From NCBI GenBank assembly GCA_016906335.1, contig JADEYG010000012.1, positions 1,116,501 through 1,180,500 on the forward strand: a DNA stretch of 64,000 nt, in the 5' to 3' direction. The notes under the pieces are model-generated. The model was not told where the DNA came from. It did not search any database and saw only the letters and a list, made by a program, of their open reading frames with translations. Shown here one piece after another: positions 1 through 64,000 of the stretch. A program made the translations under genes and the position numbers. Each line of letters opens with the position of its first letter. The first letter of the stretch is position 1. The stretch is from Novakomyces olei (lineage: Eukaryota > Ascomycota > Novakomycetes > Novakomycetales > Novakomycetaceae).

Positions 1-362
1 AATTTGATTATTCTGCCCTCGATCGTGCACAGCTAGATATTACGGAAGCCTTTAGCCGAGGAAAGATGGAAGTGGCCCGCATCACAGAGCAGAATGAGAC
101 TCTACGTGAGGAAAATACAGATCTAAAACTGCGACTTAACTCTGTTCCGGACGAATTGGAACAAAAGTATAAAGGCCAACTGGCAGAATCAGCAGAGCAA
201 CGAGAGGCAGCTCTAGCAGATAAAACTGTACTTGAACTGCAGCTTGCTGGCATGGAGCAAGATCTGATAAGAGTAAAAATGGACTATGCTAACTTAAACG
301 ATACCCATGCGAAATTGGTTCATCGATGGCAAGATCTGCGGCGGCATATCGAGACGGACTGA
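1..362 (+). CDS. Atg16-like autophagy coiled-coil protein, 3' end (partial)
   Basis: The reading frame is open from base 3 to a TGA at 360-362, so only about 119 C-terminal residues are present and the start lies outside the window. The visible part is one long, charged, heptad-rich coiled coil with almost no proline. Its last 40 residues (ELQLAGMEQDLIRVK, then KLVHRWQDLRRHI) resemble the end of the Atg16 coiled coil, where a conserved LV-RW motif closes the helix. In the family, Atg16 dimerises through this helix and brings Atg12-Atg5 to the phagophore to promote Atg8 lipidation. No WD40 domain follows, as in yeast-type Atg16. Another coiled-coil protein remains possible because the match rests on a short region. 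Confidence 0.55.
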   Translation, partial: FDYSALDRAQLDITEAFSRGKMEVARITEQNETLREENTDLKLRLNSVPDELEQKYKGQLAESAEQREAALADKTVLELQLAGMEQDLIRVKMDYANLNDTHAKLVHRWQDLRRHIETD

Positions 363-1144
363 TACAATAGAAGTAGTTTTCATTTTCGTTTTATCTTTTT
401 TTTCTAGCTTAGAGTTGATATATATATATTTTTTATCGTACAATTCAATTCAGTTTGTACGTGTTTTATATTATTTTCTTTGTAATCTTGTATCAAGGCA
501 ATACGGAACAATCTTTGAGCGGCCACTGACCAACACGATAATATTAATACGAAGTACTTTTCAATAATTAAAAGCATTTGTGTGTCGTGTCTTGTATTTG
601 AATGGAGTTGTTCGTACAAGACTTTTAGGAGTAGTAGCATTTCGAGAAGCACTTGTTTTTAAATGTGCTACTTTACTGAAAGCGAGAAGAACACTTTAAT
701 GTGCTTGCACATCGCGATTAGACGCAGAAAATTTACAATATCCACCCCACGAATCAATCCTAAAATAGTCTAAAATACATGACTTTGCGTTTATCTGCAT
801 GAATGTATTTATCTATTTGTTCTTTATTCGAAATCAGCCTTCTTGACTGCCCAATCTACTCGGTCTAACGAAAAAAAAAAAAAAAAAAGCCAATTATTTA
901 TTTACTGCTATGAAAATCGGTAATTAAATTAAAATGTTAAATTTTTAATTTTTGACGCGTTATAGTCTACCCGTCGTAATTTCAGGCATGATTGCAATCA
1001 TGGATCAATAAAAACAAAGGATAACATTTCGGCTTTTATTAGGGTTAGGGTTTTCTTATCTCGATAACGATTACCGTGTTTCAAGATCCGACTTTACATT
1101 CGCGCCGGAACCAGCCCGCGTTGCCGTCGACACGTGTCCGACCA
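363..1144. other. Intergenic region with telobox
   Basis: No convincing gene. It holds the 3' flank of the Atg16-like gene, a poly-A run near 870-888, AT-rich sequence, and a double TTAGGG motif at 1039-1054 that lies about 90 bp before the next start codon. Confidence 0.6.
1039..1054 (+). promoter_or_regulatory. Telobox-like motif
   Basis: Reads TTAGGGTTAGGGTTTT, two telomere-type units, 90 bp upstream of the gamma-glutamylcyclotransferase-like start. In other fungi such boxes are bound by Myb-type factors (Tbf1/Teb1 family). Function here is inferred from position only. Confidence 0.45.
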
Positions 1145-1679
1145 ATGGCTCAGACAAACTGGTAGATTACCATAATTCTACAGTCATGTGCTTACAAAAC
1201 CCAGTTTATTCTTTTACGGCACATTGATGCACCCCGGGATTCTTGGTCGCGTAGTGCAGCACAACGGAAATGTTACAGTCCGCAGTGCAATCTTACAAGA
1301 TCACGTGCGACACCGAATACGAGGAGCAGACTATCCCGGCGTAGTGCCTCAATCAGACGGTAGAGTAAAAGGCACTTTGGCCTGTGGACTGGACGATTTT
1401 CAAATACAGCGATTAGACGCGTTTGAGGGCGACGAATACGAGCGGAGGGCCGTGAGTGTCGAATTGGAGGACGGCAAGACAGCAGAGTGTCAAGTGTATA
1501 TTTATATTCGAGGCCAAGAGACATTGGACCCCGTAGAGTGGGATTTTGAAGAGTTTGTGCGGGATAAACTGGGTAACTGGATCGGTAACGCTGATCAGTA
1601 TGCCGACGTGGATAAAGTGACAAACGGGGATGGCATTGATCCTACCGGCGGCCGGGCGAATTTGTTAGGAGATTGTTGA
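1145..1679 (+). CDS. Gamma-glutamylcyclotransferase-like (AIG2-type) protein
   Basis: The product is about 170 residues, the usual size for the AIG2/GGCT-like fold, and carries the diagnostic FFYGTLMHP substrate-loop motif near its start, then a DAFEGDEYERR segment with the acidic residues typical of the active-site region. Fungal members are thought to act on gamma-glutamyl or epsilon-lysyl amines; the exact substrate is unknown. The long frame has no ATG before the motif and an in-frame stop at 1173. The only upstream ATG (1145) joins in frame if bases 1162-1183 are removed as a GT-AG intron, giving exons 1145-1161 and 1184-1679. That intron would be only 22 nt, so the 5' end is less certain than the domain call. 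A telobox lies upstream. Confidence 0.75.
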
Positions 1680-1696
1680 TAGAGCTGATTGTCTGT

Positions 1697-1740
1697 AAAT
1701 AGTAAATAGTAAATCGTAAATAGTAAATAGTAAATAATAA
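1697..1740. repeat. 7-bp tandem repeat (agtaaat-like)
   Basis: About six imperfect copies of a heptamer of the type AGTAAAT follow the stop codon of the AIG2-like gene, in its likely 3' UTR. It grades into AT-rich sequence. No function is evident. Confidence 0.7.
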
Positions 1741-1904
1741 TTAATCAATAATAAACAGTTTATTTATTTATTAATTTAATTAAACCTAATTTTACCACAG
1801 TACTACGCCTAAAAATGTATCCGACGCACACAAAAACTTTAGAAATACACGCTTAATTACCGCAAACTCCCTGGTCTTTACATACCTACTATTCATTATA
1901 CTAT

Positions 1905-3494
1905 CTACTCCTCGTGGTACTTTCCCAGTCTGTCACACCACCTCTCTGCTCGCTGCAATGTATCGCCCACAATCACGGTAACACCCTCTAGCATCATCAA
2001 ACTCTCCTGAGCCAATTTAGAGACCCTAGAGATCGCGATTGCATTCCCGTCTTCAGAAGAGGAGGTGTTATTATTATTGAAATTGTTAGAACTCGTGTTA
2101 TTGCCCTCTGCTTCTTCAGCAACTGCTCTTTGCTGCCACCGAGAAGGAAGCGCTAAAATGTACTCTCTCACATGAGATCGAGCAGGTTCCGGTAGAGAGC
2201 CTGCGGTATAGGTAGAAACAATGTCTACCACACTGCGAATAGTTTTCACCATATCCGCGCGGATCTCAGAGAGTCGAACAGCTATGTCGACTACGACATT
2301 GTCCCGCTGACGAGATCGATGTTGCTCTTCTTGTTGATTCAACATGGCCCCCAAAGCGTTCAGCAGAGCAGCAATATTGCCATTAGCCCACTGCAGCCAG
2401 TGTAGGGCGTACCGCAGGGACTTCAAAGATTCTTCAGACATTGCTATGCCAAAGGAGCCGGCTCCGGCTAGCACATTGTGCCACCGTGAGGGGGCAACTA
2501 GTTGACCATCTTCGCGGGTAAAGCGACGTTCAATCTGGGAAATCAGTATGGGATGAATAAAAAGAATAGATAAATAGATAAAAATATATTAAAAAAAAAA
2601 TAAAACCCTTGGTAGAGAGAACAGTGTTGTAAGGAGATCTTGGCCTCAAAAATATAAGGGTCTAGATAAAATTGATCGTGTAAATAAATGGAAGCAAAAC
2701 AGAGAAACTCAATAACGGGAGCCAAAACGATAAATCACAATCATGGTCTGCTTCTCACACCATAATGGCAGAGACGTTGACTCTTCATGCCTCAAAGGAG
2801 GGATGAAAAATGAAGAAGAAAAAAAACGATCAGCAAAGATTACCTTATCAAGCTGTCTGCAAGCAAAAGAGTCAAATGGCTCAAACCGTTTCACCATCGG
2901 CCTTGCCATAGTCTCCATCACTTGAGCACCGTACCGAAACCCTCTAGAATAAGATTTCCCATTCTCGTAAGCTTGAAGAGCAGAATTGAAGAAAGGATAA
3001 TGCGACACACGGTCAAGAAACTGTGGCTGCCCGTCTGCGATTAGAGTTAGCATTAGAATATTGCTCAAAGTTTTGTTTATTTTAATATAGTATTCATTGC
3101 CATATTATTATTCGTCATCTATTGCCAGCAGCACCCCATTCTTTCCCACTAGTTTTCTTTTACTTTTCAATTCATATAGCAAATTTTTCTCTCTTAACGT
3201 TTCGGGTCCCTTTGGTTTCTTACCTCGACGCAACGTCTCGAGTGCCTCTGCTGCGAGACGTACATTTTCGGCTTCAGCAGAATTTGGCTCTGTCTCCATC
3301 TCAGAGTCCATCAAGCCTGCATTTTGCTGTGGAAAAGCTGCCGCTGCTTCTGATTCAGCAGCTGCAGCGCGCGCGAGAATCTGCATATGTTCTCCGTTGC
3401 CGTCATTTTCTGCTACTAACGATTGTATCGTCAGCACATGAGCTCCCGATCGCGGCGCGGACGTGGCCGTCGCCGAGCCAATAGAGGCGCTCAT
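1905..3494 (-). CDS. OPI1: Opi1-family transcriptional regulator
   Basis: Three exons (3494-3224, 3034-2844, 2534-1905) splice in frame into 363 residues; the introns are 189 and 309 nt with GTAAG/GTAAT donors. The family signatures appear in order: VRLAAEALETLRR near residue 85, YPFFNSALQAYENGK, FACRQLDK, AMSEESLKSLRYALHWLQWAN, YILALPSRW, and a C-terminal amphipathic segment (MLEGVTVIVGDTLQRAE). In yeast Opi1 is held at the ER by phosphatidic acid and Scs2; when released it enters the nucleus and represses phospholipid-synthesis genes such as INO1 through Ino2. No clear FFAT motif or leucine zipper stands out here, so the tethering mode may differ. An Asn/Ser-rich linker (NNTSSNNFNNNN) precedes the C-terminal helix. 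Family assignment is firm; the target genes are inferred. Confidence 0.9.
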
Positions 3495-3607
3495 CAAGCA
3501 CTACTTGTTTAAGCGCAGTTTTATTTGACTTGACGACTCTTTAGCGCCGTTGAGAGACTGCAATAGTCATTGATCGGTTAGTGAAAACGGCAATTCATGT
3601 GATTATG

Positions 3608-4008
3608 TTATTTATTGCCTCGATTTAAAGCGTAGAAAATAAAACGCAGAGTTATATATAAGCGCTGGAGAAATATGATAAAAATACGGTACACCAGGAT
3701 CGCCTATATAAATTTAAAGTAAGAAAAGGGCAATGCTGCAGGCTTTTTATTGCGGCTTTTTAATGCGGTAATTTTAAGCTGCAGTCCGGATTTTATACGT
3801 TTTATATTATAGTAAATTCATTACGTACCGCATTCGGAGGGCGACTATTGATTGTGTCTGCTGTCTCGTCCAAATCGTCTACAAAGTTTGGCGCTAAATC
3901 ACGCACGCGTACTGTTGATGTACCATTTTGCCTCAATATTACATCGTTAGACTATGGATATACTAACTTTCTTTTTTGCGCTGCCGATAGTCCCGCACTG
4001 CTGTCCAT
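3608..4008 (-). CDS. Hidden three-exon gene for a small C-terminally anchored membrane protein
   Basis: Not visible as one ORF. Exons 4008-3968, 3931-3829 and 3703-3608 join in frame into 79 residues. The first intron is 36 nt (GTTAGT donor, CTAAC branch, GAG acceptor); the second is 125 nt (GTACGT donor, ATATAG acceptor). The product starts MDSSAGLSAAQKRK, has an acidic middle (LAPNFVDDLDE) and ends in two closely spaced hydrophobic stretches (ILVYRIFIIFLQRLY, LRFIFYAL) before a basic tail, like a tail-anchored or hairpin membrane protein. The total exon length divides by three and each junction has good splice signals. I do not recognise the family. It lies 113 bp upstream of OPI1 on the same strand and head-to-head with the next gene. 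Confidence 0.45.
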
Positions 4009-4054
4009 AATATTGCAATCTTGTCGTACCTAAAAACTGACAGCAAACTAATTT

Positions 4055-4103
4055 TCTAATAAATATAATAAATATAATAAATATAATAAATATAATAAAT
4101 AAT
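4055..4103. repeat. 9-bp AT-rich tandem repeat
   Basis: About five copies of AAATATAAT stand just upstream of the mitochondrial protein gene, inside a short divergent promoter. Slippage-prone low-complexity DNA. Confidence 0.7.
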
Positions 4104-4185
4104 CTCTAATAATTTTCTACTATAATAATTTCGCTATATAATTATAATCACAGGCACGACAAACTGCTCCGGCAAAGTAACACCA

Positions 4186-5850
4186 ATGGTCAGCCTGCGC
4201 AGTGTGCGCGCGGCCACACTTTGCTGGCGGTGTGTGCCGCGCGTCAAATTTCAGCCTAAATCGGCCTGCTCCAATATGGCACCTTTAAAGTCTGCATTTT
4301 ACCGTTTTTCTTCCACCACGGACGTACCTGAACGGCAACAAGAAAAAAGCGCAAATGGCATTTTAACAGAAACGCAATTAGCATCGATACTACGAGTCGC
4401 CGGCGACTCGTATTACGGAAGGCAATTGCAATTGTTCAATCAGAATGGCACACGGAAAATTTTATTTTCAAGGCCAAATGCTCAAGACACTACGATCCAC
4501 GACGTTGTCACTGCACTTATATTGGATCCATTCACGTCGGATACGAGTGCAGCAGAGAAAGTACGGCAGAGACTCCAGTTTGCCGAATCTAAATCCCACA
4601 TTTTCGATACGCTTATAGTTAGATGGGGCCCAGTAGCGGAACTGAAAACCCATATCGACGGACACCCAACGCTGGAGCTGCCGATACCTTTTCTACGGGA
4701 CATTGAGCTACACGAACAGTTTCAGGGCGCAGTTTCCGGAGAAGAATTCGTTCTGTCGAGTGCAGAGTACACGCTGAATATTGTTGCTTGTGCTAATGTG
4801 GCTTCAGCTTTGCAAGTGTACCGGGAAAAGCCGAAAAACTATCTCGTTCTGGCCAACCTGCCCTCTGCATTTCACGCTCAGCCGGCGCTAGTGCCAAGCA
4901 CAAATTTTGTCCTGGTAGAACCAGCCGCTGCTGTTGAGGCAGTGGAAACACTGAGGCAATCGCCAGGGCGAGTAAGGGTTTACGAAGAGCTTTGGGACAA
5001 TAGTAAAATGGCGATTGTGCGCCAGGCAGTCATAGCCAGTAGCACAGTCCAGTTCAATCGGTTTTTAACCGCTTTACAAAGGTGGATAGTACAGAATGCG
5101 CCGTCACGGTCTGCTTTAAAGGCACAGGAGCATGTTGTTGATATACGAACACGACAGATTGTGAATCTGCGAGATTCAGGGTCAAGGGAATTGGAAGCGC
5201 TGGAGCAAGAGTTCCCCGCTCTATGGGTAACCCTGTCCCCATTGCAGTTGTATTTCAAGGCAGACGATGTATCCGTCGTGCTGGTACAATTTCTAAAAAA
5301 TTATTTAAAGAGTACAGAGCGCGCTATTATCTTTCGCGATGGCTTTTTAAGCGCTGAACAAAAAGACCAGCGCCCCGTTGATTGGACATCTTCACATGTC
5401 GCCGATTCACGTGACCGGCTTGAGAGTGTACTGGTGCCGGCAATGCATAGGGAATCACAGAATTTACTTGTTCGTGCTCTCTCTATACAGGCAGCCTCTG
5501 TCCTGGCCACTGCAGCGTCATACTACTTTTTGGACACGCCTATATACAGTGCTGGTGCCATTGCTGCCCTTGGCGTTGCCGGCGGGATTTGGTATTTGCA
5601 ACGATACTGGCGACAAGCACAGGGCATGTTTGAGGCTGCTGTCAGGCGAGAAGGCCGGCGTGTAGTCCAACACATCGCCTACTTGATGTATGAGGGCATG
5701 CGTGTCCCTGCTGGAGCCGTGGGAGTTTATGATCAGATGAAGATTAGTGTTCGTGACCGGGTTGACGCGGCAACCGTTGTCGACAAAGCGCAGGGAGACC
5801 TTACGCGGAGGATAAAGGCCGAGCCTCGTACGGACGATACCGTAGTGTAG
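4186..5850 (+). CDS. Mitochondrial membrane protein, Mmc1-like
   Basis: A single exon of 554 residues. The first about 45 residues are rich in Arg, Ser and Ala with no acidic residue, a likely matrix-targeting presequence. The bulk is soluble-looking. Near residues 428-470 there are two adjacent hydrophobic segments (ASVLATAASYYF and AGAIAALGVAGGIWYL) followed by a basic stretch (QRYWRQAQG), then a soluble tail. A C-terminal pair of membrane segments before a W/R-rich loop is the layout I associate with fungal Mmc1-type mitochondrial proteins, whose biochemical role is poorly defined. No catalytic motif is visible. Mitochondrial inner-membrane location is inferred from the presequence and the hairpin. 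The family name is tentative. Confidence 0.45.
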   Translation: MVSLRSVRAATLCWRCVPRVKFQPKSACSNMAPLKSAFYRFSSTTDVPERQQEKSANGILTETQLASILRVAGDSYYGRQLQLFNQNGTRKILFSRPNAQDTTIHDVVTALILDPFTSDTSAAEKVRQRLQFAESKSHIFDTLIVRWGPVAELKTHIDGHPTLELPIPFLRDIELHEQFQGAVSGEEFVLSSAEYTLNIVACANVASALQVYREKPKNYLVLANLPSAFHAQPALVPSTNFVLVEPAAAVEAVETLRQSPGRVRVYEELWDNSKMAIVRQAVIASSTVQFNRFLTALQRWIVQNAPSRSALKAQEHVVDIRTRQIVNLRDSGSRELEALEQEFPALWVTLSPLQLYFKADDVSVVLVQFLKNYLKSTERAIIFRDGFLSAEQKDQRPVDWTSSHVADSRDRLESVLVPAMHRESQNLLVRALSIQAASVLATAASYYFLDTPIYSAGAIAALGVAGGIWYLQRYWRQAQGMFEAAVRREGRRVVQHIAYLMYEGMRVPAGAVGVYDQMKISVRDRVDAATVVDKAQGDLTRRIKAEPRTDDTVV

Positions 5851-6568
5851 AAAGCTGATTATATATAATAAAAAATGCATAGAACACTTGCACGCAACTA
5901 AATTTACCTGTGCCTAAGCAGCAATCTTAAATAGCTGTCGTATATACATAACGTAGATTCTCAGCACCGTCGGCGCGTCTTTGCTTAATCAATATTCTGT
6001 TAATAGATTAGAGTCTCTCTAAATTGTGCTGTAAATGCTTCTCAAGGAGGTGATTGCCGGACGTTTCACGTGCTACACTCAAAGAAATTACCATCCCCCC
6101 AAACTCAGACTATTCTTTTCTTTCGAAACTCTAAACAAACAAATTGGTTAAAAGCGTTCTATTCTTCATTGAATGATTTTGTGTCGTATAAGCCGCGTGT
6201 GCATATACAAATGCTCAGAATCTATTTAACAATATTTACATTAATAATTTTAACATAATTAATAATTAATAATTAATAATTAATAATTAATAACGGATCA
6301 TTATATTATATTATATTATATTATAATGTTATATTATAATAAAACAAAAATAAAATAAAATAAAACAAAATGTGATAAAACATCTTGTACTATACGATCC
6401 CACTTTCTAGCGTGGGAGACGCGGTCGATTAACATTACTCGAAATCGACTAGTTCCGCGTGATTCGGCGCTAATATTGATACGTCATTGATTACAAATAT
6501 ACCGCTGCCGAGAGATTATAAGAGCCATAGTCGTCAAAATCATAGTGTATCAATCCATCAACAGAGCA
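5851..6568. other. AT-rich intergenic region with simple repeats
   Basis: No supported gene. It holds AT-rich tandem repeats at about 6250-6345 (TTAATAA and ATATT units). The remainder is the 3' flank of the mitochondrial gene and the promoter of the next gene. Confidence 0.6.
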
Positions 6569-7630
6569 ATGTACGCAATTTCAGACTTGTTTTCTGTCAA
6601 AGACCTTGTCGTGGTCATTTCAGGCGCTGGATCAGGCCTCGGCGCTATTATTGCCCATGCGTTGGATGTAAGGCCTTTTGCTATTCAAAGACATACGTTT
6701 TATCGCGGAGCGAATAAACGCATTTATTTCAATTATTATTTGTTTCAATACTTTTTCCCGTGCGTTTTCAGTATTTGGTTAATTGTAAAATCTGGTATCA
6801 CGGTCCGTTTTTTATTGATTATTTAATATTCGGTCAAATGATTAATCGTACAGCAAAATGGCGCTAAAGCAGTGTACATTCTCGGCCGTCGGGAAGACGC
6901 CCTTGAGCGGACGTTGAAAGGCGGTAAAAACGGATCGATCAAGGCGATTGTGGCAGATGTCACGTCGAGTGAATCGCTTAAAAAAGCGGCGGACAAGGTA
7001 CGTGAAGAGCAAGGATACGTGGATGCTTTACTAGCGAATTCCGGGGTAATTGGTCCCAATACGAGCACGCTTTTTGCAAACGGCCGTGTCCCAGAAATTT
7101 CTGAGCTGCAGAACGTTTTCTTCAATGTGCTACAAGAAGATTTTAATCAAGCTTTCCGAGTAAATGTTACTGGAGCATTTTACACGGCAATGGCTTTTCT
7201 CGATCTTTTGGACGCCTCTAATAAACGCGACAAGACTCATCCTCGCAGTCAAATTATTGTGACATCGTCAATTGCTGGATTTTCACGAGTTCCAGCTGCC
7301 GGCTTGGCTTACAGCTTAAGCAAAGCGGCGGCCACTCACATGGTCAAAGTCCTTTCTTCTATTCTGGGGCCCTATAAAGTACGTTGCAATGGAATTGCTC
7401 CAGGCCTCTATCCCAGCGAAATGACAGCTGATATGGGTCCAATGAAGGAGCGTAATCCACGCCTAGAAGGGGGCCTGCCAGCTAAGATTTGCCCGTTAGA
7501 GAGAAGTGGAACAGAGCAAGATATGGCTGGTACTGCACTTTATTTGCTCAGCACCGCTGGCTCGTATTGCAATGGTACTATTGCACTTACGGATGGTGGC
7601 CGTACCGGTGCCTTGCCGTCGACTTATTAG
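6569..7630 (+). CDS. Short-chain dehydrogenase/reductase (SDR)
   Basis: Two exons (6569-6667 and 6854-7630) separated by a 186-nt GTAAGG...CAG intron give 291 residues. Exon 1 carries the Rossmann dinucleotide motif GAGSGLG at residues 19-25. Exon 2 carries the NSG motif that replaces the usual NAG, the catalytic Ser region (VTSSIAGF), and Tyr186/Lys190 in YSLSK. The segment NGIAPGLYPSEMT fits the substrate and cofactor loop of classical fungal SDRs, which reduce or oxidise carbonyl/alcohol groups with NAD(P). Substrate cannot be inferred. There is no targeting signal, so it is probably cytosolic. The splice is well supported because only the joined product has both the cofactor motif and the strand that follows it (AKAVYILGRR). 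Confidence 0.88.
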
Positions 7631-7708
7631 GCGCAAATGTATGGTTTAAACTGACGTAGAACGGTTGATGATATTAAGATTTGCAGAGCTTAGAAGACTA
7701 TTAAATTG

Positions 7709-7718
7709 ATTAGGGTTT
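7709..7718 (+). promoter_or_regulatory. Short telobox-like motif
   Basis: ATTAGGGTTT, a single telomere-type unit, lies 160 bp upstream of the orphan gene start at 7879. Listed because similar motifs recur near other starts in the window; chance is possible for so short a site. Confidence 0.3.
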
Positions 7719-7878
7719 CGACTAGTCAGTTAGCAGCCAAGTGCAACAATATTTGTGTATTTATTGTGTATTTATTGTGTATTGTCTATTATTGTCTATT
7801 ATTGTCTATATACACGGCCCCCGTGATAATATCTTTGAGGATAATAATAGCAGAATAAATCGGAATCGTCCCCCGCCA

Positions 7879-8372
7879 ATGGACTTGGCGCAGATCCCAT
7901 TGGCAAAGTCACCAGCGGTGATACTGCCGCAGGCGGTAACTCTTCCATACTCGTTTGTACAGCTGCCGCTGTCAGTAGAAGCTCTTGTAAGAACCCCTCT
8001 GCCCGCCACAGCATTATTAACCGTCAGCCAGCGACAGCAGTGCCGGACGTGGAGACACTGACATCACAGTCAGCGGCAAAACTAAAAGCGCTCCGAGATA
8101 CGCGGCAGCAGAGCGTTAATGCGATTGCCTTGTTTCAGCAGAAATGTAAAGAGCGGAGGCATATTCGTGCAGTGACGATTGCACCAGGCTACCTCGACAG
8201 CGGACAGCATATATTAACACCAACGGCTGCTGCTTCTATGAGGACGCGTACGGAAAATGCTGCAGCCGATACAGACACTTTGGTGGGCAGTGGAGCCGCC
8301 CTGCACGATGAAGAGCCGCACGTGACTGAAGTAGACCGCGCTTTTTCCCGGTTTATGGTGCGCGAAGGGTAA
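7879..8372 (+). CDS. Orphan protein with conserved-looking IAPGYL motif
   Basis: Two exons (7879-7986, 8028-8372) flank a 41-nt intron with GTAAGA donor, TATTAAC branch and CAG acceptor; the spliced product is 150 residues. I do not recognise it. The middle (KLKALRDTRQQSVNAIALFQ) is a probable amphipathic helix. It is followed by a basic patch (KERRHIR), the short motif TIAPGYL and an ILTPT site that looks like a proline-directed phosphorylation target. The C-terminal third is acidic and probably disordered, ending FSRFMVREG. It has no signal peptide or membrane segment. The unspliced frame stops early, which supports the intron. A 14-bp minisatellite begins just after the stop codon. Confidence 0.6.
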
Positions 8373-8376
8373 CCGC

Positions 8377-8582
8377 CTTTTACTATAGGGCTTTGACTAT
8401 ATGGCTTTGACTATATGGCTTTTACTATATGGCTTTTACTATATGGCTTTGACTATATGGCTTTGACTATATGGCTTTGACTATATGGCTTTGACTACAT
8501 GGCTTTGACTACATGGCTTTGACTACATGGCTTTGCCTATAGACTTTACCTATAGACTTTGACTATAGACCTTGACTATATG
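8377..8582. repeat. 14-bp minisatellite
   Basis: About 14.7 tandem copies of a unit like CTTTGACTATATGG, beginning four bases after a stop codon and decaying toward the 3' side into CTATAGACTTTGA variants. The copies differ by G/T and TAT/CAT changes in blocks, the pattern left by unequal exchange or slippage. It lies between two genes on the same strand. Confidence 0.9.
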
Positions 8583-8871
8583 ATTGCTAAATATTGTCTA
8601 TTACTCTGCACCGCTGCCGAGGGACACTTGGGAAAATTAGTCTGGGCCTCCGAAACGGCCGCCACGTGAATGGGCATTTGCCCATAGTGGATACACCAAA
8701 TTGTATAAAACTATAAAATAAAAAATTGTAAAATGATAAGATTGCAAAATGATAAGATTGTAAAAGATTATAATTATGATATTATAAAACAGTACAAGAC
8801 TAAATAAATTAAAAATAGGTATATAGAGAGATTTATTTTTGTCGCCCACCGTCTCCAGAACTAAAGACAAA

Positions 8872-9344
8872 ATGCCTCGTCAGGGTGAGGCTTCCGTTAT
8901 TGAAGCTGTGATTATATGTCTCGCGGCGCTCGTGTTTCCGCCGCTCGCGGGTAAGTTGTGATTGCCGATTTGATTACTCTAACAGCCGCAGTCGGAATCA
9001 CGGACGGATGTGGTGGGCACATGGCGCTAAACATACTTTTGTGTTTTTTGTTCTTTTTCCCGGCAACGTGCCACGCTCTTTACCTCGCGTACCGATACTA
9101 CAAGCGCAAGGAAGTTGAAGAAGCCGCTTATGATTACCCGGGGCCCTACCACGGACCTTACCAGGGGTCTTACCAGGGGCCTTACCCAGGACCGCACCAT
9201 GGGCCTTACCAGGGGCCTTACCAGGAGCAGCCGGTAAACCAGGCCCAGTACCAGGAGCCGCCGGCTGCTAATAACGCACCCTTTGCCGTGGCGAATAGTG
9301 GATCCTCGGGCCCGGCTGATTATGGTGCTACAAAGGGACAGTAA
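8872..9344 (+). CDS. Pmp3/UPF0057 plasma-membrane proteolipid with long Pro/Gly/Tyr tail
   Basis: Two exons (8872-8950, 8986-9344) flank a 35-nt intron (GTAAGT donor, CTAACAG end) and give 145 residues. The first about 60 residues are a classical Pmp3 domain: helix 1 (VIICLAALVFPPLAA), the DGCGGH loop, then helix 2 (ALNILLCFLFFFPATCHALYL). In yeast Pmp3 helps control membrane potential and cation tolerance. Core Pmp3 proteins are only about 55 residues; this one belongs to the longer fungal type with a cytosolic tail. Here the tail is a run of about eight imperfect PYQG/PGPYHG units followed by a QEP-rich stretch. Tail function is unknown. The splice is decisive because helix 1 and helix 2 lie in different exons. 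Confidence 0.9.
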
Positions 9345-9757
9345 ATTGGACTCGCCTCGTTTTACGAATCACGAATATCTATTGCATTACGTCTCTTATT
9401 CACCCTGGTTGGCTCTTTTCATTTCTTTTTTACTGGCGTTGTTTACCTATCTGGCAGTTAGCATTTGATGCATTTCATACTGCGTGTTGGTTATATGTCT
9501 TGGAGTGGCGGTTGTTGTTTTTTTTATTTTAATTTGGGTTTAGGTCTAGGTTTAGGTTTATTCATTTATTGTTTATTTTTAAAATTTAAAACAAGATGCT
9601 TAAGATTATTACAGTAATTAAAACAAGTGTCAGACCTACAGTACTTTAATAAAGTGTTTAAAAGTGTGAAAACGTACAATCAATATCGTCATAAAATGCT
9701 GGTATTACACTGAAGGGATTACCCTATCACTAGTTCTATCACAGTCACCTGTTTCTA
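9345..9757. other. Convergent 3' intergenic region
   Basis: Lies between the ends of PMP3 (plus) and the scramblase gene (minus). It is T-rich and includes a degenerate telomere-like stretch at about 9537-9560 (GGTTTAGG repeated). No gene seen. Confidence 0.6.
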
Positions 9758-11196
9758 TCATAAATCGTCCCAGTCGTCAATATTCTGGTCACCATTATCC
9801 TGTGGCATTTCCCACCAAGGCCGATCGTCTTGTTCTGTCCATTGGTCTTGGGTATTTGCAGAGTTTTGTGTGTCATCAGGAGCAAAGGGGTCACCAAACG
9901 GATCACTCCCGACAAATCCAGTATCTGTATTAGACCCAGGCTGACCAGGCTGACCAGGCTGGACTGGAGTTTGGTTGTCGACAGAGCCTTGGTCAGATGC
10001 TTGTTCAGGTTGCTGCTCGGCCGGGTCTGCTGCCGGCTCGCCCATACCAAAGGGAAAGAGTATGGGAAACGGAAAAAGCCCTCCATGGCCAGCACTAGAA
10101 AGTTTGGAGAAATAATCAAAATCTATCGATACAGCTGCTGCTAGCATAACGGCACGCTCATCAAGGGAAAGGCTGCTTTGCGCCTGCTGAGAATCGCCTT
10201 CCATGCGCAGTACATAGTTCCCCGTATCCGTAAAGATTTCCCTAGCAAACCCCGAAAAGTTTCTGTTCACTGATCCAATAACGACACCCTGATCGTTTCG
10301 GAGTGTAAAATTCCACGATAAAAAGGGCTCATCAACTACACCAAATTGCGTCATTTCATCCTGAGCCGAGTCGTAAATAAATAGTTCGTACCGCCGTCTC
10401 CAGGGGTGCCATTTTTGTTGCACTAGGCCAATCATTTTGTCGGCATTGTATATATAAATCTTGGAGTTTATTAACTGAAACGGCCGTTCAATACGGAGGA
10501 CTTCTGTTCCGTTTGCATCAAAGACATGCATACTAAACTGCCGGTGAGTCCGTAATAATTGCCTGCCCAGCATTCGCGCCATACTATTCTCTCCAGCCTC
10601 TGCCATGTATGCGAGTGGTTCGCCTGCCGGTCCTGTAATTGCATACTTGTTTGCCTGTTCAAAGCCCTGACGATTTAGCAAGTTGGCCAAAAGATGTGAT
10701 AGAAAAGAGCATTAAAAGAAGGACTAAAAAGAAGGATTAAAAAGAAGGATTAAAAGAGGAGACCATTAGAAAGGAGAGCAATAAAAAGAGAGCAAAAGAG
10801 AGAGCAAAAGAAAGAGCAAAGACAATAAAACAAAAATGCAACATAATAAAATAAAACAAATTAAAAATTAATACAAAATAATTCATAGTCTAAACAAATG
10901 TAGACGCCAGAAGTGACTACCGACACACTTGCCATCCGCAAATTGTTCAAACTTACCAGCATTATATTCATAGGCTCTAGTTGGCGTTCTACCACGAGCG
11001 CTGGCTGTGAGAGTGCCGGCGTCAGTGGATGGCTCTGTTTCAATACGGCACCACTGCGTACCGTGGTGCTTATTTGCTCTGGCGGTAATACGCGCGTTGG
11101 TCTTCTTATATGCGCCTTTGGCCATTGTCTAAGCCCTCGACGACAAGTTGCAAAGGCTGCAAATGGCAGCTGTCGCTGGCGCGAAATGGCAAACAT
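9758..11196 (-). CDS. Mitochondrial phospholipid scramblase family protein (Aim25-like)
   Basis: Two exons (11196-10957, 10666-9758) with a 290-nt GTAAGT...CAG intron give 382 residues. The first about 45 residues are basic and non-acidic (MFAISRQRQLPFAAF, RRGLRQW), a mitochondrial presequence. The scramblase domain begins at the exon junction (LVVERQLEPMNIML joined to GFEQANKYAI) and continues through MLGRQLLRTHRQFSMHVFD, the HPWRRRYELFIYD block and the LSWNFTLRND/IGSVNRNFSGFAREIFTD block that defines the family. The tail after residue about 280 is Asp/Gln/Pro-rich and probably disordered. Homologues such as yeast Aim25 and human PLSCR3 are linked to mitochondrial lipid redistribution; enzymatic scrambling in fungi is inferred. 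The usual C-terminal membrane helix is replaced by the glycine/phenylalanine segment before the disordered tail. Confidence 0.88.
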
Positions 11197-11484
11197 GCTG
11201 AGCGCGATAAGGCTGCCGATCTCTTGTCGCGAACCTGAAATACGGCTACGTAATATTAATACTTTTAATACTACAGAATTTGTATATATAGTAGGAAAAC
11301 TGAGCTAGAGAGATGGAGAATAAATAAATAAAATAAAACGTTGGTATCGATAACAATATCGGCTTTTGATGGAGAGTAAATTAAATTAGTCTATTCAGAT
11401 TCGTATCAATTGCTATAATAATAATAGTGTAGTTATAATATTAGTCTATTTATCAAAATAATAATCTAATTACAATTATAATAA

Positions 11485-11675
11485 TCAGTCTCCTTTCATA
11501 ATTAAATACTCCAATGAATCTTCATCCAAGTCGGAAAGAAATTGCTCATATAATCTACAAGATATGCTACCTATAAACATTGCTTTTCCACATCATGTAA
11601 ACCCTGCAATAATGCGTATATGCTCGACATGTACAATCGGGTATATTCCTCCTCGTTCTCACCCATGATTGCCAT
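11485..11675 (-). CDS. Candidate 52-residue protein gene
   Basis: Two short exons (11675-11603 and 11570-11485) join in frame across a 32-nt GTTTAC...TATAG gap. The product begins MAIMGENEEEYTRLY and ends in an acidic helix-like segment (LYEQFLSDLDEDSLEYL). The second exon has strongly protein-like composition in otherwise AT-rich DNA, which is why I list it. The donor is not a strong consensus, the intron is very short and no family is recognised. It lies just downstream of the ABC transporter stop codon on the same strand, so it could also be part of that gene's 3' UTR. Treat as a hypothesis. Confidence 0.25.
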
Positions 11676-11751
11676 GTAGGAAACTTCTTTTGTTTTTGTT
11701 TTTTTTTTCATTTTCATTTTCCTCTTCAATTTCTTTCACTTCTTCCTTCAA

Positions 11752-12169
11752 TCAAGATGCAAGTAGCTGCTGCTCCTGAACAATATCCTGCTCAGTAATC
11801 CCACTTTTCTTGCACATGGAGGCAAACATGTTATCCTGCTGACGGTACAGTTCCAAAGGAGGACCGTAGGCCACTGCCTTCCCATCGGCCATTACCAGAA
11901 TCTTATCGTAGCCGATAATCGTCCGTAATCGATGAGCAATACAAAGTAACGTCGTATTACGAAATTCGTTGCGTATAGTCGACTGGATGCGAGCGTCCGT
12001 ATCAAAATCAACAGACGAAGTCGCCTCATCCAGCACTAGAATTCGGGCATTACGAAGTAAAGCTCGCGCAAGTGCCAGCAACTGCCTTTGCCCGAGACTG
12101 AAATTGCTCCCTTCGTCATCGACAGGCGAGTCGAGAACAAGACGCGTTTGGGGTTGTTTTTTCTCCATT

Positions 12170-12202
<33 letters not shown>

Positions 12203-15200
12203 GTAGTATTATTATTATTTCTTTCCACAAACCAAGCACGCCGTAGACACTCCCACAGCTCAGCATCCGTTTTCACTCCAAAAGGATCCAAATTGCTGCG
12301 AATTGTACCCTGGAAAAGTGTAGGTTCTTGAGGGATAATCGCTAAATTTGACCGTAGTTCGTGTAGATCAATACCCGCAATATCTACACCGTCAATCAGG
12401 ATTTGGCCTTTATTCAGTTCTGCCATTCGGTACAGCGCTACCATAATAGAGCTTTTACCAGCACCAGTACGGCCAACTACCCCAACACGCTCTCCACTGT
12501 TGACGCACAAGTTTAAGCCTTGAAGCACGTTTGGCAAACCCTCACGATACGCCATTTGCACATTGCGCATCTCCACTTTGCCCGTCTTTGGCCAGGCATT
12601 ACTTTTGTCAATATTATTAGTAATATTATTGTTACTATTAGTTTTATAATCATCAATATCATTAGTGCCCCCTTTCCTTTCGGTGGCGATACTTGTGCCA
12701 TAGTAATACAAGCGCTCAACGGAATTCATATTGTTTTCCACCTCGGAAAACTGCCGAACCATCCACGAAATCATACCCACAACGCCCAGACAATAAGACA
12801 GTACGAGTCCAATGGAGGCGGCTGAGGTCGACAGCCGTGACGTCACTGCAAAGATTGCCACTACAAAGATCAGCAAATCAGCAGTCAGATCGAGCCGGAC
12901 TCCCAACCAGCGCTGGTTCGTTATAGTGAGAAAATAGGCGCGATTCATGTCGTCAATCGTACGCTCGTTTGTGCGAATGAAGCGGTGCTGTACATTGTAA
13001 GCGCGCACAGTCAGCATACCGTTCAGTGTTTCCCCAAAGTGGGAAAAAACGTGCGACCGTAGCACCGCGTCGAGCCGCTTAAACTCGCGGGCAGAGCCGC
13101 GGTAGAAATAGGCGGCTGTATAAAACATAATGGCCAAAGGAACCAGAGGAAGTGCAAACCAGTGGAAAACAGCAATGGTCAGGATAAAAGTGCCCACAAT
13201 TTGACCAAAAGTAAGGCCAAACATGCGGTAAGCGTCAGATATCATATTGTCAAGAGTATCAACGTCCTTGGAAAACCGGTTAAGTATTCTGCCCATCGGA
13301 GTCGTGTCGAAAAACGACATGGGCGCCCTTAAAACCCGATCCATTGCTCGTGCGGAGAGCGTCCTCGAGGAGGAATTGCCCAGCCAGGTCAAAATCGTGC
13401 CGAAAATAAAGGTGAATATGGCAGTCAGACACCCAATCATTACATAGATGCCAATGTACCAGCCGTCTGGCTGCCGGAACTTTTGCCGTGACCAGTAGGA
13501 CAGCCAAAGATTGTTACATATACTCGCTCCGACAGAGAGGACTAGCAGCATCAAAAGAACTGGGATCCATAAAAGGCCTCCTCCTGCACGAAAATACTCG
13601 GCATAGACAGCCATACTGACAGTGCCCGTTGCCCTCTCTTCTTCTTGCATCAGTTTCCGTGGCGACTGTGTCTTGGCCTTTGCATCCACTTCCTCCTCTT
13701 TGTCAGTACCGTTGTTGCTGCTCCCACTCTCTCTCGCTGCTTCCTTTTCATCGTCACTCTCCTCTGTAAGATTTTCCATGTTGCTTTGGGCTTTTGTACT
13801 CTCATATCCCGGTGACGCATGGGCCTTGATCGTACCTTGGGCCCTGTCGCCTTTTAAACTATCGCGTTTGCTTTTACTCGTATCCAAGTTTTTATCGGAA
13901 ACTATCTCCGTTTTACCCTCGTCAATGACCTCGTCAATGACCTCGTCAATGGCCTCGTCAATGGCCTCGTCAATAGCATCGTCAATAGCCTCCTCTTCCT
14001 CTTCCTCTTCAGCCTCCTCCTTGACATCAAACTTTTTCAAAATCTGTGAAAACTTGGAGTTATTGGCCATTAGTTCATGAAAGGCTCCTTCCTCCGTTAT
14101 CACTCCATCTTCAATCACCAAGATCCTGTCAACTTTATCCAGCACGTGCAGCTGATGCGTCACAAGCAGACGCGTCTTGTCCGCCATAAGTCCGTTTATA
14201 CACTTTTCAAACAAATGCCGGCCAACATTTGCATCCACTGCACTGAGGGGATCGTCCATTAGTACAATATCCGCGTCTACATAAGCTGCCCTGGCAAGGT
14301 TTATACGCTGCTTTTGCCCACCAGACACGGTTATGCCACGCTCACCAATCTCTGTAAGATCTCCGTCTGGAAAGATCTCGAAATCGGGTTCCAAGGCACA
14401 CGCATGCACGATTTTATCATACCTCGCCTGGTCAAATGCACGTCCAAAGAGGATATTTTCCCGTACCGAAATGTTTTGGATCCACGCTTGCTGAGGACAG
14501 TAGCCAATTGCACTGTTTAGGGTTACAGAACCAGACAGCTTACGCATCTGGCCCAAAAGTGCGGATATAAGGCTCGACTTTCCCGACCCTACTGCGCCCA
14601 CAAGGCACACCAGCTCCCCGGGACGGATACGGATATTCATGTCTGACAGAGAAAACGATGTTGGCAGAGACTGCTCTTTACTGCCGTCAGCTTCGAGCGG
14701 CGAATACTCGCTCTCTTTAATTGCTCCAACAGGACCTGTACTTGCGCCAGCAAGAACAGGCCCCGTCATTGCAGCCGAGGTCTCTGTAAGGCTGCGGGTA
14801 AGGCTATCGTCGTTACCTCCGTCACGAGAATCGATATCTGTCGCAGGCACTTTTCCTATACTTTCGCCGTCTCCCACCGTGATGATTTTGTCTTTATTGT
14901 ACACTTCTTCCGCACTACTCTTACCGCTATCGTCCACTCTGCCCTCATTGCTTGTGATTTCGTGTTTACTGCTTTTGCTTTTGCTTTTGCTTTTGCTTTT
15001 GCTTTGGTTTTTGTTTGATCTGTGGAAAGCATTAAAATGTAGCGGTTTACCCTTTGCCTTTGCTCCTTTTGCCAATGAGGGAGTCACAGTCTCCACAGCG
15101 TCAGTGGCAGCCAGGTCCCACGAAAAAGATCCATGCGAAATATCAATAGCAAACTCGTGGCCCTCGTCAATGGGCAACCGGTCGTCCGATTCTTCAGCCT

Positions 15201-16428
15201 TGAAATACTCGCCCAGCCTGTTTGTGGCCACGTAGGCGTCAGACAAGGAGGACATAACAATTGGAAGCATCATGAGGGGAAGCCGCAAGATATTGAAAAG
15301 AGACAAGGAAGCAAAAACTGAACCGGCCTGCAGACTGTGCCCAGAGAGTGAGTACGTAATAAACGCCAGGATTGTAGCAAAAACGGGCAGACTGAGCGAG
15401 ATGGCATTAATTCCAGCACGCATGATTAAAAGAAATCGCACTATCCTAAGCTCAGTGTCTCGCAGAACCTTGAGCCGGTCTCGAAAGGCAGATTCCCAAG
15501 CGTAAAACTTTATTACCCTCATAGAATTCAAAATCTCTTGGATCAAACGGACGCGTGCATCTGTATACTTTGTCGACTGCTTACGCTTGCGCGAGAATAT
15601 TTGTATGACTTTAGTGATTATCGGCGTAGTTATAATCAGCAGCCCAAACCCAGCCAGGGCAGAGGGCCCCAAATTAACGAGGAGAAGTACGAGGCAGATG
15701 ATAATTTGAAAGATACTGCTCCACATAGGGCCAAATCCACAGGCAAAGTCGATGCGGTAAGTGTCGGTGGACATTAAATTTGTAATAAATCCGTTCGTAT
15801 AAGTAAGGCGGGAGCGATTAGACAGCCGTAGCGCTTTACGGTACACAAGCGCAATAAGGGCTCCACGCAATCTCGCGCCGACAAGCATTGTGCGGTCAAA
15901 GAAATGGTGGGTCATTAGGGCAGCCGTCACCTGCATAACAAACAAGCCTACTGCGTATCCCATTCCTCTGCCCACGTGTGGCACGGGTCCTCCCGACCGA
16001 TGGGCGTAGTAAGCTTCTTCCGAAAAATTAATAAGGTGCCGGACGAGCAGAGTGGATACGGAGGTAAGACTATCAGCCAGAATTTTCATTACTGTGGCCG
16101 ACCAGAAAAGCCAGCCAAAGGTGTCATTCATAGCAATGTAAAGGGCAGCTTTGTCATAGCCCTGTGCACGTCTTTTCTCAAGACTTGTCTGCAGCTTCTC
16201 CGCCAGAAAATGCACACTCTCACGGTCGTCCAGCTGCCACAGATCGCGGGGCTGGAGCGGACGCATAAAGCCAGTGTACATTAACGGATTCATCCAGTTC
16301 CAAAATAGCCGCGAGAAGGGATTGGCACGGAACCGAGGAGAAATGGGTACAGACTCGTCGTCCGGAGGGACCATCGGCATATCGTGAGAGATCCATGGAA
16401 CAAGTAGCGACAGGATGCGAAGCGGCAT
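11752..16428 (-). CDS. ABCC-type (multidrug resistance-associated) ABC transporter
   Basis: A single uninterrupted exon of 1558 residues. Order: a short N-terminus without TMD0, TMD1 (about 110-410), NBD1 with Walker A GAVGSGKSS near 610, signature SGGQKQR near 700 and Walker B VLMDDP; a charged linker; TMD2; NBD2 with Walker A GRTGAGKSS near 1320, signature SLGQRQL near 1443 and Walker B VLDEATSS. Full-length ABCC proteins export glutathione, glucuronide or metal conjugates; lack of TMD0 groups this with short MRPs (MRP4/5-like). Oddities: a Lys/Ser repeat (KSKSKSKSK) before NBD1, an acidic IDEAIDEVIDE repeat after NBD1, and an Asn run inserted within NBD2 between Walker A and the signature. 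Both catalytic sites look intact. The absence of introns in so long a gene contrasts with its neighbours. Confidence 0.95.
12168..12225. repeat. AAT trinucleotide repeat coding poly-Asn inside NBD2
   Basis: On the minus strand an AAT/ACT run encodes about sixteen residues, nearly all Asn, in the second nucleotide-binding domain of the ABC transporter, ahead of the signature motif. It is in frame and flanked by conserved sequence. Confidence 0.85.
13918..13992. repeat. 12-bp coding repeat in ABC transporter linker
   Basis: About six copies of a 12-bp unit (plus-strand form GTCAATGACCTC and variants) encode the acidic IDEA/IDEV tetrapeptide array after NBD1. Copies differ mainly by GCC/ACC and GCA changes. 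Confidence 0.8.
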
Positions 16429-16690
16429 TTTTTTTTAATTTTTTTTTTAATTTTTTAATTTTTTATTTTATTTTGTCGCTAACTATTCGGCACAAGCCTA
16501 TCGGGCCTTTCCTCTCTCTTTGAGTTTTTCAGCTCTTTCGTCCAATATCGCCGTACTTTTGAACCGGCCTGCTTCGAAAATCGGGTACTGTTAAAGCAGC
16601 ATGTCTGCGTCAGTGTAGTATTGCTATTGCCGTTCTGAAAATGTCGTAATACTAATCTACTGTCGCACTTTGTAGTGCCGAACAACGCGC

Positions 16691-16692
<2 letters not shown>

Positions 16693-16724
<32 letters not shown>
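16693..16724. repeat. TA dinucleotide microsatellite
   Basis: Sixteen uninterrupted TA units in the region upstream of the ABC transporter. Confidence 0.9.
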
Positions 16725-16728
<4 letters not shown>

Positions 16729-17015
16729 CACGGCGTAACGACGGCTCGTGGATTATTAGACTTCGGCATAATAATACACCGAGAGGCCGATAACAGGGTT
16801 TTCTGGGCGTAAAGGAGGATATATTTTGCGACGCAGTATCAGATAATGAAGAGTGCAATTAGTCAATTCTACAGATAAGAGGATTGGACGCGACATCGAT
16901 TGTGTAATTGGCAGAAAAAGCAGGCTGAATAATACTGCCGCTTAATCGTACACGCTTATATAAAATCGGTGCAATTCGTTGTGGATTCTCAAAACGCGTA
17001 ATGCCAAATGTACGA

Positions 17016-17099
17016 GAATAATAATAACAATAATAATAATAATAACAATAATAACAATAATAATAATAATAACAATAATAACAATAATAATAATAATAC
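17016..17099. repeat. AAT/AAC trinucleotide microsatellite
   Basis: About 28 trinucleotides, mostly AAT with interspersed AAC, in the probable 3' UTR of the RBBP4-like gene. The open frames through it are simple-repeat artefacts. Confidence 0.9.
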
Positions 17100-17152
17100 T
17101 GATAATATTATTCCAACTGCACAATTCCTAGAATTACGAACTTTTATCCAAC

Positions 17153-18951
<1,799 letters not shown>

Positions 18952-19333
18952 TGAGGGCACCGCTGCGACTACGCGTCCGCCTAGTGTCGCGTTAACCTTT
19001 TTTGCCTGCTTTTTAAGGCTCAATATATCGGTTGTCTATTCGCGTTTACTTGCTGCTACACTGTATATAAATTATAATTAATTAATCCCTAAAACATATT
19101 AAAAAAACGGTTCATTACGCGATGATACAATAGCACTGCAATCGGTTTCGATATTTCATACAAAAATATTGTAATAATAATTATTGTAATTATATATTGT
19201 AATTATAATATCTATTATAATTGATTATAATTATTATATTATTGCAATTATTGTATGTAGGTTTAATTATTATTCCTATTGTAAATTATCATTAAATGTA
19301 GAAAATATTTACAAAAAATTAGTTATTGCCGCG
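18952..19333. other. Divergent promoter region
   Basis: 382 bp between the histone-chaperone start (minus) and the uL1m start (plus). It is very AT-rich with TATAATTATAAT-type stretches. No gene or clear motif. Confidence 0.55.
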
Positions 19334-20167
19334 ATGCTGCGTGGACGGTCGTCGTTTGCGGTTTTACGCTGCAGATGCGGGAGCAATGCAGCCGGCGCAC
19401 AGATTATTGGCGCACGGCTCATTTCGTACGGTGAAAAACAGAAGCGATTGGCTCCAAAACAGAGCAAAGCTGCGGCCAGCAAAGCTCCAGTAAAGCCTCA
19501 CTTGCGTTTGCCGGCACAAGATCCATTGGATCTGCCATTAATTGAAGCTCTGCGGTATTTGAAAGCAGCCGAGGTTTGCCGAGACAAAACGACGTACCAC
19601 ATCCGTCTCAGCCTGGAAAGCCGGTCCCAACGCGGCTCTGCTATTCAGGGCAGTATAAACTTCCCGACGCCTGTCCACACTGCAGGTTTGCGTATTTGCG
19701 TAATTGCGTCTGGTCGCGAGGCAGAAGATGCTCGGAAAGCCGGAGCCGCAGTTGTCGGGACGACGTCAGTAATTGAGGATATAGCGAATGGCAAAATCAA
19801 TTTTACCCGCTGCATCTGCCACAAGGACCACCAGGCACTCTTGCGGCCAGTTCAACGGATACTGGGGCCATTGGGCCTTATGCCCGTGGAGAAGCGCGGC
19901 ACTATTACTGCCGATGTGGCACAGGCAGTCCATGACAGCTTGTCCCTGAGCTTCTATCGCGCGGATGATTCAGGGACGGTTGATTTGGTCATTGGCAATG
20001 CTCAGCACACGATACCCGAGCTTGCAGGCAATATATCTGTTCTCGCCCGCCTTATTGAGGAGCAGATTTTACGACAAAATCAGGACGTCTTGGTTAGACT
20101 GGCTATCGTCTATTCTACCCACGGGTTTGAAATACCCTTGCGGGATCTTTTCCGAAAGATCGGTTAG
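19334..20167 (+). CDS. MRPL1: Mitochondrial large-subunit ribosomal protein uL1m
   Basis: A single exon of 277 residues. An Arg-rich presequence (MLRGRSSFAVLRCRCGSN) is followed by a ribosomal L1 domain from about residue 55. Visible L1 features are PLIEALRYLKAAE, the strand around GSINFPTP (a variant of the usual V-L-P segment), the second-domain block VIASGREAEDARKAGAAVVG, and RILGPLGLMPVEKRGTIT, the characteristic GP-G-MP-K-GT motif. uL1 forms the L1 stalk near the ribosomal E site. Length fits fungal mitochondrial members. The start is the first ATG and gives a good presequence. Confidence 0.93.
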   Translation: MLRGRSSFAVLRCRCGSNAAGAQIIGARLISYGEKQKRLAPKQSKAAASKAPVKPHLRLPAQDPLDLPLIEALRYLKAAEVCRDKTTYHIRLSLESRSQRGSAIQGSINFPTPVHTAGLRICVIASGREAEDARKAGAAVVGTTSVIEDIANGKINFTRCICHKDHQALLRPVQRILGPLGLMPVEKRGTITADVAQAVHDSLSLSFYRADDSGTVDLVIGNAQHTIPELAGNISVLARLIEEQILRQNQDVLVRLAIVYSTHGFEIPLRDLFRKIG

Positions 20168-20436
20168 CCGGGGTTGACGTAAATGAAAAAAAGAATTTAT
20201 TTATTTATTAAATATTAAATTTAATTATTACGGGACACGTACACTTTGCCCTCCCTCGAGTTTTGTAATTGTAGAAACAGTGAAATTTGCATATATGATA
20301 TGACTTTCAAATGATGAAAGCAGACTCTGGACATGCGAGTCTATACCTCTATCAAATACCTCTTTTTCGTAAATATAAATATGTATAAATATGTATATAT
20401 ATGTATATTCTTCTCTATAATGTCGCGAAGCTCTGA

Positions 20437-23018
20437 CTAGAGTTTGCCCATGCTCCAGTACGAGTTGAGCAAGAACCCAATTACCGGCAGAATAATAGCG
20501 ATTGCGAAAATGTACCACGACACAGAGGCAGACGATGACTTTTCCAAATCTTGCACGATTACATAGGCTTCTTTGACCGATTCGTCGCTCCAAAAGTATA
20601 CAATTTCTGGGCTATCTCCGTACCGCAGCTTTCCATCACTCGTCTCAATTTTATAATGGCCGGGGACGAAATGCAATTTTGGTAAAAATATTTCAGTTCG
20701 TGTCTCTAGTGGGAAGGATTCTTCATTTTCGCTGACTACAAGTCTTTTGGGGATAAATCTGAGCTCAAACCTTTTCTGGTCCATATCAAAATAACACGTT
20801 TTAGGCACACCAGCGATCGCTGTCGCATTAGGCCTCACAAACGCTTCGGCAGCTCGGGCACCAGAGTAAATATCCTTTCCTTTGTTACCATTATCGCAAT
20901 ATATTGAAAAATCTTCAGAATTCCAAATGTCCCCAGCACCTTCGTGTGCCTTATTCTCTGGCGTATAGTTCCATATCGTATAGCTCAGCAGATTTTGCTC
21001 CATTGCTCTCAGCACGAGATTCAAAAACCTTGTCTGATGGTAATAATCGTTTGTCGTGCTGCGCGAATAGTACGAATCAATGTCAAATGGAATGCCGACT
21101 TCGCCTACCACACGAGGGACAGCAATCGGCGAATTTTCGAAAAGAGATTTAAATTGCAAAGCATAGTTTGCAGCTACTCCCTTCTCCCCAAAATAAGTTA
21201 GTTTCCACAGCTTTCGCGAGCCCTGAATGGTTAATCAAAGATACCGATAATATGGAATATTTGATACATTTAAGAAATTGATAAAAATAAATTTAATGAA
21301 TATTATATAAAAATTAAACAACCAAAGGTTGGAAAAAAGTCTTTAATTTCACAACAAACCACACGAAAAGAGAAAGAGGCACAAGAGCAAAAAGAACAGA
21401 TGGGGGCAAGCACTTTTGCATTAAACCAGAAAAAAATAAAAAGGGACTGATCGCCTTTTCCTATAAGATGCTTACCCTGGACAACTCTTGTACATTAAAA
21501 GAAATTAAGGAGCTCCAACTCTTTTCAAACAGGGCACGCAAATCGTACCAGTGGGGAGCGTACACGAGATAGGGCCCAATAGAACGTAGAGCGGCCTCTA
21601 CGAGCCAGCTGCATTGAGTATTGGGCACAGGCTCAAAGAAAAGGTAAGCGTCTGGAGAAACGCTTCGTATTGCAAGAGTCAATTTCTCGACAAATGGAAG
21701 GTAACTGTCTGCATTAAACTCGTACACGGTTCCATCTCTCTTCCGATAAAAATAATCGTCTTTACACGTAATACCGAGTTCCGGATCCCGTTTCCATGCC
21801 CCATTAGCATGCCAGATTTCGGGATTACCATGCGACAAAGCCCTAACACGGTCGGGATTGCATCGCGCTTGATGTGAAAACTTTGTCGGGTGAGGCCAAG
21901 ATTTTGTCCAAACGTCAACGTCAACATCTTCTCCGTCTGCTAAAAGCATAGATTGCAATGCTGTCGGCATTTCTCCAATATGAAGATTTACGTCTTTATT
22001 ATACGCGTGCAGGGAAGGCAGGCCAGCAAAGCCGTGATGAGGCTCATTCATGACATCATAGCCCACGACATTGGGACAGGTAGATAAATGCCTTGCCTTG
22101 TTAGCTTATTTCAGAATAAAGACACGCGTAATCGTCTCACTTTGCGAGTTCCGTAATGCAATTAATATACGCAGTTTGCAAGAACGTTTGAACTGCGACT
22201 CCATCGATAACAGTGTGCGGTGCAAACTCGTTCCCGGCAAAAAACAGGGTAAACATAGTCTGCGTAGCGTATTTAGTATAATTAGTTGCCCAAAGAGTGC
22301 CTGCCTGAGCATGAGCTGAAAAGTCTAGGCCTTGAAGGACGGAGGCACCACATCGCTCAAAATTCCGTGGCTCTAATCCAAGCAATTCAAATGTCCATAT
22401 CGGAGCACCGCTTCCGCCCGTCCATCTGCTCCACTACAAGTCAGTATACCAAACAATGCGTGCATGATATGGATGGAAATAAAAAGGGTAAAACATGGAA
22501 TTTAAAACTTGAAGAAACTTAAAAAAATAAAAATAAAATAAAAAAATACGACGAGAAACCGAAAATAAAAAGTTGAGAGATATGCCAGTCAGTACACTTA
22601 CACAATCTTGATGAATATCCAAAAATACGTAAAGTCCAAGCCGGCCAGCCACATCACAAATCTGCTTTAAATACTTTATGTACTCGTAATCATACTGACC
22701 CGGGCCCGCGTGCTCGAGGGCTTCCCATACCGAGATGAGCCTAATCAAGGTAAACCCCCATGATTTGAGACGAGCAAAATGCAATGGGGCCTCATCTATC
22801 GCAAAAGGCCTTGCGACAAACGAAACGTTGTTTGCGTCATAAAAGTCGGCGCTGTCCTTGTTTATACTGCTCGGGAATGGGGAAGCTGGCAGTTTGCATG
22901 TACCCGAGACATTACACCCATGAAACAGTAAATGCCGTCCATAATTGTCGACGAAAAAGGGCGCTTCTTTGCTTCGAGACAGACCGGATGGTACAGACGG
23001 CAATTTTTCCGCTCTCAT
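20437..23018 (-). CDS. GH5 steryl-beta-glucosidase / glucosylceramidase (EGCrP-like)
   Basis: Four exons (23018-22602, 22433-22141, 22091-21476, 21222-20437) splice in frame into 703 residues; introns are 168, 49 and 253 nt. The product matches fungal GH5 endoglycoceramidase-related proteins: the N-terminal HGCNVSGTCKLP strand, LIRLISVWEALEHAGPGQYD, DIHQD, WSRWTGGSGAP, the acid/base Glu253 in MNEPHHG and the nucleophile Glu483 in VVGEVGIPFD. Characterised relatives hydrolyse glucosylceramide or ergosteryl glucoside and control sterylglucoside levels. The C-terminus ends in one hydrophobic helix (YIFAIAIILPVIGFLL) and a short basic tail, so it is probably membrane-anchored. Splicing is well supported because each junction falls inside a conserved block. 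Which of the two substrates it uses is not resolved. Confidence 0.9.
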
Positions 23019-23520
23019 ACCGTCTAATTGTGATCAATTGTTGCCATTCTTGGGCCACACTGACGGGTGGACGAGTGTGCCTATCTTGTCTATGTCCATC
23101 CTTCTATATATCATCTAAATTATATAAATCTATCTATACATCTGTCTACATACCATTTATCGCGCAAATAGGGACAATAACTGTACAATAATAAATAAAG
23201 TTAGAGCCAGAAAGGTTTTATTTATTTAATTTTCTTTATTTTTTTAGATGTCCCTGTTTCGGCTGACCTTATAATAAATTCTGCCGTTCATTACTTGCAC
23301 ATTACATAGGTTTTCCATATTGTTACCGCAGATCCATAAAACTGTTCCAGAAGCATAATCCAAGAGCATAAAATATGAATATAATACGAATATGAATATG
23401 AATACGAATATAATTATAATTAAATACAAGATTTCAAGGTACAGTGCCGTGTCGAGCTGGTATCACGAGCGCACGCAAACATCTACATGGTCTGACGCCA
23501 ATCAGTCAGGATATTGATCA
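23019..23520. other. Divergent promoter region
   Basis: 502 bp between the GH5 glucosidase start (minus) and the transporter start (plus). It contains AT-rich stretches and a short ATACGAATATGAAT repeat near 23375-23412. No gene supported. Confidence 0.55.
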
Positions 23521-25098
23521 ATGGTTGGCTATTCAGCCCTGGGTTCGACTGAGCCGAGTTTAGAGGAAGAAATTGAGCAGCAGCAGCAGCTCCGAGTCTC
23601 ACGGACGCGCTCTGCTTCCTCAACTGCTCTGTCTGTGAAAGCAAACGGGCATGAATCCTCCACGTCGGAACGGTTTCGCTGGGTTGTTGTCGGTATCGCT
23701 CTTTTTGTAGCACTCGTCTGTTTTGGCGTGCAGACGGTAGGCGATCGGCATTGCTTTATGATTTTGTAGGCTGACTGTATAGGAACTCGCTCAGTACGTC
23801 CAGCACGAATTGCACTTTGACAAACCCTACTTTATGCTGTAAGCTGAACCCGTAAATGCTTGAAAAGCCTGCCTGATCGTCTCGTTACTAATCAACAGGT
23901 ACATAACCCACGGATCATGGTTTATAAACGCAATTTTGCAATTTTGTTATCTTCGATTTATAAGGCGGCCCATTTCGACTCGCGCTCTACTTCGTCAGCA
24001 CATACACACGCTCAAGTTTGTGGCGGAGACAATCAGGAAAGAAAATGCGACAGTGTTGCCAAACAAGAGCGCGCTTGCATACTTTGCCATCGTTACTTTT
24101 AGCCTCACTTTTGTCTTGACCGGAGCCGCGTCTACTTGGTACATTGCTGTAAAGTATGATCATACGCAATACACTTTTTGATTGAGTTGCATATTTGGGG
24201 TTTTGTTTGTCTGCGTGTATTTTAATCATCTGCTAACGCGTCCAGCATGACATCGGCCAGCGATGTATCTGCAATATATAATTGTAGCGCTTTTACAGCG
24301 TATCTATTCTCAATTCCTTTACTGCATGAAAAACTGCGTCTGGACAAAGTATTGGCCGTTGTCTTCAGTATTGCCGGAGTGTTTTTGATTGCATATGATT
24401 CGGCAGGCCCGGAATCTGTTGATGCGGGACGCAGGTTTTTTGGAAATGTTTTAATAGCTATCGGCGCCATCTTTTATGGGTAACTTTTGTTCGGATACTC
24501 CTTCATTTTCCTTTTGTTTTTATTCTGGTTTTTTTTTTCGTTGGTTTGAATATATAAAAATAATAATAAACTTGTTTGCGTTCCGACTGGCTCATCTTTT
24601 AGCTTGTATGAAGTATTGTACAAAAAATACGCATGTACAGAAGTCGAAATTCCGATGACATATTCCGTGGAGTTTGCGAATATTATGGCAAGTGCCATCG
24701 GAACAATCACACTATTGGGCTTTTGGATCTTTATCCCTATTCTTCATTGGACCGGATTAGAGCCCTTTGAGCTACCGAGCCGCGGGGCAGTATGGGCGCT
24801 TGTTGCATCTGTAATTGCGAATTTCTTATACACTGGTTGCCTATTGACCATGATTGCTCTCACCTCACCCGTTCTGTCTTCTGTCGCTTGCCTGCTCTCC
24901 ATCTTTGTGGTAGCTATTGCCGATACACTGATTCGAAACCAGAATCTTGGGCTTCAAACTGTGATTGGCGGTGTTCTCATAATTGTAGCCTTCATCGTCC
25001 TTACAATTGCCACTTATCATGAGCTTGACGATAAGCACAAGCTTGCACAAGAGGCAGATGACAATAACGATTTTAGTGATTCTGATGAGCAACGGTGA
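23521..25098 (+). CDS. Drug/metabolite-type transporter (SLC35F-like)
   Basis: Five exons (23521-23736, 23783-23838, 23899-24153, 24246-24479, 24603-25098) join into 418 residues; introns are 46, 60, 92 and 123 nt. About ten hydrophobic helices are seen after a 55-residue Ser/Gln-rich cytosolic head. Recognisable blocks are ELAQYVQ after helix 1, the PNKSALAYF segment, SASDVSAIYNCSAFTAYLF (typical of SLC35F/YML018C-type proteins), the HEKLRLDKVLAVVFSIAGV block, and GLYEVLYKKY opening the second half. Such proteins sit in vacuolar, Golgi or plasma membranes; substrates of fungal members are mostly unknown. The tail is acidic. Exon joins were chosen so that these blocks stay continuous; the join at 24153/24246 gives IAVNMTSASD only with the GTATGA donor. 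Confidence 0.82.
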
Positions 25099-25199
25099 TC
25101 ACAGGATACGGAGGCTTCAAAGCAGTTGCAATACAATGCGACCGGAAAGAAGGGAGAGGACAGAGTAGAGGGTATACTTTAGTTTCTGAATATAGCCAA

Positions 25200-25950
25200 T
25201 TATAACAATTCGTAATCGTCCAGCTTGCACTTGTTAGCAAAATAAATAAATATACGGCTGAATACCTGATCATTGTAAGTAGCGATGTGGCGTTTGAGTT
25301 TACTGGTATCCACCCAGGTGACGAAATCTTCAAGGTTTCTGCCGACTTAGTAAAGGAAGTAGCGAGCAAAAAGTAAGACCAAGTAAGTATTGCTCAAGTT
25401 TAGTGTAAAGCAATGCTATACACTAAGACTTAACTAAAATCTTGCTGCAAAACTTACCTTGTAACGAGAAACGCCGGGTCAGTAACAACTTCAGGACCGA
25501 CGCGCACGTGTCCCTGCTGAACGAGCCGGGTGGCCACGCTCACAGTTTCTGCCATTTTAACCCTAACCATAACAACAGGCAAACGACGGCGACAGAGAGC
25601 GGATACGGTGACTTTATTTTCCACGCTGCTCATTTTGTTTTTGTCGGGCAAAATGCCCATTGCAAATAACTTTTCAAGCAGCAGCTTCTCGTGCTCAGAT
25701 CGGAACGAGTCGCGTGGATCGAGCAGTGCCAACTTGTGCGCCAACTGCCGAATTTTACCACATAAACGATTGTACTTTGCATAGTCTTCACGGTCTTGCA
25801 CGTGGTACCGCCGCATTACCGCCACATCACGGTGGTCATTGTCTTCTTTGTAGTTTAAAAAGTCGACCTTTGCCAAGTTAGAGCTTGCTCTAAATCTAAT
25901 TGCCGTACCTTTTTCAGTAGCTTGCGCTCGTGATGCTTGAGCAACCTCAT
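25200..25950 (-). CDS. IMP3: U3 snoRNP protein Imp3
   Basis: Four exons (25950-25909, 25867-25458, 25338-25266, 25229-25200) join into 184 residues, matching the 183 of yeast Imp3. Exon 1 gives [14 protein letters not shown], joined directly to [14 protein letters not shown]. The S4 RNA-binding domain lies around [21 protein letters not shown] to [17 protein letters not shown], and the tail ends DDYELL like other Imp3 proteins. Imp3 binds U3 snoRNA with Mpp10 and helps U3 pair with pre-18S rRNA in the nucleolus. Introns are 41 nt (CTCTAAC branch), 119 nt and 36 nt (GCTAAC next to AAG). The last intron is a multiple of three with no stop, so retention would only insert twelve residues. It faces the transporter gene tail-to-tail. 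Confidence 0.94.
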
Positions 25951-26214
25951 CTTTGACGGGCTTGTGGACTATTGCTAATATTTTTTTTCTTTTATTTATT
26001 TATTTATTTTTTTCATTATGTGATCTATGCAATTATTTAGTTCCAATTATTTAAATGTATAATTATTCTATTTCATATTTTACGCATTTACGCATTTACG
26101 CATTTTATGCATTTTATACTTTTTACAGTTCACGGAAATTTCGCTTCATAGGCCCTCGGCACCGTAAAAATATCCAAATGATCGCCAACTCTACAAAAGT
26201 CCACACAAACTGAC

Positions 26215-28399
26215 ATGACAGCTACAAAATCTGGAGAGTCTATAAAAATCCCGGAGAAGATTAAAGCGCTTGGGAATGGCGATCCACTCTTCTATTCATT
26301 CGAGTATTTTCCCCCTAAAACTCAAATGGTACGGCATAAGCTTATTACATCTCCAATTTGACGTTTACGCGAGACTAAAAACCTGTCCCTCTTTTCAGTT
26401 TCGTTTTTGTCACCACCTCTCTCTCGGCAAACTCTTGCCTTGAATTATTGCTTATTTCCGTACTCATGAGACTGCCGCGAACCTTTTAAACAGTTGTCTT
26501 GTACCTTATCAATGTCCCATAAGTGCTTTTACTAATTCATAGGGATGGGAGAATTTGCAGCAACGTTTGGGCCGTATGAGCTCGGGGCTTTTGCCCTTGT
26601 TTGCTTCGGTTACGTGGGGCACTGGTGGCTCAACGGCAGAAAAATCAATTGATCTTGCTGTTTCGTGCCAGCAAGAGCACGGCATGACGGCCTGCTTACA
26701 CTTGACCTGTACAAATATGGACCGCTCTATCCTGGACGCGACGCTCCAACGCGCAAAGGCTTCTGGTATTCGTAATATACTGGCTCTTCGAGGCGATCCG
26801 CCGCGGGGAGAGGAGTACAGTGCGGATGGCGATTTCAAGTACGCAATTGATCTTATTCGCTATATTCGTGAACGCTACGGAGATTATTTTGCTATTGGAG
26901 TAGCAGCCTACCCGGAGGGCCACGTGGACGGGTCCGATACAGAGGCTCAGGACATCGATAAGGACATTGAGTTCTTGCGGGAAAAGGTTCAAGCGGGCGC
27001 CTCGTTTATAATTACTCAGCTGTTCTTTGATGTACAAGTTTTTCTTGAATTTGAGCAAAAGCTACGGGACCACGCGAGTGGAGTTTTCAATGATATCGTC
27101 TTGATACCGTGTATTATGCCCATACAATCTTATGCAACGCTTAAACGGCTGTCTAAACTTTCTCACGCTCGAATTCCGCCACAGGTTCTTGAGATTGTGG
27201 AACCTTTACGAGGGGATGATGACAAAGTCAAAGCAGCCGGTGTCGATATTGCTTCAAATATAATAATGACAATAATGACGGGTACACAGGGCCGTATTAG
27301 AGGCTTTCATTTCTGTACTCTAAACTTGGAAAAGAGTGTATCCTTTATCCTGGAGCGAACAGGGCTTTTAGCAGCCGCCTACAGCCGGAAACAAGCGGAT
27401 GCTAATGACAATGCTATTGCTGACGGAGTCGCTGCGCCGCCTCCTCCCGCCATAAATGGAAGGCGCCTTCCTCGCAAGAGTTCGGGGTTTTCAGATCCTA
27501 ACAACAAGGTGATTGTTTCCGAGTTGCAACAAAACTTACGGCGCGATTTACAAGTAATCGACTCTGAAGCTGGAGTGCCAGCGTCGGAAGATATGTCGTC
27601 TAGTGCGGTCAAGCTGGCGGTCTCTGAGGGCGAAGGTACAATGGGCCGTCAGGCCACATGGGACGAGTTTCCTAATGGCCGTTTTGGAGACCCAAGGTCG
27701 CCTGCCTTTGGAGAGATTGACGGCTATGGTCCGTCAATCCAGCTTTCTCCCAAGATTGCTCTTAAAGTATGGGGATTTCCGGTGAATGAAGACGATATTT
27801 CCAGGATTTTCCTTGATTATTTGGATCGCAAGACGCGTGCTATTCCTTGGTCTGATGAGGCCGGTTTATCAGATGAAACAAAGTTGATCGTAGAGCATTT
27901 GAAGGTGCTTAATTCCCGACACTGGTGGACTGTAGGTAGTCAGCCTGCTGTTGATGGCTGCAAGAGCTCTGATCCTGTATTGGGCTGGGGCCCGGCTAAC
28001 GGATGGGTTTTCCAAAAGGCTTTTGTTGAATTCTTTGTAGACCAGGACGAACTGGATCAATTGTTTGCAAAATTGGCCTCAGAGTCCTCCCTGTCTTTCT
28101 ATGCGGCCAATTCAGCTGGAGAGTTTAAGAGTAACATGAGCGAAGATGATCGCAATGCTGTAACTTGGGGAGTTTTCTGCGGTAAAGAAATTGTTACCCC
28201 TACGATAATAGAGACTGCGTCTTTTTGTGCTTGGAAGGATGAAGCATTTGATATTTGGAAGGAATGGGCTCAATTGTACCCTCGCCGATCGGCAACACGC
28301 AATTTGCTGGATAAACTAGCTCAGCGGCGTTGGCTCGTTTCCGTGGTTGATCACGAGTTTCAGGATCCTGACCGGTTATGGCGGGTGCTGGAGGCTTGA
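26215..28399 (+). CDS. Methylenetetrahydrofolate reductase
   Basis: Two exons (26215-26328, 26543-28399) flank a 214-nt GTACGG...CATAG intron and give 656 residues, a usual MTHFR length. Exon 1 ends with FSFEYFPP-like sequence (YSFEYFPPKTQM) that carries the catalytic Glu of the N-terminal TIM barrel. Exon 2 begins GWENLQQRL and shows VTWGTGGSTA, HLTCTN, LALRGDPPRG, IGVAAYPEGH and FIITQLFFD, the FAD/folate-binding set. A linker leads to the C-terminal regulatory domain (WDEFPNGRFGDPRSPAFG), which in eukaryotes binds S-adenosylmethionine. The enzyme makes 5-methyl-THF for methionine synthesis. Whether this is the Met12 or Met13 type cannot be decided from sequence alone. Confidence 0.95.
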
Positions 28400-29476
28400 G
28401 CGGGCCAGAAGAGAGTGTATATCTGTATATTTGTTTATTATGTATGTACAAGATGGCATTGTCTACAAGACCAAAAAGCACAATGTGCAGGTGGCATTTT
28501 TTAATATTGAAACCCCAATTCAATTCATTGGTGAAAGTATGTAATAGAAGATTGGTTAGTCTCAAAAGACTAGAGGATTGAAGAGGCCGAGTACAACCGC
28601 TCAATAGTTTGTTCTCTCAACACAATGTATAGTATATATTAGCTTTGAGCATGTAGATTCATAAGAGGCCAATCTAAATAAACAGCTGGTAATGTTTTAA
28701 TTTCCAAATTGTTTCAGTTGCTCAGACAGAAATAGTGAAAGGTTCTGTCTTACTCATCTCTTCACGACCAAATCAATATTAACGATCTCTTATTTTTATC
28801 ACACTCGTTTGACGATCAAATCTCCAAATCTTTGGAGTACAATTATAATGCATAATAAAAAGTTTAATTTATAGATCTACTAAAATTCTCAGTTTCTTCC
28901 TAAAATGGTAAACCCTGCCGATAAGTACTAGTAAAACGTGTGGTTGCAGATCGTGTTACAGCTGATCCAGATATTTTGAATCAGCTTTCACGTGATTCGA
29001 TCACCGCTGGTAAAGATACTTTCCCGCGACTAAACCGAGGTTACTCGGTATTAAAACTTTTGCCGCTGGATATCACAAAAGATAATTAACAAGGTAATTA
29101 ATGATACGGCGCATAATCGATTTAACCTTATTCTTTATCCATTTTTACCAATCAGAAAAGAAAATTATTTAAAAAGTGAGCGAGAGTAATAATTTCCGTT
29201 TTCGTATAGAAAATACTCAGATCATCCTTAAAATTTTTGCATTACAATTTAATGGCATCGCCTTCGACGTGTATTGCTCTAAACACGTGCAGACTGACGT
29301 CAAGCAACGCGACGAAAAGCGCCCCGGTGCCTTCCGATGCCGTCTCCTATAAAACGAGGAGTGTGACACTTTAGCTCATTAATCCAGTAAAATTGCAATT
29401 CCTTACTCCCTTTGCGTAGGTCATTGCCAATTTTCGTCCGTCGGTGCGTCTGAGCGCGTACCTTTATCTTGTACGA
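28400..29476. other. Intergenic region, about 1.1 kb
   Basis: Between the ends of MTHFR and the FMN dehydrogenase start. AT-rich, no ORF with protein-like composition, no repeats of note. It probably contains the MTHFR 3' UTR and the promoter of the dehydrogenase. Confidence 0.55.
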
Positions 29477-30718
29477 ATGGAGTCCTTTATCGATCCGACT
29501 GCCGGTGATCCGCTGGCGTATATGAGCCATGTTTACACGCAAGGTCTTTTACATGAACGGCCACCCATAACCTTCGACTGTACAAAGTGGGAAGGCCTGG
29601 CACGTGAACGGCTGCCTCCCGAGTCAATAGGCTACGTTTGCGGCAGTGCCAGTACGCAGGAGACGTACAACAAAAACATTGCTGCCTTTAAAAAATGGTC
29701 TATTGTGCCACGGAGGCTAATTCGCACTACAGAGTATCCAGATATTAGCACGCAGCTGTTTAATTCCAAGGACGGGTCTGGAGGACTTGGCATTAAAGTG
29801 CCAATTGCAATTGCCCCCGTAGGTGTTCAAACCATCTTTCATCCTGAGGGAGAAACAGCAGCAGCGTCAGCCGCTGCTCGTGAAAATGTGCCGTATATTC
29901 TAAGCACAGCTTCAGCTACGTCTATTGAAGACGTGGCCAAAGCCAGCGGTGAAGGATCTGAGCGATGGTTTCAGCTTTACTGGCCCGGCAATGAGCACAA
30001 TGACATCACTGCAAGTCTTTTGCGTCGGGCCAAAAGTAATGGGTACTCCACACTCGTAGTCACCCTCGACACGTACAAACTGGGCTGGAGGCCTTGTGAT
30101 CTCGATAATGGGTATAATCCTTTTTTAAAGCCAGACTCAATTGGAGTGGCCCACGGATTCACGGATCCAGTATTCCGCAAACAGTTCAAAGACTGTCATG
30201 GAGTCCAAGTAGAAGAGGCAGTTGGAAAGGCCGCACAAGAATGGGCTGGCATAGTATTTCCTGGGATGAATCATGGATGGGAGGATTTAAAATTCCTGCA
30301 GAGCCATTGGGAAGGGCCGATTGTACTGAAGGGCATTCAGTCTCCAGCTGATGCCAAATTAGCCGTCCAATATGGAGTTCAGGGTATTGTTGTCTCCAAC
30401 CACGGCGGTCGACAGCAAGATGGAGGTATTGGGTCGCTCGATACACTAAGTGGCATTGTTGAAGCTGTTGGGGACAAGATTGATGTTCTTTTTGACTCAG
30501 GGGTGCGATCAGGAGCGGATATCGTAAAGGCTTTAGCTTTGGGAGCGAAAACTGTTTTGATCGGCCGCCCTTATGTATACGGACTGGCTATCGGCGGCAG
30601 AGCCGGCGTGAGTCATGTACTAAGGTCTCTGCTGGGAGATATGATTATGACTATGCACCTTTCCGGTATCACGAGTGTAAAGGAGCTTGACAAGAGCTTT
30701 TTGGTCTATGAAAAGTAG
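29477..30718 (+). CDS. FMN-dependent alpha-hydroxyacid dehydrogenase
   Basis: A single exon of 413 residues. The longer open frame upstream lacks an ATG, so 29477 is taken as the start (MESFIDPTAGDPLAY). The FMN barrel features are present: GYVCGSASTQETYNKN near the start, the PIAIAPVGVQ strand, STASATSIEDVA, FQLYWPG, VVTLDTYKLGWR, the catalytic His309 in SNHGGRQQDG, and FDSGVRSGADIVKALALGAKTVLIGRPYV at the phosphate site. Family members oxidise L-lactate or other 2-hydroxyacids to 2-oxoacids. There is no cytochrome b2 domain or presequence, so it is probably soluble and not the respiratory lactate dehydrogenase. The sequence resembles the fungal lactate 2-monooxygenase-like branch; the substrate is unproven. 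Confidence 0.9.
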   Translation: MESFIDPTAGDPLAYMSHVYTQGLLHERPPITFDCTKWEGLARERLPPESIGYVCGSASTQETYNKNIAAFKKWSIVPRRLIRTTEYPDISTQLFNSKDGSGGLGIKVPIAIAPVGVQTIFHPEGETAAASAAARENVPYILSTASATSIEDVAKASGEGSERWFQLYWPGNEHNDITASLLRRAKSNGYSTLVVTLDTYKLGWRPCDLDNGYNPFLKPDSIGVAHGFTDPVFRKQFKDCHGVQVEEAVGKAAQEWAGIVFPGMNHGWEDLKFLQSHWEGPIVLKGIQSPADAKLAVQYGVQGIVVSNHGGRQQDGGIGSLDTLSGIVEAVGDKIDVLFDSGVRSGADIVKALALGAKTVLIGRPYVYGLAIGGRAGVSHVLRSLLGDMIMTMHLSGITSVKELDKSFLVYEK

Positions 30719-30965
30719 AATCTGAAACTGCAATTTAGTATATTATTGTACTATTATTGCCGTATAAAATTATTTTTGTAATTAGTTGTTATTGTAATTA
30801 TTACTGTAATTATTATTGTAATTTATTATTATCGTAATGTAATTTATTATTTTTGTAATTAATTGCAATTTATTGTGTTGTTGTAATTCAACTCTCCATC
30901 TATATGGCGATTGTGGTACTGATAAGCACCGTTCCAAGGCAAGGAAGGAGCTTTGGCCAATCACG

Positions 30966-30986
30966 ATGAGTGAGACCGTCCAATGA
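30966..30986 (+). promoter_or_regulatory. Six-codon upstream ORF overlapping the TOK start
   Basis: ATG at 30966 opens a six-codon frame whose TGA (30984-30986) overlaps the main ATG at 30983 in the form ATGA. Such an arrangement can allow termination-reinitiation; whether the transcript includes it is not known. Confidence 0.5.
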
Positions 30987-33283
30987 ACACGGAAACGACG
31001 GAATCCCACCAGGATAAACTTGTCAGGCGCGCGGGGTCGGCGGTCGGTAATGCCTTTCAGAGTAGCTTGGAGCAGAAAATCACAAATGCCGCTAAAGCGG
31101 GCCTTGTGCAAACGGCAACAGCAAAAGCTCCTCCTCCATACGAATACTTGTCGCTTGCGCCTTCCCGCTATCGGCTGTTCTCGGCGCTCGAATCAAACTT
31201 GCAAAAGGATCCTGGGGATCAAGGATTCCTGCTGAGTTATCGCGTGTCAAGTGCCTTTCCTATAATCGCTGCTTATTTAGGGCCGATATCGAATTTGAAT
31301 TCCGTCGTTGCAATTGTGGATAAATGGCGAATTGCACCAGACGGCGAAAACGTTCCAGATCGGCACTGGCTTTTGGGTCTTAACGCACTATCTCTTTTCT
31401 TTGGCTGCCTGGCAAATATTTGGCTCTACCTAACCTTTTCCGGACGCGTAAAGCACACTTATTCCCAATTTGTTTGTATTGCGAGTTGGTACTTGGCGTG
31501 TGCACTTTTGCTGGCGCTCCTTTGCAGTTCGCATTTTGTATATTTTTCAGCTAATAGCATTTACTCCCGCAGCCAGGGCTTTTGGAACGCTACTGTGACC
31601 TGTTCAATATACTTTATCTGTGCCTCACTGCTTTTAGTAAACCAAATTGGCCGTATGCGCAATTGGTACAGCGAGGCCTTTAACCTCTCTGCCTCGCAGC
31701 GTCGGCTCATGGTTCAAAACGTGTTTTTCATTGTCTGGCTAGGCTCTGGTGGCGGGCTTTTCTCCTACTTGCTGAGTGTAAGTTTTGCCGACGCTACTTA
31801 CTACTGCCTCGTTACTGTCCTCACCATCGGACTCGGCGACTTTGCGCCGCATACAAATCTGGCACGTGCATTGTGCCTGCCCTACGCTTTCGTTGGGGTT
31901 ATTTCCCTTTGTCTTATTGTGTCCTCTATCCGATCGGCCGTTCTCGACACTGCCAGTCTCGCAAACACTATCAACTATATCGAGCACAGTCGCCGAAAGT
32001 TGTACGCCAAGTCTAATACCAAAAGAGATCAAGACCATGGAGGTGGAGACGGAGACGGAGACGGAGGCGGAGACGGAGACGGAGGTGGAGACGGAGACGG
32101 AGACGGAGACATGGACGGGGGACTGATGGGCCGCGATCGTACAAACAAACCTAATAATGTTGATGAGAATAATTACAGAAACTTGGCAAACACTAAAGAC
32201 GGAAATAACAACGGAAATGACTCTGGCTTAAACGCGCTTGGCCAGGGGCATAGTCTCGCAAACGATGGCACTACCAACCCCCGAAACGTACCAGGCTCTA
32301 GTACGCAAATGCCTGAGCTTGGTATGCGTAATTTGCACGATTCGATAGAGGCGAATGGGAAGGCTGTAGAGGGTCGAGCCTTTTCGGATATACGAAATCT
32401 CCATGTACTTGCTCAGAAAAGAGACCGTTTAATTTCTGCCGTCTTTTCTTGCATTATTTTTGTTGCCTTCTGGTTAGTAGGGGCTGCCGTTTTCTCCCGA
32501 GTGGAGAATTGGACCTACTTTGACGGAGTTTATTTCTGCAGCCTGTGCTTGCTGACAATCGGGTACGGGGATTTTACACCGTCTACGCCTGGAGGTAGAG
32601 TGTTTTTTATTATTTGGGCGGTACTGGCAGTGCCGATGATGACTATTCTCATCTCGAGCCTGGGTGATACGCTTTTTGATTATCTTTTTCAGGGCGGCGA
32701 TATCGTTACAACATGGCTTTTGGCCGCTTATTCTGTGCGAAAATCGGCATTCAAATCAAAGCGGCGCGGGCGAAATAAGAAACCCTCGTCTCTGAACCCG
32801 ATCAACAAATTGGAAGCAATCGGAGACCCTTTGGAACGAGACCAAGCAATACCGTCTGAGGCAGACGTAGAAACAGAAGAAGAGGAAGAAGAAGAAGAAG
32901 AATTGGAAAATGCAATTGACCGATCTGAGTCCAGAGATGAAGCGGCAGTGAAAAAAGACGAAACACCGTCTAACCTGACAGCAAATGAAGAAGCAATGGC
33001 ACAAGTCTTGTTGCTAGTGCAGATAATTCGGCAATTATCTACAATTCAAGCAACAGATCCAGGTCACAAATTTACGTATGACCAATGGCGATCTGTACTT
33101 AATTTATGTGGCATGGGAGACCGGGTGGAGGATCAGCAATTCTGGGTCTCAGATCAGTCACCTCTCCGGTACCCAATTGTGGAGTCGCGATTCTTTGTGC
33201 TCGCGTGTCTAAGAGCTATCGAAAACTGCGTGTTTAAAGGGCTCGACAAACCAAGGGAGGAGACCAAGACTGAACATGATTGA
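30983..33283 (+). CDS. TOK1: TOK-type two-pore outward-rectifying potassium channel
   Basis: A single exon of 766 residues. The fungal TOK topology of eight membrane segments is visible: four hydrophobic helices, then a pore loop with filter TIGLGDF near residue 282, two more helices separated by a long cytosolic loop, and a second pore loop with TIGYGDF near 525. TOK channels release potassium across the plasma membrane on depolarisation. The cytosolic loop between the pore modules is unusually long and holds a GDGD/GGGD repeat encoded by GGAGAC units (about 32040-32110), then an Asn-rich stretch. The C-terminal tail has an acidic Glu run and a helical end. A six-codon upstream ORF overlaps the start codon. 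Confidence 0.93.
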   Translation: MNTETTESHQDKLVRRAGSAVGNAFQSSLEQKITNAAKAGLVQTATAKAPPPYEYLSLAPSRYRLFSALESNLQKDPGDQGFLLSYRVSSAFPIIAAYLGPISNLNSVVAIVDKWRIAPDGENVPDRHWLLGLNALSLFFGCLANIWLYLTFSGRVKHTYSQFVCIASWYLACALLLALLCSSHFVYFSANSIYSRSQGFWNATVTCSIYFICASLLLVNQIGRMRNWYSEAFNLSASQRRLMVQNVFFIVWLGSGGGLFSYLLSVSFADATYYCLVTVLTIGLGDFAPHTNLARALCLPYAFVGVISLCLIVSSIRSAVLDTASLANTINYIEHSRRKLYAKSNTKRDQDHGGGDGDGDGGGDGDGGGDGDGDGDMDGGLMGRDRTNKPNNVDENNYRNLANTKDGNNNGNDSGLNALGQGHSLANDGTTNPRNVPGSSTQMPELGMRNLHDSIEANGKAVEGRAFSDIRNLHVLAQKRDRLISAVFSCIIFVAFWLVGAAVFSRVENWTYFDGVYFCSLCLLTIGYGDFTPSTPGGRVFFIIWAVLAVPMMTILISSLGDTLFDYLFQGGDIVTTWLLAAYSVRKSAFKSKRRGRNKKPSSLNPINKLEAIGDPLERDQAIPSEADVETEEEEEEEEELENAIDRSESRDEAAVKKDETPSNLTANEEAMAQVLLLVQIIRQLSTIQATDPGHKFTYDQWRSVLNLCGMGDRVEDQQFWVSDQSPLRYPIVESRFFVLACLRAIENCVFKGLDKPREETKTEHD
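32039..32112. repeat. GGAGAC coding repeat in TOK channel
   Basis: A hexamer array, GGAGAC with GGAGGC/GGAGGT variants, encodes a GD-rich segment in the cytosolic loop of the channel. Confidence 0.85.
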
Positions 33284-33501
33284 ACGAGGGGTTTGTAGTA
33301 TGTTTAATGTATAAAGTAAAATGGAATAAATATAGAAAATGCACAATTATAAAAAATGGATAAATAAAAAATTGAATAAATATAAAAAATGAATATAAAA
33401 CCTAGTGTGATATTAAGAGTAAAATATGGTAAATATTTAATTATATAATTGTACTGGAAACTGCAATAAATTAAATTATTTAAAATCAATTCAGCACTAC
33501 G

Positions 33502-33519
33502 ATGAAGGCCCTAGCATGA
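33502..33519 (+). promoter_or_regulatory. Five-codon upstream ORF overlapping the METTL25-like start
   Basis: ATG AAG GCC CTA GCA TGA; the TGA overlaps the main ATG at 33516 in the form ATGA, the same layout as in the preceding TOK gene. Confidence 0.45.
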
Positions 33520-35119
33520 AGATTCCTTTACCGGAGCGATTTATCAATGCTCCGCTCGAATCATATGTGGACCAATTGGTTGCGGTTGCACAACTGCCGC
33601 TCGTAAAATCACTATGCCATGTTCATATGACGAGCTATTTTACAAAGAACGTTTGGAATAATGTACTTCCTAAGGATTGGACAGAATGGTTTGATTGCCA
33701 TTCGAGTGATACGGAAGAAATGTATCACACAATCGGACTATTATTTTCTATAATGACGGATCCTAGAGCAAAACAATACGACGGAAAAAAGATCCAAATT
33801 TGCGGCTACCCTTTAAGTGAAAATCCTAGAGATGTACTGCCTCAGACTCTTTGTGACTTTTTGGAAGCAGTCGACCAAGTGTCGCTTCTGCGGGTCCCTA
33901 ACCAGGAATTTAGACTGCGACAGGAAGAATTTAGCTTGAGTCTGCAAATAGGTATTTATTTTTTTTTATTTTTACTCTTTTTTTAACAAATGCACTTGTC
34001 TGAGTGAAGATGCGTCTGCTTCTTTTACTTTTCTTTTGGTTTCAAACCTTACGCTTTTAATATGAGATTTGAAAAAGTGTCATATGTATGCGTTTCACCG
34101 TTTCAAGGCCGTTTGTCTTTGTGTTTAAACGATTATGCCTCTTTATTCGTATACTACAGTATTAACTTTTAGGAATGAAGCCCAAGAAAATTCATGAGGT
34201 ACAGCGATTCGCACAGTACGTGCAGGAACGTGCTGCCTCTCATGGTACGGGTTTGATCCTTGATGTGGGAAGTGGAAAAGGCTACTTGTCACGTGTGCTC
34301 GCCCACAAGGGCCTGCAAGTTCTTGCTATTGATCGTCGAAAGGCCAATACGCAAAGCGCGACTGCCTTTGATCGCAAACAAAAATTTGCAAACGGCACTG
34401 TTACACATGTGGACCATGAGATATTCGAGCCTAATCTTGAGCCAATTATTTCACAGTGGGAAAGGGGCAGCCAAGATTATACACCGTCTTCCATTGTTGT
34501 CGGCTTACACGCCTGTGGAGATTTGACCCCGTGTATATTACGAATGTTGCAAATCAACGCAAACGTTTCTGCTGTTGCTGTAGTAGGCTGTTGCTACCAT
34601 ATGCTTTCCCATTTTCCTATGAGTCAAAAGCTGCAGAGTATCGGAGGGTTAAATTTTACAAATAATGCCTTAATGCTGGGCTGCCAATCACCTTTTACCT
34701 GGGAGCGGAGTACGGCTGATGGGTTTTTCAAAAGACATTATTACCGGGCCCTATTTGAGTGGCTCGTTCATGAAAAGAATCTTTTGCCAGAAGGATTTGT
34801 TGGCCGTACAGTAGTAGGATCGTTTCATTTCTCGAAGTATGTTGATTTTGCTTGCTATGCAAAGGCTGCGCTGGCAAAGTTGTCACTGCCTTCGCTGTCC
34901 ACTATGGAACTGAATGATTTTGAGAGGGAGCACAGTGATCATTATCGTCGTATAAGTATCATGTGGAGCCTCAAGTCTTTAATGTCGCCGGTTATGGAAT
35001 CACTCGTTCTCGTTGATCGTGTTTTGTGGCTTCAAGAACACGGTTTTAATGTTGCTATTGAGCCCTTGTTTGATATTGAAACGAGTCCGCGCAACATGGT
35101 GATTTATGCGGAGAGATAG
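33516..35119 (+). CDS. METTL25/RRNAD1-like methyltransferase-domain protein
   Basis: Two exons (33516-33951, 34173-35119) with a 221-nt intron give 460 residues. The N-terminal half has the family's helical region. Exon 2 opens with GMKPKKIHEVQRF, the conserved lead into the Rossmann domain, then DVGSGKGYLSRVLA (SAM-binding motif I), VVGLHACGDLTP and VVGCCYHMLS, both hallmarks of the METTL25/RRNAD1 group. The function of this eukaryotic family is poorly known; methyl transfer is inferred from the motifs. No targeting signal is seen. The phase-1 junction at ILQIG/M matches the relatives. A tiny upstream ORF ends across the start codon. Confidence 0.88.
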
Positions 35120-35452
35120 AAGCTGGTACAGGGCATCAAGGCGTCAAGTTTCAAGATAGAATGTAATATTAGACTGGGAAAAAGTACAAGTTATAATTAT
35201 AATACGAATATGAACAATGCAATGGATGCAATTCATATAAGTTTAATAAATCTGCTAAACAAAAGATTAAAGAAAAGGAAGAAAAGAAAATACTAAAAAC
35301 TAAAATTTACCAATCTCCATTTATTGGAATTTGTGGTCCTTTAATATGATCTGCTCCAAGTATAGCTGATTAAATCTAATTCATAATTTGTACACAAAAC
35401 TTCCGCCTCAGTCCAGGCATAATGATATAACACCGTGGGAATAAGTTCGAGA
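35120..35452. other. Convergent 3' intergenic region
   Basis: Between the ends of the methyltransferase gene (plus) and the NMN adenylyltransferase gene (minus). AT-rich; no gene or repeat of note. Confidence 0.55.
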
Positions 35453-36839
35453 CTATGCCGCGTCATTGTTAATTACAGACTTTACAGGTTCGGAATCGAT
35501 AAAGAGCCGGTGAGTCTCGATATACTTGATTACCGAATTTGGTAACAAGTACTGTACGCTCATACCTCGCCTGAAGAATAAACGGACCTTTGTACTCGAA
35601 ATATCATTGTAAATGAGCTGTTTAATAACGACAATGTTTTTCTGGTCATTAGAGGACGGAAAAAGACTCAACTAAAAGAAAACTTGAATGTTTGAACAGA
35701 AGAAGCCATTATAAATCATAAAAGAATCATACCCGATGCTCATATAATATATCGTGTGATAATAAAAAGCCCCATACATCAGAGCCTGTGCGTTCGACAA
35801 TAAGAGCCCCGTAATTCCCAAGAATATGATGTAGCTAGAAAATTTAATTTTGATAATAATTACAAATACATACGTCTTGATCGGACCAAACATCCGGTTC
35901 CCCCATAGATTCTATAAGATCCCCACCAGCTAGAAGCATAATCTTACACTTGCGCTGTTTACCATTGCTGAAGACCATTCCTCCATTCCGTTGATTTAAT
36001 TCATGATCAAAATGATCCAAGACGTTTGCCGTTGGTGTGTAACCTTTCTGAAGCGACTCCCAAGCGTCTACCATGAGCCACGAAGATGTACGCTCCGATG
36101 CAATTTCGCACATCCGTACTCTGTGCCTGGCGGGAGCTAGTCCGGGTTTTTTGTACGCATCGGAAACGCTTCATTATTGTTTAGTCGGCTGGCAAAATAT
36201 GTAACAAATAAAACGAAAAATCCGATTCGGAGACTTACGGCGAGTAATAGCCTCCCATGACTTCGTAATTCGAATTTTCCCGCAAATTATCCAAAGCCAT
36301 TTCTGTCGTTAATTGAACCGTTTTAAACCCCAATATTAAATTTAAAATATTAGAATCAAAGTATGCAAGCAAGCATCAGCAAGCACCAGCAAGCAACTTG
36401 AAATTCCTACCAAATATCCGCAAATGCAAGTATGTTATAGGGGAAAAGGATCCGCACGCGACAATAACAAGAGGCTCCTTCTCAGGATCTATATAAATTA
36501 GAAGGCTTAAAGGGTATAATTTTACGCAAACTCACCGGCCATAACCGTCCGCAAGCGGTGGTCAGGAAAGTTGTATTCATGTAAAGACTCAGCTTGGCGC
36601 GAAATTCCGGCAGGAACTTCTTCCAAGTCAGCTGCGTCGCCAATGCGATTACGGCCATCGTGCGGTCCTCGACTGAGTCGCTGAACTTCGTCCAAAGTAT
36701 CGTTTGAGAGTTTACGTCTCGTTAGTAACGAAGGCCTTCGCACATAGTCGATCGGTGTCAGCGCTCCACCGCTCTCGTCGCTATCGGAAGCCACATCAGT
36801 CGTACTTTTATACGATTTCCGCCGCGATGAGACACTCAT
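35453..36839 (-). CDS. NMA1: Nicotinamide/nicotinic acid mononucleotide adenylyltransferase
   Basis: Six exons (36839-36536, 36488-36411, 36302-36239, 36168-35874, 35834-35733, 35641-35453) join in frame into 343 residues; introns are 47, 108, 70, 39 and 91 nt. The first about 85 residues are a Ser/Arg-rich leader as in yeast Nma1/2. Core motifs follow: CGSFSPITYLHLR (the nucleotide-binding H-x-x-H-type motif), VMGGYYSPVSDAYKK, WLMVDAWE, IMLLAGGDLIESMGEPDVW, and the C-terminal YNDISSTKVR. The enzyme joins NMN or NaMN with ATP to make NAD(+) or its deamido form. Every intron falls inside a conserved block, which confirms the splice model. The gene symbol follows the yeast family; a second paralogue may exist elsewhere. 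Confidence 0.95.
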
Positions 36840-37822
36840 GGCCGGATTTCTAGTGCCGAAAATACGTGTAATTTTTCTATTTCTTGTCGCTCGGAAAATA
36901 GGCCTTTGGCGTGCCCCGCCAGCTGTCTTGGCGTCAAGGCGTGCCCTGACTTTTAGCGCAAATGTATTGTATTCTTTTATTTGTTAGACAGAGTACAGTG
37001 TGTACTTTCGAGTAGTAGTCAGACTCGTTTTTTCCAGTGCTCGGCGACTATTACTGCATAATATTTCCAGAAGAAATGTGGGTTATAGGGGGGGAAAGAG
37101 GTTTATACTGGCGAATTAATAACATACAATAACGAAGAGTACTTTTGTGCAATATTCAAAGATTCGTCGTAATTATAAAACACCGATCTAAAAACACTGA
37201 TTATTAAACACTGATTATTAAACACTGATTGTCCTTTACACGAGAAATTGTTTATGTCCAAACAGTTTTATTCTGCAATTATGATAATCATTGAATATTC
37301 AAACGGCGTACATTATTGCCTGCGTCGCTAAAACGTCAAGGCCTGGGTCGTACTTTCTGCTGGTTTTAGCGTTCGGCATATGGTTTACTTGGCAGCTCGC
37401 TCCCCATTATTTGTATATGTGGGGAAAGCGAGAAAAAATATCCAAAGGAAAAATTACAGCCATATTTGGACAAATAAACAAAAAGAAGGGTTATCGATCA
37501 TAATCATCCACCCCATCCTTTCGTCCATATTTTTTATGTCCATATTTTTTTGATTGCAATGTTTGAACAAAATTTCTAACTCTTTGAATAGACCCTAGGT
37601 GAAGTTTTGATCCAAGTTTGGTGACAGCCAGGCGGACGGCTTAGATTCAATTATTATATACTAGTCTTTATATACTTACTGGCGCTCTTGGACCTAACGC
37701 TATACTATCTTGAAGTGCAGTGTAGCTTTCATCTGGTCTCATTATCTTATAAGCAATAAAGAAACTAACCCTAAACCCTAATCCTAGAATTTAAACGTTA
37801 TCAGTATAAACCCTAACTAAGC
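36840..37822. other. Intergenic region, about 1 kb, with a possible small membrane ORF
   Basis: Holds the promoter of the NMN adenylyltransferase gene and the 3' flank of the NADH dehydrogenase. A short frame at 37342-37503 encodes a hydrophobic helix (YFLLVLAFGIWFTWQL) followed by a Lys-rich tail, but it has no ATG before the helix and I found no splice to an upstream ATG that keeps this frame. Telomere-like AACCCTAAACCCTAA stands at 37767-37781, with another unit near 37808. Confidence 0.45.
37767..37781 (-). promoter_or_regulatory. Telobox-like motif at 3' side of NADH dehydrogenase
   Basis: AACCCTAAACCCTAA on the plus strand; a second partial unit lies at 37808-37818. Its position is 3' of a gene rather than 5', so a role in transcription start is doubtful. 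Confidence 0.3.
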
Positions 37823-39097
37823 TTAAAACCTGGTAATATCGCGTCCAAACACTGTTGTAGTCAGCCAGTAAACCGGAATGAGAAATTTGTTCCTCAATGA
37901 AATGGTCATGGTCAAATATGCAGTACGCCACAGCAGCCAGGCAAGACGGCCACGCAATTTAGCGTGCTTGGTTTCGGCAATTGCGGTCCAGGAACCGACG
38001 TAGGTCATGATCCCACGATTGACAAACGTGAAATCTTCGTCAACTTCGGGATTGTTCAATCGATGAGCGAGATATCGAGCTTGCTGCGAGGCAACTTGAG
38101 CCGTTGCCGGTAGAGGATTTCCCTTGATAGTACAGCAATCACCAGCGGCATATATACTCTCGATCGGTTTGCCCGTGGCCTCGTCGAGTACATTCATCTT
38201 TTCATTGACGAGCAAGTTACCTGTTTTTGGAGCCTTTTTCATGTCCTTGATTCCCTCTATCAATGGATTCTGTGCTAACCCAGTTGACCAGACCAAAAGT
38301 CCAACAGGACGCTCAACCCCATTTACCTTATAACTGTTGGCGTGAACACTTTCGATTTTTGTATTTGTTAAAATACGAATACGATCACGTGCAAACTTAT
38401 GAGCAGCAAACTCACTCAGTCGTTCATCAAAGGCATTCAATATACGACCGGCCACGTCTACCACAGCAATATCAACGTACGGCAGTAGATGCAGATAGAC
38501 ATGAGCGAGATCAAAGTATATAAAGTCATGAATCTCGGAGGCCAGTTCTATCCCAGTGGGTCCACCGCCAACCATTACAAAGTGCAAAAGCCTCCGTTTT
38601 TCTGCTTCCGTGGTTCCGGGCAACGCGGCCCGTTCAAAATTGGACAAAAGCCGGAGACGGATACGTCTCGCATCAGAAATGTCTTTGGCAAAAAAGGCGT
38701 GCTCTTTCACGCCCGGTGTATTAAAAGTCTGTACATAGCATCCAGGAGCAAGTACAAGTTTATCAAATTGAAGTGCAATTTTTCCAGCTGTTGTATCGCG
38801 CGGCTGGCATTGTATAGTTTTGCGTGATTGATCTAATCCGTCCACCCAGGCTTCCAAAAAATGAACGTTCCGCAAGCGTCTGACGGGTTCAGCAGCAGCC
38901 CGAAACTCGAGCGTTCCCACCGCCGTTGAGGCCAAAAGAGGTGTAAACGTAAAATAGCTACGAGGCGATACTACAGTGACATCATAGTCCTTGGCTTTAA
39001 GAAGACGAGCAATCGAGTATCCAGCCCATCCGCTTCCCACCACAACAAGCTTCTCCTTTGGCGAGTGTAATGCACTTGAAAAAGGACGTAGAAACAT
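37823..39097 (-). CDS. Type II (rotenone-insensitive) NADH:ubiquinone oxidoreductase
   Basis: A single exon of 424 residues. A short basic leader (MFLRPFSSALHSPKEK) precedes the first dinucleotide fold VVVGSGWAGYS, which binds FAD. PRSYFTFTPLLASTAVGTLEFR is the typical NDH-2 block. The second fold, FVMVGGGPTGIELASE near residue 175, binds NADH. SIYAAGDCC is the FAD end motif, ATAQVASQQARYLAHRLN the quinone-site region, and the tail FGRDITRF ends as in other NDH-2 enzymes. The protein feeds electrons from NADH to ubiquinone without proton pumping. There is no EF-hand insert. The leader suggests mitochondria; matrix-facing or outward-facing placement cannot be told. Confidence 0.93.
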   Translation of the reverse strand: MFLRPFSSALHSPKEKLVVVGSGWAGYSIARLLKAKDYDVTVVSPRSYFTFTPLLASTAVGTLEFRAAAEPVRRLRNVHFLEAWVDGLDQSRKTIQCQPRDTTAGKIALQFDKLVLAPGCYVQTFNTPGVKEHAFFAKDISDARRIRLRLLSNFERAALPGTTEAEKRRLLHFVMVGGGPTGIELASEIHDFIYFDLAHVYLHLLPYVDIAVVDVAGRILNAFDERLSEFAAHKFARDRIRILTNTKIESVHANSYKVNGVERPVGLLVWSTGLAQNPLIEGIKDMKKAPKTGNLLVNEKMNVLDEATGKPIESIYAAGDCCTIKGNPLPATAQVASQQARYLAHRLNNPEVDEDFTFVNRGIMTYVGSWTAIAETKHAKLRGRLAWLLWRTAYLTMTISLRNKFLIPVYWLTTTVFGRDITRF

Positions 39098-40242
39098 GGC
39101 AGCGGACTTGTATCCTGAAACTGCGAGTCAGTCCCGAGAACAATTAGAAAGAGCTGGGCAGCTTGAAAGTGTGCGACTGCAATAAACAGAGGTAAAAGCA
39201 GATTATCTCGGCACTGCTGAATTGCACAATTGAGCCACGAGATTCCGTACGGCTGAGCCAATCAAAAAGTCACTAAATACAGCAACCCCTGGCAGATTGG
39301 CCTTTGTGCAATACGATAGAGCCCTTGTCGAGTCGCAGAGGAACTTTTTTTCCCAGACTGGACTTTTGTCCCGTTTCGCCTGCTGAAGCCTTCCGCGTAC
39401 TCCAATCGAGACTTGGCTCTTGTATTCAATTTGCACGACAAACGGCGGTACCTTTGACGATCATATATACCGATTCCCGTCCGAAACGTCCTGTCAAATC
39501 AGCCATTAAACCTCAATTTGAAATATACTTGCGATATTAATGGACGGGCGGGCGTGCAATGACCAATTTTAATATATGACATAAATGTAAAGGGTTTTAC
39601 ATAATACGAATGAGACATGTGGGCGTTTATCGGTGCGCAAGTCAAGAGATTATTGATAAATTATTAGAGTGCTCGAATATAAGTCGTGAAATGAAAATTA
39701 ACGCAGGTTTACAAAGCAAATTGTTGTTTTGGCTCCTTTTCAAACTGTACAGCGTCCAAAGTACAGTCCATAACCAAACTCGATCCAAAGCTGATGTGCA
39801 AAATGAGATTTTGATACGAATATTAATTTCATAAAATTTGGTGTGTCTAAACCAATTGCAACAGCTCTCCGGAGAAGCCGGGCCAATAAAGAAATAAGAC
39901 TCAAATTTTATAATTTGTTAATATGCACTTGTAATGTAGACCAAGCAAGCAGAGCTGTTTGCAGCGTTCACTTCAACGGCAAAATGGTTGGCAATCTCCG
40001 AGATTGTTTTGAATTAGCATCTAAGCCGATCTGAATAAATGAATAAATGAATAAATGAATAAATGAATAAATGAATAAATGAATAAATGAATAAATGAAT
40101 AAATGAATAAATGAATAAATGAATAAATGAATAAATGAATAAATGAATAAATGAATAAATGAATAAATGAATAAATGAATAAATAACAAATAATATATAA
40201 TATATAATAAATGAAAATACGGTTTACAATTACAGCAGCAAG
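39098..40242. other. Intergenic region, about 1.1 kb
   Basis: Between the NADH dehydrogenase start (minus) and TAF11 start (plus). Several open frames of 60-80 codons occur (for example 39610-39834), but none has recognisable homology, good start context or a consistent splice partner. The last 210 bp contain a perfect octamer array. Confidence 0.5.
40033..40184. repeat. Perfect 8-bp microsatellite, 19 copies
   Basis: Nineteen exact tandem copies of GAATAAAT (152 bp), ending 58 bp before the TAF11 start codon. No substitutions are seen among the copies, so it is young or actively homogenised. Confidence 0.97.
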
Positions 40243-41180
40243 ATGCCGCGTGCAGACAAGGCAGCCAATGGTCCCGCTAAACGAGGCAAAGGACGGCCAC
40301 GTGGATCCGGGCGCAGTCAAATGACGGTAATGGTTCAGAGGCAGCAGCAGCAGCAGCAGCCTACTCAGCAACAACAGCATGCTATGCAGATATTGAACCA
40401 GCATCAGCAGCAGCAAGCGCAACAACAAAATGCGCGCGACATTAGCCGAGGAGGCTCGCCTTTCCGTGCACCTTCAAGTCGTATGGGCACTCCCGTAGAA
40501 GGCTCAGGAGAAGGAGGGGATTATACTCAGGAAGGTGGAGCCAATGGAGCCAGTGGAGGCGGAGGCGGAGGAGAGGGTGAAGAAGACGATGAGCAGGACG
40601 ATTTTGGAACGGCTGCGGTGACAGACAGACGATCTGCGCTGGCAACAAATGACGAGAAGGAAAGATTAAAGTATGACAGTTTTAATTAGTGAGAGGGAAT
40701 AAGAAACCCGAAGCAACTGATAAATTCTAATTATTTCTAGGTTATTGCTGGAATCGTTTGATGCGGATCAAATGCAACGTTACGAAGTCTTTCGTCGAGC
40801 AAACTTGAACAAATCAAGCGTAAAACGTGTAAGTGATTACTCGCTTTGCGTGCACTAACGCCCAGTTGGCAAACCAGATCTTGAACCAAAGTATAAGCCC
40901 CAACGTGGCTATCGTTATTGCGGGCTTTGGAAAGATATTCGTTGGGGATATTGTCGAGCTGGGTAGGGAGGATTTTTATTCAAAGAGTTTGGAAATATTT
41001 GAAGATTAGCTTGCTCTCGTATTACTCATGATTACTAACGGTACAGCAAAAGAGGCACAGGCTGATGCTGGAGATAGTGGCCCATTGTCGCCTGATCATC
41101 TGCGAGAAGCGTACCGCAGATACAAAGCCAGAAAGCCCATCCCGCAGCAACAAAGATTCAACACGAAATGGCTTTTCTAG
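40243..41180 (+). CDS. TAF11: TFIID subunit TAF11
   Basis: Four exons (40243-40670, 40741-40828, 40866-40962, 41047-41180) join into 248 residues; introns are 70, 37 and 84 nt. The N-terminal 140 residues are low complexity: basic, then Gln-rich, then Gly/Glu-rich. The histone-fold domain follows: [59 protein letters not shown], and the closing [17 protein letters not shown]11 pairs with TAF13 in TFIID and contacts TFIIA/TBP. All three junctions fall inside conserved helices and keep the phase, so the model is firm. A 152-bp octamer microsatellite lies in the promoter. Confidence 0.95.
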
Positions 41181-41326
41181 ACTAGGGATAAAAGACAATA
41201 GAAAAAGAGCGACGTAGACGGGAGTATTCAAGCTGGTCGGAGTGGGGGTATTCATAAATGCTTCATGAACAAAGCTTGGCCCTTCTGGTCCGAGCGATAT
41301 ATCTATATAACTCGTCCAGTTACTTT

Positions 41327-42687
41327 TCAGAAATAATGGCCCTGCCCAGAGTACTTCACAGGTTCAGCTGTGTCTGACCGAAAGAATGCTGATGGACTAA
41401 AAGGTTTTGCACTGCAAAGTTCTCGGCCACTCGGAAATTTATTCAACAATTCTTCCCGTGAAGGATATGACTGGAAAGTCACCGTTCTATTTGTATGTTC
41501 CCATTGACCAGCAAGGGTCAGTGCCTCCTTTACTGTCTCGCGGACATAGTCCAAGTCAGACTGCTGTTTTAATTTAGGGCAAACTTCAACAGCAATTTTT
41601 CCATAGACTGAAGCAGCACCATAATTTCCGGCTTTCGCTTCCGATTGGCCTAGAAAAAGACAGGCTCGACAATAGCACGACTCACGAAGGGCTATTGTTG
41701 ATTTGGACAAACGGCTAGACAAGTCTGAACTTTTTGCGGAGGCTAGAAGGCCGTGAGCAGAAGAATACATATCTCTACTGGAAAGCGAGATGCGGCACAG
41801 TAAAGATGGAAGACCGTTGCCTCTCGTCTCGCGCGTGACTGCTGTTTGTTGAGCACCAGCAAGGCTTATTAGCGCGAGTGCTTGTAACACAGAAGGCGAT
41901 AGATCAACTGGGCCCTTTGGGAATTTCGCGCTGTATGCCTGCGAGATATGGCGAAATATTCCAGCCACACGACAAAGTGTATTTGTCGCCTGCCAATAGT
42001 TAGAAATGTGTATAAATCGCAGTTTTGAGATCAAAAGAATCTGTCAAATGGAAAGGATTGAAGGATTATTCTAATAGGATAAACTAAATTAAATAGAGAT
42101 AAGAAGGTAAAGCCAAAGCAAACTACCAGGTTAAGCTGTGAAACGCTGGCAGCGTCAGTAATGAGGGAAATTGACCAGTTGTTCAGACAGTATGCGTAGG
42201 CGAGCAACGTGTTTGCGATTTCAAATTCTATGCCTTTTTCTTCAATCCGAGGCTGAACTCTTGTGGTTGTTTCCGTAAGAACACAGCGCCAAGAGGTTTC
42301 TGATTGATGATTAATAAGAAAATATGAATACAAAAATAAAGCTCTGGTTTGATCATACTAATTGAGCCAAGCTTGTCCCCGTATAGCTTTTCGATTTCAA
42401 ATAGAGGAGGGATGTACTCCTCTAAACTCTGACGATCATTAGCCTCTATTCCATGACTTTGAACTATCTAGAAACATGACAAAAAAACTTTGGCCAACAT
42501 TCAGACTTACATGAGCAGCTTCCAAATAATTCTTTTGATTTGACCGTTTCAGTGTCTTGAGACGATCACGTACACGTCCACGCGTCATCGATGCCGCCGC
42601 CAGTAAAGGCGCGTGTTGTTCGTCATAATTAATTTGGCGCAGCCATTCAAAGGCGCCTGTCGTAGGCGCGTCAAATACAAGCGCCAT
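41327..42687 (-). CDS. BRO1-domain protein
   Basis: Four exons (42687-42511, 42467-42359, 42299-42127, 41989-41327) join into 373 residues; introns are 43, 59 and 137 nt. The product is mainly helical. BRO1-like features are PPLFEIEKLYGDKLGS in exon 2, IEFEIANTLLAYAYCLNNWS (the helix that opens the tetratricopeptide-like core) and the RVAGIFRHISQAY block that starts exon 4. Later helices include YCRACLFLGQSEAKAGNYGAAS. BRO1 domains bind ESCRT-III Snf7 in endosomal sorting or pH signalling. The protein is too short for Rim20/Bro1 (no V domain) and is closer in size to Brox-type or orphan fungal BRO1 proteins. Binding partners are inferred from the family only. Confidence 0.75.
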
Positions 42688-42884
42688 TACCGATATTCAT
42701 CACACGTCCAATGAAAAGATTTGCGTTCAATTCGGGAGAGACTCGTGACTATTCTACTATTCCCGTAATTTTCTCGGCAGATATGGGGACCTTAACCTCA
42801 CATGTGAGATTAGCTAAGTGTATAGTGGAAAGGTACGTGATTAGATAAGGTCGGTCGATTGACAAAGCAAAAAAAGAGATTATC

Positions 42885-42897
42885 AGGGTTAGGGTTT
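42885..42897 (+). promoter_or_regulatory. Telobox motif upstream of XRN1
   Basis: AGGGTTAGGGTTT, two telomere-type units, 356 bp before the XRN1 start codon. Confidence 0.45.
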
Positions 42898-43217
42898 ACA
42901 GGTTTATTCAGACAGTAGAATTATTCTGCCAGGAGCGGCGCCTCGATGGCAGAGCAAGTATTCTCGTATCTGACACATATCGAAAAGCCAACCAGCAATT
43001 TAGCAATTTCCGTCCATCGAAAACCTGGACCGGCGACTAAGATTCTGTTTGGATGGACAAAGTACCGTGCTAAGATGGATTTATAGTATATTCACTAGAA
43101 AATAATCAAATTATAGATAAAAAATCACTGCTATTATTTCGTGGGTTAATAGCAGAGCAAGGTTTATAATTTTATAATAGCCAACGGGAAACAGGAGGTA
43201 TTATACCATACGATCGC

Positions 43218-43235
43218 ATGGTGCAGCGATACTAA
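43218..43235 (+). promoter_or_regulatory. Five-codon upstream ORF before XRN1
   Basis: ATG GTG CAG CGA TAC TAA ends 17 bases ahead of the XRN1 ATG at 43253. It matters only if transcription starts upstream of it. Confidence 0.35.
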
Positions 43236-43252
43236 CGACACAGCGAAACAAG

Positions 43253-46200
43253 ATGGGGATTCCAAAAGTAGGTTTTAGGCATCATTTTATCATCTGTGAT
43301 TTTAACGAATACAGTTTTTTCGATGGATAAGCGAACGCTATCCCCTAATCTCGCAAGTGATCCAGGACAATCGAATTCCAGAGTGAGTTGCCCCGACTGA
43401 GTTATGATTTGCGCTAACGCTTCCTCCTTTTCTGTGGTAAACAGATTCGATAACCTGTACCTTGACATGAATGGGATCATTCACAATTGTACTCACAAGG
43501 AAGACCATACTTTGGCCGCGCTGCCGCGAAATGAAATGTACATTGCTATATTCAACTACATTGAACATCTCTTTGTCAAGATCAAGCCTCAGAAAGTCTT
43601 CTTTATGGCTGTGGACGGTGTGGCACCGAGAGCCAAAATGAACCAGCAACGTTCGCGACGATTCCGTACTGCCAAAGATGCACATGATGCTCGTGCAAGG
43701 GCGGTCGCCAAGGGCGAAGAGCTTCCACAAGAGGATCCGTTTGATAGCAACTGCATCACGCCCGGTACAGAGTTCATGGTTGAGCTGTCGAAGCAGCTGC
43801 ATTACTTTATCAATAAAAAGGTCAGTGAAGATTCGGACTGGCGCGGAGTACAAGTTATTTTCTCTGGTCACGAGGTCCCCGGAGAGGGTGAACATAAGGT
43901 AGCTGAGTTTATTCGTACGCAAAAGGCGCTTGAGGGATACAATCCAAACACTCGGCATTGCTTGTACGGTCTGGATGCGGATCTGATAATGTTGGGTCTT
44001 CTTTCACACGACCCGCATTTTTGCTTATTGCGCGAGGAAGTAAACTTTGGGCCCACAAGCAGCCAAAAGAAAAGCAAAGAATTAGAGCAGCAAAAATTCT
44101 ATCTCATGCATTTGTCATTATTACGAGAGTACTTGGAGCTTGAGTTTGAGTCTTTGCGGGGCGCAATGTCGTTTGAATATGACTTTGAGCGGATAATTGA
44201 TGACTTTATTCTATTGGCCTTTTTTGTTGGCAATGACTTTTTACCCAATTTGCCAAACTTGCACATAAACGAGGGTGCTCTGGCACTGATGTTTAACACT
44301 TACAAGCATTGTTTACCCGAGTTGGATGGGTACATTAATGAAAGGGGCACTATAAATTTTGCCAGATTGTCTAGGATTTTAAAAGACATGGAGGGATATG
44401 AGCGAGAAATCTTTGAACGACAAAGCGAGGATCTTTTGTGGTTTGAAGGAAAGCAGAATGCTTTTGTGGATGCTATGGAACACGCAAGGTCTAAAAACAG
44501 GCTGGTGGTAACGCTTAAACAGAGGCAGATTTTCGAAAAATTGCGAGATTTTATAAACAATGAGAAGGAGGGCGTCGAGTTCCCACAGGACGAGCTTTCA
44601 GTGGCGGACGAACGGTTCCTGCAAAGTCTCGTATCTGCTCTGCACCTGGTTTATGTAAAACAGGGCACAGTAGGCTCAGAATCTTACCCTGTCTATTACG
44701 TTGCCAAACCTATTGAATGGGACGATGAGGAGGAAAGTGAAAGTTCAGACAAGGAGCAAGAAAAAGAAGAGGAAGAAGAGCATTTGGAGATTGTACGAGT
44801 TCTACAAAAGTATGATTCTGCCCCTGTGATGGACGTGGATACAAGCGCAAATTTTGAAGAGCAAACGGAAAAGCTGTACAATGAAGCATTTGATTCTTGG
44901 AAGGACAAGTATTATTCGGAAAAGGTCCACTTCTCCTATTTTGAGAGCGATAAGCTCGAGAACATGGCGGAAAATTATTGTGAGGGTCTTCAGTGGGTTT
45001 TGTACTATTATTACCGTGGCTGCCCTTCTTGGGGCTGGTTTTACAAGTACCACTACGCCCCACTTGTCTCGGATGTGAGAAAGGGAATAAAGGAAAAGTT
45101 TGAGTTTGAACAAGGAATGCCCTTCCGTCCCTTTGATCAGCTGATGGGAGTCCTTCCGGAGAGGAGCAAACAGCTTGTTCCGCCCGGCCTAAGAAGCCTG
45201 ATGACAGAAGAAAATTCAATTATTAAAGACTTTTATCCTGAGGATTTCCCGCTTGATATGAATGGCAAAAAACAGGCTTGGGAGGCAGTTGTATTGATCC
45301 CCTTCATCGACGAACATAGGCTGCTAGACGCTATAAACAAGAATTATTTCAAGCTTACAGCGGAGGAGAAAGCACGGAATACCTTTGGACACGATATAGT
45401 GTTCAAGTACGATCCGGATGTGGAGTACATGTACGCCTCATCGTTTCCTTCTGTCTTTCCTGATTTTCCGAGCAAATGCCGGGCAGAGATTTATTTCCTG
45501 CCTCAAGTTTCTCCAGAAGATTTACTGGTTGGGCTGTGCAGAGATGTAATGCTGGGCAAGGACAGTTTGGCCGGGTTCCCCTCGCTTCGAAGCCTGCCCT
45601 TTGCTGCACAAATGGGTATGAGCAAAGTCAATGTCTTTGGCCAGGAAAGCCGCAACGAGTCCATGTGCCTGGCTATAATAAACCATTTCGAAGGCCAATC
45701 ATTAGAGGCAGTCGTCGAGCGACTTTTGGGCAATCCAATTTACGTCAATTGGCCTTATCCGCGCGAGGCAAAAGTAGTATCTGCAATGTCTGACGCTATG
45801 GTTTTCGCTATCGATGAAAAAAGGGGTCAATTGCAGACAAGTAATAGCAAAGTTGACGATATCAAACAGTTTCAAAAAGCTAAAAATGAGCTGGAGGCCT
45901 TTTACAATAAAAACGGAGTGTCTGTTGGTGAAATTGAAGTTGTTGTTACTGTGGCGCCTTTGAAGGGTCTGCGACAGACTGATGAAGGCGCATTTTTAAA
46001 GGATTTTTCTGATACCCAATCGCTGTCGCCACTTCAGCTTGTAATTACTGATGAGTTGAACGAGGATGCGCGGTACAAGGAACGAGCGGCTATGCCTATA
46101 GCCGACGAGTTTCCCGCAGGCACAAACGGCTTTTTCCTCGGTGATTTTAATTACGGACGGCCCCTGCAAGTCATTGGCCATGTTGACAATTCAAAGCTGG

Positions 46201-47537
46201 ATATTTGGCTGTTGACTTTGCCTCATAAGATCCCGGAGTTTGGCAGAGAGTTTGTTCGGCGCAGGGAGGAGATGTTTAAATACTATCCTTCCCCCGTTGT
46301 TGCGAAAATGACGGGTGTACCTGCTCTGCCATTGAGCAAATTAATGTCGAGCATGAGTGTAGCTTTTGGGCCAAAGGGCCATATCAATGCCGGCCTGAAC
46401 TTGAAGTTCGAGTCTCGAAAGCAAAAAGTGATTGGCTACTCCCGGAAGAATAGCTATGGCTGGGAATATAGTGCTGACGCTGTTCGTCTCGTAGCCGATT
46501 ATCGTGCAAAGTTTCCAGAGTTTATTGATTATATTTGCAAAAACCCGACAAAAGGTGAGGAAAAATAATTCCAAAAATGAGACAAGGCAATTATACAATT
46601 TTGAATTGAATTGGAACGTTATTGAGACTGTTACATTATAATGCCTATGATACTAACTGCCCTAGACATTTACTCGCTGGACGATATTTACGGGACCAGT
46701 GCTCTGCTCAAGAGTATCGAAATAAAAGGCTGGCTTGCGGACAAGAAGATTGGCGCCCTTGAGCGGGTAGCGATCGACTGTGAAGCTCTAAGCGCCGAAG
46801 CAGTCAAGCACTTGGAGCATGTAACGGACCAGTATCTGTCGAAAACACCCGCACTAGTCCCGAAACGACTTCATGGTGTTCCTCGCAAGGCAGTATTGAA
46901 ACCGGAAAACGCAGAGAGCCGATTGAAAAACCAAAATTTCAGTCTGGGAGACAGGGTCGTTTACGGACTGAGTGCGGGTAAAGTCCCCATTGCCACTACT
47001 GGCACAGTTGTTTCTGTGACTACCGAATTTATTGATGTTTTATTCGATAATACGTTTATGAGCGGCACTACTTTGAACGAGAGATGCTCACCCTATCGTG
47101 GGCTTTCCGTCGCACGATCAGCCTTGCTGAACTTGACAAACCCTCAAGTAATCGCTCACTCAAAGGCCAGTCAGACGAGACGTCCTCAAACTGCGTCTCA
47201 TGTGGCCCACTCTCCTCAGCCAAAGAGAGTTAGTGCCTGGGCGACTCCGGTCCATGCCAAACAGGAGCAGGGACATCCAGAATTCCATCATGTACCTCCG
47301 CCCAATTCACTTCAAGCCACCCGTGGTCGTGGAAGAGCGCGTGGGCGTGGCAGTGGATTCACCAACGGTCAACGCGCAAACTACGATAGCCTCAAACATC
47401 CAAATTCATATGTTAACCCTAACCCTAAATTCAATCAAAATCGCGATGCGACGGCGCCGAGAGGTGAACGAGGCGGCCGAGGCGGCCGTGGAGCTCCACG
47501 AACACGCCGACCAGCGGGCAGTGCGACGACAGATTAA
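43253..47537 (+). CDS. XRN1: 5'-3' exoribonuclease Xrn1
   Basis: Four exons (43253-43267, 43315-43382, 43445-46554, 46666-47537) join into 1354 residues; introns are 47, 62 and 111 nt. The first exon is only 15 nt (MGIPK) and joins FFRWISERYP, the invariant Xrn1 N-terminus. The catalytic CR1/CR2 regions follow: LYLDMNGIIHNC, VDGVAPRAKMNQQRSRRF, SGHEVPGEGEHK, YGLDADLIML and FVGNDFLPNLP. The last exon carries the SH3-like segment SLGDRVVYG with FDNTFMSGTTLNERCSPYRG and an RGG-rich tail. Xrn1 degrades decapped, 5'-monophosphate mRNA in the cytoplasm. An acidic Glu-rich insert lies near residue 435. The final exon continues past an in-frame stop that would end the protein early if intron 3 were retained. 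Confidence 0.97.
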
Positions 47538-47611
47538 AAACGTCCACACAAACAGAGGAAAAAGACTATTCAAATGTACTTTAACATGATTTTAATGTGA
47601 AACAAGCAAAC

Positions 47612-48106
47612 CTAAATTAAACCCGTACCCCCGTCGTTAGATTGACCAACTTTTTCCCTAAGCAGCTCATACTGCTCCCTGTAATAGTTACGCTCTGACT
47701 CTAATCCCTTTGAGCGAGCCATAGTTTCTTCAAGCGCCCGAGTAAGATTACGGACGCTTTGCAGAGCGTGTAAGAGGGCCGAATCAGATGCATTTTGACT
47801 AATTGCCGAAGGAGGCGAGTGCATATTTAACCGTTTTCGCTGCGTTGATTCTTGGTTAGCGATTTGCTTTTCTTCCGCCCTGGCTTCATGATCAATCCGC
47901 CTTTTCCGGATCGGCTGCGGTGGCGGAGAAGAAGGCCAGGCTAGTTCCTCTTCCTCGCTTTTTGTCCGTAATTTTCTGCCCCGTGATAAAGTCGGTGTTG
48001 GAGAATCAGGATCACCGATTTCCGGACCATCAGACGCGGGCGATGACAGTTTGGGCGGACTGCTTAGCCGCACGGAAATAGAAGAAGGCGGCGTACGAAG
48101 CTTCAT
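47612..48106 (-). CDS. Orphan Ser/Pro-rich protein with C-terminal coiled coil
   Basis: A single exon of 164 residues. I do not recognise it. The first two thirds are disordered and full of proline-directed sites (TPPSS, SSPPK, DSPTPT, HSPPS) and basic clusters (IRKRRIDHEAR), which look like CDK-type phosphorylation sites and a possible nuclear signal. The last about 55 residues form a predicted helix or coiled coil (LHALQSVRNLTRALEETMA, then ESERNYYREQYELLREKV). It is divergent from tripeptidyl-peptidase II across 266 bp and tail-to-tail with XRN1. The frame has good composition and an ATG start, but only weak evidence of function. Confidence 0.6.
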   Translation of the reverse strand: MKLRTPPSSISVRLSSPPKLSSPASDGPEIGDPDSPTPTLSRGRKLRTKSEEEELAWPSSPPPQPIRKRRIDHEARAEEKQIANQESTQRKRLNMHSPPSAISQNASDSALLHALQSVRNLTRALEETMARSKGLESERNYYREQYELLREKVGQSNDGGTGLI

Positions 48107-48240
48107 GATCGATGAGTGGACGCAAGTTTGCCGTACATTGACTGGCGTTACGCGACTAATTAATTATTACGCGAGGCACGTGACCAGATAAAGGGGAGAA
48201 TCACGCATAATGAGCAAGTAAGACAATATGCCGAAAATAA

Positions 48241-48259
48241 AACCCTAACTAACCCTAAA
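48241..48259. promoter_or_regulatory. Telobox pair in divergent promoter
   Basis: AACCCTAACTAACCCTAAA lies between the divergent starts at 48106 (minus) and 48373 (plus), about 115-135 bp from each. It is the best-placed telobox in the window for shared control of two genes. Confidence 0.45.
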
Positions 48260-48372
48260 GAATAAAAAACCACGCATGATCGACCACGATTTATTGTATA
48301 TTATTTTATGTACGTAATACGGTAAGTCAAAGTATACACGATTACAAGAGGCGTCCTGATTTCGCGCGGTCG

Positions 48373-51300
48373 ATGCTGAGGACGATTTTCCGATTGCCGT
48401 CAAAGAGTTTAGGAGCAATAAAGACGACAATTCGCGCACCCGTTACTGCCACAGGGATGAGACTGGCAAGTTCAGCTCCGCAGCCGTTCCCGCTGGATGG
48501 AATGGTGCCGAAGCATGTAAGATTTATGAGTCTTTTCTGGTTCCGTCTAACAATGAATTATAACAGGAAACACAAGCGGCGCAATTTTTAAAGGCCAATT
48601 CTATGTATGATGGAAGAGGTGTAAAGGTAGCGGTGCTTGATACAGGCGTTGATCCTCGTGCGCCTGGTCTGAGCGAAACGACTGATGGGAAACCTAAAGT
48701 AATCGAGGTCATTGATTGCAATGGTATTTGTGCCTTTTGTCTAATCTCGATTTTGGCGCTTTTGAGATTTTAATGCCATTAGCTGTTTAATATTTTGGCT
48801 ATCCCCTATGCTTTTTAATTTCGCGTCTGTGTTTGTACCCTGTACGATGCTAATGGGAAGGATCGGGAGACGTAAGCATGTCTAAAATCGAGTCGGCCAA
48901 AGTCGAGTCCGGCATTCCTGTCGTCAAAGGCTTGAGCGGCCGCGAATTAAAGCTGAATCCACAGTGGAAAAATCCTGATGGTAAATGGCGTGTTGGTTTG
49001 AAGAGACAATGGGACCTGTTTCCAGACGAACTGGTGGAGAGAATTAAACGTGTAAGCCTTTTTCCTCTTTATTATTTGATCTTGGCACTTTTATTTTGTT
49101 AAAATGTCGCACTTTTATTATCAAATCTGGTAGCCTGTTTTCTTATACCAGCCATTTATCTTTACAAGATAATTCGTTAAAATTACAATGTTAACCGCAT
49201 CTTATCAATCTTTCCTGTTGAATGCCCATTTTAATCAACAGGAACGAAGCAAAGAATTTGACAACGAGTACGGGCTATTGGTGTCCAAGGCACTTAACGA
49301 CATTTCACGCTTTGAACAAGACCACCCCGGCTCTCCCTCTGATCTTTCGCAAGACGATTTGTTAAAACGAGACGATTTACGCAAGCGCCAAGAGAGTCTG
49401 GAAAAGCTGCGATCAGAGTTCGCGGATATTGGACCCGTAATGGACTGTGTTTCTTGGTTTGATGGGGAGAAATTCGTAGCTGTAATCGACAAGGCCGGGA
49501 CAGGCTCGGGCATTGCTGATTACAAGCCAATGGCGGCCTATAGCCGAGCACAGGAAACCGACTACTTTTCCGATGCAGATTTGCTAACTTATTCGTACAA
49601 CTTTTACGATAAAGGCGATATCCTATCAATCGTCACTGTATGCGGCTCCCATGGAACTCATGTAGCCGGAATCATAGGCGCAAATTTCAAAGACCAGCCA
49701 GAGCTAAATGGCTCTGCGCCCGGCTGCCAAATAATATCGTTGAAAATAGGAGACTCGCGTCTATCTGGGATGGAGACGGGCCAGGGCATGATCCGAGCGT
49801 GCAGGGCTCTAATTGACCTTGATGTGGATATTGCCAATATATCATTTGGCGAGGACCCGGCTGTCCCTAACCGTGGTCAAATAATTCAGGCATTGAAAGA
49901 AGCGGTCTTTGAAAAGAATGTAACAGTCGTCTCGTCAGCTGGCAACGAGGGAGCCATTTTGTCCTCTGTAGGTGCTCCTGGAGGCACAACGAACGGCATT
50001 ATATCCGTTGGCGCCTACGTCACAAGTGCAATGATGAAGGCAGAGTACTCTATGATTGAAAATACGCCAGACTCCTCATTTACCTGGTCCTCTAGAGGTC
50101 CGACAGTAGACGGAGCCGTTGGCGTCTCTATTTATTCGCCTGGTGCAGCAATTACGAGTGTCCCCCTCTACAGTTTACAGCACACTCAGCTCATGAACGG
50201 GACTTCAATGAGCTCTCCGTGTGCCTGTGGAGGCATTGCCCTGATAATTTCAGCATTAAAACAGCAATCAATTGCTTATTCTCCTCACCGATTGCACAAG
50301 GCAGTTGTGCACACGGGCAAGAGCGTAAACGACCCGTTTCGTGTGCCAATGCTGCAAGTGGAAGAGGCTTACAAGCACCTTGTTCAATTTAGAGAGGCAC
50401 TTGACCAGGACTGCTTCTTTTCTGTAACGACAGGCCCCAGCAGCGATAGCGCTTCTGCCCGGGGCGTCTACCTTCGCCAGGCGCACGAGTTTGAATCAGC
50501 AACGGTAACAAAATCAGTCAATGTCAAACCACAGCTGCCAGAGAAACTGACGGCAATTAAACCACAGATTGATCTGCGGCTGCGGCTTGTACCCTCAGAG
50601 TCCTGGATCGAGTGCCCTCAGGTTCTGGTGCTCGGGTATGGAGGCAGATCGTTTGATGTGAAGATCGATACTGCGCATACTGCTCCAGGCGATATCGCTT
50701 TTGCTGCTGTTGATGCCTTTATTGAAGGGGAGGAAAATGGCTCTCGACGAGTGTTTTCTGTCCCGATTACGGTTGCGAGGCCGATAGTTCCGCAAGCGCA
50801 AGCGGTCACTTATTCCCTGCCGATGAAAGCGAGCAGTATCGGCCGCAAGTTTGTTCATGTTCCGGCTGGATGTAATGCAGTTACAATAGAAGTAGAATCG
50901 AGCGGCCACAGTGGCAATCCTATCCGCTCCATGATCCAAACGTGCCAGCCACTGGCGCAGTACAGACGGTCGTGGACGAGTTCCACAGCTGTGACTTTTC
51001 TCGTAGACGGAGAGCTGTTTAGTAAGCGTATCAAAGTAGTGGCAAACAAGTCTCTCGAGGTCTGTGTCTCTCAGTGGTGGGCAGCGGCAGGAACGATGCA
51101 GGCGGCAGTCAAGCTCAAGTTTCATGGCGCCTCTTTGGATTTATCTGCTACAAACCTGAACTTTGTTGCCGGCCAACTGCCTCGAGTCACAGTACAGAGC
51201 TTTTCCGGGACAGAAAAGTTTAAGCCCGTGTGCACTTTTGACCGCAGCACCGATCTGCTTAGGCCGTCGAGTGCCAAAGTTGGTGACTTGGGGGAAAGAG

Positions 51301-52496
51301 ACGTTACAGTACAGGGAAAGACGCTGTTTGCCCTTTGTTTGCAGTACAAATTTGCCGTTGATTCGGCAGAGCAGGACGTGGAAATTGCCCTCCCCTTTTC
51401 CAAATTTATATACGACAACGGCCTCTACTCTGTCCTGCTGCGTGTAGCCAATCTGCACGGGCAGACTGTGAAGTTTGGTGACGCTTACCCGAAGCGATGG
51501 ACACTTACACGAGGCAGTTATACGGCCCACGTGCAATTGGTCTATGACTCTGCTACCAAGTTGGAAGCCCTAAAGACAACGACACTGACACTCACTCGGG
51601 TCCTAAAGGCAGGCGACGAAATTGTACTGTCTGCTTATACTGACCATGTTGCGGCAGTCACGAGCAGTAAGCCAATGCCGGCTTTTGCCCTGCGCCGAGG
51701 CGAGTCTCGCAGTATTGTCTTCAATACCGACTTGGCGAAAACGCCAGCGTCAGTGCTGAAGGGCACACTGAAGCTGGAAGAGGGCAATGGCAATTGCGGT
51801 AGCCACTATGAGACCACTTTTACCAGTGCTTCTAAAGCCAGGGACCTTGATTCTTGCGAGCCCGGTGAGGGCGAGGAGGAGCCACCGAGCCTGCTTTCTT
51901 TGCAAATCGGGATCATTGCGAGTATATCAGACAAGGAGGAAAAAGCACAGTTCTTGCAGGCTCTGCTACAAAAGTACCCAGACTCGGTTGCGCTTTTGCA
52001 AACTGCCCTGGCCGAGGCTGAGAGCGGTGAGGAAAAGACCCGGTTTGCTCATTCTATCGTGGAAAAAGTGGACATGAGTGCCGTTGAGCAGTATCTGGGA
52101 CAGAAGCCAGCGGAGTACGCTGACAAGGCAGAGCGGGCGAAGCGTAGAGAAATCGAAAAGCTTAAAGAAGCCCTGCTAGCGGCGCTAAGGCACCTTGCAC
52201 TTGTGGGTGAAGGCGAGTACTGGGAAGCTTTGCGGCGATTGGAAGACCCTCTCGACAGTTCAAAGGCGGCTTTGGCTACGATGCGGGTTTACGCAGGACG
52301 CAACTTGCACGGACTGGCACTTGCGCTCGCTATTAAATATGCAGAAAAGGATCTGGGTGCGAAAGACGAAAAGGACGAGGAGGCAGTACGCCAGATTCGG
52401 TCCGAGTGTCTCTCCTCACTGGGGTGGGACCTTTTGGCTCAGAGGGAAAAGGCTGCGGATTTGTTGAAGACGCCTCCGTATACTGCATTATTCTAG
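48373..52496 (+). CDS. TPP2: Tripeptidyl-peptidase II with N-terminal extension
   Basis: Four exons (48373-48516, 48567-48723, 48861-49051, 49242-52496) join into 1248 residues; introns are 50, 137 and 190 nt. The subtilase triad is Asp73 ([10 protein letters not shown]), His301 (GSHGTHVAG) and Ser486 (NGTSMSSP), with the oxyanion Asn in SSAGNEG. The 185-residue His-to-Ser spacing equals that of human TPP2 (His264, Ser449). TPP2 forms giant spindle particles that release tripeptides downstream of the proteasome. The N-terminus is about 29 residues longer than the human protein and reads [21 protein letters not shown], basic, hydroxylated and without acidic residues, like a mitochondrial presequence. 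Internal Met codons at about 29 and 44 could start a cytosolic form. A telobox lies in the promoter. Confidence 0.95.
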
Positions 52497-52890
52497 AACA
52501 ACATCATAGTAAAGTCTACAATAAAACAAATACACAGGATGGATAAATCTATAAAACAAATATATAAAATTAACGGTACCATAATTGAAATCGATCAATC
52601 TACTTGGTCTAGCTGATAAGCCGACATAAAATATAATAATTATTCTATTCAGTCGAGCACAGATGGATTTTGATAGCGACATTGCCAGTGTATCATGTTG
52701 TTATTATACTGTTTTGTTGCGCTATCCAAAACAAAACTTGCAAAATAAATATTCAACTCGAACAAATCAAAACAATAAATTCATGTAAATTCGTGTAAAC
52801 CTAATCAGGGCGGCACAATCACTATATACAGATTACAACAGATATCAGCATCAATCTGGAACTCGCAGTAATATCCCGAAAATAATGGCT
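52497..52890. other. Convergent 3' intergenic region
   Basis: Between the end of tripeptidyl-peptidase II (plus) and the glucoamylase end (minus). AT-rich; no gene or repeat of note. Confidence 0.55.
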
Positions 52891-54837
52891 TTAGAAAAGG
52901 ACAGTACCAAGAATCAAAATGGCCAGAGCACAACCCAATGCGCCAGAATGAACGAGGGCAGAAGAACCGGAAGCTTGCTTCAAGCTGGACTTTGAAGTCT
53001 CTGGTCCTGCGTTTGGTGAAGACGTGGCAGTCGCGGACTTGGTCGATTTTATGGTCGATTTTGTGCCCGACTCATGGACCGTATGATCTGCCTTGTGATC
53101 TGCCTTGTGGCCAACTTCGTGATCATGATCGTGGCCTGCTTCGTGATCATGATCGTGATCTGCTTCGTGTTCGTGATCGTGATCTGCCTCGTACTCCTTA
53201 TTTTTCTTATTTTTATCAGCCTTTTCCAGGACTGAGTGGGTGCTTGAACTGTTGCTCCTTTCCAATCCACCGCCAACAAATTTCATTATCTCACCTTGCT
53301 GATTGGCGACCTCCTTCAATGCCTTCTCACAGGCACCACTTTCAATTTCAGGCATTTGTGGAGGCTCCAGCAGAGCAAGATCAGCAACATGCCGCCTGGC
53401 ATTAAGGGCATGGAACACGCTGGCATAGCTCCAAGTCAAATCGTAAGCTCCTCTCTGGAACCCTGTAACCCGGTCAATCTGCTCCGACATGGACCCGTCA
53501 CTTGTGAAAACGGCGGATTGAATTGCTCTCATGTACCCGTCTGCAAACTGCACAATTCTGGGCAGAACTTTGTCTGCAGTAAAGTTCTGATCCAACGGCA
53601 GACCGGTCAGATACGATAAAGTTGCGTTGGAAATACTGCTCAACTCTTGTTCATTCTGGTCCAAGTAGTAGGCTGCTTCGTAAAGAACATTGGCAGCAGT
53701 GGCAGTTGTAAGGAACCAGGGATTGCCGATGCTCGACCCGGTTCCATCGTACACGTCTTCCGGGTACCTTCCCAGCCAAACACCACGATGGTGTTTGCCG
53801 GTAGAGTGCGAATTGTGCTTGGCATCGTACTTGCCGTTGACAATATCGGTGTTTATTGGATAAAGTGCCGCCATACGCTTGTTTATCTCCACCAGCGTCG
53901 ACAGCATCTCGTTGCTCCAGGGCGGGAACTCTGATTGGCCATGCAGGCCGGCCAATAAGACGGAAGTATCGAGCCCAGAACGGGCGTCAGAGGAGCGAAT
54001 GTATCCCACGGATGGGTCGTAGAAGGAGCGCGTTGTATTGTCAATCTCAAGGGAGACCATATCCCACGCAGAAGCGGCAGCCGAGTCGCCTATACGACCA
54101 GCCAAAAGAGCACCTTCTGTCATTGCTCGGCTGGAGACGGCGAGTGTGAAAAAGTGCTGACCGGAAACTTCCTCCCACAGATCAAACGAATCATTGGACC
54201 AGTACTTGGCAACGTAATTCAGATCTGCACGAATGATAGAGGTAGAATTACCTCCATTTTTATCAAAAAGCTCGGGCGGGACTTTCTCGCCATTGTCAAG
54301 GAGGTGGTTGACGAAATGAATGAGAGCGATTGCTCTTAGAGCGGGTCCGTCACTCTGCGGTCGGCCCCAATTTTCCGAGAATACCGTCCCGTCCACGTGG
54401 AATTTCGGTTCTCCCAATCCCGCGTCTAGCGCGGGCCCCGAGGGTGTATCCAGTAATTGTAGTTTTTTAACCTCGGTCACATAGTCCATAATATCCTTTG
54501 CCGAAACGAGAGATTTTTCCGTGTCCCTATCAGGATCTGCAACTAACAGCCGAATCAGTAGATCAAAAGTCAGCGCTGAATCACGGGTCCACTGGTAAAA
54601 ATAGTCGGGGGTTGAGCGTGAAGGACTGGCCACTACCACGCCAGGACCAGCACCGGTTGCTTTTTTACCCAACGGACCAATATTATTGTGTATTCCATCG
54701 AGACAGTACTGCGACTGAAGGGCTATCCAGTCGTAAAAGTCGATATTCATGCCCTGCTCATCGGAGCTGCAGGCAAGAGAGATTGCCATTGACGTGGTGA
54801 GAAGGCCCAGGGCCACAAGAGCCGGTGTTCCCTTCAT
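52891..54837 (-). CDS. GH15 glucoamylase, probably GPI-anchored, with His/Asp-rich stalk
   Basis: A single exon of 648 residues. A signal peptide (GTPALVALGLLTTSMAISLAC) is followed by the GH15 catalytic domain: FYQWTRDSALT, FSENWGRPQSDGPALRA, the general acid region DLWEEVSGQHFFTLAVS, and the base region SMSEQIDRVTGF with YDLTWSYASVFHALNAR. It releases glucose from the ends of starch or glycogen. There is no CBM20 starch-binding domain. Instead the tail is a repeat of DHDHE/ADHDH-like units, then Thr/Ser-rich sequence and a C-terminal hydrophobic segment (GALGCALAILILGTVLF) that looks like a GPI-attachment signal. A cell-wall or plasma-membrane enzyme is inferred. The His-rich stalk could bind metal ions, but this is not proven. 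Confidence 0.93.
   Translation of the reverse strand: MKGTPALVALGLLTTSMAISLACSSDEQGMNIDFYDWIALQSQYCLDGIHNNIGPLGKKATGAGPGVVVASPSRSTPDYFYQWTRDSALTFDLLIRLLVADPDRDTEKSLVSAKDIMDYVTEVKKLQLLDTPSGPALDAGLGEPKFHVDGTVFSENWGRPQSDGPALRAIALIHFVNHLLDNGEKVPPELFDKNGGNSTSIIRADLNYVAKYWSNDSFDLWEEVSGQHFFTLAVSSRAMTEGALLAGRIGDSAAASAWDMVSLEIDNTTRSFYDPSVGYIRSSDARSGLDTSVLLAGLHGQSEFPPWSNEMLSTLVEINKRMAALYPINTDIVNGKYDAKHNSHSTGKHHRGVWLGRYPEDVYDGTGSSIGNPWFLTTATAANVLYEAAYYLDQNEQELSSISNATLSYLTGLPLDQNFTADKVLPRIVQFADGYMRAIQSAVFTSDGSMSEQIDRVTGFQRGAYDLTWSYASVFHALNARRHVADLALLEPPQMPEIESGACEKALKEVANQQGEIMKFVGGGLERSNSSSTHSVLEKADKNKKNKEYEADHDHEHEADHDHDHEAGHDHDHEVGHKADHKADHTVHESGTKSTIKSTKSATATSSPNAGPETSKSSLKQASGSSALVHSGALGCALAILILGTVLF
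53085..53195. repeat. Coding repeat for His/Asp-rich glucoamylase stalk
   Basis: Imperfect 12- and 24-bp units (plus-strand GATCATGATCGT and CTTCGTGATC variants) encode the alternating DHDHE-type segment of the glucoamylase tail. Confidence 0.8.
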
Positions 54838-54900
54838 GATTAATTAAATCAAAAAGACTGGCAGATTGAGCAGTGAATCAATTGAGCAATGGATCAATTA

Positions 54901-54945
54901 AGCGATAATTCAATAAGCGATAATTCAATGAGCGATGATTCAATC
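54901..54945. repeat. 15-bp direct repeat in glucoamylase promoter
   Basis: Three tandem copies of AGCGATAATTCAATA with two or three changes, 64-108 bp upstream of the glucoamylase start. Looser related units extend on the side nearer the gene. Confidence 0.75.
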
Positions 54946-55632
54946 AGGCAATCAGCGGGTAAACGAGTACCGCAGTTCCAAGCTTCAAATTATCTATTTC
55001 AACGAGATAATTGCCAAACGAGTGAGCAATAAACGAGTCCTTTCATAAACAGATCAACGGAGGAACCGGTCGTGTCCAAGTCGCACCTCGATGCTGTCCC
55101 TAACGGAAAGGGCGCCGTAATATATGAATTCGCTGTTTGAATTTGCGTAAATTTGCAAGTTCCGTGCGCGGCATGTCACATGATTTTGAGCCTTATTTGT
55201 AACCCCGGAAAAAGTCACATCTCCACAACACGGCTAATTGGTTTGGGAAATATTCCGGAAATTAATGGGAAATTCATAATTAGATTCTGTAGTGTTCAAG
55301 AGACGATAATTGGAACGCCTATTTATAGCTTTGGGTATTTCGGAATCGTATCATGTTTGTGGCGCATGAAAGTTTTTCGCGCCCGATGTCCGTCATTCCT
55401 AATTCATTCGCCGCTGTTCATTTTAGAGAGCCACAGCGCGCCTTATCGAACAGACTGTACATAAGAGGGAATATAGTCTGTCATTGATGACATATTTGTA
55501 TATGGGCTGTTATTAGACTGACAGTAAGCATAATATTAACTATAATAAATGGACTATAATAATTGACTATTGACCAAAATAATTGACTTTAATAAATGTC
55601 CAAAATAAATTTACTATAATAGATTGAGGTAC

Positions 55633-55845
55633 TCACGCTATAGAATGGACAAACGCTTCAATAACAGCATTCGTACTATGGAAAACGATCAATCTCGTTG
55701 CGATGTACTCAAGTCTAACTAATGCATGTCTCGCCCAAAGCTTTAATTTCACATAATGTTCCACAAGTTTAAATTTTTTGAAACATAAGACACACAGAAT
55801 ATTGATTCTACATCTGTTCTTTATGCAAGCACAAGCAAAGAGCAA
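55633..55845 (-). CDS. Possible orphan exon
   Basis: An open segment on the minus strand encodes a Cys-rich hydrophobic start, then VEHYVKLKLWARHALVRLEYIATRL, and runs into a consensus GTGAGT donor at about 55636. The composition looks protein-like. It has no ATG in frame, and no convincing partner exon was found on either side, so it may be chance, a remnant, or an exon of a gene with unseen parts. Confidence 0.2.
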   Translation of the reverse strand: MLFACACIKNRCRINILCVLCFKKFKLVEHYVKLKLWARHALVRLEYIATRLIVFHSTNAVIEAFVHSIA

Positions 55846-55969
55846 AGCAAAAATAGCGATTGGATACGCTATTCGTAGATGAAATTGGTATAATCACAAC
55901 TGCATATTACCATCCGTAAAAGAGAAAAATCTAAATATACAAACAGCATCCCGCTTAACGGTGCCACAT

Positions 55970-57049
55970 TTACCAGCCCATTGCATCAGTGGGCGAGGCA
56001 AAAGCTTCTAGCAAATCCTTTCGCGAAATACCTTCTTCCTTTTCCTGGCGAGGCAAACGTAGAATAGAAGCGCCCCATCCTTCCATGCCGAGAGAAGTAA
56101 CAAAATTGCCCAATCTTAATCCTTGTACTTTAATGCCTTTGTGTTCTAGCTGAGAAACGAGTTCGGCTCCCCAGTGAGCTAATTCTTCTACGCTAGTTCC
56201 GCCGAGAGAATTAACAAGCACTAGCACGTCATCGCCATTTTTGACATCTACATAAGAGTGCTCAGGATCAGCAGCGTCCAATAAAAGCTCCACCATTCTT
56301 CGCACGAGCTCGTTACGTGACGGAAGTGGCGCAGACAACCGAACCAATCCAGGCTCGCCGTGTGCACCCATTCCGAGCTCGACAGTATTGGGTGGCAGCT
56401 CTTCCCCGTGTGTTCGTAAAGCAGTGGGATGATGCGCTCGCGAGAACGAACAGCTTACGGTACCCAAGGCTCGCTGCAATACTTGCGCCCGCGCAGCAAG
56501 CGTATCGGCATTGATCCCATTCTCACGCTCCGCTACGTGGGCTAGGTACTTGATCACGAGCACGTGACCAGCCAAACCACGTCTGCCGACTTTACCCACT
56601 TTGCTGCGTGGGATACTGACGTCGTCGCCCACGCATACGAGTCGTACAGGCCCATATTGAGTGCCGTGACGGGCTTGCGCAGCACGTGTCAGTGCCAAAC
56701 CGGCATTGAGCAAGTCACCCGTGTAATTTCCAAATACGAGGATAGTACCGTGAGGTGAAGCAACGGCCTCCAGTGCCTCTAGCATATTGGTCGAATTAGG
56801 CGAGGCAAAGACTGTACCAGAACATGCTGCCGTAAGCATCCCGCTTCCGACAAAGCCATTAAACATGGGCTCGTGGCCGCCCCCGCTCGACCCCACGATA
56901 GTGGGATGTTTCGCTGCATAATCACGGGCGTCTGTACGAAGAACTACGCCCTGCGCCGGTGATGCTGACAGTCCGGGGACCAACAATGGTACAGTGCGGG
57001 TATATATAGGGACACTCTCCCGTGGGTCGTCAATGATGTGAACCGCCAT
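55970..57049 (-). CDS. Dihydroxyacetone kinase K-domain protein (DhaK only)
   Basis: A single exon of 359 residues from the ATG at 57049; the longer frame upstream has no ATG, so its hydrophobic lead is UTR. The DhaK active site is intact: His59 in SSGGGHEPM, Asp112 in NYTGDLLN, and the substrate-binding His230 in ELGMGAHGEPG, plus GRRGLAG and the C-terminal NSLGGTSVEELA. In fused fungal enzymes this domain binds dihydroxyacetone covalently and DhaL supplies ATP. Here the protein stops at SPTDAMGW, the position where the linker to DhaL would begin, so it cannot phosphorylate alone. The divergent neighbour encodes the DhaL domain. The intergenic 382 bp include a 27-bp palindrome. The size resembles bacterial DhaK, but the neighbour argues for local origin. 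Confidence 0.92.
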   Translation of the reverse strand: MAVHIIDDPRESVPIYTRTVPLLVPGLSASPAQGVVLRTDARDYAAKHPTIVGSSGGGHEPMFNGFVGSGMLTAACSGTVFASPNSTNMLEALEAVASPHGTILVFGNYTGDLLNAGLALTRAAQARHGTQYGPVRLVCVGDDVSIPRSKVGKVGRRGLAGHVLVIKYLAHVAERENGINADTLAARAQVLQRALGTVSCSFSRAHHPTALRTHGEELPPNTVELGMGAHGEPGLVRLSAPLPSRNELVRRMVELLLDAADPEHSYVDVKNGDDVLVLVNSLGGTSVEELAHWGAELVSQLEHKGIKVQGLRLGNFVTSLGMEGWGASILRLPRQEKEEGISRKDLLEAFASPTDAMGW

Positions 57050-57431
57050 AGCAAAGAAAGTTATAACGATACAACAAAAGAAGGAAAAAATATAGAGTAG
57101 GAGAGTCTTGTCACCCGTTTGACTAGACAAAAGACTGAAAATTCAGTGTGATCAGAGACACTTTATACGGTTGACATTCGTGCTCGAGTATTGAACCGTT
57201 CACGAACAATTCGAAAAGAGTAGTGAACTGGTAATATACGCTTCAAGTCACGAAATGCGGAGGATAAGCCCTCACGAAAACCCTGACTCAATATGTGGGG
57301 GAGATTAGTTCGGCAAGAATAACCGCCGGTTATTCTTGCAGAATCAAAATGCGGAGAACATAAACTTGTGCAAAACGTATCGGCCATCCCACACACGCAA
57401 ACTGCAAATCACAAATTACAAGCATTTGGCA
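57050..57431. promoter_or_regulatory. Shared divergent promoter of the dihydroxyacetone kinase pair
   Basis: 382 bp between the two start codons, containing both 5' UTRs and a perfect palindrome at 57313-57339. No other gene fits in it. Confidence 0.6.
57313..57339. promoter_or_regulatory. Perfect 27-bp palindrome, possible operator
   Basis: Two 13-nt arms (GCAAGAATAACCG and CGGTTATTCTTGC) are exact inverted repeats around one C. The centre reads CCG-C-CGG, the inverted CGG-triplet layout recognised by many fungal Zn2Cys6 factors. It lies 93 bp from the DhaL-gene start and 264 bp from the DhaK-gene start. It could alternatively act as an RNA hairpin in the 5' UTR of the plus-strand gene. Confidence 0.6.
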
Positions 57432-58937
57432 ATGGCAGATTTCGCAGTTTTGACGCCGTTGCTGCGTCCATCAATCACACAGTACAAGGTCGCGGATGAC
57501 ACGTACGTTTACGTGGACTCTAAAAATGTGACGCGGCTTTATGCCGCCGTAGAATCTCCAGGCCAGGCTTACCAGTTGCTGAAAAAAGGGCTGGTGGAGG
57601 CAGTTGCCACGGGACCCAAGGCATCGTTTGCAATTGCATCCCACACACCGGCGGAAGCCTTGGTTTTGGACGCAGCTGGAAAAGGAGAGGAGACCAAGAG
57701 TGCCAAAAATATTATCAATTGCTCGGTGGGGGCATTATGGACGTTGGTACAGGCCGTAAGATTCTCGCCTAAACGAAATGCCACAGCATTGCAAAAAGTA
57801 GAAGCATCAGCTGCTCATTTTGGCACGAGTTCATTTCGCCTTGCTGATCTGCACGGGGAGCGGGAGGAGGACGTCATCAGTGTACAAGTAAACGATAAGC
57901 GTGCTGAATTTAAAAGCGCTGCTGCACTAGCTAAAGCCGTCGTATCGGCAGCTTTGCCTAGAAACGCAAGCAAAATGGTTAGCGTGACGGTAGCAAATGT
58001 AAACCAAATTGCGGAACTCGAGTTTGCCGTTTTCGTTTACGATGTTGTAAATGCTCTCAGAGACGCAGGTTTGCTCGTGGCAAATTTGTCCACATTTGCC
58101 GTGGCGGACGGGGAAGCCAAAGGCTTCCGGCGCACTGGACAGCAAGGGGCTGACGTGTATGTGTGGGATTCGCCGATAGAAACAGCATTCCCAGCGCGGA
58201 GGGTGCAAGAACAAATTCTTCGCAGCCACCGTATTGCCGATGCCGAAAATGGGCTGCAGACCAAGTTTGCATTTGCCGACGTGGGCTTGCTTATGCAGGC
58301 AATTCGGGCGGCCTGTTACTCTTTACTTGCAGCCGAACCGGAAATTACACGCATGGATACGATTGGCGGAGACGGTGATGCTGGGCAGACACTTGCATTA
58401 GCAGCAAATATTACGTTGGAGTATACGGAGCAGTCTGCGCGTAGCCCACATAACGCAGCCCAAGTTTTAGGTGGGCTTTCTGAGGCACTTGAGCGTGGGG
58501 GAATGGGCGGCACTAGTGGCGGCCTCTACCGAATTTTCTTATCGAGCTTGGCTTCTGAAGTAGCCGACTTGCCTGCGCCCGATTCTAGCGTGGGAGAGGC
58601 CCCACTTTTTGCGCGGGCTTTAAAGAACGCAGTTTCTACGTTGCTCAGGTTTACTCGTGCACGTAAAGGCGATCGCACGCTACTGGATCCGCTTATCCCA
58701 TTTGTAGACACTTTTGTCGACGCATTGGAGAAAGGAGTTTCCACGCAAAATGCTTTTAGAGCTGGAGAACAAGAAGCAGAAAGGGGCTATGAGGATACAA
58801 AAAAATTAAAGGCTAGTGTTGGCCGCGCGTCTTATGTAGATGAAGAAAGTCTTACGAATGTCGGCGATGCTGGTGCCCGTGGAATTCTGGCCATCCTCGA
58901 GGGAATCCGTCAAGTGCTTTTTCCGCAGATCATATAG
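57432..58937 (+). CDS. DhaL-domain protein with degenerate DhaK-like N-domain
   Basis: A single exon of 501 residues from the first in-frame ATG (MADFAVLTPLLRP). Residues about 281-501 are a DhaL ATP-binding domain: GGDGDAGQTL near 312 (Mg-binding Asp residues), GGMGGTSGGLYRIFL, RTLLDPLIPF, and GRASYVDEESL with a closing DAGA. Residues 1-260 have the length of a DhaK domain and keep its last part (EFAVFVYDVVNALRDAG, then VYVWDSPIETAFPA, like the usual DAPT-APAWP end), but show no GGGSGHEP, NYTGD or G-GIHGEPG motif, so this half should not bind substrate. The pairing with the adjacent DhaK-only gene suggests a two-subunit kinase phosphorylating dihydroxyacetone. A regulatory or chaperone-like role is possible instead. 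Confidence 0.88.
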   Translation: MADFAVLTPLLRPSITQYKVADDTYVYVDSKNVTRLYAAVESPGQAYQLLKKGLVEAVATGPKASFAIASHTPAEALVLDAAGKGEETKSAKNIINCSVGALWTLVQAVRFSPKRNATALQKVEASAAHFGTSSFRLADLHGEREEDVISVQVNDKRAEFKSAAALAKAVVSAALPRNASKMVSVTVANVNQIAELEFAVFVYDVVNALRDAGLLVANLSTFAVADGEAKGFRRTGQQGADVYVWDSPIETAFPARRVQEQILRSHRIADAENGLQTKFAFADVGLLMQAIRAACYSLLAAEPEITRMDTIGGDGDAGQTLALAANITLEYTEQSARSPHNAAQVLGGLSEALERGGMGGTSGGLYRIFLSSLASEVADLPAPDSSVGEAPLFARALKNAVSTLLRFTRARKGDRTLLDPLIPFVDTFVDALEKGVSTQNAFRAGEQEAERGYEDTKKLKASVGRASYVDEESLTNVGDAGARGILAILEGIRQVLFPQII

Positions 58938-59245
58938 GTCATTTTCAAATTCAGTCTCTGAGTTCATCATTTGCATGGCTATAATATGAACAGCTTTTGA
59001 ATTATGTGCACAGTTTTCGTGTTGATCTTATTCGCATTGTAATAAAGTATTTTTTAATTAATTGTGCACGTTGCAGGCTGTCGAGAGCAAATCATTTTAT
59101 TCAGTATAGAGTCTAAAAAAATCCGCGTTAAGCACTTATCCATAACAAAGCTCGTGCAATTGATGCCTTGGAGTGGTAGCAAACAGCAGCGTTTTACAGC
59201 TCTAAAGCGCAAAAGCAAAATATGGACCTAAAATCCCGGGACGAA
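58938..59245. other. Convergent 3' intergenic region
   Basis: Between the end of the DhaL gene (plus) and the HAD phosphatase (minus). No gene or repeat of note. Confidence 0.5.
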
Positions 59246-60185
59246 TCACCTTTTAAGCCCATATTTTTCAAAATCAAAATTGGCAAGAGAAAGCAAAACT
59301 TCACCCTTGCCATTAATCTCGTTTTGCTCTGATTCTGACAGAACGTCCCAAATAGCAGGGTCAGGTACCCAAATAACGTGCATGCCTGCACTAATTCCCG
59401 CCCGGACGCCGGGCAAACTGTCTTCGAAAACAAGGCACTCTTGCGGCTTAATATCCGTGCCATTTTGTTCATTTAGTTGTCGTAGGGCCACTAAGAAAAT
59501 ATCAGGATCAGGTTTCCCTCGTCCCTTGGGAATACGTGGATCGTCTCCAGTTACAATTGCTTTTCCAAAGCGTGAAAACATTTCTGGATGAGGAGCAGTT
59601 TTCACCTCAAACATTCGTCGAGCGCTGCTCGTTGCCAAAGCAATAGCATTTCCACCTTGATAGAGCGCATCTACCAACTCTTTGGCTCCCGGCATTGGCT
59701 CAACGAGAGCAAACTTGTGCATTTGGGCTTTTGACTGTTCGGCAAAATATTCTTCCGGCGTCAATGGGATACCAGACCAGTCTAACAGCACTCTGGCTGC
59801 CTGCAAATTAGCCCACACTGTATTTGTCTCATTGAGTATTATGATTTTGTTAGAGCACAATCAATGTTGGCTGCAATGCTGGTTTTATTTGACAAAGTCC
59901 AATTCTTTAGCCATTGCGTCTTCTCCAAAGCTTGTCTACATTGTTTTTCCTTGTCTTTATCTCGTCTCTCTACTATCATTATACATCATTTTATCTTTGA
60001 CCTGATACACTTACCGCTGGCCCAACACGGCCCATCATGTTCTTCTTCACATCCATTGGCATCGGGCCTTTACCATATCGCGCCAGGATTTCGTTCACTG
60101 TATCAGTATATACATGCTCCGTCCCCAATAAAAGACCGTCCATATCGAATAAACAGGCCTTCATTTTCAGCTGATTTGTACCCAT
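59246..60185 (-). CDS. HAD-superfamily phosphatase (pseudouridine-5'-phosphatase-like)
   Basis: Two exons (60185-60015, 59800-59246) with a 214-nt intron give 241 residues. HAD motif I is Asp14/Asp16 in [11 protein letters not shown]. The cap follows, then motif II ([13 protein letters not shown]), motif III with Lys in KPDPDIFL, and motif IV in [14 protein letters not shown]. The [29 protein letters not shown] block and the overall length match the Gs1/HDHD1 group, which includes pseudouridine-5'-phosphatase. A sugar-phosphate substrate is also possible. It lies tail-to-tail with the DhaL gene, so a link to triose metabolism cannot be excluded but has no direct support. Confidence 0.87.
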
Positions 60186-60625
60186 GTTGATTGGGGTCTA
60201 ATGCGATTTTATCTTATTTTCTCAATTTTTGACTAGTTCAGCCCACCCTCTGCAGCCTTTTAAAAATGTCATTAGACCTAATTAAATATATGGTTTAGTG
60301 GGATTGGCCCATAAACCTTTATATTGAACGCTCTCCGTCGTAGTGAATAAAAAACTAATATACCAGTCATTAAGCCTGTGGAAGTTTTTATTGAATACCT
60401 GTACCATGACCCAGACTTTATGCCGTGTAACCGAGTCGAAATTATTTATTAATAGCAAATGCTAGTAATATGAAAAAAGACAGATTCAAATTTGATAATT
60501 ATAGAAATTTAGTTTCTAATAATTCTATAATTCGAGTTGTGCCTATTCTCAAACAATGTTTGAAATATCCACCTATTTACCTCGTTTGTGAATAACTTTT
60601 TAAAAATCTATGACCAAACCAGCCG
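60186..60625. other. Intergenic region
   Basis: Between the HAD phosphatase start (minus) and the NAA15 end (minus). AT-rich with no gene or repeat of note. Confidence 0.5.
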
Positions 60626-63106
60626 CTATCGAAGCTGGTCACTGAGAGGGTATAATGCAGAGCATAAGACTTTAAACTCGTCAACCCTTGGAGAATTCGC
60701 ATCAGCTAGCAATGCCAAGGCCTGTTTTAACAGGGTAACAGGCGGACTCTTTTTAAACAGATCAAAGACTTTATCTGGAGTCTGTTTCAGCAAATGAGCA
60801 CCCAACGCTCCATAGTAAACTTGTTCGGCTGTCTGTGCTTTGTCTTGATACTCTTTGCTAAACTGCTCTGGGCTTTTACCGGCTGGAATAAGGCCATCAT
60901 TATCTTTTGCAAGCCCCGACAAGTAAGACCGAAGTATCTGGCAATGAACTTGGCCATTCTCGGGATCTAGACTGTACGCTGCCCTTAGAGATTCAAAAGC
61001 ATCAGAAGCCGAATTCTTTTGCCGACTGAAAACTTCAAAAGACATGATTTGCACATCAATATTACTCTGTCCAAATTGACGTAAAGGCTTCAGAAAAGCC
61101 ATTGTGCTCTCCAGCGAAGCCTTCTCCAATAGCTCGTATCCAAGGGGATCCGTAAAAGGTTTCTTGTCCTTTTCACTACTGCTTTGTTTCTCATCCTTGC
61201 TTTCTTTTTCTTCTTTGCTTGTCTTTCCGTCATTTTCGCTGCCTTGCTCCTCCTTTCGACGAGACAATTCCGCATCTTTTAGGCCAGGATTATCGTGAAG
61301 AGCACAATAAACCTGCACTGCATCTTTACCGGCCCTCACAAAATCTGGCTGCTCCTGCAACACCTGCGACCATCGCAGCATATCTTCATAAGTGAGCATA
61401 GTACCCTTGCGGAAAGCATAAACGTGGAAATCAAAGGGATCATCAATCCAGTCATTGTATATAGCCAGCGCTGTATGCAGCCGTTTCAAAGCTAATGCAT
61501 ATCGCTTTTGACGAATATACGATTCTCCATCTTCCAGCATGTACCAGACGCATTGCATGTCGCGCAAATCGCCAATCGCTCCACCAATTGCCTCGTTCCT
61601 TGTAAAAGTAGACATCAGCTTTTCTGCCTCCTCGTTTTGGTCGTTTCGTAAACAGTATTTAGCTGCTTTTGTATATATAAATCGATCACGGGTATCAAGC
61701 TGTTTAGCGTGGCCCATGATTGTAGCAGCAAGCGAAATATTACCCGCATGTTTCATAAATCTTGCCTTGATCATGTGCACTTCCACTAATTGAGGAGTAA
61801 GTTTTAGGGACTTATCACTAAGCTCAATTGCTTTTGTATAATCGCCCATGTAATCGTAAAACTGGGCTAACAAAAGGTAGCCCCAGGCCAGAGCTTCGCC
61901 ATGCAGTTCGTTGCCTTCTTGACCCTCGTTTATAAGCAGCTCTAATTTTTTTTTGAGCGTATTGAATCGCAAGTTATCGGATAAGAAAGGCTTCAGACTC
62001 ACAAATACCGAAGGTACACCATGTTGTAATTTTTTTAAAATAAATTGTGAAAGTAAATAGGAGGAAAATTCTTCCACATCAATCAACTCGTCCGCTAGCA
62101 AGAGCGAAATGACGTCACTCTTAGGATATTGCTCCGCCAGTGTCTTGTAAAATCCGGCTGCATCGGTCTCCGTTCCAACCGACTTTTTGTATGACGTCAC
62201 GTTGAGTTTGTTGTCGGGGTTAGTTTGCACCAAGGATTTATACAATTTTTGAGCTTCCGATAGACGGCCAGCTAAAAGCAAGCTTTTGGCTTGCATTTCC
62301 TGCACTGTAGACTTGTCCAAGATTTGACTGCTCCATTTGCTGAGAAAGTTGTAGGCATTGTCGTACTCTTTAATCTCGATCAAGAGACCAGCGTGATACA
62401 TGAGATTTTCACTATGCTCAAAATCATGCATCGTCGTAAACTCGGTTAAAGTATCCTCATAAGATTCCAGTACACGCAATGCTTTCTTAGTATCGCCTTT
62501 CATGTGATGAGCAACAGCCAAAGCCGTCCAATTAGCCCGCATTCCCGGTTTTGCCTGTAACAAAATATTCCTTGTATCTACAAGACCAGACCATTGGCCG
62601 AGTTGGCTTTGTAGTATAGCAAGATCACGAACTATTTGGATATTTTCCTTGTCAAATTTGAGAGAATTTACATAGCATTTGGCAGCTTCAGTATAATTCT
62701 TGTCCATTCGGTGCATTATGCCGAAAACATGCCAGCAAACGGCACTAGTCAAATCATTGCGAAGTCCTTTACGGACATAATCATAGCCCTCTGTTGCGTT
62801 GCCGTTACAGTTGAGCAGCAAGCCTTTTAAAGCCAGTGTTTCTGGTATAATTAGAATGACCCATTTGAAATACAAAAGTTAATAATAATATAATAATTGA
62901 ATGATCTCAGGGCAAATCTTACCTCCATGATCCTGGCGCTTAGCAAGAATTTGATCGACCGCTTTTAGTCCCTTGTCGTACTCCTTGTTTTCATAATCGC
63001 GCTGTCATTAACAAACTGATGGCAGAGACAGGTATTGAGATCTTACCAAAGCATCTCGAAAAAGAGTTGCTTCTTTGCCTTGCAGCTGCCGCTTAACATT
63101 GGCCAT
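60626..63106 (-). CDS. NAA15: NatA auxiliary subunit Naa15 (Nat1-like)
   Basis: Three exons (63106-63047, 63001-62923, 62841-60626) with introns of 45 and 81 nt join into 784 residues. The product is a TPR solenoid. Family blocks are LQGKEATLFRDALRDYENKEY at the start, ETLALKGLLLNCNG, VRKGLRNDLTSAVCWHVFGIMHRMDKNY, and the C-terminal-domain entry MQCVWYMLEDGESYIRQKRY with DFHVYAFRKGTMLTYEDMLRW. A charged Lys/Glu region (KEEKESKDEKQ) follows near residue 580. Naa15 anchors the catalytic Naa10 to the ribosome so that it acetylates nascent N-termini. The exon joins fall exactly in conserved repeats. The catalytic subunit is not in this window. Confidence 0.95.
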
Positions 63107-63445
63107 TACGGGTCAAAGATAAATTTCCACAATTGCCAAGGTTTCAGTTGCTGCTATTATTTGGAAATATTCGACAATGATCGGCCTTTTACTGGCGCAA
63201 GGCAGGCTTCGGCAGGAAGAAAGGACGTGTTATTTTGATAATTGAAGAATTTGTATATAATAAAACATTGTTTTATATTTTAATAATTATTAGTCACAAA
63301 AGAATAACGTCGATTTATATTATAAATAATATCAGAATTAGCGGGCTTTAATATTCCTTCATTTTATTTGTTCCTTTATTTTATTTGTTCCTTTATTTTA
63401 TTTATTCGACTAATCTATATCGTACCGTCATAGAATTATATCATC
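63107..63445. other. Divergent promoter region with 17-bp repeat
   Basis: 339 bp between NAA15 (minus) and the TAP42-like gene (plus). Contains about three tandem copies of a TTCCTTTATTTTATTTG unit at 63354-63407, about 40 bp before the plus-strand start. Confidence 0.6.
63354..63407. repeat. 17-bp tandem repeat in TAP42-like promoter
   Basis: Three imperfect copies of a T-rich unit TTCCTTTATTTTATTTG directly upstream of the gene start. A pyrimidine-rich tract could aid promoter opening; function is unknown. Confidence 0.7.
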
Positions 63446-64000
63446 ATGTCAGGCTCTTTACAACCATCAGAGAAAAGCGTTAAAGCCCTGTTTGAGACTG
63501 CGCTCGCGGCTATCGTAAAGTACGATGACGCTCGTTCACAGGTAAGCTTTAGGCAAATCCACAAAACAAAAATCTAACGGAATCAGGCAGACTTGGATAA
63601 AGCTCTAGTGGCTCTTGCCGAGTGCCGACAATTGCTACGGCAGACAAGCGCTTACAGCAGCAATGAGACAGTTGAAGATCTTTCTACTGCGGCAATTCGA
63701 TATTTACTAGTTGATTTTTACCTTGGCGTTTACACTCTGCAGCAAGATGGTAGGGGGAAGGCGAGGCTACAGCTCCTCAGTCGATCACAGGTAAGTCAAA
63801 TTTTTTTTTTGTTTAAATCAAAGGAATACGTTTACGAATAAAAGGCCTTTTTTGTAGCTTTCCTTGCGCGTTGCGATTCATATGAACTCCTTTCGGCTCC
63901 GGATCGAGACTTATTCGAAGCTTGGCGTGAAGGATCCGAGCAGCCCGCGCCAGCAGTTTCGGCAGAAAAAGCCCGTAATGACCGTATTGCTCGGTATAAA
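63446..64000 (+). CDS. TAP42/IGBP1-like PP2A regulator, 5' part
   Basis: Three exons (63446-63541, 63587-63790, 63845 onward) run to the window end, giving the first 152 residues; introns are 45 and 54 nt. The sequence aligns with Tap42/alpha4: LFETALAAI, the conserved ETVEDLSTAAIRYLLVDFYLGVYTL block, then FLARCDSYELLS and a basic KARNDRIARYK helix. Tap42 binds the PP2A-family catalytic subunits under TOR control. For exon 3 two acceptors are possible; the AAAG at 63841-63844 keeps the FLARCDSYELL frame seen in the family, while the later TAG at 63858-63860 shifts to another open frame. The 3' end lies beyond the window. Confidence 0.85.

Follow-up and report, generated by a model that had tools for sequence, protein, structure and literature searches.

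Divergent genes for the K and L parts of a dihydroxyacetone kinase in Novakomyces olei suggest a candidate two-chain triose kinase

The window analysed here, a 64,000-nucleotide stretch of the genome of the ascomycete Novakomyces olei, contains two divergent genes that encode different parts of a dihydroxyacetone kinase (Table 1). The minus-strand gene, P0001, specifies the DhaK (K) domain only, and the plus-strand gene, P0002, specifies a DhaL (L) domain preceded by a long N-terminal region. The coordinates, strands and residues assigned to both genes in a preliminary description of this DNA were correct, and both frames are open.

Table 1. Features of the divergent gene pair, in positions of the window
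Feature	Position	Strand	Description
P0001, K-only gene	55970..57049	minus	359 aa; stand-alone DHA-binding domain of an ATP-type dihydroxyacetone kinase
P0001 catalytic codons	56873-56875; 56714-56716; 56360-56362		His59; Asp112; His230
Divergent promoter region	57050..57431		382 bp; between the P0001 and P0002 genes, common to both
Perfect palindrome	57313..57339		27 bp; 13-nt arms, 1-nt centre, CCG-N-CGG core; possible regulator site
P0002	57432..58937	plus	501 aa; N-terminal region, probable eroded K remnant, linker and L domain
P0002 residues 1-156	57432..57899	plus	no family match above cut-off; positional counterpart of the first half of K
P0002 residues 157-250	57900..58181	plus	probable eroded second half of K (pseudo-K)
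P0002 L domain	58302..58910	plus	residues 291-493; Mg-ATP Asp309/Asp314/Asp316 at 58356-58379

The frame of P0001 runs uninterrupted from ATG to stop. Its product matches Pfam Dak1 at 259.5 bits and contains the motifs GGGHEP (His59), NYTGD (Asp112) and GMGAHGEPG (His230), which provide the active-site His/Asp/His residues of an ATP-dependent dihydroxyacetone kinase. As previously described, the gene ends at the K-domain boundary: the match to TIGR02361 covers model positions 2-343 of 583, and the C-terminal DAMGW before the stop aligns with DAPGW, the end of the K domain in a fused kinase encoded elsewhere in this genome. TIGR02361 is the highest-scoring model for P0001 (281.5 bits, compared with 218.1 for PRK14479 and 189.8 for dhaK1). 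The earlier statement that all three active-site residues are present is right but gives an incomplete picture. P0001 departs at 17 of 62 near-invariant K columns (e.g. SGG52-54 to GSS, Lys106 to Gly, Ile221 to Ala) and keeps 45, compared with 54 of 62 in both reference kinases, the genome's fused kinase and PDB 26vk (these counts, like those of diagnostic residues below, were made without row L054_12). The branch of P0001 in K trees is very long (4.3). Given this branch and the changed columns, P0001 may have another substrate or a weakened function.

P0002 matches Pfam Dak2 at 126.1 bits (residues 313-493) and retains all three Mg-ATP aspartates, in agreement with its earlier identification as a DhaL gene. 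It keeps 22 of 29 conserved L columns, compared with 23 in the genome's fused kinase and 24 in PDB 26vk. Absent from the preliminary description were the ~285 residues that precede L. While the TIGR02361 match of P0002 (168 bits) spans positions 337-582, the fused-kinase model PRK14479 matches residues 157-495 at positions 224-565, starting within K. Among residues 1-285 only the second half is detectable as K, and by focused tests only. The residues before L resemble K at 9.1 bits, a score equalled by 1 of 5000 shuffles; none of 1000 shuffles reached the score of residues 157-285 in a local profile test, and two other K profiles were matched by 2 and 1 of 3000 shuffles, respectively. The remnant was missed by a three-sequence K profile (score equalled or exceeded by 1342 of 3000 shuffles), by an end-anchored profile test (230 of 1000 shuffles for residues 157-285 and 1000 of 1000 for residues 1-285) and by Pfam Dak1, which gave no match to residues 1-285 at E 10. 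Comparison of residues 1-285 with K alignment A3 in hhalign (16 of 34 bacterial fused proteins; 17 with ATG starts, L045 omitted) returned a probability of only 24%. Residues ~157-250 probably represent the second half of a K domain that has eroded; its end was set by eye, by comparing the stretch DSPIETAF with DAPxxAPGW in K domains, and by where the TIGR02361 match begins.

Profile tests found no significant K similarity in P0002 residues 1-156 or 90-156. His141, within LHGE, aligns with the covalent histidine of K by eye and with MAFFT; because both of these regions score non-significantly, we claim no equivalence. Weak matches far below the cut-offs were seen to Pfam GCIP_N (E 0.093, residues 1-156) and phage_HTJ (E 0.1), and modelling P0002 from its sequence alone with AlphaFold was uninformative (mean pLDDT 39.3).

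Missed exons that would restore a K-L chain on either gene were rejected by six-frame controls: downstream of the K gene (54838-55969) nothing matched L at E values up to 10, and the 382-bp gap gave no match to K below E 6. Allowing up to three mismatches, the palindrome's inner 23 bp recur at one other place, which lies inside an open frame, so a regulon is not indicated. The palindrome core ACCG-N-CGGT is missing from the 8 kb around the fused kinase gene.

The search for a fused gene elsewhere in the genome, suggested earlier as a check, identified a canonical K-L kinase of 589 aa located 1.1 Mb from the pair. It spans TIGR02361 positions 2-582 on one polypeptide and is 51% identical to the chain of PDB 26vk, whose label as fungal is based on this similarity. 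Whole-genome six-frame scans, with the best candidates scored, gave two Dak1 matches (E up to 0.001) and two Dak2 matches (E up to 10), corresponding to the split pair and the one fused gene. The pair is therefore an extra paralogue, and the idea that it represents the genome's sole dihydroxyacetone kinase was rejected. An altered CTG code was likewise rejected for the one gene checked, the fused gene, in which ten CTG codons align with Leu (5), Ile (3), Gln (1) and Ser (1) of PDB 26vk.

P0001 and P0002 match complementary halves of the ATP-type model TIGR02361. In the L tree (49 of 76 rows, with bacterial L parts cut to a fixed length), the L domain of P0002 forms a group (100/99) with PDB 26vk and the fused kinase of this genome, in which it branches outside the other two at 99/89. 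It lies inside a fused-kinase clade of 23 rows (20 bacterial fused proteins and three labelled fungi; 100/98) and not within the stand-alone DhaL clade of PTS-dependent DhaKLM systems. This tree came with a warning of joined long branches, and it joins bacterial row L065 to the fungal clade (96/87).

In the phylogenetic check proposed earlier, K trees alone accommodate either origin of K. They reject neither a position of P0001 in the fungal clade (p 0.283) nor one with the bacterial K domains that stand alone (p 0.111; a group of 15 such rows plus three fused rows falling among them), and the rows nearest to P0001 by path are bacterial (trees of 34 of 84 and 40 of 84 rows, the latter thinned by similarity and without L054_12 and L030_2941). 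A 32-residue spacing, reflecting a 7-residue insertion, is common to P0001 and both reference kinases; it occurs in none of 80 bacterial K sequences, 62 of which have 25 residues and one 34. P0001 also carries 10 of 38 residues diagnostic of the reference kinases, compared with at most 4 of 38 among the same bacterial sequences, which are the best 80 of at least 573 confirmed relatives found with K motifs and form an uneven sample. Because of the L tree, the K insertion with the diagnostic residues, and the complementary TIGR02361 matches, an origin of both halves in a fungal fused kinase, separate from the bacterial DhaK/DhaL split, is supported though not proven, in line with the independence first suspected.

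These comparisons suggest reciprocal loss following duplication of a fused gene as the best reading. The original proposal of an inverted duplication with complementary loss survives in part: the loss is supported because a K remnant, seen in some tests and missed by others, is still joined to L, but a local inversion is not supported, as no inverted repeat of at least 16 nt connects the two genes.

We tentatively favour a model, with a chance approaching even, in which a duplicated fused kinase gave rise to K-only and pseudoK-L chains, expressed from one divergent promoter, that jointly form a two-chain ATP-dependent triose kinase. In this scenario, a second, ancient copy of a fungal fused kinase would have duplicated; one descendant (P0001) would have kept the active-site-bearing K and lost L, and the other (P0002) would have kept L while its K eroded. 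The two genes would be transcribed from the single divergent promoter, and their proteins would act jointly. Fused enzymes form dimers whose chains intertwine as L2-K1-K2-L1, and every active site lies where the K of one chain meets its partner's L (PMC6429413). Because fused kinases are swapped dimers with inter-chain sites, a P0001:P0002 heterodimer would set the sole good K against the sole L and rebuild one complete site per dimer, the pseudo-K being a dimerisation scaffold at most. We infer the dimer assembly, the joint activity and the substrate of the pair.

A more far-reaching version, possible but doubtful, is that the pair is an obligate asymmetric eukaryotic triose kinase. An active K-only chain would be partnered by pseudoK-L, the two having arisen from duplicated domain-swapped homodimers through reciprocal decay of domains, with one complete site per dimer and possibly a changed sugar substrate, under a palindrome-bearing divergent promoter. 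If true, duplication followed by loss alone would have turned a swapped homodimer into an obligate heteromer, a complementary two-gene enzyme. The pair would then be a natural split eukaryotic triose kinase, whose domains could be tested separately and jointly. For annotation, such a case would caution against calling the genes two dihydroxyacetone kinases.

It is rather unlikely that the two proteins instead work separately, with P0002 acting (perhaps as an FMN cyclase) through L alone and P0001 serving as a triose-binding protein or regulator, in the way that DhaQ serves DhaK, or as a partner of the fused kinase. Such functions are conceivable, as the L of human TKFC in isolation nearly matches the dimer in FMN cyclase efficiency (PMC6429413), P0002 combines a well-conserved L with an eroded preceding region, P0001 has the covalent His and lacks the conserved Lys and SGG loop, and the fused kinase is available as a partner. 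However, divergent genes on one 382-bp promoter with complementary content suggest a common task, and P0001 retains His59 and Asp112 besides His230, which a mere binder would need less.

We consider it improbable that a duplicated kinase is simply decaying, with both halves heading for loss and having no important function. Both frames are open, and the two alternative forward frames contain 14 and 15 stops in P0001 and 13 and 11 in P0002 residues 1-285; L approaches the conservation seen in the fused enzyme and seems to represent an old lineage. This counts against decay, even though P0001 and the region before L evolve fast, an intact fused copy is present, and the codon usage of P0002 residues 1-285 is no proof of coding, with scores of up to 0.039 out of frame compared with 0.025 in frame. 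Very improbable is bacterial transfer of the K-only gene, with the L gene being a broken fungal fused kinase in accidental adjacency, since the bacterial relationship allowed by the K trees and the HGEP of P0001, which also occurs in several bacterial K sequences, are opposed by the shared insertion and diagnostic residues and by the top score of TIGR02361, although this model is not known to be exclusively eukaryotic.

No split or pseudo-domain fungal kinase resembling the proposed two-chain enzyme was recognised in searches of open-licence papers, including the available parts of the yeast papers PMC8466642 and PMC3610204, and one may have been described elsewhere. Like the one-chain ATP-dependent kinase (dak_ATP, TIGR02361; yeast DAK1/DAK2 type), the pair has two domains, the K catalytic triad and the L aspartates. 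Unlike that enzyme, it has K and L on two genes on opposite strands rather than on one polypeptide, P0002 has an apparently eroded region where K should be, and neither product reaches the TIGR02361 cut-off of 574.95 bits.

In bacteria, the E. coli DhaL-DhaK-DhaK-DhaL arrangement resembles the fused dimer (PMC6429413). The pair shares with the PTS-dependent DhaK/DhaL/DhaM system the placement of K and L on separate chains; in contrast, the L of P0002 belongs to the ATP-type fused clade and is joined to a probable K remnant, and the genes are divergent. To our knowledge, fungi lack a PTS. DhaQ, a DhaK paralogue (TIGR02362, 'DhaKLM operon coactivator'), has a regulatory role relative to DhaK. 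The pair would similarly employ a K paralogue beyond plain catalysis, but P0001 scores just 135.7 bits against TIGR02362 (cut-off 413.25), and the pseudo-K is here joined to L.

Finally, paralogous heteromers can replace homomers after duplication (eLife 2019, PMC6711710). The pair follows a similar logic, from duplicated homomer to heteromer; here, however, one partner would lack an entire domain and its counterpart the complementary active site, in what is a putative assembly.

Dihydroxyacetone kinase domains K (Dak1) and L (Dak2) are encoded here by a head-to-head gene pair, with K on the minus-strand gene (product P0001) and L on its plus-strand neighbour (product P0002), as the preliminary description had correctly observed. 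P0001 carries the motifs GGGHEP, NYTGD and GMGAHGEPG, with histidine 59, aspartate 112 and histidine 230, respectively, and terminates in DAMGW, aligned with DAPGW where the K domain of the fused enzyme ends. Its frame is open (the other two forward frames contain 14 and 15 stops), and it is 36% identical to the genome's fused kinase over 328 residues. Seventeen of 62 columns that are at least 95% conserved are altered in P0001, including the SGG loop and Lys106, which we take to be the equivalent of E. coli Lys104, the residue contacting dihydroxyacetone. These changes suggest an altered substrate or weaker activity. The L domain of P0002 retains Asp309, Asp314 and Asp316. Of 29 columns with conservation of 90% or more, it keeps 22 (fused kinase, 23; PDB 26vk, 24), and identity to the fused kinase is 38% over P0002 residues 282-497. 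Codon-usage scores of both genes are within the range of other genes in the window.

Coordinates of the kinase genes, the intergenic palindrome and neighbouring genes (window positions unless a contig is named)
Feature	Position	Strand	Details
P0001, K domain, 359 aa	55970-57049	minus	Dak1 259.5 bits
P0002, 501 aa, L domain at residues 313-493	57432-58937	plus	Dak2 126.1 bits
Palindrome, 27 bp	57313-57339		13-nt arms, 1-nt centre
Fused kinase, 589 aa, complete	C12:64675-66496 (760-2581 of its locus, L001)	minus	one inferred 52-nt intron
HAD-family phosphatase gene	59246-60190	minus	Pfam HAD over 59246-59860
GH15 glucoamylase-like gene	52891-54837
Xrn1-type exonuclease	43404-47537	plus	frames 43404-46568 and 46641-47537

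The genome comprises 14.34 Mb in 15 contigs, with the window at 1116501-1180500 of contig C12. Its gene content (an ATP-type fused kinase, a NatA subunit, Xrn1 and a GH15 glucoamylase), together with TACTAAC in the one intron examined, was called that of a yeast-like fungus. CTG is leucine in the one gene checked, where aligned CTG codons faced Leu in 5 of 10 cases and Ile in 3 of 10. The HAD-family gene adjoins that of P0002, with an additional upstream exon to about 60190 judged by eye; beside a triose kinase, a polyol or triose phosphatase is possible. The GH15 gene has a His/Asp-rich repeat (DHDHEAD type) close to its C terminus, and division of the Xrn1 D2/D3 domain over two frames suggests an intron or frame break.

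The preliminary description had proposed a search for a fused gene elsewhere in the genome, and one was found. Genome-wide six-frame scans (Dak2 at E up to 10) gave two Dak1 and two Dak2 matches, namely the split pair and a single fused gene. Its product exceeds the cut-off of TIGR02361, the ATP-type fused-kinase model (716.5 versus 574.95 bits), and shares 51% identity with the PDB 26vk dihydroxyacetone kinase. The inferred intron falls within the codons for the GGGSGH active-site loop, where the split K gene is intronless. Because a complete fused kinase is present, the split pair is an additional, diverged paralogue.

TIGR02361 is covered in a complementary manner, with P0001 matching positions 2-343 and P0002 337-582 of 583. 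Phylogeny of the two domains, also proposed previously, was equivocal for K. In the L tree (49/76 rows), P0002 forms a clade with the fused kinase and 26vk (100/99) and branches outside the latter two (99/89). Its lineage thus looks older than the divergence of N. olei from the organism behind 26vk, unless rapid evolution has pushed it deeper; a program warning flagged long branches that meet at this point, where L065, a bacterial row, attaches to the three at 96/87. P0001 has a branch length of 4.3 in the K trees. The first K tree (34/84 rows) put it on the fused-kinase side at 98/96; a 40-row tree is compatible both with its grouping alongside the two reference kinases (p 0.283; seen in 56% of 200 bootstrap trees) and with a position among the stand-alone bacterial K sequences (p 0.111). 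One stretch is 32 residues long in P0001 and both references; among 80 bacterial sequences it is 25 residues in 62 and 32 in none. P0001 also shares 10 of 38 residues marking the two references; none of the 80 bacterial sequences shares more than 4 of 38 (or more than 5 of 39 with leave-one-out). The stretch and the diagnostic residues favour a fungal origin of P0001.

Ahead of L, P0002 contains some 285 residues that the preliminary description left undescribed. The frame is open (13 and 11 stops in the other forward frames); codon usage is no proof of coding here, since other frames score equally high. Pfam gave no match to residues 1-285 at E 10; residues 1-160 searched alone yielded a single weak one under the cut-off (GCIP_N, E 0.093) and nothing in the PDB at E 10. 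Residues 157-218 align to the second half of K (9.1 bits, E 3.3e-5 in a single test) with an HMM built from 35 fused kinases, 34 bacterial plus the genome's own, a score equalled by 1 of 5000 shuffles (scores printed for 4253). A local profile test of residues 157-285 was matched by 0 of 1000 shuffles, and two other profiles by 2 and 1 of 3000. The match to PRK14479, a fused-kinase model, begins at residue 157 (profile position 224, within K) and runs through L; that to TIGR02361 begins at residue 239 (profile position 337, the K end). An end-anchored profile test was not significant (230/1000 for residues 157-285, 1000/1000 for 1-285), a three-sequence profile failed to detect the remnant (1342/3000), and hhalign of the region before L against K gave only 24% probability. 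Complementary loss from a fused gene, as proposed previously, is supported in part: some tests detect a probable K remnant within residues 157-285, and no K-similarity test was significant for residues 1-156. In our reading, P0002 is a former K-L chain with K eroded beyond catalysis: neither GGGHEP nor NYTGD occurs in it.

The two genes diverge from a 382-bp gap containing a perfect palindrome with a CCG-N-CGG core reminiscent of Zn2Cys6 sites. Besides one TA run, it is the sole perfect inverted repeat in the 64-kb window (arms of at least 12, loop up to 10). The inner 23 bp have no second exact copy genome-wide; the one other place, with 3 mismatches, is within an open frame on C7. The palindrome could be a putative site of a shared regulator, a 5'UTR hairpin (predicted at -20 kcal/mol, z -2.63) or a trace of an inverted-duplication junction.

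P0002 might act alone, since in the human enzyme the L domain by itself nearly equals the dimer as an FMN cyclase (PMC6429413). We favour pairing of P0001 and P0002, a good hypothesis for a two-subunit enzyme, tempered by this possibility and by the altered K columns of P0001. In the fused kinases, two chains intertwine as L2-K1-K2-L1 and the triose is bound covalently on a K histidine, with ATP and two Mg on L (PMC6429413). Each site lies between K of one chain and L of the other, and L therefore serves the K of its partner chain. By analogy, we infer that L of P0002 would reach and serve K of P0001, with the eroded K of P0002 a scaffold at most; once the chains were paired, one copy could lose L and the other its active site at little cost.
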